From: Oligoflexia bacterium
GTDB taxonomy: Bacteria; Bdellovibrionota; Bdellovibrionia; JABDDW01
Reading direction: 5' to 3'
NCBI GenBank assembly: GCA_020847095.1
Contig: JADLCR010000059.1
Span: forward strand, 1-35,657
DNA: 35,657 nucleotides
Of this stretch, positions 1 to 35,657 are shown piece after piece (position 1 is the first letter of the stretch; the number at the start of each line of letters is the position of its first letter). Made by a program: the position numbers and the translations under genes. Below the pieces are notes generated by a model. That model ran no database searches. It was not told where the DNA came from and was given only the letters and a program-made list of their open reading frames with translations.

Positions 1-41
1 CAAATTATTAAAATCACTGGATATTTTTGTAATGAGACCAA

Positions 42-64
42 AGCCCCCCGTTTTAAAGGGGGCT
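42..64 (-). terminator. Possible intrinsic terminator of tmRNA
   Basis: A GC-rich hairpin (stem AGCCCCC / GGGGGCT, loop of about nine A/T-rich bases) lies about 30 nt beyond the mature 3' end of the tmRNA, read on the minus strand. Only three T residues follow the stem, so it is weaker than the other terminators in the window. It may instead act as a barrier for 3' trimming. Confidence 0.45.
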
Positions 65-94
65 GGCTCATCTCAACTATAAGTGGGAGAAATT

Positions 95-447
95 TGGTGG
101 AGGCGCCGGGAGTTGAACCCGGGTCCGAAAGCCTTCGGTCGAGAGGCGGGCTACATGCTTAGTCGTTGTTTAAGTTAGCTACCTCATTTCCAGCGACAAA
201 CCTGAGACAGCCCTCATTCGGCTAAATTCGGCGTCGCCACCACCGAATGACAAGTGGCGAACCGCTCCGGATTAATGGCGCTGACTCCTCCCAAACCCGG
301 CCATCGGGAGGGCAGCGTTAGCGAGCGCTTAGGCTGCTAAAGCGTAATTGTCGTTGCCAATTACAAAGCGCCTGGTTTTTAACGAGGTCTAAGCTCCCCG
401 GCATGCTCCTCTGACGTCTATGCCCCCGTCGAAGCCAAAACGCCCCC
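95..447 (-). ncRNA. ssrA: tmRNA (transfer-messenger RNA)
   Basis: Ribosome-rescue RNA of the SmpB trans-translation system, about 353 nt. The 5' end reads GGGGGCGTTTTGGCTTCGAC on the minus strand. It pairs with the 3' acceptor strand CGCCTCC, followed by A-CCA, so CCA is encoded. The T-arm (GGGTTCAACTCCC) is clear. The tag frame lies at 329-358: GGC AAC GAC AAT TAC GCT TTA GCA GCC TAA. With the tRNA-charged alanine this gives the degradation tag (A)GNDNYALAA, ending in the typical protease signal YALAA. It is a standard one-piece tmRNA, not a permuted two-piece form. The primary transcript probably starts near 470, so a short leader is removed, presumably by RNase P. Confidence 0.97.
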
Positions 448-477
448 GAGGTTAAGATCGTTCAAAAGAAACAATTA

Positions 478-507
478 ATTATACTACGGAGTAAGGTCGT
501 AGGTCAA
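478..507 (-). promoter_or_regulatory. Sigma-70-type promoter of tmRNA
   Basis: On the minus strand, TTGACC (507-502) and a perfect TATAAT (483-478) are separated by 18 nt, and the mature tmRNA 5' end lies about 30 nt downstream. The -35 and spacer lie inside the 3' end of the neighbouring secreted-protein gene, whose stop codon is at 484-486. This is the closest match to consensus in the window, as expected for an abundant stable RNA. Confidence 0.8.
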
Positions 508-915
508 AGTGACTAGATTTCCGCTTTTGAGATAAACACGCACCAGCGAAATGGCGCAGACATCGGCCGACATTCCTTTGATAAATCGCCGAATAAACAT
601 TTTCTCTACTCTCCCCGAATCAATGAGGGCCTGTAAATTCTGAGCGGTGCGCTGATCGCCAAAGTCTTCTTGAATCGAACCTAAAATGACTTTGGCATTT
701 GATGAGTTAGCGTATTGACATCCTTGCGAGGAGCGAAGCTCTTGAGTCATTTGTGAAATGATTTTGGGGGGATCAAGCTCCGTAGGTGTGTAGCCCACAA
801 TTCGCGCATAGCCGTTCCCTAAGTGCGCCTCCTTGACCCAATCCGACGTTCCATAGGCAAGGCTTGTCACCATTCCCAAAAAGCTGACTAAAATTAGAAA
901 ACTTCTCCACCTCAT
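484..915 (-). CDS. Secreted protein of unknown function
   Basis: Unrecognised small exported protein of 143 residues from the ATG at 915. That start gives a compact signal peptide: MRWR, then a hydrophobic stretch ending VTSLAYG. A GTG at 933 would add six residues (MVWPRI) before it. Neither start has a clear ribosome-binding site. The mature part is mixed alpha/beta with two cysteines and no recognised catalytic motif. The gene lies directly upstream of tmRNA on the same strand, and its last codons contain the tmRNA promoter. Read-through could feed into tmRNA, but the strong promoter makes the two functionally separate. Function unknown. Confidence 0.7.
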   Translation of the reverse strand: MRWRSFLILVSFLGMVTSLAYGTSDWVKEAHLGNGYARIVGYTPTELDPPKIISQMTQELRSSQGCQYANSSNAKVILGSIQEDFGDQRTAQNLQALIDSGRVEKMFIRRFIKGMSADVCAISLVRVYLKSGNLVTLTYDLTP

Positions 916-961
916 AATACGAGGCCATACCACCCATTAATGCTTGGTGTCAAATTTGTGT

Positions 962-992
962 AAAAAAGAAAGGCTTTGAATCTTCAAAGCCT
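962..992 (-). terminator. Rho-independent terminator
   Basis: A perfect 10-bp inverted repeat (AGGCTTTGAA / TTCAAAGCCT, 971-992) is followed on the minus strand by TTTCTTTTTT. It lies 20 nt past the stop codon of the caspase-like secreted-protein gene and ends that transcript. Confidence 0.85.
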
Positions 993-1012
993 CTCTGGGT
1001 TTCTTTAAACTC

Positions 1013-2059
1013 TTAGTGCGTTAGACGACGAACAGAGATCGTGGTCCCCGGAAGCGTGACCGAAACTGGCAATTCTACGAACGGATTGATGGGTTCGCGA
1101 ACATTATGAAACACGCGCGTGGGCTTTGATACAAACCCTGGCTTGGTGCCGTTGAGAAGCATGAAGTCTTGATCAGCCACAACAGAAACAATCCATTGAT
1201 CACCTTGACGGTGCGCCACTCGAATTGGTCCTTTTTGTGCGATTTCTCTATCTTTGCGATTCACAGGATATACCGAGTTATCCCGCGCCAACTGATCGTC
1301 GCTGACATAGTCCCAAAATCCCATTCCTTCAGGCATCGACCAATCGCCAAGGCCGTACTTAATTGATGACTTCACCATGCTTTGACTGCCACCTAATAAT
1401 TGCCCGATGCCACGGGTGAAGGCCTCTCCCACAGGGCCCATTCCCACCACACAAGACAAAAAGTTCACATGAACATCGTCAGTGAGAATTTGCTTAAGCA
1501 TGGGATTTCGATTCGCAATCAACTGCCAATCCGCAAGTCCCGCAACACAGCCGTACTTAGCGGGTCTTTGAGAAACTCGGCGCATCTCGAGGATTTGCCC
1601 CTTAGAAATGGGCGTATAATATTGATCGTAACTTGATTTGTCTGGCGCATACACTGTAGATCGCCAACTCGCGCATTCCATTGATTGAAGTTCTTGCGCG
1701 TCGCGAGCGTGCCACATTCCCCCGGGCATTCCGTGAGCATGGACATTTAATACGCCAACTTTTAACTTTCGTTCTGAGGATACCTGAATCATGGCTCTAA
1801 AGAGCTCTTCCAGGTGGGCGAAAACGATTGTGACACTTCCGTTTTGGTTTTGATAAATTTGTGGAGTTTGATTTGTAGCTCCATCTGGAATCACATAAGG
1901 AAGCCAACTATGTCCTGGCAAGTGTGCATGCACCTTGGCATCCATGCGATGAAATTTGGCGACGCCCAATTCGGCGGCGTGAATCACAAGGCCTGGTTGT
2001 TGGGCTTGCGAAGAAACAGAAATCAGTAAAATGAATAGCGATAAAATATAAGAACGCAT
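1013..2059 (-). CDS. Secreted protein with caspase-like (clan CD) His/Cys motifs
   Basis: Exported protein of 348 residues with a clear signal peptide (MRSYILSLFILLISVSSQAQ). It has a hydrophobic strand ending in NVHAHGMPGG (about 105-114) and, about 90 residues later, a second strand ending in NFLSCVVGMG (about 199-208). A His-Gly pair and a later Cys, each after a hydrophobic beta strand, is the hallmark of caspase/gingipain/CHAT/C80-type cysteine peptidases and of DUF4347 domains. H109 and C203 would be the dyad. No family is matched with confidence, so peptidase activity is inference. The start is supported by GAGGGGG about 8 nt upstream. It is a single-gene unit with its own terminator. 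The many glycines after C203 could line a substrate pocket. Confidence 0.75.
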   Translation of the reverse strand: MRSYILSLFILLISVSSQAQQPGLVIHAAELGVAKFHRMDAKVHAHLPGHSWLPYVIPDGATNQTPQIYQNQNGSVTIVFAHLEELFRAMIQVSSERKLKVGVLNVHAHGMPGGMWHARDAQELQSMECASWRSTVYAPDKSSYDQYYTPISKGQILEMRRVSQRPAKYGCVAGLADWQLIANRNPMLKQILTDDVHVNFLSCVVGMGPVGEAFTRGIGQLLGGSQSMVKSSIKYGLGDWSMPEGMGFWDYVSDDQLARDNSVYPVNRKDREIAQKGPIRVAHRQGDQWIVSVVADQDFMLLNGTKPGFVSKPTRVFHNVREPINPFVELPVSVTLPGTTISVRRLTH

Positions 2060-2146
2060 TTATTACCCCCTCAATTAAAACTTGGGCTCTTGTATCGGGT
2101 CTCCCCTGCCTTGGCAAGCCCTCTGAGAAGGATTTTCGTCAAGTTC

Positions 2147-2174
2147 TAGACATTTTTGTTGGGTCGCATATAAG
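2147..2174 (+). promoter_or_regulatory. Candidate promoter of gmhA-P450 operon
   Basis: TAGACA (2147-2152) and TATAAG (2169-2174) are separated by 16 nt, each one base off consensus. The predicted start of transcription would be near 2181, only a couple of bases before the gmhA ATG at 2183, which has no Shine-Dalgarno sequence. This suggests a nearly leaderless message. Confidence 0.4.
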
Positions 2175-2182
2175 ATGCTCCC

Positions 2183-2773
2183 ATGGATAGCCGACAAGTT
2201 TGGACGAAAAGTTTTAAAGAAGCACAAGAGACTTTGACGCGATTTATCGAAAGTCCCTCAACCCTTCAAAGCCTTGATAAGATAGCCGATATTTTAAGTG
2301 AGACGCTCAAAGCCGGTGGAAAAATATTTACTTGCGGAAACGGTGGGTCACACTGCGACGCCATGCACTTTGCAGAAGAGTTGACTGGGCGGTACAGAAA
2401 AGACCGAAAACCCCTTGGGGCCTTGGCGCTCGGTGATGCCAGCCATCTGACTTGCGTTGGCAATGATTACGGATTCGAACAGGTTTTTAGTCGACAGCTA
2501 GAAGGCCTTGGCAGGAAGGGCGACGTTTTGCTTGCGCTTTCCACCAGCGGAAATTCAAAAAATCAAATCAACGCCCTTCGGACGGCGAAACAATTGGGCA
2601 TTAAAACCATCGCGCTTCTGGGTCGCGACGGTGGGCTTCTTAAAAATGAGGCCGATTGCTTTGTCATTGTTCCGGCTCAAACAAGTGATCGCATTCAAGA
2701 AGTGCACATCAAGATTATTCATACGGTAATCGAAATTATTGAACGTCGCCTATTTCCAGAACTTTACACATGA
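2183..2773 (+). CDS. gmhA: Phosphoheptose isomerase (sedoheptulose 7-phosphate isomerase)
   Basis: Cytoplasmic enzyme that converts sedoheptulose 7-phosphate to D-glycero-D-manno-heptose 7-phosphate, the first step of the ADP-heptose pathway for the LPS inner core. At 196 residues it has the usual length for the family. It is one SIS domain with CGNGGSHCDAMHFAEE (51-66), GNDYGF (93-98), the phosphate loop STSGNS (120-125) and DRIQEVH (169-175). Q172 and H180 match the catalytic Gln and His of the E. coli enzyme. No ribosome-binding site precedes the ATG. Its stop overlaps the start of the P450 gene in ATGA, so the two are translationally coupled. Other heptose genes are not in the window. Confidence 0.95.
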   Translation: MDSRQVWTKSFKEAQETLTRFIESPSTLQSLDKIADILSETLKAGGKIFTCGNGGSHCDAMHFAEELTGRYRKDRKPLGALALGDASHLTCVGNDYGFEQVFSRQLEGLGRKGDVLLALSTSGNSKNQINALRTAKQLGIKTIALLGRDGGLLKNEADCFVIVPAQTSDRIQEVHIKIIHTVIEIIERRLFPELYT

Positions 2774-4131
2774 ACAAAAGCAGTACCAAAAATCAGCCGC
2801 CTTCACCTAAGAGCCGTTGGTTTTTGGAACACGCCATTGCCTACAGCAAAGATCCGGTATCGTTTTTAGAGCGCGTTACACGCGAATGTGGGGATATCGG
2901 CCTCATTCCATTTCCCGGTTATAGGCTGTATGTGATCAATCACCCTGATTTGATTGAACAGGTTTTGAAAATACAACAGTCAAAATTCAAGAAGGACATT
3001 TACACGAAACTCACTTCCATCGTTCTGGGTGCGGGTTTACTGGGCAGTGACGGAGAGTTTTGGCGCAAGCAGCGCCGCCTCGTTCAACCAGCCTTTCACC
3101 ATCATCGCACAAACAACTATGGCAAAATATTTGTCCAATACACCCATCAAATGATGGCGAAGTGGAATGGCCGCACCGAAATCACGCTCCTTCACGAAAT
3201 GACCGAACTCACACTTAAAATTGTAGCTAAAACTTTGTTCAATTCGGACATTGAAACCCACATCAAAACAATTGAAGAGTGTGTCGAAGCCATGATGGAC
3301 TACTTCTTAAACGTCCTTAACTTGGCGTTCAAATTACCTTTGTGGGTCCCCACTCCGGACAACCTTAAAGTTCGAAAACATAAGAAAGCCACCGACAACA
3401 TCATCTTTGAAATTATTCGGCAGCGCCGCGCCTCAAATGAAGATCCAGGCGATCTGCTATCAATGCTCTTAAATGCCCAAGATGCCGACGACGGAACGCA
3501 GATGTCGGATCAGCAAATTCGAGACGAGGTCATTACCCTATTTATGGCTGGGCACGAAACGACGGCTCTTGCCCTATCGTTTACCATTCATTTGTTATCC
3601 ACAAATCCCCACACCATGATGAAGGTTCGCGAAGAACTTAAACGAGTGCTCAACGGGAAAGACCCCGAATTGGCAGACCTAGCAAGGCTTACTTATTTGC
3701 GGCAAGTGATCATGGAATCAATGCGGCTTTACCCACCGGCGTGGTCAATGGGGCGCGAAGCTACTGAAGAAATCAAGTTGAGAGATTACGTCATCCCAAA
3801 GGGAAGCCAAATTGGAATTGTCCAATGGGCTATGCATCGCGATGCTCGATATTTTGACGAGCCCCTAGAGTTTAAACCCGAAAGGTGGGAGGGTGAATTT
3901 GCCAAAACAATTCCACCTTTCGCCTACTTTCCTTTTGGTGGCGGCCCAAGAATCTGCATAGGCAAAGAATTCGCCATGATGGAGATTACAATGGTCCTCG
4001 CCACCTTGCTTCAGCACTTCGAGATTCAAGTTTACGGGCCTCAAAAGCTCGAGGTAGTGGGTTCCGTCACTCTCAGGCCTAAGCACTCGATTAGAGCCAG
4101 GATTAGCCCTCTGAACCTGTCTAAATTTTAG
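2770..4131 (+). CDS. Cytochrome P450
   Basis: Heme-thiolate monooxygenase of 453 residues, probably soluble because there is no N-terminal anchor. All family signatures are present: the C-helix WRKQRR (98-103), the I-helix oxygen-activation motif AGHETT (260-265), the K-helix ExxR (E316-R319), PERW (370-373), and the heme loop FPFGGGPRICIG with the axial ligand C396. The sequence resembles the bacterial P450s that look like eukaryotic CYP4/CYP102 heme domains. No fused reductase or adjacent ferredoxin is present, so redox partners must come from elsewhere. The start overlaps the gmhA stop by 4 nt. The substrate is unknown. The coupling to gmhA could mean a role in envelope lipid chemistry or be chance. 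Confidence 0.93.
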   Translation: MNKSSTKNQPPSPKSRWFLEHAIAYSKDPVSFLERVTRECGDIGLIPFPGYRLYVINHPDLIEQVLKIQQSKFKKDIYTKLTSIVLGAGLLGSDGEFWRKQRRLVQPAFHHHRTNNYGKIFVQYTHQMMAKWNGRTEITLLHEMTELTLKIVAKTLFNSDIETHIKTIEECVEAMMDYFLNVLNLAFKLPLWVPTPDNLKVRKHKKATDNIIFEIIRQRRASNEDPGDLLSMLLNAQDADDGTQMSDQQIRDEVITLFMAGHETTALALSFTIHLLSTNPHTMMKVREELKRVLNGKDPELADLARLTYLRQVIMESMRLYPPAWSMGREATEEIKLRDYVIPKGSQIGIVQWAMHRDARYFDEPLEFKPERWEGEFAKTIPPFAYFPFGGGPRICIGKEFAMMEITMVLATLLQHFEIQVYGPQKLEVVGSVTLRPKHSIRARISPLNLSKF

Positions 4132-4191
4132 ACAATACTTTTGTCTTGTTGGTCTTTAGTCGCGCCCATAAAGGTCCGATAAGATTGTTGT

Positions 4192-4722
4192 ATGCGGCAG
4201 ACATCACAAATCTTGATTCTTACTTTAATGGCTCTTGTGTTTGTCCGTTGCTCCTCGGCTCCTGTAGATGAATTTTCTGAGATCAAAGCCAACATGACCA
4301 AAGACGAAGTCATCGAAGCCATTGGTAGTCCCAAGCGGGTTGAACGCATCGATGGCAAAGAAAAATGGGCTTATCGCTATTGGACAGGTGATGACAATAA
4401 CCTCGAGGTACTTAAACACGTCACGTTCTACAATGGAAAAGTTATTGAGTTCGGCGATGACACAGAAGAAGCTCAAAGACTAGACGAAATGAAGAAAACG
4501 GACGACGGCAAAAAAGAGCGCCGCAGACTTCGCTCAGAAGAAGTCAAAAAGCGGGCCGCTCAAGAAGCAAAAGCCGAACAAGAGGTTCGCGCGACCAAAA
4601 ATGTAATTCCCGCTGGCCAACCCGGAAGCATTGAAGATGAGCTCGAAAAAGCCGCTCGAAAACGACCAGTCGAATACAAAGAAATCCGAGGAACAAGTCA
4701 AGAAATCGAATCTGCTGAATAA
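4192..4722 (+). CDS. BamE/SmpA-like lipoprotein
   Basis: Probable lipoprotein of 176 residues. The N-terminus is a short hydrophobic signal (MRQTSQILILTLMALVFVRC) with the candidate lipidated Cys at position 20. The residue before the Cys is Arg, which is unusual for a lipobox. Residues 28-85 (IKANMTKDEVIEAIGSPKRV, then KWAYRYW and HVTFYNGKV) match the SmpA/OmlA/BamE fold, in which a helical pair precedes a small beta sheet. The C-terminal 90 residues are highly charged, low complexity and probably helical, and BamE itself lacks such a tail. It may be an accessory factor of outer-membrane assembly. It ends exactly where the opposing gene ends, with no spacer. Confidence 0.72.
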   Translation: MRQTSQILILTLMALVFVRCSSAPVDEFSEIKANMTKDEVIEAIGSPKRVERIDGKEKWAYRYWTGDDNNLEVLKHVTFYNGKVIEFGDDTEEAQRLDEMKKTDDGKKERRRLRSEEVKKRAAQEAKAEQEVRATKNVIPAGQPGSIEDELEKAARKRPVEYKEIRGTSQEIESAE

Positions 4723-5901
4723 TTAATGGGGGCTTTGTTCTGCTGTTGGCGGAGCAATGGCTTTCGTTGGTTCTTCTTTTGGAAATTGTTCATCAACCTT
4801 TTTCTTGAGTCGACTCAGCTGACCTTCAAGGCCGGCTTCTTTTTCTAACTCTTCAAGAGATTTTAACTTCATGTGGCGATACTGTCGCTTAGTTTTGTCT
4901 CCCTTTTCGGGATGCTGAAACATCATATGTTCACGTTCGAAACGATAATCTTTAAACATACGGGACATGTCTTTGTACTTTTGCAAAATCTCCTTTAAAA
5001 CTTTCTCTTTTGCCTCTGGCTCAACAGTATGATTCTTTTTAGCCACAAGAGCTTGAATTTCTTCTTGCGCCGTTCGGATTTTACTTTGATAGCCCTTCAT
5101 GTTGGCTTCGTGCCGTCCCCATTCGCTCGCTTGGGTCATCGTTGAACAGATCAAAAACAATATCATCGCCAGGCCCTTGATCAATTGATGCGATCGCCAC
5201 TTGATATCTAAAGGTAGTCTCTTTAAGTGTGAAACGAGCACGGACGCCTTCACAGGGTTTATGGGTCCTAAAATAACTTTTCCGTCTTTAATATTCGAAG
5301 TCACCATTGAGGGGTCCAGTCCCAAGCGACGATCTTCGAGAATATCCAAAAACTCCTGCCTCAGCTCGATCGTATCAATTCCACCAACGGAAATTTCATA
5401 CATCAAACCACCTTGAGAGGTTGGCTCTAACGGAGCATTGCCAAATTGAGAGAGCTCCTGAAGGTTAGGATCTTTATCAATCGGGTGGGTTGGTAAATCA
5501 GGGGCTGAGTCCTTAACCGATTTAACAAAAGTCTTAATCGCCGACTTTGTCCCCGTAGGTTCTGGGGGAGCTTCCTGTAAAATGGCCACCTCTGGAATTT
5601 GCGGGACTTCTGGTAACGGAGTGTCTTCGGTCTTTCCCAGAGCTGGCTTGGGATTTGTCGTTTGAGCAACGTGGTGGGTGGCTCCACCGAAATCTGCCAT
5701 CTGAGTACCAACCGGCGCCATTTGAGTTCCACCCTCACCGGGCTGAAACATTCGAGTTGCCTGGGGAGCTTGGGTGTTTCCGCCATCAGCTTCGGCGCCA
5801 AGTAGGATGATATTTCCACATGTTGAGCAAGTCACCATTCCAAAACCAGCCCCGCCATCAACCGTCGAACCGCATTGAGGGCAAGACACTTTGGTGATCA
5901 T
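4723..5901 (-). CDS. Zinc-ribbon / transmembrane / coiled-coil protein
   Basis: Membrane protein of 392 residues. Domains in order: an N-terminal zinc ribbon (CPQC at 7-10 and CSTC at 25-28); a disordered Pro/Thr/Gln-rich linker (about 35-165) with two TQMA repeats; a small folded domain (about 166-235, starting [10 protein letters not shown]); one hydrophobic segment (about 240-257, [16 protein letters not shown]); and a long charged coiled coil (about 262-380). The hydrophobic segment looks like a signal peptide, so the coiled coil is probably periplasmic and the zinc ribbon cytoplasmic. Zinc-ribbon plus proline-rich plus TM proteins are known in myxobacterial motility and signalling (for example GltJ-like). 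The ATG overlaps the secA stop by 4 nt, so translation is coupled. Function unknown. Confidence 0.8.
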
Positions 5902-8540
5902 GCTTCATCAGCTCCATGACATTTCTTGTACTTCTTACCGCTACCGCATGGGCATGGATCATTGCGGCCAACTTTTTGCTGAGTTCGCGTTACTGTTTTG
6001 GGCGTTTCAGACTCCTCACCCCGAGAGAAAATCAATTTTTGTTGCTTAGGCGCTTCAGCGACTTCCATTTGGCGCACTTGTTCTTCACTGGCCACTTGAA
6101 TTTTCATCAAATGTTCAATGGTCTCGGTCTTAATCGAATAATCCATTTGAGAATAAAGATTGAATGCCTCTTTTTTGTATTCAACTAGTGGGTCTTTTTG
6201 CCCATAGGCGCGCAAATTAATTCCTTCTTTCAAATGATCCATTGAAAGCAAATGATCCTTCCATCGAGCATCAATAGCCATGAGGAGAAGATCTTTTTGA
6301 AGTCTCGTGAATATGTCAGGGCCCAACTCTTGTTTTCGCCGATCATAAACTTCCAACGGGGCTTTCTTGATCGCCGCTTGCAACTTTTCGTTTGATAGTG
6401 AATTGGGATCAAGCCCATTGGTAAACCCAAGCTTGACTCCAAATTTTTGAGACAAAAACTGGTTTAAACCCTCTAAATCCCACTCGCCGGCCTTGACCTG
6501 TTTGCCTGTAAAAATCTCGCAAGCTTCTTCAGCCAACTCGTTGATCATTTCCTTAACAATTTCTTCGATGTGATCACCTTCAAGGGCCTGCCGCCTGAGT
6601 CCGTAAATGGCTTCACGCTGAACATTCATCACGTCGTCGTATTCTAACAAGTGCTTTCGAATGTCGAAGTTGTGTCCTTCAACCTTGCGCTGAGCTCCTT
6701 CGACAGCTCTTGTGACCATTCCAGATTCAATGGCTTCATCTTCGGGAATGTTCATCATGTTCATAATTTTTTGAATGCGTTCGCCATTGAAGATCCGCAT
6801 GAGATTGTCTTCCAGCGAAAGATAAAATCGCGTTGACCCTGGGTCACCCTGCCGGCCCGCTCGCCCTCTCAGTTGGTTGTCAATACGGCGACTTTCGTGG
6901 CGCTCAGTTCCGATGATATGAAGGCCTCCTAGGGCCACAACTTCATCGTGCTCTGCTTTGCACAACTCCTTGTACCGTGCCATAGCGAGTTCCAGCTTTT
7001 CCGGATCATCGCCAGCTTCGTTCCGAGCCAAAAACTCAGGATTACCACCAAGCATAATATCCGTACCCCGGCCCGCCATATTGGTGGCAATAGTAACGGC
7101 ACCTTTTCTTCCGGCTTGCGCCACTATTTCTGCCTCTCGCTCGTGATGTTTGGCGTTTAAGACCGTGTGCTTAAGTCCCGATCTTTTCAAGAGTGTTGAT
7201 AAGAGTTCAGATTTTTCAATACTGACTGTTCCCACCAAGACTGGTTGACCTTTTTCATGACGATCTTTGATGTCTTTAATGAGCGCTTCGTACTTTCCCT
7301 TTTCAGTTTTATAAATGAGGTCGTCCATGTCTTTTCTAACCATGGGCCGATTGGTGGGAATAACAACCACGTCGAGATTGTAGATCTTTTTGAACTCGGC
7401 GGCCTCAGTGTCGGCGGTACCAGTCATTCCGGCAAGTTTCTTATACATACGGAAATAGTTTTGAAATGTGACCGTTGCTAAAGTCTGGTTTTCATTGGCC
7501 ACCTTGACCGCTTCTTTAGCCTCAATGGCTTGATGAAGCCCGTCGCTCCATCGGCGGCCGGGCATCAGTCGCCCGGTAAATTCGTCAACAATAATGACCT
7601 GTCCGTCTTTGACCATATAATCAACATCGCGCTTATAGAGATGGTGGGCTTTAAGTCCCTGATAAACGTGATGCAAAAGTTCAATGTGCTGAGGGTCGTA
7701 AAGATTCTCAATTCCCAACAACTTTTCAACTTCATGATTCCCGTCGTCAGTCAAAGAGGCGGTTTTTGATTTTTCTTCAATTTTGAAATGAATGTCGGGT
7801 CGAAGCTTGGGGATAATTCCGTTAACAACATAATATTTATCGGTACTTTCTTCTGAAGGTCCCGAAATAATCAACGGCGTTCGCGCTTCATCAACAAGGA
7901 TCGAGTCCACTTCGTCGACAATGGCGAAACCGTGCCCGCGTTGGACATAATAAGCCAAATCGGGCTTCATGTTATCGCGAAGGTAATCAAATCCAAATTC
8001 GTTGTTTGTGCCATAAGTAATATCTGAGCCATATGCTTCTTTTCGCTGCTGATCCGTAAGATCGTGCACGATGGTTCCGACACTTAGGCCTAACCACTTG
8101 TAGAGTCGACCCATCCACTCCGAGTCACGTTTTGCGAGGTAGTCGTTAACGGTGACAACATGGACTCCTTCACCTGAAAGTGCATTGAGATAGGTTGGCA
8201 AAGTAGCGACTAAAGTCTTTCCTTCACCCGTTTTCATTTCAGAAATATTGCCGCCATGAAGAACCATGCCGCCAATCAACTGAACGTCAAAGTGGCGCAT
8301 TCCCAATACGCGCTTGCCGGCTTCGCGACATACCGCAAACGCTTCTGGCAAAATTTCGTCAAGGCTCTGCCCGTTTGCGATGCGATTTTTGAACTCGCTC
8401 GTTTTGGCTTGGAGCTGAGCATCACTCAGCTTTGATATTTCTGGCTCAAGTTGATTGATACGCCCCACGCGCGGGTACAATCCCTTAAGAACGCGCTCGT
8501 TTCTGGTACCAAAAACCTTTTTTAATATTCCCTGAAGCAT
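5898..8540 (-). CDS. secA: Preprotein translocase ATPase SecA
   Basis: Motor ATPase of the Sec pathway that pushes unfolded preproteins through SecYEG, 880 residues, the usual length. The Walker A region is MKTGEGKTL (102-110) and Walker B is VDEVDS (208-213). [14 protein letters not shown] is the DEAD-helicase region, followed by the preprotein cross-linking domain, the second nucleotide fold ([22 protein letters not shown]) and the helical scaffold. A C-terminal SEC-C zinc motif ([13 protein letters not shown]) binds SecB and phospholipid. It sits fourth in a five-gene operon, 25 nt after trmL and overlapping the zinc-ribbon gene by 4 nt. Confidence 0.98.
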
Positions 8541-8565
8541 GGGCTGAGTTTACTGCGAATAATTC

Positions 8566-9042
8566 TTATTTGGCAATGATCTGTCGTAGGCCTTCATAGA
8601 CCACGGCCGTAACAGCGTTTGCCTGATTTAAACTTCGAATTGGGCCCCACATGGGGATACGCAAGCACTGATCTTCGAATTCTCGAAGAAGCTTTGGATC
8701 AAGTCCGACGGTCTCTTTTCCAAAAACACGCCAATAACCCTTTTTAAAGCGCTCTTCGTAAAACGTCTTAGAAGCTTTTTTAGAAAAGAAAAACACCCTC
8801 GATTTGTCTGGTACCTGTTCGAACCACTGTTCCACCGAATCATACTGCGCCAAGTCAAGGTGCTCCCAATAATCTAGGCCCGCTCGTCTAACAGCTTTAT
8901 CGTCTATTTCAAAACCCAGTTTTCCAACAAGATGAAGGCGGGAGTTGGTGCCAACGCACGTTCTTCCAATGCTTCCCGTATTGTTGGGAATCTCAGGCTC
9001 GATGAGCACAATATTAAAGTGTGGCTGTTCGATCCGACTCAA
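8566..9042 (-). CDS. trmL: tRNA (cytidine/uridine-2'-O-)-methyltransferase TrmL
   Basis: SPOUT-class methyltransferase of 158 residues (YibK/TrmL family). In characterised members it 2'-O-methylates the wobble base 34 of leucine tRNAs, using S-adenosylmethionine bound in a trefoil knot. Motifs seen are IEPEIPNNTGSIGRTC (motif 1), LHLVGKLGFEIDDKAVRRAG, FGKETVGL (motif 2) and the motif 3 region IPMWGPIRSLNQANAVTAVV. The RSLNLSN of E. coli is RSLNQAN here, a mild change. It starts 2 nt after the preceding gene's stop, so it belongs to the secA operon. Confidence 0.93.
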   Translation of the reverse strand: MSRIEQPHFNIVLIEPEIPNNTGSIGRTCVGTNSRLHLVGKLGFEIDDKAVRRAGLDYWEHLDLAQYDSVEQWFEQVPDKSRVFFFSKKASKTFYEERFKKGYWRVFGKETVGLDPKLLREFEDQCLRIPMWGPIRSLNQANAVTAVVYEGLRQIIAK

Positions 9043-9044
9043 TT

Positions 9045-9647
9045 TTAAGTTAAATAACGAAAGCAGTCTGAACCCAGACTGGTGAGCGCGAGCCTTCGTC
9101 CCTTGTCTACGATAAGCCCCTTGTTGAGAAGATCTCGATAAATATCCAAATTGATTGGAACGATATCTCGCCCCGAGCTCGCTCCAAGCTTTAGGATATA
9201 TTTTTTCTGAGATTCGGTGAGCTGAGCAACGAACGGAACTTGCGCAGCTAAAGATTGTTTATAATCACCCGATTCAATCAAAGTTGCTTCTTTGGGAAGT
9301 TTGTTTCGGTTGAGCACATAGACGAAACCATTTACAGGTTTTTTTCCACCGTCTACTGCAATTTGCTTTTCTGCACGAACGTAAAGACTTTTCTCAGGAT
9401 TGGTTGGAGAAAAGCCTTCGAATTCATCGAGTATGGCAAACACCTCTTTGAAATTATTGATCGTGAGTAACTCGCCTTTTACTGTGCCTTCGCCTTCAAT
9501 CATTGCCGGATAACCGACTGGAAGACGGTACAAGAGCCCTGGGCACGAGGCCGGCTTTACATCCTTCACCTGAGAGGCAAGCTTTCCGTGATGGACCATG
9601 CCTTTCATCAAAGACCCGTAAACAAAGAGAGAGGCTGCTTTACTCAT
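9045..9647 (-). CDS. Gamma-glutamylcyclotransferase-like protein with C-terminal extension
   Basis: Protein of 200 residues. The first 115 or so form a GGCT/AIG2-like fold: the substrate loop YGSLMKG (10-16), the mid-domain AMIEGEGTVKGEL, and LDEFEGF (73-79). In that last motif E77 would be the general acid/base by analogy with known GGCTs. Family members cleave gamma-glutamyl or related amide groups to release 5-oxoproline, but substrates vary widely. The last 65 residues (LTESQKKYILKLGASSGRDI to the end) are not part of that fold and look like a small helical, winged-helix-type domain ending with a lysine/arginine turn. It is the second gene of the operon, between the permease (16 nt) and trmL (2 nt). 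Confidence 0.8.
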   Translation of the reverse strand: MSKAASLFVYGSLMKGMVHHGKLASQVKDVKPASCPGLLYRLPVGYPAMIEGEGTVKGELLTINNFKEVFAILDEFEGFSPTNPEKSLYVRAEKQIAVDGGKKPVNGFVYVLNRNKLPKEATLIESGDYKQSLAAQVPFVAQLTESQKKYILKLGASSGRDIVPINLDIYRDLLNKGLIVDKGRRLALTSLGSDCFRYLT

Positions 9648-9663
9648 AGATACTCAACCCTTT

Positions 9664-10266
9664 CTAATGATGAATCAAAAAAAGCACGCCCAATGTCATG
9701 AGCAATCCACCCATGATTTGTGGTTCATGCTTTTCCAACCAACGTAGTTTAACAAAACTCATTCCGTGCATGGCGAACCAGCCTAAGACTGTCATCATCG
9801 CCACCAACGAAACGGACATGCTGACACAAGTAATAATAAGTGTTCTTAAATCCATGGGACCTAAGAGCATAAAAAACGGAGCCACAACTAAACATGGACT
9901 CATCGCCATCATCAGGACAAGCGATGACGCGGCCATTTTGTTCGAAATTTCTGTATGGCGGTGTTGAAATCCCGAAAGCATAAACCCGCCGCCAAATGCA
10001 AAGAGAATTAACCCGGGAAGTACCCCTTGAAGATTTTCAATTCTTTGATCAATCTGATGCCCCAAAAATCCCACCAACAATCCCACTGCGATGGTCGTTA
10101 AAGCATGGGCAAGCCCGCCAAGGGCCAGTAGGCCGAGGACTCTTTTTTGACTCCACTTGTGTCGGCGTCCGACAATAACAAACGGTAACCAATGTTGAGG
10201 CATCAGGGCGTGAACAAGCGAGAGGCCGAGTACCCCTGATACGAATGTGTGCCATGGGATGGACAT
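9664..10266 (-). CDS. NicO/UreH-like polytopic membrane protein
   Basis: Inner-membrane protein of 200 residues with about six hydrophobic segments. TM1 carries HALMPQHW (19-26), which resembles the HxxxxDH metal motif in TM1 of NicO/RcnA-type nickel-cobalt permeases and UreH-like proteins, although Asp is replaced by Gln here. More histidines occur at HQ, HRH and the C-terminal HH. A conserved-looking MAMSPCLVVAPFF lies in TM4, which also resembles the MxxSPC of the LysE/DsbD/NicO superfamily. Metal or small-solute export is plausible but not shown. It is the first gene of the operon leading to secA. No clear ribosome-binding site is seen before the ATG. Confidence 0.7.
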   Translation of the reverse strand: MSIPWHTFVSGVLGLSLVHALMPQHWLPFVIVGRRHKWSQKRVLGLLALGGLAHALTTIAVGLLVGFLGHQIDQRIENLQGVLPGLILFAFGGGFMLSGFQHRHTEISNKMAASSLVLMMAMSPCLVVAPFFMLLGPMDLRTLIITCVSMSVSLVAMMTVLGWFAMHGMSFVKLRWLEKHEPQIMGGLLMTLGVLFLIHH

Positions 10267-10340
10267 AGGGGAAGGGTCTTACCAAATTGTGACGCTTTAC
10301 ACAATAGGTACGAGCATTTAGCGGCTTCGGTGAAAAAATT

Positions 10341-10541
10341 TCAGTCTATGGGTTGCGCCGCTATATCGCCGGAAGTGTTGAGAAAATAGAGTTTATTCTC
10401 GTCAAAATCTAAATCAATCTTACGGACCAATTCATCCACTTTTGTCTTGATAGAGACGCGACGCACTTCAGAGCTTTGAGGGTTTACATAATAAAGAAAC
10501 CCCTTCTGCCTTTTAATTCCGAGTTTTAATAAAGCCTTCAT
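10341..10541 (-). CDS. Small protein of unknown function
   Basis: Short reading frame of 66 residues without signal peptide or membrane segment. It is rich in lysine at the N-terminus and acidic at the C-terminus, with predicted beta content (FLYYVNP, VRRVSIKTK, LYFLNTSGD). A promoter-like pair lies immediately upstream and no other gene explains this stretch, so it is probably real. No family is recognised. It is separate from the permease gene, which starts 75 nt further along the same strand. Confidence 0.5.
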   Translation of the reverse strand: MKALLKLGIKRQKGFLYYVNPQSSEVRRVSIKTKVDELVRKIDLDFDENKLYFLNTSGDIAAQPID

Positions 10542-10550
10542 AGCCTGTAA

Positions 10551-10579
10551 CTCATATTTCAGGAACCTTCGGCGGTCAA
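10551..10579 (-). promoter_or_regulatory. Candidate promoter of the 66-residue gene
   Basis: TTGACC (10579-10574) and TATGAG (10556-10551) on the minus strand are separated by 17 nt. Transcription would start near 10544, only a few bases before the ATG at 10541, implying an almost leaderless mRNA. Confidence 0.45.
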
Positions 10580-10625
10580 AGTCCCAATTGATTTCACCAT
10601 TAAAATCTGGCCAAACTAGAAACCA

Positions 10626-11198
10626 ATGACGATCGAGAGATTACTTTTATTCTTAGGCCTTTACCTATTTTCAGCCATTCCATTTGGCGTCATTGTGAGC
10701 CGCTTGATCACAAAAAAAGACGTGCGCAGCCAGGGAAGCGGCAACATCGGCGCTACTAATGTTTCGCGCATGATGGGTAAAAAATGGGGGCTCCTTGTGC
10801 TTTTTCTTGATGCACTCAAGGGATTCATTGCCACGGCGGTGGCCGGAAGATTTGGATATGCAGAACTCGGTTTGCTTGTTTCTGTATTCGGCCATTGCTT
10901 TCCGATTTATCTCAAATTTAAAGGCGGAAAGGGCGTGGCCACTTCCGTCGGAGCGCTTCTCGCTCTCAATTTTGCATTGGCCTTGGCTGCTATAGGGGCA
11001 TTTATTTTCTTGTTCGTGATCAGTCGTCGCGTAAGTTTTGGAAGTCTAGGCGCCGCATTTTTTGTTGTTGTTATAGGGCTTGTTCGGCCCGCCATGATTA
11101 ATCCCATAATGGCACTAGCCTTATGCGCTCTCGTCTGGTGGAGGCATAAAGAAAACATTCATCGAATTATCAAAGGATCTGAACCCAAATTCTTTTAA
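10626..11198 (+). CDS. plsY: Glycerol-3-phosphate acyltransferase PlsY
   Basis: Inner-membrane enzyme that moves the acyl group from acyl-phosphate (made by PlsX) to sn-glycerol 3-phosphate, giving lysophosphatidic acid, the first committed step of phospholipid synthesis. At 190 residues it is the normal size with about five membrane spans. All three signature loops are present: SQGSGNIGATNVSR (35-48), KFKGGKGVATS (97-107), and HKENIHRIIKGSE (174-186). It lies divergent to the small minus-strand gene and 34 nt before the GcvH-like gene. No strong ribosome-binding site is seen. Confidence 0.96.
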   Translation: MTIERLLLFLGLYLFSAIPFGVIVSRLITKKDVRSQGSGNIGATNVSRMMGKKWGLLVLFLDALKGFIATAVAGRFGYAELGLLVSVFGHCFPIYLKFKGGKGVATSVGALLALNFALALAAIGAFIFLFVISRRVSFGSLGAAFFVVVIGLVRPAMINPIMALALCALVWWRHKENIHRIIKGSEPKFF

Positions 11199-11232
11199 TT
11201 TTTCTTGAGAATCACACGAAACAGTCCTACGA

Positions 11233-11607
11233 ATGTCATTAACTATGAGTGAAGATTATATTGTTTATATGGGCCAGCAATGGCTGACAGTTGAAGGTGA
11301 CATCGTCACCATCGGTGTCATGGAAGAGGCTATTTCTGAACTTGAAGAGCTCACCAAGGTCGATCTTCCCGGAGAAAACGAACCGGTCGAAAAAGATGAA
11401 ATTTGTGGGGAGCTTGAAACTCGAGATGGGAATTTGAATATCTATGCTCCCGTAGAGGGGACCGTCCTTGAAGTTAACTCGGCCGTTGCCGCAAATCCCG
11501 AACTCATTCGGGAAGACCCCTTTGGCGAGGGTTGGATATTAAAAATTGAAGCCGCCAATCAAGATGACGTGAAGGAATTAACTGCCGGTGCGTCTTACGA
11601 AAATTAG
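11233..11607 (+). CDS. GcvH-like (lipoyl-domain) protein lacking the lipoyl lysine
   Basis: Protein of 124 residues with the fold of the glycine-cleavage H protein. Recognisable blocks are WLTVEGDIVTIGVMEEAISEL (18-38), VDLPGENEPV, NIYAPVEGTVLEVN (69-82) and NPELIREDPFGEGWILKI (88-105). In normal H proteins the block before the YAP turn is GEVESVKAVSEVYAP, with the lysine lipoylated. Here it reads GELETRDGNLNIYAP, so the modified lysine is replaced by Asp (D65). It therefore cannot carry lipoate at the usual site and is not a working glycine-cleavage shuttle. No gcvT or gcvP is adjacent. A second in-frame ATG lies four codons downstream. The next gene begins inside its last codons. Confidence 0.85.
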   Translation: MSLTMSEDYIVYMGQQWLTVEGDIVTIGVMEEAISELEELTKVDLPGENEPVEKDEICGELETRDGNLNIYAPVEGTVLEVNSAVAANPELIREDPFGEGWILKIEAANQDDVKELTAGASYEN

Positions 11608-12895
11608 TCTGATTCTTTTTACCCTGATTTTTAGTTTTTCAACTTCCTGGGCCGACGGACCTCAAGAGCTCAGAGCTCGAGTCGCTGGAACATCACAAAA
11701 AGAACCTTGCACAAAAAGTAAAACTGGCAAGATTTTAATGACTTTGCGCCAGTTTGCCCAAAATCCCGACCCAAAGGCCTCTGCAAGTCTTGCCAATCAG
11801 CTTTGTCGTATCTCACCAGATGGCCATGAACCTTGCCCCATTTCGCTCAATCAAGATCTTGTGATTGATTTGAAGACATCGGGAGAAAGGGTACCGCAGG
11901 TTATTCCCGTCATGGCCTGTGCCGCGGCCGTTGCCGAAGGAGCCATTAGACAAGAATTGCTTGAAGGACTAGCCGCTTTGTTTGATCGCCATCAAGGACG
12001 CTTTTTCAGCACCTGGGGAACATTGTCGCCCTGGCAAAAAAATCTAGCTCCCAAGTGGGAGGAATTTCTGATGACCACCGGAGATTTTGCCGCCGACGAC
12101 GCTAAGAAACTATTGGTTTTTGACAAACGGGCTCAAGTGCTTCAAACGGCTCCAAGCTGGGCCAATCAAGAAACTAAAATCGCCTTTCGCAATTTGCGAG
12201 AAACCGCAGATCAGATCAGATCTACTCAGTCGGCAAATGCCCTTTCTGGAGACTTGCAGCTGGTGAAAAGTCGCTTTTTTGAAATTGTCGGTGACAAGGC
12301 GATTCGGCTCTCTCAAGGAGATTCAAAACGACTAGCTCAAGTAGCTGAAGGGGTGGCCGCTGAAGTGGGCCTCAATTACAAATTTTATTTAAAATCAAGT
12401 CAGCGCGACTGGGTGCTCTGTTCGACTCGACCCGGACAACAAGACACTTGTAGCCCTCGAGCGATAACTTTCGGTCGAGCTGCTGACGACTGCAGCGAAT
12501 TTGGCTATGGCGCCGTATTGGCTCAAAGCCAAACAAGTTGGATTTTCCTGACCAACACTTCGCCTTTTAAAGTTGATATCAACGACTACTTTATTCCCAA
12601 AGGAGTTTGGCTCAAAAAATCTGATCACGTTGTGCGCAAGTGGAACACCCCAGAAGGGTTCGAAGCTCGAGCCATTTCTGAAGATTTGAGCATCTTGTAC
12701 ATGCAAGCTCCGATTAAATCCGCAGTCGGCCGAACACTCGCTACACTCACCTTACAAATTTCTCCCGTCGGCCCGATCTCGTTTATTGAAAAGATTCCTG
12801 ATCAAAAAATAATTACGCTCACAGCACCCTTTTCACAAAAACTAAAATCTAGGGACGGCGTTAACTTTAACCTGTCAAAAAACACTTGCCCCTAA
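11588..12895 (+). CDS. Large secreted protein of unknown function
   Basis: Exported protein of 435 residues. The start is a GTG at 11588 overlapping the preceding gene by 20 nt, with an AAGGA block upstream. Residues 1-22 (MRLTKISLILFTLIFSFSTSWA) form a clear signal peptide. About eight cysteines occur in the mature part (for example CTKSKT, QLCRISPDGHEPCP, VLCSTRPGQQDTC, NTCP), which suggests disulfide bonds. The N-terminal half appears helical and the C-terminal half beta-rich. No catalytic motif or family is recognised. It is followed by a beta-barrel gene with its own ribosome-binding site. Confidence 0.8.
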   Translation: MRLTKISLILFTLIFSFSTSWADGPQELRARVAGTSQKEPCTKSKTGKILMTLRQFAQNPDPKASASLANQLCRISPDGHEPCPISLNQDLVIDLKTSGERVPQVIPVMACAAAVAEGAIRQELLEGLAALFDRHQGRFFSTWGTLSPWQKNLAPKWEEFLMTTGDFAADDAKKLLVFDKRAQVLQTAPSWANQETKIAFRNLRETADQIRSTQSANALSGDLQLVKSRFFEIVGDKAIRLSQGDSKRLAQVAEGVAAEVGLNYKFYLKSSQRDWVLCSTRPGQQDTCSPRAITFGRAADDCSEFGYGAVLAQSQTSWIFLTNTSPFKVDINDYFIPKGVWLKKSDHVVRKWNTPEGFEARAISEDLSILYMQAPIKSAVGRTLATLTLQISPVGPISFIEKIPDQKIITLTAPFSQKLKSRDGVNFNLSKNTCP

Positions 12896-12944
12896 CCTTG
12901 ATCAACACTAAGACTGCCAACGTACAAAATTTGGAGGATTCTCT

Positions 12945-13646
12945 ATGAAAATGTTTTTAGCCACCATGCTTACTTTATTGGTTTCAAGTGCTCAGGCGGC
13001 CCCGTCTAGCAAAGCAGCCATAACTGACGGCCCGGGATCGAAAGCGTCTCAGATTGAGACAAACACTCCCAGTACGGCTTCAGAAGCCAAAATTTCTAGA
13101 ATGATTCCTCATGTGGGATTGCTTTTGTCATCTTATACCGGAATTGACGGCGCCGGCGCCGAAACAAAAACCGGTTTTGAAGTGGGCGCCCTTGTGGATC
13201 TTGGAAGACAGAAAACTGTCTTTGAAACTGGTGTTTTATACAGACAAATGGGTGCTTATTCAGTTGCGGCGATTGGGGGCGACACCATCAGCTCTGGAAT
13301 CGAAGCGGATTATTTAAGTGTTCCACTCAATGCCAAATATTATGTTCATGGACAAAATCAAACATCTCTTGTGCTCAAGGGTGGAATTGCGCCAAGCTAT
13401 TTGATTTCTCAGCGCGCCAAATCTTCGAATATGAATGGTCTATCGGGCTCAACCGAAGACACCCGATTGAGCCGTTTTGATCTGGGCCTCATTATGGGCG
13501 TGGGCGGTCGACTTCTCACCGGCGAAAAATCTTCGTTGCTTTTGGAAGCCACCTACTATCGTGGTCTCACTAACGCTTTTGAAACCACCAATAATGCCTA
13601 TAATGCCGCGTTTGGATTTTCAGCCGGATTTGCTGTCGAAATGTAA
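12945..13646 (+). CDS. Outer-membrane beta-barrel protein (PorT-like)
   Basis: Probable outer-membrane protein of 233 residues. It has a signal peptide (MKMFLATMLTLLVSSAQA), a low-complexity Ser/Thr linker (20-50), then alternating amphipathic strands such as GFEVGALVDLG, VFETGVLYRQM, YLSVPLNAKYYV and SSLLLEATYYRGL, ending in a typical hydrophobic C-terminal strand (GFSAGFAVEM). The pattern fits the porin_2/PorT-like small barrel family with about eight strands. A GGAGG ribosome-binding site lies 7 nt before the ATG. A strong terminator follows. Confidence 0.8.
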   Translation: MKMFLATMLTLLVSSAQAAPSSKAAITDGPGSKASQIETNTPSTASEAKISRMIPHVGLLLSSYTGIDGAGAETKTGFEVGALVDLGRQKTVFETGVLYRQMGAYSVAAIGGDTISSGIEADYLSVPLNAKYYVHGQNQTSLVLKGGIAPSYLISQRAKSSNMNGLSGSTEDTRLSRFDLGLIMGVGGRLLTGEKSSLLLEATYYRGLTNAFETTNNAYNAAFGFSAGFAVEM

Positions 13647-13698
13647 ACAGCCCTCCGTCAGAATATTAGGCACTATTGATTTTATTTCATTGATCTGG

Positions 13699-13727
13699 GC
13701 CGCTCTTTCACCAAGGGCGGCTTTTTT
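13699..13727 (+). terminator. Rho-independent terminator
   Basis: A 9-bp stem (GCCGCTCTT / AAGGGCGGC, one T-G pair, loop TCACC) is followed by six T residues. It ends transcription of the beta-barrel gene and separates it from the ATP-grasp gene. Confidence 0.88.
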
Positions 13728-13756
13728 GCGCCCAGAGATTGCAACGCCTCAATACC

Positions 13757-15304
13757 ATGGGACCATTCATTGCTAGGTTAAGCGCGGCCATTGCCCTCAT
13801 TTGCTTTAGTCATGTTGGACGGGCCGCACGACAAATTATATTCCGGGCTCACTTAGAGGTAGCTACCCAGGAGCTTCGCTTTGACGAGACTTTAGACGGA
13901 GGCGCCAAAGAGCGCTACAAATCATTTATCGAAAAGCATGGAGTGGATCCTCTCAATCCTCAGACTGAGGTTGTAGAAGCCCTTCAACAAACCGGCCCTC
14001 TTGGCGACAACATTCGCGTCTTCCCTTATATGCTCGTTTTATCTAAAAGAGAGTACGAAGAAGTCATCCGAAAAGGCGCTGAACAAAGGGGGCGGGCATT
14101 AGCCAGGTTTTTTGAAGACATTATTTTAGGAAAGGGCCGCGCCCTATCACCAAAGGGTTTTATATCCGAAAAATCGCTGAACCGCATTTTTCATGATGAA
14201 GGTTGGACTATTGAGTCTGTCCGCGATTTGTGGAAAGGCGCCAGTAGCCGACAAATCTCATTTGTCTATGGCCCAGACTTGGTTAGGCGACCCGATGGCA
14301 AGTGGGTTGTTCTTGAAGACAATGTGGGACCTATCGGGGGCGTTGGAGACATCGATCAGGTTCAGAAAGCCCATTGGCAGGCTTTTAGCAACTCTGGCGC
14401 ACGACACATTCCCGCAGCCACAGAAGAATTCATCTCTGCAATCTCATTTCTAGCCCGCGCCCATGGCGTTTCTCCTAATCAAATACTTGCCATCACTGAT
14501 ATTTCTAAGGATCAAGATGCTGCCGTTAAAGAATCCCCAAGCTACAGAAAAACGATCGACATGGAAGATTATCGAAGACGGAAGTTTTTCGAAGACTTAG
14601 GATTGAAGATGGCTGAAAAAATTGACGGAGAAGCCCTCAGATTAGTTGAGAACTTTGCGTTAAGTTTTGTACTCAACTTTCACACGCTAGGCGACGCCCA
14701 TGACGTATATGAGCTTTACAGCCGCCACTTTGCGAAACAAGGAAAGTTTCTCTTAAATGCTCCGGCTACGGAAATTCTCTCAAACAAGGCATTGTTGCCT
14801 TATGTCGATCAGATGATCCGATTCTACCTTTCTGAAGAACCATTGCTTCCGAGCCAAGAAACCGAAGTCATTGACTCCAGATGGGCTGTCAGTCTTCCAG
14901 GAAAAGTAATTAAGAAAGCTAACGGTTCCCAAGGCAAAGATGTCATCATTTTAGACAACCAAATTGGTGGTGATTTCGATCGTATAGATAGATTTGTTCT
15001 CAATCAAAGAGCCTTTGACCGTATGCATCCGAGTCGGAGTTCAATTTGGGTCGTTCAGCCTTTTGTTCCAATGAGCACGATGGCTACTCCAATGGGTCGT
15101 TACACCGTTGACTTGCGTCCCCACACCTATGTCGCCAATCCCGATATGATTCACGTTTCATCGATTCCTTGGGGTCGGACTAGTCCGCTAAAAGGTTCTG
15201 GACTTAACAATGTTTCTCAAGGAGCTTACGAGCTTGCGGTTACGCTGTTTGACTGTGCGGCCGGAATGGATGCTTTGACCCTGTTGCCGGGAGGAAAGAA
15301 ATGA
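13757..15304 (+). CDS. Circularly permuted ATP-grasp protein with signal peptide
   Basis: Protein of 515 residues of the circularly permuted ATP-grasp type 2 family (enzymes that join a carboxylate to an amine using ATP). Signatures counted from the ATG are FVYGPDLVRRPDG (about 169-181), VVLEDN (184-189), a region like NAPATEILSNKALLPYVDQM (about 334-353), the glycine-rich ATP loop KKANGSQGKDVIIL (386-399) and VVQPFVPMSTMATP...DLRPHTYV (about 432-459). The start was taken as ATG 13757, because a TTG at 13739 only adds six residues. The N-terminus IARLSAAIALICFSHVGRA looks like a Sec signal peptide, which is odd for an ATP-using enzyme. Its stop overlaps the papain-like gene in ATGA. The substrate is unknown. 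Confidence 0.85.
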   Translation: MGPFIARLSAAIALICFSHVGRAARQIIFRAHLEVATQELRFDETLDGGAKERYKSFIEKHGVDPLNPQTEVVEALQQTGPLGDNIRVFPYMLVLSKREYEEVIRKGAEQRGRALARFFEDIILGKGRALSPKGFISEKSLNRIFHDEGWTIESVRDLWKGASSRQISFVYGPDLVRRPDGKWVVLEDNVGPIGGVGDIDQVQKAHWQAFSNSGARHIPAATEEFISAISFLARAHGVSPNQILAITDISKDQDAAVKESPSYRKTIDMEDYRRRKFFEDLGLKMAEKIDGEALRLVENFALSFVLNFHTLGDAHDVYELYSRHFAKQGKFLLNAPATEILSNKALLPYVDQMIRFYLSEEPLLPSQETEVIDSRWAVSLPGKVIKKANGSQGKDVIILDNQIGGDFDRIDRFVLNQRAFDRMHPSRSSIWVVQPFVPMSTMATPMGRYTVDLRPHTYVANPDMIHVSSIPWGRTSPLKGSGLNNVSQGAYELAVTLFDCAAGMDALTLLPGGKK

Positions 15305-16245
15305 AATTTCTAATCGTTTGGCTTGTTGTCTTATTTGTTCCTTTCTTCAGCAAAGCAAGTAGTTCTTGTTCAGAAATTCCTGCGATCGATTTAGGGAAAA
15401 TCAGAAATCAAGGCGATAAGGGTTGGTGTTTTGCCCATGCGGCCGCCGATCTCATTGGATACGCTTTTAAAGATGAGCTTCGTGGTCAGCAAGTTTCAGC
15501 GACCCACCTTGCCCTTAAATACGCCAGAAAATATTCTCCGTGGTCTCCTTATCAAGATGGTGGGTTTATTCGATTAGCCATTAGGCGAGGAACGCAAGAT
15601 GGCGTTTGCCTCGCCGACATGGACGATAGATTAATGAATGGGGGCCCATCAAGCGATCTATCAGCAAAACTAGATTACTTGGACGAACTTTGGAGTGCTC
15701 AAAACAAGAATGACTGGAAACGTTATGACGAGCTATTGCGTACAGCCATTTCCAAAGGCAGCATTTTATCCACCATTCCCCAAGCCACTTTGCTCCAAAC
15801 GCTTCGGCAAGCTTCTCGCGCACAAGCCGCCTCCCGCGTGGCCGATCTATTGTGTCGCCATAACGGGCAGTTTCAAGTTCTTCATAGGAAAATCAATAAG
15901 ACCAGTTACGTCACAAAAGCCACAATAGGTGGTAACGGAACTTTGTTTCACATCATTGATGGAGAACTGTCATTTCGCAACCCGGTGGGAATTGATTTTT
16001 ACTCGGCATTTCTAATGGAAGATACTCTCAAAAAAGATGGCCGCCATGCGGCTACCCTTATTGGAAGACGCACGAATCCCAAGACTGGCGAATGCGAATA
16101 CTTACTGCGCAACTCTTGGGGTGAATCTTGCGGGCTACGCGGATTTTTTTGCAACGAAGGTCGCTTTGACAAAGGTAATATCTGGGTACCTAAAGCCCTG
16201 CTGCAAAAGTTCATTTACGCGATGACGATTATCGAAAAGAAATAG
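15301..16245 (+). CDS. Papain-like (C1 family) cysteine peptidase, secreted
   Basis: Exported protein of 314 residues with a signal peptide (MKFLIVWLVVLFVPFFSKAS). The active-site region KIRNQGDKGWCFAHAAADLIG (33-53) matches the papain motif QGxCGSCWAFS, with C43 as nucleophile and Q37 as oxyanion residue. The catalytic His is H249 (GRHAATLIG) and the Asn is N271 in LLRNSWGESCG. The mature part has a longer helical insertion between the two halves (about 105-200) than papain. It overlaps the ATP-grasp gene by 4 nt, so the two are translationally coupled and probably act together. No propeptide is obvious. Confidence 0.87.
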   Translation: MKFLIVWLVVLFVPFFSKASSSCSEIPAIDLGKIRNQGDKGWCFAHAAADLIGYAFKDELRGQQVSATHLALKYARKYSPWSPYQDGGFIRLAIRRGTQDGVCLADMDDRLMNGGPSSDLSAKLDYLDELWSAQNKNDWKRYDELLRTAISKGSILSTIPQATLLQTLRQASRAQAASRVADLLCRHNGQFQVLHRKINKTSYVTKATIGGNGTLFHIIDGELSFRNPVGIDFYSAFLMEDTLKKDGRHAATLIGRRTNPKTGECEYLLRNSWGESCGLRGFFCNEGRFDKGNIWVPKALLQKFIYAMTIIEKK

Positions 16246-16250
16246 AAGAG

Positions 16251-17765
16251 CTATTTGCCTTCTGTAGCAAAGGCACTGACAACTTGTTGAGCGTTAGGGG
16301 CGTCATAGTTTTGCTCTTTCATTTCTGTGCCGTCCCAACGATAGATCTTACCTTGGCCTTCCATAACTGTCTTTAATGCCACAGGCCTTCCCCATAAAAC
16401 GGAAACGTTCTTCATGGTTTCACTCATGTAATTGGGCTGCAAATCGACACCTTCATATAGGTGTTCAAGCAAAAGCTCCCCGCGGTTTTCATAATTTCCG
16501 TCGACAACTTTAATGATGGGTTGCCCCCAATTGGTGAGTTGGAACAAAAGTTTCTGCTTAATCTCTGGAAATGCCCGCGTGTTGACTTCATACTGCCCCG
16601 TTCGTCTGTTGAAAACATAAACAAACATCTTGTTTTCTATGCAAAAGTCTTCGGTCAAAAAAGCATCGATAAACGTGACGTCGTTATAGTTGCGGCGTAC
16701 TTCAAATATTTTTTGGCGCCCAAGCCCGACATTCTTGTTCCAATTTTTCTTTTCCCGATAGTCGGTACAATCGTCGTATTCCTTACCGAACTTGCCCTTG
16801 TTCCACCGATCTTCAATATCCTTAAAAAGCTCGATACCCAATTTGTACGGGTTAAGCTTTCCTGGCTGAGTGGCTACTGTTCCACTATGATGATCGGCGT
16901 AGTCCACAACTTCCGAGTCCTTCAATATTTTCTCAGTCATTAGTTTTGAGTGCCAATACGACGCCCAACCTTCATTCATGATTTTGGTCATGCCTTGCGG
17001 AGAATAGTAATAGGCTTCCTCTCTAATAATGCCCAAAACATCGCGCTGCCAGGCGTTGAGTGGGGCAAACTCCATTAAAAACCAAAGAACATCTAGCTCA
17101 GGTTCGTTTGGAAACTTTTGACTTTTGGTTTTATCCAGATCCAGCTTCTTTTGTTGCTCATCAACAAAATCCTTTGGATTGATAAAAGAATCCATATATC
17201 CGCGTTCTGTTTTTAAAAGTCTCAATTGCGTCTCGTCCGCCAGAGAATCTCGTCGTCGCTTAATCGCGGTAGAGTGCCGGTCAATCAAGTTTTCAAGAGA
17301 AAGACAGCGGTCAATAAATTCTTCGACAACATCTTGGCCAAAACGATCAATGTAGCGTCTCACTCTCGAGGCGTGATTAGCCATCTCATCCATCATTTTG
17401 CGGTTGGTATGAGAAAAAAATTGATTGTTCTTGAAGAAGTCGCAGTGACCGTAAACGTGGGCCATCACAATTTTTTGATCGACAAGCTCATTGCTTTCTA
17501 AAAGGTAGGCATAGCAAGGATTGTTATTGATCACCATTTCATAGATTTTTGACAATCCATAAGCGTAACTCTTTGCTAGCCGCTCATACTCCATTCCAAA
17601 TCGCCAGTGGGGATAACGAGTCGGAAATCCGCCATAGGCGGCAATTTCGTTCATCTGATCGTAGTCAACCATTTCAAAAATGGTTTCATAGAAATCAAGC
17701 CCGTAGTCTTTGGCGTGCTTTTCAATACCCTGCTGAATTTTGGCCAGTTCCGGAGAAATATTCAT
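16251..17765 (-). CDS. spoVR: SpoVR family protein
   Basis: Cytoplasmic protein of 504 residues of the SpoVR/YcgB family. Signatures are [11 protein letters not shown] (51-61), [11 protein letters not shown] (82-92), [13 protein letters not shown] (102-114) and GWASYWHS. In Bacillus it affects the spore cortex. In non-sporulating proteobacteria it is co-expressed with the PrkA-type kinase and the DUF444 protein in stationary phase and nitrogen stress. Its ATG overlaps the yeaH stop by 4 nt, making a fully coupled three-gene operon. The biochemical role is not established. The gene ends 5 nt from the stop of the opposing papain gene. Confidence 0.96.
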
Positions 17766-18865
17766 TTTCCCTTGCCCAAAAAGTCTTTAATTGATTGATA
17801 AATGGCGTCGCGACTGTCGATGCGTGACAAAATCACTCGCTCATCTTGATTAAAGTCTTTTTCTAAATCCTTTATAAATTGGCCAGATCCGTATTTGCTT
17901 TCCACTTGCCCGTAACAAAACATGTTCACCAGCGGGAGCATGCGTTCTTTGAGAAGCTCTAAACAATACCGCGTGTCTTCACCGCTCCAATTGTCTCCGT
18001 CACTGAAGTGAAATGGATAAATGTTCCATTCAGAAATGGGATAATCTTCGTCTATGATTTTTTGAGCTAAGTTGTAGGCAGAACTAATCAGCGTTCCGCC
18101 GCTTTCGCGGGTTCTAAAAAATGTTTCTTCGTCGACCTCTCGTGCCGCTGCGTCGTGGATAATAAACCTCGTTTCGATTTCTTTGTACTGAGATTTAAGC
18201 CAAGTATGAATCCAGAACGTTTCAAGCCGAACAATTTCTTTTTGCTCGTCACCCATGGAGCCCGAGACGTCCATCATGTACATAATAACGGCATTGCTTT
18301 CTGGCTTCTCAGCATATTTATAACTGCGATAGCGCATGTCTTTTCTGACAGGAATGACCCGTGGATCATCTGGATTATAAGTCCCGCTTGAAATTTGCCG
18401 CTTGAGCGCTTCTTTATAGGTGGTTTTGAAGTGTCTCAAACTATCAGGGCCGACGTTGTGCAGACCCGTGTACTTTGTTTTGAGCGCTCGTATTTGCTTT
18501 GATCCGCGCGGTTCGATGCGCGGCAATTGCAATTCTTGACCTAAGATTTCGGCGAGTTCTTCAAAGGCGAGCTCAACTTCAAGCATGTGTTCGCCGGGCG
18601 CATTTCCCGCCTGGCCCGCACCGTCTTGGGGTTCGCCCTGTACAGGAGAGCCCTGATCGCCCTCCCCTTGCCCCACGCCTCCTGAGCTTTTTGGCCCGTA
18701 TTGAAAATGAGGTATCTCGATCTGAGGCATGGGAATAGTGACGAACTCTTTTTCCCGCTTTCCAATCATGTCGCTATTGGAAATAAATTTCTTAAAATTT
18801 GAACGGATCTTTCCCTTAACAATATCACGGAAGCGGTTATGGTCCTGCTTTATATTGAGGATCAT
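17762..18865 (-). CDS. yeaH: YeaH/YhbH family (DUF444) protein with vWA-type MIDAS motif
   Basis: DUF444 protein of 367 residues, somewhat shorter than E. coli YeaH. The order is a basic N-terminus, [11 protein letters not shown], a Gly/Gln-rich flexible segment (57-92), and a C-terminal von Willebrand A-like domain with the metal site DVSGSMG (199-205). Homologues are partners of the PrkA/YeaG kinase and act in stress adaptation. It overlaps prkA and spoVR by 4 nt each, so all three are made in one translational chain. Confidence 0.95.
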
Positions 18866-20940
18866 TTCGCCTTCACATCGCCCCTGGCAAAGATGCTTGC
18901 CACAAAGTTAAGTACATCACTCGAACAAATTTCACAGTAACCGTAATCCTTGATGAGCCTGCTCTTAACGATGTCGATCTTCTCTTGAGTGTTCTTATCA
19001 ACAACACTGGTCACCAAACTTGCGAGCTTGATAGAGTCTTTTTGATCTTCGAACAGCTTAAGCTCCAAGGCTTTGTGAAGTCGCTCATTGGTTTTATAAT
19101 CAAATTGTTTTCCATCAATGGCGAGTGCTCCGATGTAATTCATAATCTCTCTTCGAAAGTCATCTTTACGAGATTCAGGAATATCAATTTTTTCTTCGAT
19201 CGATCGCATCAACCGCTCATCTGGCTCTTCATCCTGACCCGTATACTTGTTTCGAACGCGCTCTTTTTGCGTGTAGGCCTTTATATTATCGATGTAATTG
19301 GAGCAAAGACGGGCAAGAGCGTTCTCGTCCGCGCTGATCGCCCTTTGAACCTCGCTCTTGACCATGTCTTCGTACTCTTGTTTCACAACAGCAAGCAGTT
19401 CTTTGTAAGACTTCTTTTTCTCGTCACCCACAATCAAGATGTGGTGCTTGAGTCCGCCCTCGAGTTCATTGAGAACCATGAAAGGATTCACGCAACCCGC
19501 CTCGCCGTGTTTTGAATTAACCAACGAGTTTGAGATTTTATCTTGAATATAACGGGGCGAGATTCCATCCAACCCCTCTCTTACCGCCTCTTTGCGAAGT
19601 TCTTTGACGTTATCTTCAGTGTAACCGGGCAATGTTTTACCGTCGTAAAGCTTGAGCTTTTGGAGTCGCGAGAGGTTTGCCTTCTTGGGCATTTCGAGCC
19701 TGGTGAGAATCGCCCACATTGCCGCCATTTCTAATGTATGGGGAGCAATGTGCTTTCCTTTAATACGCTTTTCATTGAAATCTTTTTTATAAATCTTGAT
19801 CTCTTCTTTGAGCTTAGTGATGTAGGGGACATCGATCTTGATCGTCCTATCTCTAAGCGCTTCCATAAATTCATTATTCTGAAGGCGTCGATATTCTGGT
19901 TCGTTAGTATGTCCGATTATGACTTCGTCAATATCGGTTTGAGCAAACTTCTTGGGTTTAATTTTATGCTCTTGAGAGGCGCCCAAAAGATCATACAAAA
20001 ACGAGACATCCAATTTTAGAACTTCAATAAATTCAATGACGCCGCGGTTAGCGATGTTAAATTCTCCATCAAAATTAAACGCTCGCGGGTCTGAATCAGA
20101 TCCGTACTCAGCAATGCGCCGATAGTTGATGTCTCCGGTTAGCTCAGTAGAGTCTTGATTCTTTTCATCTTTCGGTTGAAAGGTTCCGATACCAACTCGA
20201 TCGGCCTCACTCAACACCAAACGACGAACCTCAACGTGATCGAGAACCTTGTTGATATCTCCATGGTATTTTGTCATCAGCTCTTTAAAAATAAATCGGC
20301 AGGCCGGGCAAAGATCGCCCTCTACTTTGATTTTGTACTTTCCCTTGGTTCCACGGTTAAGTTCCTCTGAAACTTGATCTCTCACTTCTGTAGGAAAAAT
20401 TCGAAGTGGCTCTTCGTGCATGGGGCAAGGGAACTCTTCAATGCCTTTGCCCAGAACACCGTGCCTTGGGTTTTCTTTATCCGTCCAAACAAATGTATAA
20501 AGCGCTCCCTCTTGAGTGCGAGAATACTCTTCCATCCCGCGCTTTAAGAGTCGTGCAATAGTTGACTTAGAACTTCCAACCGGGCCGTGAAGCAAGATGA
20601 CCCTGCGCTCTGGTCCGTAACCCTCAGCTGCCGCCCGAAATGTTCCGACCAGCTTCATGAGCGAAATATCAAGGCCGAACACGGCATCTTTTCCACCGTT
20701 TCTTTCATCATCAAAGAATTTGTAATGAGTGATTTTCTTTTTAAACTCTGTGTACTCAGTGAATCCGTAACTCATAACCATGTCGTACAGCCGCTGAAAC
20801 GAAGTACGGCATATTTCGGGTCGCTCTTTTACCAGAGTGGCGTAATCGGAAAATGTTCCGCGCCAGTTGAGCTCACGAAACTTCTCGGTGGCTGTTAAGT
20901 TCGAAAGGATGTTTTGCAGATCGACTTGGTTTCGTGTCAT
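18862..20940 (-). CDS. prkA: PrkA/YeaG serine protein kinase
   Basis: Protein kinase of 692 residues with an N-terminal AAA-type domain (PrkA AAA) carrying the Walker A GPVGSSKS (119-126), cysteine pairs ([17 protein letters not shown]) typical of the family, and the C-terminal PrkA domain. It is about 50-60 residues longer than the Bacillus and E. coli proteins. Known members phosphorylate few identified substrates and respond to stress and nutrient limitation. A strong ribosome-binding site (AAGGGGG, about 8 nt from the ATG) and a perfect TATAAT lie upstream. It heads the prkA-yeaH-spoVR operon, which is well conserved in proteobacteria. Confidence 0.96.
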
Positions 20941-20960
20941 AGCGGATCCCCCTTATTCTA

Positions 20961-20966
20961 ATTATA
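20961..20966 (-). promoter_or_regulatory. TATAAT box upstream of prkA
   Basis: A perfect -10 hexamer (minus strand) lies 20 nt before the prkA ATG. No convincing -35 is seen 16-18 nt upstream, so it may depend on an activator or be coincidence. The spacer region overlaps the 3' end of the LolB-like gene. Confidence 0.35.
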
Positions 20967-20976
20967 CGGGGAATAC

Positions 20977-21654
20977 TCACATCTCGGGTACTGGAAAACT
21001 TTGAAATCCTTGAGGGACCTGGAGCGCCATTCGCCCATCGCTATCAGACAAATTTTTCTGCCAACCGGTTAAATAAAACTTAAGACTTACGGCCCGATCC
21101 GGAAAGCTCAGAGAAATTTTTGTGGCGCGTCCGGCCCAAGGTCCAGCGCTTGAGCGCTTGGCCCACTCCACCGTGTACCTGATACCTTCTGATTCGCCCG
21201 AACACTTTGCCGGCTGACTTGTCGCGCCCTCGCACTCCGACCCTGCCGTAGGTTTTTCGTTAAGGACAGACCAAAGGCTTTGGACATCTACTGACAGCGG
21301 AAATACAGGATCCAGAGCCTTAGGATTTGGTTTGCCAAAATAATGCTTCTTGGCGCGATACATGACGTACTCGATTTTTGCGTCGGTCAGCACAACGGAA
21401 GCTAATGGAAGATCGACGGTGCTTGTGACATCAATTCTAATAGCCTTTGGGCTCAAAATATAAATGTCAGATTTCAGCTTATAGGTTTTTCCTTCGCGCT
21501 CGACATATAACGTGCTCGACAAAGCCTGAGGGCCTTTAACTTGAATGCCTTTGCTCACTCCTTCTTCAGGGGTTGTCGCGCAACGAATCAAAGAAAATAA
21601 AATGATGAAAAGTAAAAGTAAATTAAGGGGCAGTCGATAGAGCCGCGGGCTCAC
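20977..21654 (-). CDS. LolB-like outer-membrane lipoprotein
   Basis: Lipoprotein of about 225 residues from a GTG at 21654, preceded by AAGG. Translation there gives a compact signal (VSPRLYRLPLNL..IILFSLIRC) with Cys at position 25. An ATG further upstream would add up to 27 residues before the signal and is unlikely. The mature domain has alternating strands (GKTYKLKSDIYILSP, PLASVVLTDAKIEYVMY, KHYFGKP) like the LolA/LolB half-barrel that carries lipoproteins or lipid. Arg occupies the position before the lipidated Cys, as in the BamE-like lipoprotein of this window. It lies in the TPR gene's transcript, overlapping its 3' end by about 32 nt. Confidence 0.75.
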   Translation of the reverse strand: MSPRLYRLPLNLLLLFIILFSLIRCATTPEEGVSKGIQVKGPQALSSTLYVEREGKTYKLKSDIYILSPKAIRIDVTSTVDLPLASVVLTDAKIEYVMYRAKKHYFGKPNPKALDPVFPLSVDVQSLWSVLNEKPTAGSECEGATSQPAKCSGESEGIRYTVEWAKRSSAGPWAGRATKISLSFPDRAVSLKFYLTGWQKNLSDSDGRMALQVPQGFQSFPVPEM

Positions 21655-23461
21655 GAGGGCCTTGGCGCGTAATGGATGCGTCCAGATTAGTAATTTTTTG
21701 TTTAATTTTGGCAACATTGTTTTCGTCACTCTCAAGTGCTAACGCTCGAGCGAACATTTCTCGAGCCTTTTCTCTGAGCCCGGCCCTTAAATAGGCGTCC
21801 CCAAGGTGTTCAGCGATTATGGCTTCTTCGGGTTTAAGTTTATATGCCTTTTCAAGAACCGCAATAGCCTCTTTGAATTTGCCCTTCTTGAAAAGAACCC
21901 ATCCCAATGAGTCCGTGATATAGCCATCACCTGGTTTTAATTTAAGTGCCCGGCGAATAAATTGCTCCGCTTGATCTAGATCCTTGTTCATGTCCGCCAT
22001 GGTGTAGCCAAGGTAGTTCAGCGCTTGAACATGTTCAGGGTTAATTTCCAAAACCTTATGCATGGAAGCAAGACACTCTTCTTTGAGCCCCACTTTGTCG
22101 CGCATGGTTCCGTGGTAGAAGTGAAGCTGGTCATCTTTAGGAAATTTCTCAACGCCTTGTCCCAATACATCGACGGCCTTTTGAGTCTGCTTGCTCTCGT
22201 CAAGAAGCGACCCATAAAAGCTATAAAACTGAGGCACATCAGGTCGTCGGCGAACAGCCTCTTCCATAACGCTCAGTGCTTTATTGGGCTTATTGAGCAG
22301 CTTATAAAGGTACGCGGTGTGAACAGCGGCTTCACCAAACAATTGGCTCGAAGACTCGATCGTTTCAAATTGTTCAATTGCCTCAGGATAGGCTTTTATT
22401 TCTTCGTAAACAGCCGCAAGATAAAAACGAATTTTTTCAGCAGCGGGCTCTAGAGCAAGAATGTCCTTTAGCTTCTTAATGGCGCGATCATATTGCTTTT
22501 GCTCGATTAGAATGAGCGCCATTTTAACTTTGACATTGAGATTGTCGGGATCGTTTTGATCGATATATTCGAATTGGGCGTAGGCTTGCTCGTACTTATC
22601 TTGATCAAGATAAATACGACCCAAAAGCTGCGCGACTTTTACCGACGGACCGTATTTTTTTTGAAAATCTTCGTATAGAACGAGAGCCTTATCTGAGCGC
22701 TTAGTACTTTCATAGAGCGTTCCGAGAGCCACCAAGGCTTCGAGAAAATCTGCCTTTTCGGCTAAGGATTTTTTGAATGCCGCTTCGGCTTCTTTTTTTC
22801 GATCTCGTTCGAGCTCAACACGTCCCCAGTAATAATACGGAAGATGGGGTTGCGCCGAGCCCTTGGCCACTTTCTTAAAGTGATCGGCCGCCTCGGTAAA
22901 TTTCTTGTCTTCAGCCAGCAAAGCTCCAATGTACAAACTTGCTTCCATGTTGTCGGGCTGAGCTTTCAGCACCGCTCGATATTGTTCAAGCGCTCGATCA
23001 TAAAGCCGATTCGAAGTGTAAAGGGAACCCAACACAAGGCGCGCATCCGAATAGGTCGGATCCAATTTGATGGCCTCTTCGGCTTGATCAACAGCCTGAA
23101 GCAGCTCACCCTTTTTAACAAGCTCCGTAGCCAGCTTTGTTCGTACCATTGAACTTTTGGGGTCGTAAACTAAGGTCGCCTTGTACTCTTCAATAGCTCT
23201 CTGAACGTCACCCTCGTTAGAGTAAGCTTCGCCGAGAGTGAAATGATAATCGGCTTGAGAGCGCAAAAACTGGGGATCTATAACTTCACCCGATTTGATG
23301 GGCGGCACCTTTGCTGATGCTGGGATGCGCGCTTTTGCCGCTTGCGCCAAAACTTCATCAGGCTTGGATTTTTCTGAGCGCTTTAGAGAAGATTGACACG
23401 CGGCCAAGACAAAAAGAATCACCAGCACAATCAATCGTTTGATTTTTGGCAAGAATGCCAT
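21623..23461 (-). CDS. TPR-repeat lipoprotein
   Basis: Lipoprotein of 612 residues. Lipobox LAAC with Cys at 22 follows the signal MAFLPKIKRLIVLVILFV. The rest is a chain of about fourteen tetratricopeptide repeats (for example GDVQRAIEEYKATLVYDP, RLYDRALEQYRAVLKAQP, GKFKEAIAVLEKAYKLKP), which act as a protein-binding scaffold. Length and repeat number match large TPR lipoproteins of the deltaproteobacterial lineage. The C-terminal tail after about 595 is short and basic. It probably shares a transcript with the LolB-like gene, which suggests lipoprotein or outer-membrane biogenesis. A GGGGG ribosome-binding site lies about 10 nt before the ATG. Confidence 0.93.
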   Translation of the reverse strand: MAFLPKIKRLIVLVILFVLAACQSSLKRSEKSKPDEVLAQAAKARIPASAKVPPIKSGEVIDPQFLRSQADYHFTLGEAYSNEGDVQRAIEEYKATLVYDPKSSMVRTKLATELVKKGELLQAVDQAEEAIKLDPTYSDARLVLGSLYTSNRLYDRALEQYRAVLKAQPDNMEASLYIGALLAEDKKFTEAADHFKKVAKGSAQPHLPYYYWGRVELERDRKKEAEAAFKKSLAEKADFLEALVALGTLYESTKRSDKALVLYEDFQKKYGPSVKVAQLLGRIYLDQDKYEQAYAQFEYIDQNDPDNLNVKVKMALILIEQKQYDRAIKKLKDILALEPAAEKIRFYLAAVYEEIKAYPEAIEQFETIESSSQLFGEAAVHTAYLYKLLNKPNKALSVMEEAVRRRPDVPQFYSFYGSLLDESKQTQKAVDVLGQGVEKFPKDDQLHFYHGTMRDKVGLKEECLASMHKVLEINPEHVQALNYLGYTMADMNKDLDQAEQFIRRALKLKPGDGYITDSLGWVLFKKGKFKEAIAVLEKAYKLKPEEAIIAEHLGDAYLRAGLREKAREMFARALALESDENNVAKIKQKITNLDASITRQGPREPAALSTAP

Positions 23462-23498
23462 TTACTGTGATCCCCCGCGAGAACCCAAACGGTTCAAC

Positions 23499-23594
23499 GG
23501 AAGCGCTCAAGAGGCTGGTGCTCTTCCCGGACTTCAAATCCGGCGTCAGACGTTAATCGCCTGAGGTGGGTTCGATTCCCATTCGCTTCCGCCA
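23499..23594 (+). tRNA. selC: tRNA-Sec (selenocysteine tRNA, anticodon UCA)
   Basis: A 96-nt tRNA gene with encoded CCA (discriminator G at 23591, CCA at 23592-23594). The acceptor stem is GGAAGCG/CGCTTCC with an 8th C-T mismatch. The extended D arm is AAGAG/CTCTT. The anticodon stem-loop CCGGA-CTTCAAA-TCCGG has anticodon TCA at 23534-23536. A long variable arm (TCAG/CTGA, 23546-23564) and the T arm (GTGGG TTCGATT CCCAT) complete it. The long variable arm, the TCA anticodon and the length match selC rather than any other tRNA. The gene lies between two minus-strand genes. No selA, selB or selD is in the window, so the rest of the system must be elsewhere. No UGA-containing gene with an obvious SECIS is seen nearby. 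Confidence 0.88.
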
Positions 23595-23667
23595 ATAACT
23601 CCTTGGCTCTCAAGAAGCTTTTCGGAGTGAGAATTGAAAATCTTGATAAAGGTTTGAACAGTCTGGA

Positions 23668-24150
23668 CTATCGAACAGGGGCGACGGAACCTAGATCATC
23701 GCCCTGGAAAATTTGGCTCGAGATATCTGAAGGATTCTCAACATTCATGGATCCGGATTCATCCTTGCCATTGGGGCCAACGCTCCATACGGCGACCTGA
23801 ACAGGAAGTCCTTTTGCGTCTTGAATAAATGAGAATCGATAGGGTCTGCCCCAGGGATCCTTGCCCCCCTCACCTGAAGCGGTACCGGGTACATAACCCA
23901 ATAACTTTCCGCTCTCGTTTTCTTCGGAGCTCACGCCCACCGAGGCTATTGAACGACCTTTTTCTTGTGATTTCAATGAGTTAGCTGCACTTAACTGCTT
24001 GGCCATTTGGGAGGCTGCAATTTGAGCCTTTTCGAGATTCCTTGAGTCAAAATTGGTTCGGACGATCGGCGCGGAAACCGCAACGACTACCCCCAAGGAG
24101 AACATGATCGTCAACACATCAAAACTTGTAAGTCCTTGATTTTTCATCAT
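23668..24150 (-). CDS. Type II secretion/type IV pilin-like pseudopilin
   Basis: Pseudopilin-like protein of 160 residues. The start chosen is ATG 24150, preceded by AGGG at a spacing of 8; a longer reading frame adds 12 residues. The N-terminus MMKNQG|LTSFDVLTIMFSLGVVVAVSAPIV has the prepilin-peptidase pattern (Gly before a hydrophobic helix) with Asp where Glu normally stands at +5 and Leu instead of Phe at +1. The C-terminus DPWGRPYRFSF...VAVWSVGPNGKDESG matches the GspG-type pseudopilin motif, which includes a calcium-binding loop. No other gsp gene is adjacent. It may serve the cell's T2SS or pilus or be a specialised stand-alone paralogue. Confidence 0.75.
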   Translation of the reverse strand: MMKNQGLTSFDVLTIMFSLGVVVAVSAPIVRTNFDSRNLEKAQIAASQMAKQLSAANSLKSQEKGRSIASVGVSSEENESGKLLGYVPGTASGEGGKDPWGRPYRFSFIQDAKGLPVQVAVWSVGPNGKDESGSMNVENPSDISSQIFQGDDLGSVAPVR

Positions 24151-24408
24151 TTTTGAGTCCCTACTTCCCCAAATCCTGATTAACACTCAACTATTCGGCA
24201 TTTCCCCTAGAAACTTAAGACCTAAGACTAGTTTTTTTTGCACCGCAAAAACCATTACCCGGCAGGCGGAACCCCGTGGTCTAACCATTAGGCCCAGGTG
24301 AAGTTCTGACGCTACATTCAACAAACTTGACATCATGTGCCTAGGGTGACATTTTACAGACGCTTTAGGAATGACGTGCATTAACCCATGGCACCGAGGA
24401 GGTTTCTC
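24151..24408. other. Intergenic region between pseudopilin and PhaR-type gene
   Basis: 258 nt without a credible gene. It holds a near-perfect inverted repeat GGTCTAACCATTAGGCC (24278-24294), a run of eight T residues near 24230 with only a weak hairpin before it, and the promoter of the PhaR-type gene. The GC-rich segment 24258-24300 has a tRNA D-arm-like look but does not fold as a tRNA. Confidence 0.5.
24327..24355 (+). promoter_or_regulatory. Candidate promoter of the PhaR-type gene
   Basis: A perfect TTGACA (24327-24332) is followed 17 nt later by CATTTT (24350-24355), a weak -10. It lies about 55 nt before the preferred start codon. Confidence 0.4.
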
Positions 24409-24951
24409 TTGGAAGCGCAAATTCAAAGCCCAGCAGTTGTAACGACTAACCCAAATGCAAAAGTTATTAAGCGTTATCAGAATCGAAAACTCTATGACAC
24501 ACAGCAAAGCTGCTATGTGACTTTGGAAGACATCGCTAAGATGATTCGCAATAACGAGGACGTTGTCGTTGTTGATAACAAAACAAAAAAAGACATTACT
24601 TCATCAACATTGACGCAAATCATTTTCGAAGCTGAAAAGAAAGCTAAGAACTACATTTCCATTGAGACTCTTCGAGAGATCATTCAAACGGGAACAGGTA
24701 GCATTTCTAGCTACTTGGAAAAAGCATTGAACAAGCCTTTGGCTGCGCGCCCCTCAGAAGCCGCAGATGTCAAAGACCTACTCGACAGCACCACCCGTTC
24801 ATTTGATGATATTCAAAAGAAACTTGAAGATCGCTTGGCACGCAGCGCAGATAAAGGCGATTTGGGCGGCATGAAAGAAGGCATTAATCAATTGCACCAA
24901 AAGCTCAATTCACTTGAAACACGCTTGCGTCAATTCGAACTTGAAAACTAA
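24409..24951 (+). CDS. phaR: PhaR-type polyhydroxyalkanoate regulator
   Basis: DNA-binding regulator of 180 residues from a TTG at 24409, which is preceded by the ribosome-binding site GAGGAGG at an ideal 6-nt spacing. An ATG at 24388 would add 7 residues but place that site inside the gene. The N-terminal domain (VIKRYQNRKLYDTQQSCYVT...LEDIAKMIRNNEDVVVVDNKTKKDIT) is the PHA accumulation regulator DNA-binding domain (PhaR/PhbF). The C-terminal part is helical and coiled-coil-like (SFDDIQKKLEDRL, GINQLHQKLNSLETRLRQFE), suggesting oligomerisation. In known cases it represses phasin genes and binds PHA granules. No PHA synthase is in the window. A strong terminator follows. Confidence 0.9.
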   Translation: MEAQIQSPAVVTTNPNAKVIKRYQNRKLYDTQQSCYVTLEDIAKMIRNNEDVVVVDNKTKKDITSSTLTQIIFEAEKKAKNYISIETLREIIQTGTGSISSYLEKALNKPLAARPSEAADVKDLLDSTTRSFDDIQKKLEDRLARSADKGDLGGMKEGINQLHQKLNSLETRLRQFELEN

Positions 24952-24975
24952 AATTAGATCTAATTGAAGTAAAAA

Positions 24976-25005
24976 AGCCTGAGTTTAACCTCGGGCTTTT
25001 TTTTT
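24976..25005 (+). terminator. Rho-independent terminator
   Basis: An 8-bp stem (AGCCTGAG / CTCGGGCT with one T-G pair) is followed by nine T residues, just after the PhaR-type gene. It lies just upstream of the next gene's ribosome-binding site, so the small beta-barrel gene needs its own promoter or read-through. Confidence 0.9.
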
Positions 25006-25027
25006 GAAATCTATGGAGGAACTCAAA

Positions 25028-25648
25028 ATGGAAGCAACCGTACGACGACTCATCGTTACTTTTGCCTTTTTGATCGCGATCACACTCATGAGCCTTTCAA
25101 CCGCACGAGCCGAAGAGGGCCTTCATACTTTTGGACTTCAAGGGGGGCATGTGGGACTCACCGATGCCAATCTAGGGACTTACGGAAATAATTTAGGTTA
25201 CGGCGTTTTTTTTGATTACGCCGCCAGTGATTATTTGGAAATCGAACTCAGCGGATTAACTAGCAAGCACACAAACAACAGTTTGAGTCTTGCCAAGACA
25301 GCCATTTCAATTTCTGCGCTCTACATGATTGATCAGATCGACATCATTATTCCGTACCTCAAAGGCGGCGCGGAATTTGACAATCACACGCAAGATGCGT
25401 TGAATCCAGTTACCGCAACATCGTTTTCCACCACGGGCTTCGGATTGAATGTCGGTGCGGGCGCCAAGTTCATGGCCTCGGACTCGTTTTCCGTCGGCCT
25501 GGATCTTACTTACCACAGCATGTTCGAGACGAAAATCGCCTTAGCCAATGGAACTGAAGCCAAGGGCATTCAGAGCTACTTCACTGCACTGTTGAGATTG
25601 GGATTGGTATTCGGAGACGGCGGCAAACGCCCTGGAAAAACTTTTTAA
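25028..25648 (+). CDS. Small outer-membrane beta-barrel protein (OmpW/OmpA-barrel-like)
   Basis: Protein of 206 residues from ATG 25028, which is preceded by GGAGG at an 8-nt spacing (a TTG at 25004 lies within the terminator's T-run). A signal peptide (MEATVRRLIVTFAFLIAITLMSLSTARA) is followed by eight likely amphipathic strands (GYGVFFDYAASDYLEIELSG, ISISALYMIDQIDIIIPYLKGG, SFSVGLDLTYHSMF, YFTALLRLGLVFG). The size and strand pattern match the outer-membrane-protein beta-barrel domain family (OmpA_barrel/OmpW-like). The ligand is unknown. It ends 6 nt before the opposing TPR lipoprotein gene. Confidence 0.82.
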   Translation: MEATVRRLIVTFAFLIAITLMSLSTARAEEGLHTFGLQGGHVGLTDANLGTYGNNLGYGVFFDYAASDYLEIELSGLTSKHTNNSLSLAKTAISISALYMIDQIDIIIPYLKGGAEFDNHTQDALNPVTATSFSTTGFGLNVGAGAKFMASDSFSVGLDLTYHSMFETKIALANGTEAKGIQSYFTALLRLGLVFGDGGKRPGKTF

Positions 25649-25654
25649 TCGTCG

Positions 25655-26902
25655 TTATTTTACTGATCGCCAGTTGAGAAAATATTTTTTTCCGGATCGC
25701 ACATCGATTTCGCCAGAAAATTCTTCGCCGGTGGGATTCATAGAACCATCCAGACCCACAATCTTGATTTGTTGTTTCCCTTGAGGAACCCAAGCTCTGA
25801 TGATTTGAAGCGTGTCGGGCAGAGTCGACCAGTGCCTTGTATCTGCTTGGTCAGCGGCGTTCATCCCGATCCAAGCCAAGGTTCCAAGCAATTCATTTTT
25901 TTGCCGAAGTTGATCGGCCACCACAGCTTTGGCTGCAATTCCTGCCGCCCGTTTTGCGACTAAACCGGCATAGGCATCGTCCAAAGTTTTAATGGCCGTT
26001 TCTGAAACGCTATACACCATTTGTGAAAGTTCGGTGATCGACTTTTCGGAGACCTCAAGCCTTGCAAACTGCGTCGTCGCTGGGCGAGAAAAAAACTGGG
26101 GAAACCTAAAGTTTTCCGGTCTGGGTCGTTTCACTGCCGACTTCCCTTGCTGGTAAATCACAATGACTTCGCCGTGATTTTTCGGAGGCTTGGGGTCCAC
26201 GTCACCAAATTCGGATCCGAATTCTGACTCCCATTTTTTAAGATCTTCCGTGCGACCAAGTCGCTTCCCAAGCCTCAGCAAGTCGCGCTTCACGTACTTG
26301 AAGTGGGGATTGATTTGATATGCAAATCGATAGTCGATGTAGGCATCATCGAGTTTTCCTGACGCCTCCCAGATCATCCCTGCCAAATAGCGAGCAAATG
26401 GATTTTGTTCGTAATCCTTTTTTGCCTCGTTCTTGTATTTCGTAAGTTTGTGATTCACTCGCCGACACTCGACCAGAGCTTCGTCAAAATCTCGGGCGAT
26501 GGTATAATTCACAGCGAGCATGGCGTTAATCATGACCTTTTCAAAATCTTCGCCGGCGTACTCACGAATGCTGTCGTTTGTTATGAGTGTGGCGGCCTCA
26601 GTAGAAATGCTGGTGTAGTCTTTAACCTCGGTCATTTTGTCGGCTTTAAGAAAAAGCTGTGTGCTCTCTTTAAAGTTGCCCAAAAGTTGAAGAGCCATGG
26701 CCCGATCCAGCAGGTAAAGAAGTTGGTCTTTGCTTTCTTCTTTTGATTTTGCTTCGAGCAGATCCGATGCCCTATGAAAGTCACCATTGTAAAATGCTGA
26801 CTGTGAGTCAGAGGTCTGACTCATGTACATCGCACAGCCTGACAAGAAAAAAAGAACCAACAGAAGTACTGCTGGTTCTTTTGCCTTACGCACGAAATTC
26901 AC
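25655..26902 (-). CDS. COG3014-like TPR lipoprotein
   Basis: Lipoprotein of 415 residues. The signal MNFVRKAKEPAVLLLVLFFLSGC has a normal lipobox (LSGC, Cys 23). TPR-like repeats (about 35-210) include AFYNGDFHRASDLL, GNFKESTQLFLKADK and FDEALVECRRVN. A second domain (about 240-415) contains GEVIVIYQQGKS and ends in VRSGKKYFLNWRSVK. This layout matches the conserved but uncharacterised family COG3014. Known COG3014 genes lie beside LpoB homologues, as here: lpoB ends 12 nt upstream. A role in peptidoglycan synthesis control is plausible by association. Confidence 0.85.
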   Translation of the reverse strand: MNFVRKAKEPAVLLLVLFFLSGCAMYMSQTSDSQSAFYNGDFHRASDLLEAKSKEESKDQLLYLLDRAMALQLLGNFKESTQLFLKADKMTEVKDYTSISTEAATLITNDSIREYAGEDFEKVMINAMLAVNYTIARDFDEALVECRRVNHKLTKYKNEAKKDYEQNPFARYLAGMIWEASGKLDDAYIDYRFAYQINPHFKYVKRDLLRLGKRLGRTEDLKKWESEFGSEFGDVDPKPPKNHGEVIVIYQQGKSAVKRPRPENFRFPQFFSRPATTQFARLEVSEKSITELSQMVYSVSETAIKTLDDAYAGLVAKRAAGIAAKAVVADQLRQKNELLGTLAWIGMNAADQADTRHWSTLPDTLQIIRAWVPQGKQQIKIVGLDGSMNPTGEEFSGEIDVRSGKKYFLNWRSVK

Positions 26903-26914
26903 CTCTATCTAATT

Positions 26915-27511
26915 TCAGAGACTGATGCGCTTCTTTTTAAAAACTTTTCTAATTTGATCGTGATCGGTCCAAACAGAGACGTTGGTGCTCAAGTTGGTCA
27001 GATTCAATGTGATTTTGTAGTAAACAGTTTTATCTTTTCCGACTTCTTGAACAATTGAATCAAGTCTTCCGTTCAAAACAAAGTCTGCGCCGGTCTGTTT
27101 GCCTTTGCCTTTTTTCGAGGCCGCATCCACCATGCCGGATTCGTTGTATTCATATTCTTTGGCAACGTCTTCTCGAGCTTCTTTATCGATGAATTGCACT
27201 GACCCTGAACGGGACAATTCTACTTTGACCATGTCCATCACGGACTGGGTATCGATATGCTCGGTCGTCTTGTTTTCGAGTTTGGTGACAATAACAACCG
27301 GTGGCTTATCTGCTTTTGCAATGGTGCGCGAGCTGACCATGCTATCCACTAGTTTTTTTACGACTTTTTGCATGTCCGTTTCTGACCATTGGTCGTTGAG
27401 AAGATTTTCGTTTTCGACGTTATCGTAATCGCCTTTAGTAAATGCCTTTGGCCCGCAACCCGTAAGCGCTAACGCCAAAGAAAGAAATACGACGCTCAAT
27501 ATTTTTGCCAT
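26915..27511 (-). CDS. lpoB: Penicillin-binding protein activator LpoB
   Basis: Outer-membrane lipoprotein of 198 residues (signal MAKILSVVFLSLALALTGC, Cys 19) of the LpoB family. In E. coli LpoB reaches through the periplasm to switch on the peptidoglycan synthase PBP1B. Family motifs are NDQWSETDMQKVVKKLVDSM, PPVVIVTKLENKTTEHIDTQ, GADFVLNGRLDSI and the C-terminal W-DHDQIRK. The start is supported by AAGGGGATCC upstream. It is first in an operon with the COG3014 protein, and a 12-bp palindrome sits upstream of its ribosome-binding site. Other PBP genes are not in the window. Confidence 0.92.
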   Translation of the reverse strand: MAKILSVVFLSLALALTGCGPKAFTKGDYDNVENENLLNDQWSETDMQKVVKKLVDSMVSSRTIAKADKPPVVIVTKLENKTTEHIDTQSVMDMVKVELSRSGSVQFIDKEAREDVAKEYEYNESGMVDAASKKGKGKQTGADFVLNGRLDSIVQEVGKDKTVYYKITLNLTNLSTNVSVWTDHDQIRKVFKKKRISL

Positions 27512-27532
27512 TTGGATCCCCTTTAAAATGTC

Positions 27533-27544
27533 TGACAGCTGTCA
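27533..27544. promoter_or_regulatory. 12-bp palindrome upstream of lpoB
   Basis: TGACAGCTGTCA is a perfect palindrome between lpoB and the divergent secreted-protein gene, 22 nt before the lpoB ATG. TGTCT and AGACA half-sites flank it on the two sides. It could be an operator for lpoB or an mRNA hairpin in its leader. No matching regulator is known to me. Confidence 0.4.
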
Positions 27545-27652
27545 CTAAACTAGACAAATTTGACCTGAATACCCTAGAAAAATCAATCACTTATACTGGA
27601 GCGCCGTGGCATTATCCTTGCTCTACTAAAGGCTAAGAAAAGGGGTAAACCA

Positions 27653-28129
27653 GTGAAAACGCTATTGGTTATTATTTCGATTATAGGAACACCGTGGGTT
27701 ACCAATGCCTACGACCAGGATGGAATTAATAGCCGAATCCAGGAAATCGATCGCTTTCAATCGGCCCAAGAGGCGCAAATTGATATGGTCGAGCGCTCCG
27801 GAGGAGAAATTCGAAAGCTTCGACCCGGCTCCACAGGACCCTTTGCTCCTCATGCACTTGATTTTGGTGATGTCCCAAATGTCACTCCTGAAGAAGTGGC
27901 CGCCACCGACGATCGGGGGCAAACAAACGGTTGGGCCGATCCGGCCGCCATTGCCAGAGATGAAGCTTGGCAGGCTCAACGTGATGAAAGAATTAGAAAT
28001 CAGTTCTATGACGTTCTTGAACAAGACGTACACGCTAGAATTCAAAAGGAAAACCCCAGATTACCTCTCCGACCGGCCATTGCCGACCGCCTCAAAGCTC
28101 AGGCTTATCAACGGTCTCTTGTTCGATAA
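27653..28129 (+). CDS. Secreted protein of unknown function
   Basis: Exported protein of 158 residues starting at GTG 27653 with AGGGG 8 nt upstream. The signal peptide MKTLLVIISIIGTPWVTNA is followed by an acidic, glutamine- and arginine-rich, mostly helical part (IQEIDRFQSAQEAQIDM, DEAWQAQRDERIRNQFYDVL). No family is recognised. A TATACT box lies at 27592-27597 without a clear -35. Its 3' end overlaps the opposing JAMM-domain gene by 69 nt. Both frames look real, because each has a plausible start and the overlap affects only the C-terminal tails. Confidence 0.75.
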   Translation: MKTLLVIISIIGTPWVTNAYDQDGINSRIQEIDRFQSAQEAQIDMVERSGGEIRKLRPGSTGPFAPHALDFGDVPNVTPEEVAATDDRGQTNGWADPAAIARDEAWQAQRDERIRNQFYDVLEQDVHARIQKENPRLPLRPAIADRLKAQAYQRSLVR

Positions 28130-28519
28130 CTTGGGCCATCGGTTATAAGCAAAACTAAAATAGTGGTTCTCGGTTACAATTAAATGATCGTAAATTGGAA
28201 TCTGAATAATCCGCCCCACATGCACTAATCGCTGTGTCAGGCGCAGATCCGCTTCGCTTGGCTCACATTCCTGAGATGGATGATTGTGCCCCACAAGTAA
28301 ACCTGAGGCATTTTGCAAAAGTGCGAATCGAAAGACTTCACGGGGGTGGACTTGGCATTCATCGACCGTCCCGCGAAAGATCATCCTGGCATCTAAGGCT
28401 TCGCAGCGTGAATTTAAAGCAACGGCCCAAAACTCCTCAACCGAAGGACTTTGCATAAGCCTTTGAAGAAAAATGGCTGCCGACCCTACTGAGCTTAACG
28501 TCATACAGGCTCTCACCAT
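28061..28519 (-). CDS. JAMM/RadC-like (MPN-domain) protein
   Basis: Protein of 152 residues matching the C-terminal MPN/JAB domain of RadC (UPF0758) but without RadC's N-terminal helix-hairpin-helix part. The metal site is complete: H78-N-H80 then S88 and D91 (HNHPSQECEPSEAD), with the RadC hallmarks ALNSRCEAL, FRGTVDECQVHPREVFRFAL and IYDHLIV. It may be a metalloprotease-like or DNA-repair-linked protein; the RadC function is itself uncertain. The last 22 codons lie on the opposite strand of the secreted-protein gene. The start is ATG at 28519, with no strong ribosome-binding site. Confidence 0.85.
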   Translation of the reverse strand: MVRACMTLSSVGSAAIFLQRLMQSPSVEEFWAVALNSRCEALDARMIFRGTVDECQVHPREVFRFALLQNASGLLVGHNHPSQECEPSEADLRLTQRLVHVGRIIQIPIYDHLIVTENHYFSFAYNRWPKLSNKRPLISLSFEAVGNGRSER

Positions 28520-28552
28520 GCAATCTCGGCTCAGTCACCTAGTTTTTATGTA

Positions 28553-30487
28553 TTAAGCGCGAACGCCCGATTCGTCCGGAGGACCGCCCACAGGGATTCG
28601 GATAATAAACTCGGTCCCCTGACCAGGGTCGCTTGTCACTGAAATATCGCCGCCATGTTTTTGAACTATGCCGTATGAAATGCTCAATCCCAATCCCGTT
28701 CCCTGGCCCACGGGTTTGGTCGTAAAAAACGGGTCGAATATTCGATCTAAATGTTCCTTTTCAATTCCGGGCCCATCATCTTTTATTGATACGAATGCAT
28801 CCGATCCCTTTTGAGACGTTTTGATCCAAATATTACCGGTGTCTTTAATGGCCTGGGCAGAATTTGAAATGATGTTCATAAACACTTGATTGAGCTGGCT
28901 CGGGTAACACCTGATTTCGTCAACTTTTCCAAATGTTTCATGCACCTGAATTCGATTTTTCAGCTCGCTACTTAAAAGCTTAAGCGTATTTCTGAGCCCT
29001 TCGTGCAAATCGACCTTTTTCAGCTGCGCCTCATCAAGTCTTGAAAAATTTCTCAGTCCCAGAACAATATCACGAGTACGTCGCGCCCCGTCTTCGCAAG
29101 AGGCAATCAGTTTTGGCAAATCTTCTAAAATATAGTCGTAATCTATTTCTTTCTTAACTTTTGCAATTTGCTTGGGATCTTTTTCAACTGTCTGAATGAG
29201 TTTGTTGAGCTTATCCATATATTCGCGCAGGTGGACCATGTTGGTATAAATAAAACTAATAGGATTATTGAGCTCATGGGCGACGCCCGCAACCAACTGA
29301 CCAAGTGATGCCATTTTGGCTGATTGAACAAGAGACATTTGAGTGTTTTTAATCTGACTGTTTGCCTGTCCTAGCTCTGAAATCTTAAACTCCAAATCTT
29401 TACGTTGCTGTGAAATCGTTTGTGACATCCGATTGAACGACTCCACAAGTAAGCCGACTTCTGTGTCGTTGGAAGTTTCCAGCTTGGGAGGCCCCTTGCC
29501 CTTTTCAATTCTTTGGGTCGCGTCGACAAGCAAATGAATGGGCTTAAGAACACGATTAGAAACATAAATAAGTGTTGGAATGAGTAGCGCCAAAATTAAC
29601 AAGGCCACCGTTCCGAGGGTCACCTTGATTCGTTTTAAAACAGCCTCGCTATCTCTCTTAGAGGCCGCCAATCCCAAAACGGCAAAATTACGATTTTGGC
29701 TGTCGACCAGCTTTTTAATGATCATTCCAAGAGGTTCGCCTCTTTGATTAATATCAATAAAGGTTTGGTTCGATTTTCCGAGCTTTTGCAAAAAGTAGTC
29801 TTTTGGATAGAAAAAGAAATCTTTCGTAGAAGCCGCCGCCGGCTGAACGTTAGTATCAAAAAGCACGACTTCTAAACCCAGTCGCTTTCCTAAATTCTGG
29901 GTGAACGAATTTCCAAGTTCCAAAACCTCTTCGATAAATCCGGCAGTCTTGCCGTCTTTTTGAAGGATTTTCGAATACACGATCAGCTCCATGGACTTTT
30001 CAGGCTTCACTTCACGAACGAGATGCTGAGTTTTTTGACTGAGATGAGTGAGTAGTTCATCGCTTAGGAAAAAATCTCCTCCCTCGAGTTGAGTTTGGGA
30101 TCTTATTTCATTCTGTGCCTCTCGTTTGAGAGAAACAATCAATCGACCTTCGCGATCAAATAAAACGATTCTCCCTGCAAGCGAAGTCTTAAGCCATTCC
30201 GAAACCACACGACGTGCCGAAAACAAATTTCTTGTGGCCACGTGATAAACAAGCGTTGGGTCCTCCGCGTGATTGAGCGAATGGAGCAGAAGAGTGCGTT
30301 CGAGCTCGGTAATGGTTACGGCAACTTCTCTAATATCGCCGTCTAGTCTTTTTTGAAGCTCTGAATTTAGAGAAGACTCGTATAAAACAAGACTGTAACC
30401 CGAAATAAAAGAAATAGGAACGATGGTAAAGGTCAAAAACCAAAGGGTAAGAACGCTTCTCAGAGATTTTTGATTCTTCTTTTTCAA
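28553..30487 (-). CDS. Membrane sensor histidine kinase with HAMP domain
   Basis: Two-component sensor kinase of 644 residues. TM1 is about 12-34, the large periplasmic sensor domain about 35-285 (double-Cache-like size), TM2 about 288-312, HAMP about 313-365 and a coiled coil to about 385. The kinase core has the H-box with H404 in GVAHELNNPI, the N-box (NIISNSAQAI), G1 DDGPGIE, the F-box FDPFFTTKPVGQG and G2 GTGLGLS. No response regulator is adjacent. Its start overlaps the anti-sigma gene by 4 nt, so it is made with the sigma/anti-sigma pair and mreB. The signal sensed is unknown. Confidence 0.93.
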   Translation of the reverse strand: MKKKNQKSLRSVLTLWFLTFTIVPISFISGYSLVLYESSLNSELQKRLDGDIREVAVTITELERTLLLHSLNHAEDPTLVYHVATRNLFSARRVVSEWLKTSLAGRIVLFDREGRLIVSLKREAQNEIRSQTQLEGGDFFLSDELLTHLSQKTQHLVREVKPEKSMELIVYSKILQKDGKTAGFIEEVLELGNSFTQNLGKRLGLEVVLFDTNVQPAAASTKDFFFYPKDYFLQKLGKSNQTFIDINQRGEPLGMIIKKLVDSQNRNFAVLGLAASKRDSEAVLKRIKVTLGTVALLILALLIPTLIYVSNRVLKPIHLLVDATQRIEKGKGPPKLETSNDTEVGLLVESFNRMSQTISQQRKDLEFKISELGQANSQIKNTQMSLVQSAKMASLGQLVAGVAHELNNPISFIYTNMVHLREYMDKLNKLIQTVEKDPKQIAKVKKEIDYDYILEDLPKLIASCEDGARRTRDIVLGLRNFSRLDEAQLKKVDLHEGLRNTLKLLSSELKNRIQVHETFGKVDEIRCYPSQLNQVFMNIISNSAQAIKDTGNIWIKTSQKGSDAFVSIKDDGPGIEKEHLDRIFDPFFTTKPVGQGTGLGLSISYGIVQKHGGDISVTSDPGQGTEFIIRIPVGGPPDESGVRA

Positions 30488-31407
30488 GGCTCTTCCTCAA
30501 TGATCATAATAATACGCATATATCCCTGTTTAATAACACGCGGGTGATTCTCTTTCTTGAGCTCCGCATAACCTTCGGTATTGATGATTCCAAGAAATTT
30601 GTCGTAGTTGGACTGAGGAATAATGAAGTGGTAGTAGGGCTGATTTTTTTCATTTCTCCAACCTAAATCAACCTTACCTGCTTTTGTGCCGCCAAGGTCA
30701 ACAACCTGCTTTTTCAGTTTTTCAATCAATTCGGGAGTTACGGTATCCACTCTTAAACTGCCGCGCCAAACAAAACCTTTTTGAGCTTTAGCGGGAGTTT
30801 GGTCGTTTTGCCCTTCTTCTTCTGCTGTTACAGGATTTGTCGGCGGAGCCGGCTTATCGTGCGCTGCCAATTCGACAGCGGGATGGGGCTTCGGAGTCGG
30901 TAATCCCCCCGGCGGCAACTGAGGACCATAAACAGGAAGAGTTTCTTGCCCTAAAGGTTGATTTTCAGCGACTGGCTTCTCGCCTACTTCGGACTTTCCG
31001 AAACGATTTTCCCATTCACGTTGCAAATTCACATGTTTAAATGTTCGAGCCAGATTGAGCCAAGGAAAGACGTTTACCGTCACAGCTAAGGCAACTCCAA
31101 CCAAAGCCAGTTCGGCCGCCCACTTGGCGTTTGAGCTCCATTTCGCCCATCCATACTTGCTGCGAAAGTCCTTCCAAAAAGTGTGCTCTTCTTTTAAAAA
31201 CTGGAGAACCTCTTTGCTACAAGTCGTGTGTGCCAGCTGTTCTAACGCCACTTTGGCTAACTCTCGCGACCGAAGCTCCGATGCGCAAGTCTTGCAGGTT
31301 TTGAGGTGCGCTTGTATGGATTCAAATCGTGAAGGCTTGAGACGCCCGGCCATATAAAGGGGCAACGACTCTTTTACAAAAAAGCAACTCACTCCATTTT
31401 CCGTCAT
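30484..31407 (-). CDS. Anti-sigma factor (zf-HC2 domain) with periplasmic domain
   Basis: Membrane protein of 307 residues. The cytoplasmic N-terminus carries a zinc-binding anti-sigma domain (LPLYMAGRLKPS...AHLKTCKTC, with H34-x3-C38-x2-C41 and C8 nearby). A single membrane span lies at about 95-117. A proline-rich periplasmic linker (about 145-205, with PPGGLPTPKP) leads to a C-terminal folded domain (about 207-307, FVWRGSLRVDTVTPELIEKL). Such proteins hold a sigma factor at the membrane until a signal releases it. It overlaps the sigma-like gene by 4 nt and the kinase gene by 4 nt. Confidence 0.9.
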   Translation of the reverse strand: MTENGVSCFFVKESLPLYMAGRLKPSRFESIQAHLKTCKTCASELRSRELAKVALEQLAHTTCSKEVLQFLKEEHTFWKDFRSKYGWAKWSSNAKWAAELALVGVALAVTVNVFPWLNLARTFKHVNLQREWENRFGKSEVGEKPVAENQPLGQETLPVYGPQLPPGGLPTPKPHPAVELAAHDKPAPPTNPVTAEEEGQNDQTPAKAQKGFVWRGSLRVDTVTPELIEKLKKQVVDLGGTKAGKVDLGWRNEKNQPYYHFIIPQSNYDKFLGIINTEGYAELKKENHPRVIKQGYMRIIMIIEEEP

Positions 31408-31862
31408 AGACCGGCCTTTTTCTGAATAAACGGAGTGGTTGAAAACTGCTCTAACCCTCGACCCAAGCGATGCAAAATCGTTCCCTCTGGAACCCCTAAG
31501 CCCTCAGCAAGGTCTTCTATGGAAAATCCAAGTAAATAATGAAGGGTGAGCGCCACAGAAAACTCTTCCCTTCCACGCTTTTGAATAAATTCTTTCCAGG
31601 CCAACAAGGTTTCGGGGTCAGAACTTTTCCAATCTGATCGCGGAGGACTTGTTTGAATCTTTCCGCGGCGTCGTTGGTAGGAATCAAAGATCTTTGCCAA
31701 CTGTCCGATTAAAATCACATCGGGTTTTGCAACGGGCGTTCGGGCCACCAATCGATGGGTTGATCGCATCACTCGATCAGCCGCACTGATGGCCAATCCT
31801 TCATCTAACAATAGAAAATAGAAGAAATTCAGGGCCGCGCGATAGTGGGCCTCTGTTAGCAT
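31404..31862 (-). CDS. ECF-like sigma factor (region 4 clear, region 2 degenerate)
   Basis: Protein of 152 residues that looks like a shortened ECF sigma factor. The C-terminus (EEFSVALTLHYLLGFSIEDLAEGLGVPEGTILHRLGRGL, about 99-137) is a good sigma-70 region 4 helix-turn-helix. The first 65 residues are helical but lack the usual region 2 signature (for example the DLxQExFxR stretch), so promoter melting may be changed or the protein may act as a DNA-binding adaptor. The next gene is a cognate-type anti-sigma factor, which supports the sigma assignment. It starts 3 nt past the mreB stop, so it is in the mreB transcript. Confidence 0.75.
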   Translation of the reverse strand: MLTEAHYRAALNFFYFLLLDEGLAISAADRVMRSTHRLVARTPVAKPDVILIGQLAKIFDSYQRRRGKIQTSPPRSDWKSSDPETLLAWKEFIQKRGREEFSVALTLHYLLGFSIEDLAEGLGVPEGTILHRLGRGLEQFSTTPFIQKKAGL

Positions 31863-31865
31863 AAC

Positions 31866-32949
<1,084 letters not shown>

Positions 32950-32952
32950 GGA

Positions 32953-33777
32953 TCACCACTCGAAATGGCGCACCTTGTCACCCCGCTCATCGATTTCGGT
33001 CATGGCTTGCACCCCAATCTCAAGATGAGTGTCCGTGTACTCTCTAAAAACCTTGTTAGCTGACTTCTTGGTTTTGATGCGGTGTAAGGGCATGTCGCTG
33101 ACCAGCAAAAGCGCTCCACACGGCACTTTGCAGGCAAAAGCGGTTACAAAAAGCGTCGCACATTCCATCTCAATGGCAGTGACTTTTTCCTGTCGAAGGG
33201 TTTTCTTAAAGGCTTCGTCAAACTCCCAAAATCGGTAGTCCGTGGTGTGGATAACTCCCGCCTGATACTTTAAGCCCTTCTCAATGATAATTTGAGAAAT
33301 AAACTTTTGGATTTTGAACGTGGGAAGTGCGGGCACTTGAGGCGGCATAAAATGAATGCTCGTTCCTTCGTCTCGAATGGCCGCCATGGGCAACACAAAG
33401 TCGCCAATTTTAAGATCGCGATGGAGGCCACCGCACATACCAAGCATCAAAACCGCGTCTGGATTGATTGCCGAGAGCATTTCAATCACAAGCGCGGCCG
33501 TGGGACTTCCGATTTTGAAGTCAATGATACTCACTCCAAGCTGCTTACTATTGGCGACTCTCATAACCGAGCCCGACTTGAGAGGGGCGTTGAATCGCTT
33601 GCTAAAACGATCCATGTAGTACTCAAAATTAGTGAGAATAATGTGTTTGTTGAACTCTTTGGCATCGCAGCCCGTGTAGCGCTCGAGCATGTCCCTAGCT
33701 ATTTTCATTTTCTTGGGATTGTTCCAAGTGCGGGCTTTATCGAAAATATCTGCGGATGTGAGCGTTTTTTGGGTCAT
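32953..33777 (-). CDS. amn: AMP nucleosidase, short form
   Basis: Enzyme of 274 residues that splits AMP into adenine and ribose 5-phosphate. It matches the C-terminal catalytic part of AMP nucleosidase (E. coli Amn is about 480 residues). Visible are ERYTGCDAKEFNKHIILTNF, the phosphorylase-like LMLGMCGGLHRDLKIGD, the purine pocket TAIEMECATLF and VSDMPLHRIKTKKSA. The short form lacking the N-terminal regulatory domain occurs in several bacterial groups. A good ribosome-binding site (AAGGAT) precedes the ATG. It lies divergent from the SCP2-like gene and ends 43 nt before the mreB start, so read-through into mreB is possible. Confidence 0.9.
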   Translation of the reverse strand: MTQKTLTSADIFDKARTWNNPKKMKIARDMLERYTGCDAKEFNKHIILTNFEYYMDRFSKRFNAPLKSGSVMRVANSKQLGVSIIDFKIGSPTAALVIEMLSAINPDAVLMLGMCGGLHRDLKIGDFVLPMAAIRDEGTSIHFMPPQVPALPTFKIQKFISQIIIEKGLKYQAGVIHTTDYRFWEFDEAFKKTLRQEKVTAIEMECATLFVTAFACKVPCGALLLVSDMPLHRIKTKKSANKVFREYTDTHLEIGVQAMTEIDERGDKVRHFEW

Positions 33778-33824
33778 TTTGAATCCTTGTAAAATTGCTA
33801 AATTATCACAATACTAAGCTATCC

Positions 33825-34286
33825 ATGGAAGATCAGCAAGCATTCGAAAAACTTAAGACTTTTTTTGAGACTCACCCGGCCTGCCGAGAGGCGGCCTCCT
33901 CACTCAACAATGACGTTGAAATCGGAATTTTTATCAATTCAAAGCTCGAATGCACATTTTTTAAAGACGCCGAGATGCCAAAGTTTGAAATGAGACAGGC
34001 TCGGCGCCCGGATGTCACTTTTGTCATCAATGACCGCGCCATTGACTCACTTGTTCAAGAGCAAAGTCCTGAAATTGCCGATCTCGGAATCAATATAGTT
34101 AAGAGTTACTTTAAAAATGACGTCAAAATCCGCATTCAGGGCAGTATTTTGAATTTGCTCACCCGAGGTTATTTGGGCGTCATCAAGTCTGGCGGAGCAG
34201 GTTTTGCTCAGTTTCTTGCCAGCCACGGGGCCGCGGGATTATCTAAAATCAAAGATATTTTTCAAAAACTGAAAAATCAGAACTGA
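33825..34286 (+). CDS. SCP2-like (sterol carrier) domain protein
   Basis: Cytoplasmic protein of 153 residues from ATG 33825 (a TTG at 33795 would add ten residues). The middle (VEIGIFINSKLECTFF, PDVTFVINDRAIDSLV, DVKIRIQGSILNLLTRGYL) resembles the five-stranded SCP2 lipid-binding fold. The C-terminus is glycine/alanine rich and ends in a basic helix. A role in lipid handling is suggested only by the fold. The start has no clear ribosome-binding site. Its 3' end overlaps glpD by 10 nt. Confidence 0.6.
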   Translation: MEDQQAFEKLKTFFETHPACREAASSLNNDVEIGIFINSKLECTFFKDAEMPKFEMRQARRPDVTFVINDRAIDSLVQEQSPEIADLGINIVKSYFKNDVKIRIQGSILNLLTRGYLGVIKSGGAGFAQFLASHGAAGLSKIKDIFQKLKNQN

Positions 34287-35657
34287 GCCTTCCAAGAAAG
34301 CTCGGTATTCAAATGATTCTGATACAATTCCCGCTCTTGAGTCTCGAGGTGACTATCCCACCCCATGTAATTGGCAAATACTTTAGAAATTAGCGAAAGC
34401 TCCGACGCCCCATGGTCGGGGCGCGATAAATACAAAGGCGATCGCCTCAACATAAAATCCCTAAGATGCAGACACATCGTTTGTTCAAGCGCGTGCCGCG
34501 CTTCAATCTGCCAAAGTTCGTGCAACCCCACGGCCTCTGCTTCTTCCAAAATCTCAAGAGCCTCCATCCCGTGTCGTTGAGCTAGCAATTGACAGTCCTC
34601 CTCACGCATTCCAAATTCGGCCGCCCATTGCGTGGCTTGCGATAATGCCGCAGACAAGCGCTCGGGTGTTGCTTGAGGGTTGATGGCGACTCGGGTGTCA
34701 TTCCTAGAAAATTTAATGCGGTCTTCTAGTTCGAATTCATTATTCAAAACCGCCTCAATCACATCACGAGCCATGCGACGATAAGTGGTGTACTTACCTC
34801 CAGCGACGAAAGTGACATTTTGATTGGTACTGTGAATGACATGTTCCCGCGAGGTTCCGCTTTCAGAGTGACTTCCATCATCCACAAGAGGACGAACTCC
34901 TGCATAACTTGAAATGATATTTTGCATTCCAATTCTTGCGCCCGGAAAATATCGGTTAACGATTTCGAGCAAATACTTGATGTCCGAGGATTCCGTTTTG
35001 ACGTTGGCTGGATCGTCACGGAAATCCGTGTCTGTCGTTCCGACAATAACGATTTCCCCTCGTGGAATGGCAAATATGATTCTCTTATCAGAAGATGTCG
35101 CCATGACAACGGCATCGTTTATAGGAAGAATCTCCCTTCTCAATGTGAAATGAATGCCTTTTGTTGTACGAAGCAGGTTTTTCCAAGTGAAAAGCGACTT
35201 TGCAAATAAATCAGTCCAAGGGCCCACAGTCGAAATAAAATGTCGGGCTCGTATCATTTTCGTTTGTTGAGTCAGAACATCGGTCACTTCTAGAGACCGA
35301 AGTTTACCGTTTGTATCGAGTTGACCACGACCGGCTTTTACATAATTTGCCGCCACGACTCCTATTCGGTGAGCGGACCGAAGCGTTTCGATAACAAGTC
35401 GATCATCATCCATATAAGCATCGCTATATTGGTAAGCCCCCATCAACCCATCGCTTTGTAAATGCGGAGTCCGAATTAAAGTTTCGGAGGTGTCGAGCTT
35501 TTCGTGAAACTTTGGCGCGTGAAAAAGGGCAAGGGCATCGTAAAGCCACATACCCATGCCCAACTTGAACATTCCAACCCGCCCCCCGCGATAAACCGGA
35601 AGCGTAAAAGAGAGTGGATGTACTAAATGAGGGGCAATGTCGAAGAGCACATGGCGC
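34277..35657 (-). CDS. glpD: Aerobic glycerol-3-phosphate dehydrogenase, partial
   Basis: FAD-dependent enzyme that oxidises glycerol 3-phosphate to dihydroxyacetone phosphate and feeds electrons to quinone at the inner membrane. About 460 C-terminal residues are present; the reading frame continues past the window edge, so the N-terminal FAD (GxGxxG) motif is missing here. Seen are APHLVHPLSFTLPVYR, STVGPWTDLFA, GIHFTLRREILP, VIVGTTDTDFRDDP, SSYAGVRPLVDDG and FVAGGKYTTYRRMA, all typical of GlpD. The C-terminal helical cap is complete. The product relates to the PlsY substrate pool (glycerol 3-phosphate), although the genes are far apart. Confidence 0.94.
   Translation of the reverse strand, partial: RHVLFDIAPHLVHPLSFTLPVYRGGRVGMFKLGMGMWLYDALALFHAPKFHEKLDTSETLIRTPHLQSDGLMGAYQYSDAYMDDDRLVIETLRSAHRIGVVAANYVKAGRGQLDTNGKLRSLEVTDVLTQQTKMIRARHFISTVGPWTDLFAKSLFTWKNLLRTTKGIHFTLRREILPINDAVVMATSSDKRIIFAIPRGEIVIVGTTDTDFRDDPANVKTESSDIKYLLEIVNRYFPGARIGMQNIISSYAGVRPLVDDGSHSESGTSREHVIHSTNQNVTFVAGGKYTTYRRMARDVIEAVLNNEFELEDRIKFSRNDTRVAINPQATPERLSAALSQATQWAAEFGMREEDCQLLAQRHGMEALEILEEAEAVGLHELWQIEARHALEQTMCLHLRDFMLRRSPLYLSRPDHGASELSLISKVFANYMGWDSHLETQERELYQNHLNTELSWKAQF

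What the first reader, a model, noticed from the sequence alone, without database searches (positions are those of the whole stretch)
13757..16245. Coupled pair of an exported circularly permuted ATP-grasp protein and a papain-like peptidase
Seen: the ATP-grasp and papain genes overlap in ATGA, and each begins with a good signal peptide. Known: circularly permuted ATP-grasp enzymes use ATP to make peptide-like bonds and are normally cytoplasmic; C1 peptidases cut peptides. An ATP-using ligase that leaves the cytoplasm would lack ATP there, unless it enters a host or prey cell where ATP is available. Inference: the pair may build and cut a peptide or modify a wall or host peptide, possibly in a prey compartment.
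Basis: partly seen in the sequence, partly recalled or inferred. Interest (0 to 1): 0.65.

Follow-up and report, generated by a model that had tools for sequence, protein, structure and literature searches.

The report
Exported ATP-grasp ligase of Bdellovibrio relatives
The gene encodes an ATP-using, bond-making enzyme that appears to be sent out of the bacterial cell, and about 35 related genomes carry exported relatives with the ATP site intact, which is odd because there is normally little ATP outside cells; its protein-cutting neighbour gene is ordinary and is not a conserved partner.

Summary
In detail: a circularly permuted ATP-grasp gene (13757-15304 +) overlaps a papain-like gene (15301-16245 +) in ATGA, and both start with a signal peptide.

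The inference of a coupled build-and-cut pair is not supported. Among 43 Bdellovibrionota genomes with an A1-profile match (369 searched), only one has this papain family nearby, beyond an opposite-strand gene.

The export inference is supported and widens. The ATP-grasp belongs to a family in which 35 of 42 members, from several families of the phylum, carry N-terminal signal peptides, a few of them lipoprotein-type. The ATP/Mg residues are intact in 31 of 32 exported members. Exported members are almost free of cysteine (0.18%, against 0.8% in cytoplasmic cousins), yet 30 of 31 with complete C-termini keep one cysteine near the C-terminus. The model's best structural matches are a CP ATP-grasp protein, glutathione synthetases and nematode glutathione-synthetase-like effectors, which are secreted enzymes that work inside host cells.

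I read this as a phylum-specific exported ATP-grasp ligase acting where ATP leaks from lysed or invaded cells. Export and active-site conservation are shown by sequence; substrate and ATP source are inferred. The presumed genus Bdellovibrio lacks the family, so it is not a core predation gene.

The parts
13757..15304 (+). Exported circularly permuted ATP-grasp protein, 515 aa (alternative TTG start 13739)
   Evidence: Pfam PF14403/PF04174; profile A3 hits 3n6x at 2.6e-52; AlphaFold pLDDT 82, Foldseek best hit 3n6x 3.9e-16
13757..13828 (+). Signal peptide MGPFIARLSAAIALICFSHVGRAA (approximate cleavage)
   Evidence: Hydrophobic h-region with AxA-like end; family-wide signal peptides upstream of the conserved core
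14276..14341 (+). Mg/ATP motif GPD174..R177..E187-D-N189..GG195, equivalent to E. coli GspS D318, E330, N332
   Evidence: Invariant in 31 of 32 exported members; GspS positions checked
14786..14788 (+). Conserved lysine K344 (ATP binding; equated with GspS K498 by analogy)
   Evidence: 32 of 32 exported members
14912..14935 (+). K386-x3-G390-x2-G393 nucleotide-binding lysine and loop (aligned with GspS around K533)
   Evidence: 32 of 32 exported members; weak local hhalign match to GspS
15110..15211 (+). D452, R454, R474, N485 of the C-terminal catalytic strands
   Evidence: Invariant in exported members, Bdellovibrionota cytoplasmic members with complete sequence, and COG2308-type proteins
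15254..15256 (+). C500, the single cysteine of the mature protein, 16 residues from the C-terminus
   Evidence: Present near the C-terminus in 30 of 31 exported members with complete ends
15301..15304 (+). ATGA stop/start overlap (translational coupling)
   Evidence: Sequence
15301..16245 (+). Exported papain-like (C1) cysteine peptidase, 314 aa, no propeptide
   Evidence: Pfam Peptidase_C1; catalytic Q37, C43, H249, N271 invariant in A4; model pLDDT 87, Foldseek to bleomycin hydrolases, Lpg2622 and Pd_dinase
15301..15360 (+). Signal peptide of the peptidase (MKFLIVWLVVLFVPFFSKAS)
   Evidence: Sequence; most A4 relatives with intact N-termini also begin with a hydrophobic signal
13697..13729 (+). 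Probable intrinsic terminator of the upstream outer-membrane-protein gene: 11-bp hairpin, loop of 5, then T-run
   Evidence: RNA fold -16.1 kcal/mol, z -2.2, 4 of 200 shuffles as good; suggests the pair is transcribed separately from 12945-13646. The consensus scan missed it

Best explanation
The ATP-grasp protein is a Sec-exported, catalytically competent amide- or peptide-bond-forming ligase of a family largely restricted to Bdellovibrionota. It folds outside the cytoplasm. Its lone C-terminal cysteine probably makes an intermolecular disulfide (homodimer or partner), since no second mature cysteine exists. It uses ATP set free outside the cytoplasm, most simply from lysed, invaded or neighbouring cells, to ligate an amino acid, peptide or polyamine-like amine to a carboxylate, perhaps in cell-wall peptides or a small thiol peptide. 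The papain-like gene is an exported C1 peptidase recruited next to it in this lineage and co-translated; it may trim the same substrates but is not a conserved partner. Shown by sequence: family membership, signal peptides across the family, conserved ATP/Mg residues, cysteine depletion with one retained C-terminal cysteine, and lack of pair conservation. Inferred: ATP use outside the cell, substrate, disulfide, and any prey role. Export of an intact enzyme about 0.85; ATP taken from other cells about 0.4.
For: Signal peptides in 35 of 42 family members across families f1, f2, f3, f8, f9, f10, f12, f26 and f27, with lipoboxes in f12 (clear in L124, L125). Catalytic set D174/E187/N189/K344/K386/Q434/D452/R454/R474/N485 intact in 31 of 32 exported members, while 6 of 7 cytoplasmic cousins have N189 changed to S. 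Mature Cys 0.18% (32 in 17,725), against 0.80% in cytoplasmic family members, 2.1% in COG2308-type proteins and 0.9% in other exported-like proteins of the same loci. Terminal Cys in 30 of 31 exported members. Tree: cytoplasmic members nested among exported ones, so export is old. Fold: 3n6x, glutathione synthetases, nematode GS-like effectors 5oet/5oeu, GspS. Precedent for a secreted ATP-binding GS-like enzyme acting in host cells: PMC5919673. Extracellular ATP occurs in many bacterial cultures: PMC3882102. Ruby and McCabe 1986, whose title reports an ATP transport system in Bdellovibrio, appears in the reference list of PMC4834554.
Against: No experiment on any member. The signal-peptide call is heuristic. 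ATP in the periplasm is normally scarce. The family is absent from genus g10 (probably Bdellovibrio), so it is not a core predation gene, and the lifestyle of most carriers (metagenome assemblies) is unknown. TLC-type ATP/ADP carriers were not found in the window genome and only as weak or partial matches in 3 of 54 tested. Export and terminal Cys are not separable on the tree: only 2-3 independent contrasts.
Confidence: 0.45

Rival explanations
1. The enzyme works in the producer's own periplasm or outer membrane, without prey, on low levels of leaked or released ATP or another phosphoryl donor, modifying cell-wall peptides or lipoproteins.
For: Lipoprotein-type signals in f12 would retain it in the own envelope; one member sits beside an L,D-transpeptidase; extracellular ATP has been measured in bacterial cultures; presumed Bdellovibrio lacks it.
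Against: Neighbours vary and no wall gene recurs; periplasmic ATP is thought to be scarce (general knowledge).
Confidence: 0.27
2. An exported binding protein: the ATP-grasp fold kept for binding a nucleotide or other ligand, with no ligation outside the cell.
For: One exported member (L093) has lost E187 and N189, so loss of catalysis can occur.
Against: All Mg/ATP residues are retained in 31 of 32 exported members over deep divergence; a mere binding role would not need the full Mg-ligand set.
Confidence: 0.15
3. The N-terminal stretch is an uncleaved membrane anchor and the catalytic domain stays in the cytoplasm.
For: In the window protein the h-region is short, the n-region carries a single arginine, and the cleavage site is imperfect; the AlphaFold model has one long helix over residues 2-38.
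Against: AxA-type ends in most homologues and lipoboxes in some; near-absence of cysteine in exported but not cytoplasmic members.
Confidence: 0.08
4. A dedicated two-enzyme build-and-cut system (as proposed by the first reader, and like the fused GspS synthetase/amidase): the papain-like enzyme hydrolyses what the ligase makes.
For: ATGA coupling and co-export; the E. coli glutathionylspermidine synthetase/amidase (gss) joins an ATP-grasp-fold synthetase and a papain-fold amidase in one protein (PMC10318531).
Against: The pair is not conserved in any other carrier; the papain family is common in genomes that lack the ligase (46 of 99 relatives carry papain relatives against 12 with the ligase).
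Confidence: 0.1

Closest known systems
CP ATP-grasp type 2 / COG2308 (PF14403, PF04174; structure 3n6x), usually with alpha-E and transglutaminase-like genes (Anbu operon)
   Same: Same fold and catalytic residues; profile match 2.6e-52 to 3n6x
   Different: Exported, one terminal cysteine, no alpha-E or transglutaminase neighbours; forms its own clade, well separated from COG2308-type proteins of the same phylum (L092, L139)
Nematode glutathione-synthetase-like effectors (Globodera GSS22, GSS30; 5oeu, 5oet; PMC5919673)
   Same: Same CP ATP-grasp / glutathione synthetase fold, gained signal peptide, ATP pocket conserved, enzyme acts away from the cell that makes it
   Different: Eukaryotic and derived from glutathione synthetase; delivered into plant cells by a stylet; only about 11-13% identity in the fold alignment
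E. coli glutathionylspermidine synthetase/amidase (gss; 2io7, 2io8)
   Same: ATP-grasp fold with D/E/N Mg ligands; joined to a papain-fold amidase
   Different: Cytoplasmic, fused, CHAP-type amidase rather than C1; no significant sequence match by hhalign
RloABC of Pseudomonas (PMC12239564)
   Same: ATP-grasp protein linked with secreted peptidases
   Different: There the ATP-grasp protein is cytoplasmic and RimK-like, and the secreted peptidase is a retropepsin
C7orf58/CPED1-type secreted TTL-like ATP-grasp of animals (PMC2824669)
   Same: Predicted secreted ATP-grasp amino-acid ligase
   Different: TTL type, fused to a PC-esterase, eukaryotic secretory pathway
Secreted C1 peptidases Lpg2622 (6a0n) and Pd_dinase (5wdk); bleomycin hydrolases
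   Same: Closest solved folds of the papain-like neighbour
   Different: About 10-13% identity; the Bdellovibrionota family has its own pattern of conserved cysteines

Membership tests
CP ATP-grasp type 2 (PF14403/PF04174) | Profile match above the curated cut-off | tested here: met
   74.1 bits vs 32, and 51.7 vs 23.1
CP ATP-grasp type 2 (PF14403/PF04174) | Conserved Mg/ATP residues (D, E-x-N, two Lys, C-terminal D/R/N) | tested here: met
   D174, E187, N189, K344, K386, D452, R454, R474, N485 present and family-wide
CP ATP-grasp type 2 (PF14403/PF04174) | ATP-dependent ligase activity | not testable with these tools
   No assay; for the Anbu-operon ATP-grasp only phosphate release from ATP is reported (PMC6376114)
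COG2308 / Anbu peptide-modification system | Neighbouring alpha-E and transglutaminase-like genes | tested here: not met
   Found beside classical members L092, L139 and L140, but not beside the exported family
Glutathionylspermidine synthetase/amidase | Fusion or homology with the GspS ATP-grasp and CHAP amidase | tested here: not met
   hhalign probability 0.4%; partner is C1, not CHAP; only fold-level similarity
Secreted GS-like effector (working analogy) | Signal peptide plus intact ATP pocket | tested here: met
Secreted GS-like effector (working analogy) | Delivery into another cell | not testable with these tools
   Would need localisation during predation or co-culture
Papain family C1 | Gln, Cys, His, Asn catalytic set | tested here: met
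   Q37, C43, H249, N271 invariant in 24 sequences
Papain family C1 | Inhibitory propeptide | tested here: not met
   Catalytic domain begins directly after the signal peptide
Conserved two-gene ligase/papain operon | Adjacency of the two genes in other genomes | tested here: not met
   Only G076 has a papain within 5 kb, with an opposite-strand gene between

The most novel reading that the evidence does not exclude
A bacterial family of exported ATP-grasp ligases that do ATP-driven bond formation outside the producing cell, inside lysed or invaded neighbours: a prokaryotic counterpart of nematode glutathione-synthetase-like effectors, dimerised or tethered through a lone C-terminal cysteine.
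Probability: 0.33. Interest if true: 0.85.

Novelty: new variant of a known kind. Interest (0 to 1): 0.6.

Why it matters
ATP-grasp ligases are textbook cytoplasmic enzymes. A deep, conserved exported family with the complete ATP site breaks that rule and asks where ATP comes from outside a bacterium. It gives a concrete, testable protein set for extracytoplasmic ATP use in Bdellovibrionota and perhaps for chemistry done in victim cells. I found no description of it in the open-access papers searched.

Tried and rejected
Coupled operon as a conserved system: rejected by neighbourhood comparison in 46 loci. Mis-called start creating a false signal peptide: rejected, no usable start between the hydrophobic stretch and the core. 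Degenerate pseudoenzyme: rejected for all but L093. A TLC ATP/ADP translocase as the ATP source: not found in the window genome, 3 weak or partial hits among 54 genomes. GspS homology by profile: none. dN/dS on close pairs failed from saturation. Single-protein scan of the species genome collection found nothing; an alignment of near relatives found 17 named loci. A phmmer hit to TALE Hax3 (4osk) is a repeat artefact. The formal independence test of export against terminal cysteine lacks power.

Full report
Observation. The two genes are as described. The ATP-grasp ORF runs 13757-15304 (ATG; TTG at 13739 also possible), matches PF14403 at 1.4e-20, and overlaps the papain-like ORF 15301-16245 in ATGA. 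Both begin with a hydrophobic signal. The genome holds one copy of each. An 11-bp hairpin followed by a T-run at 13697-13729 probably ends the upstream outer-membrane-protein gene, so the pair is likely its own transcription unit. The consensus scan did not flag this hairpin.

Family. A profile of 12 homologues (A1) found matches in 20 of 144 genomes of the class and 43 of 369 of the phylum. A near-relative profile (A2) found matches in 2 of 379 Myxococcota. A scan of the named species collection with A2 returned Bdellovibrionota-type metagenome assemblies plus Minicystis rosea. The family forms its own clade, well separated from the classical COG2308 proteins of the same phylum, which sit with alpha-E and transglutaminase genes (L092, L139, L140).

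Export. I extracted every member with its possible starts. Thirty-five of 42 begin with a signal peptide upstream of the conserved [YF][DN]E core: 33 by a simple rule, two more by eye (L127, L093). L124 and L125 have clear lipoboxes; L119 and L126 are weaker. Seven (L051, L058, L133-L137) start at the core, as do the two myxococcal ones. The rule also% of other ORFs in the loci, so it is supporting evidence only. Independent support comes from cysteine. Exported members hold 32 Cys in 17,725 mature residues (0.18%), nearly all of them one conserved residue near the C-terminus. Cytoplasmic members have 0.80%, COG2308-type proteins 2.1%, and other exported-like proteins of the same loci 0.9%. 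Thirty of 31 exported members with complete ends keep the terminal cysteine, often in C-x-x-[LIM]-[FYI]. The tree places cytoplasmic members inside exported ones, so export is old. Because the states are clustered, the link between export and cysteine rests on only 2-3 independent contrasts.

Active site. Window D174, E187 and N189 correspond by motif to GspS D318, E330 and N332 (GspS positions checked; their ligand roles are from my own knowledge). With K344, K386, Q434, D452, R454, R474 and N485 they are intact in 31 of 32 exported members. L093 has lost E187 and N189. Most cytoplasmic Bdellovibrionota members carry S at 189. Selection has therefore kept the ATP/Mg site in the exported proteins. 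The AlphaFold model (pLDDT 82) matches 3n6x, eukaryotic glutathione synthetases, the secreted Globodera GS-like effectors and GspS.

Papain-like gene. It belongs to an exported C1-like family common in the class: 46 of 99 relatives carry a match, against 12 with the ligase. The catalytic set is invariant and extra cysteines are conserved. The model matches bleomycin hydrolases, Lpg2622 and Pd_dinase. The only other genome with both genes near each other is G076, and there an opposite-strand gene lies between them. Neighbours of other members include an L,D-transpeptidase, a prolyl oligopeptidase, an LCAT-like hydrolase, a formylglycine-generating-enzyme-like protein and unknowns. The coupling is thus a lineage-specific arrangement.

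Mechanism. I infer an exported ligase. Its ATP would come from outside the cytoplasm: bacterial cultures do hold extracellular ATP (PMC3882102), and a Bdellovibrio ATP transport system was reported (Ruby and McCabe 1986, seen only as a citation in PMC4834554). The nematode effectors show that such an enzyme can be sent out to work in another cell's cytoplasm (PMC5919673). Against a general predation role, every genome of genus g10 searched (more than 20, many of them single-contig, presumably Bdellovibrio but not verified by name) lacks it. TLC ATP/ADP carriers do not accompany it. The lone cysteine suggests an intermolecular disulfide, untested. Substrate is unknown; an amine plus a carboxylate is the class reaction.

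Literature. No open-access paper found describes an exported bacterial ATP-grasp family. Related cases are cytoplasmic RloC with secreted RloA peptidases (PMC12239564), the Anbu operon (PMC6376114) and the predicted secreted animal TTL-like ATP-grasp (PMC2824669). The 2009 amidoligase survey by Iyer and colleagues was not held, so a mention there cannot be excluded.

Verdict. Observation confirmed; pair interpretation not supported; exported-ligase inference supported and widened to a family. New variant of a known kind.

Noticed in passing
window 11233-11607 +: GcvH-like protein (PF01597, 1.8e-27) in which the usual lipoyl-lysine site (ESVK-like) reads ELETRDGN, apparently without the lysine; compared from memory only.
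   Followed up: partly
window 16251-20940 -: SpoVR, DUF444 (YeaH-like) and PrkA genes as a compact operon with overlapping ends, running towards the papain gene.
   Followed up: partly
window 11588-12895 +: Exported 435-aa protein with no Pfam or NCBIfam match.
   Followed up: no
L093:6628-8169 (-): Divergent exported family member lacking E187 and N189 equivalents, a possible exported pseudoenzyme.
   Followed up: partly
L116 and L137 (genome G327); L131 and L133 (genome G356): Two genomes carry both an exported and a cytoplasmic member of the same ATP-grasp family.
   Followed up: no
L056:8405-10600, L057:4488-6716, L089:8576-10996: In family f10 the exported ATP-grasp gene lies next to a homologous protein (prolyl oligopeptidase by Pfam in L056; lipoprotein signal there).
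   Followed up: partly
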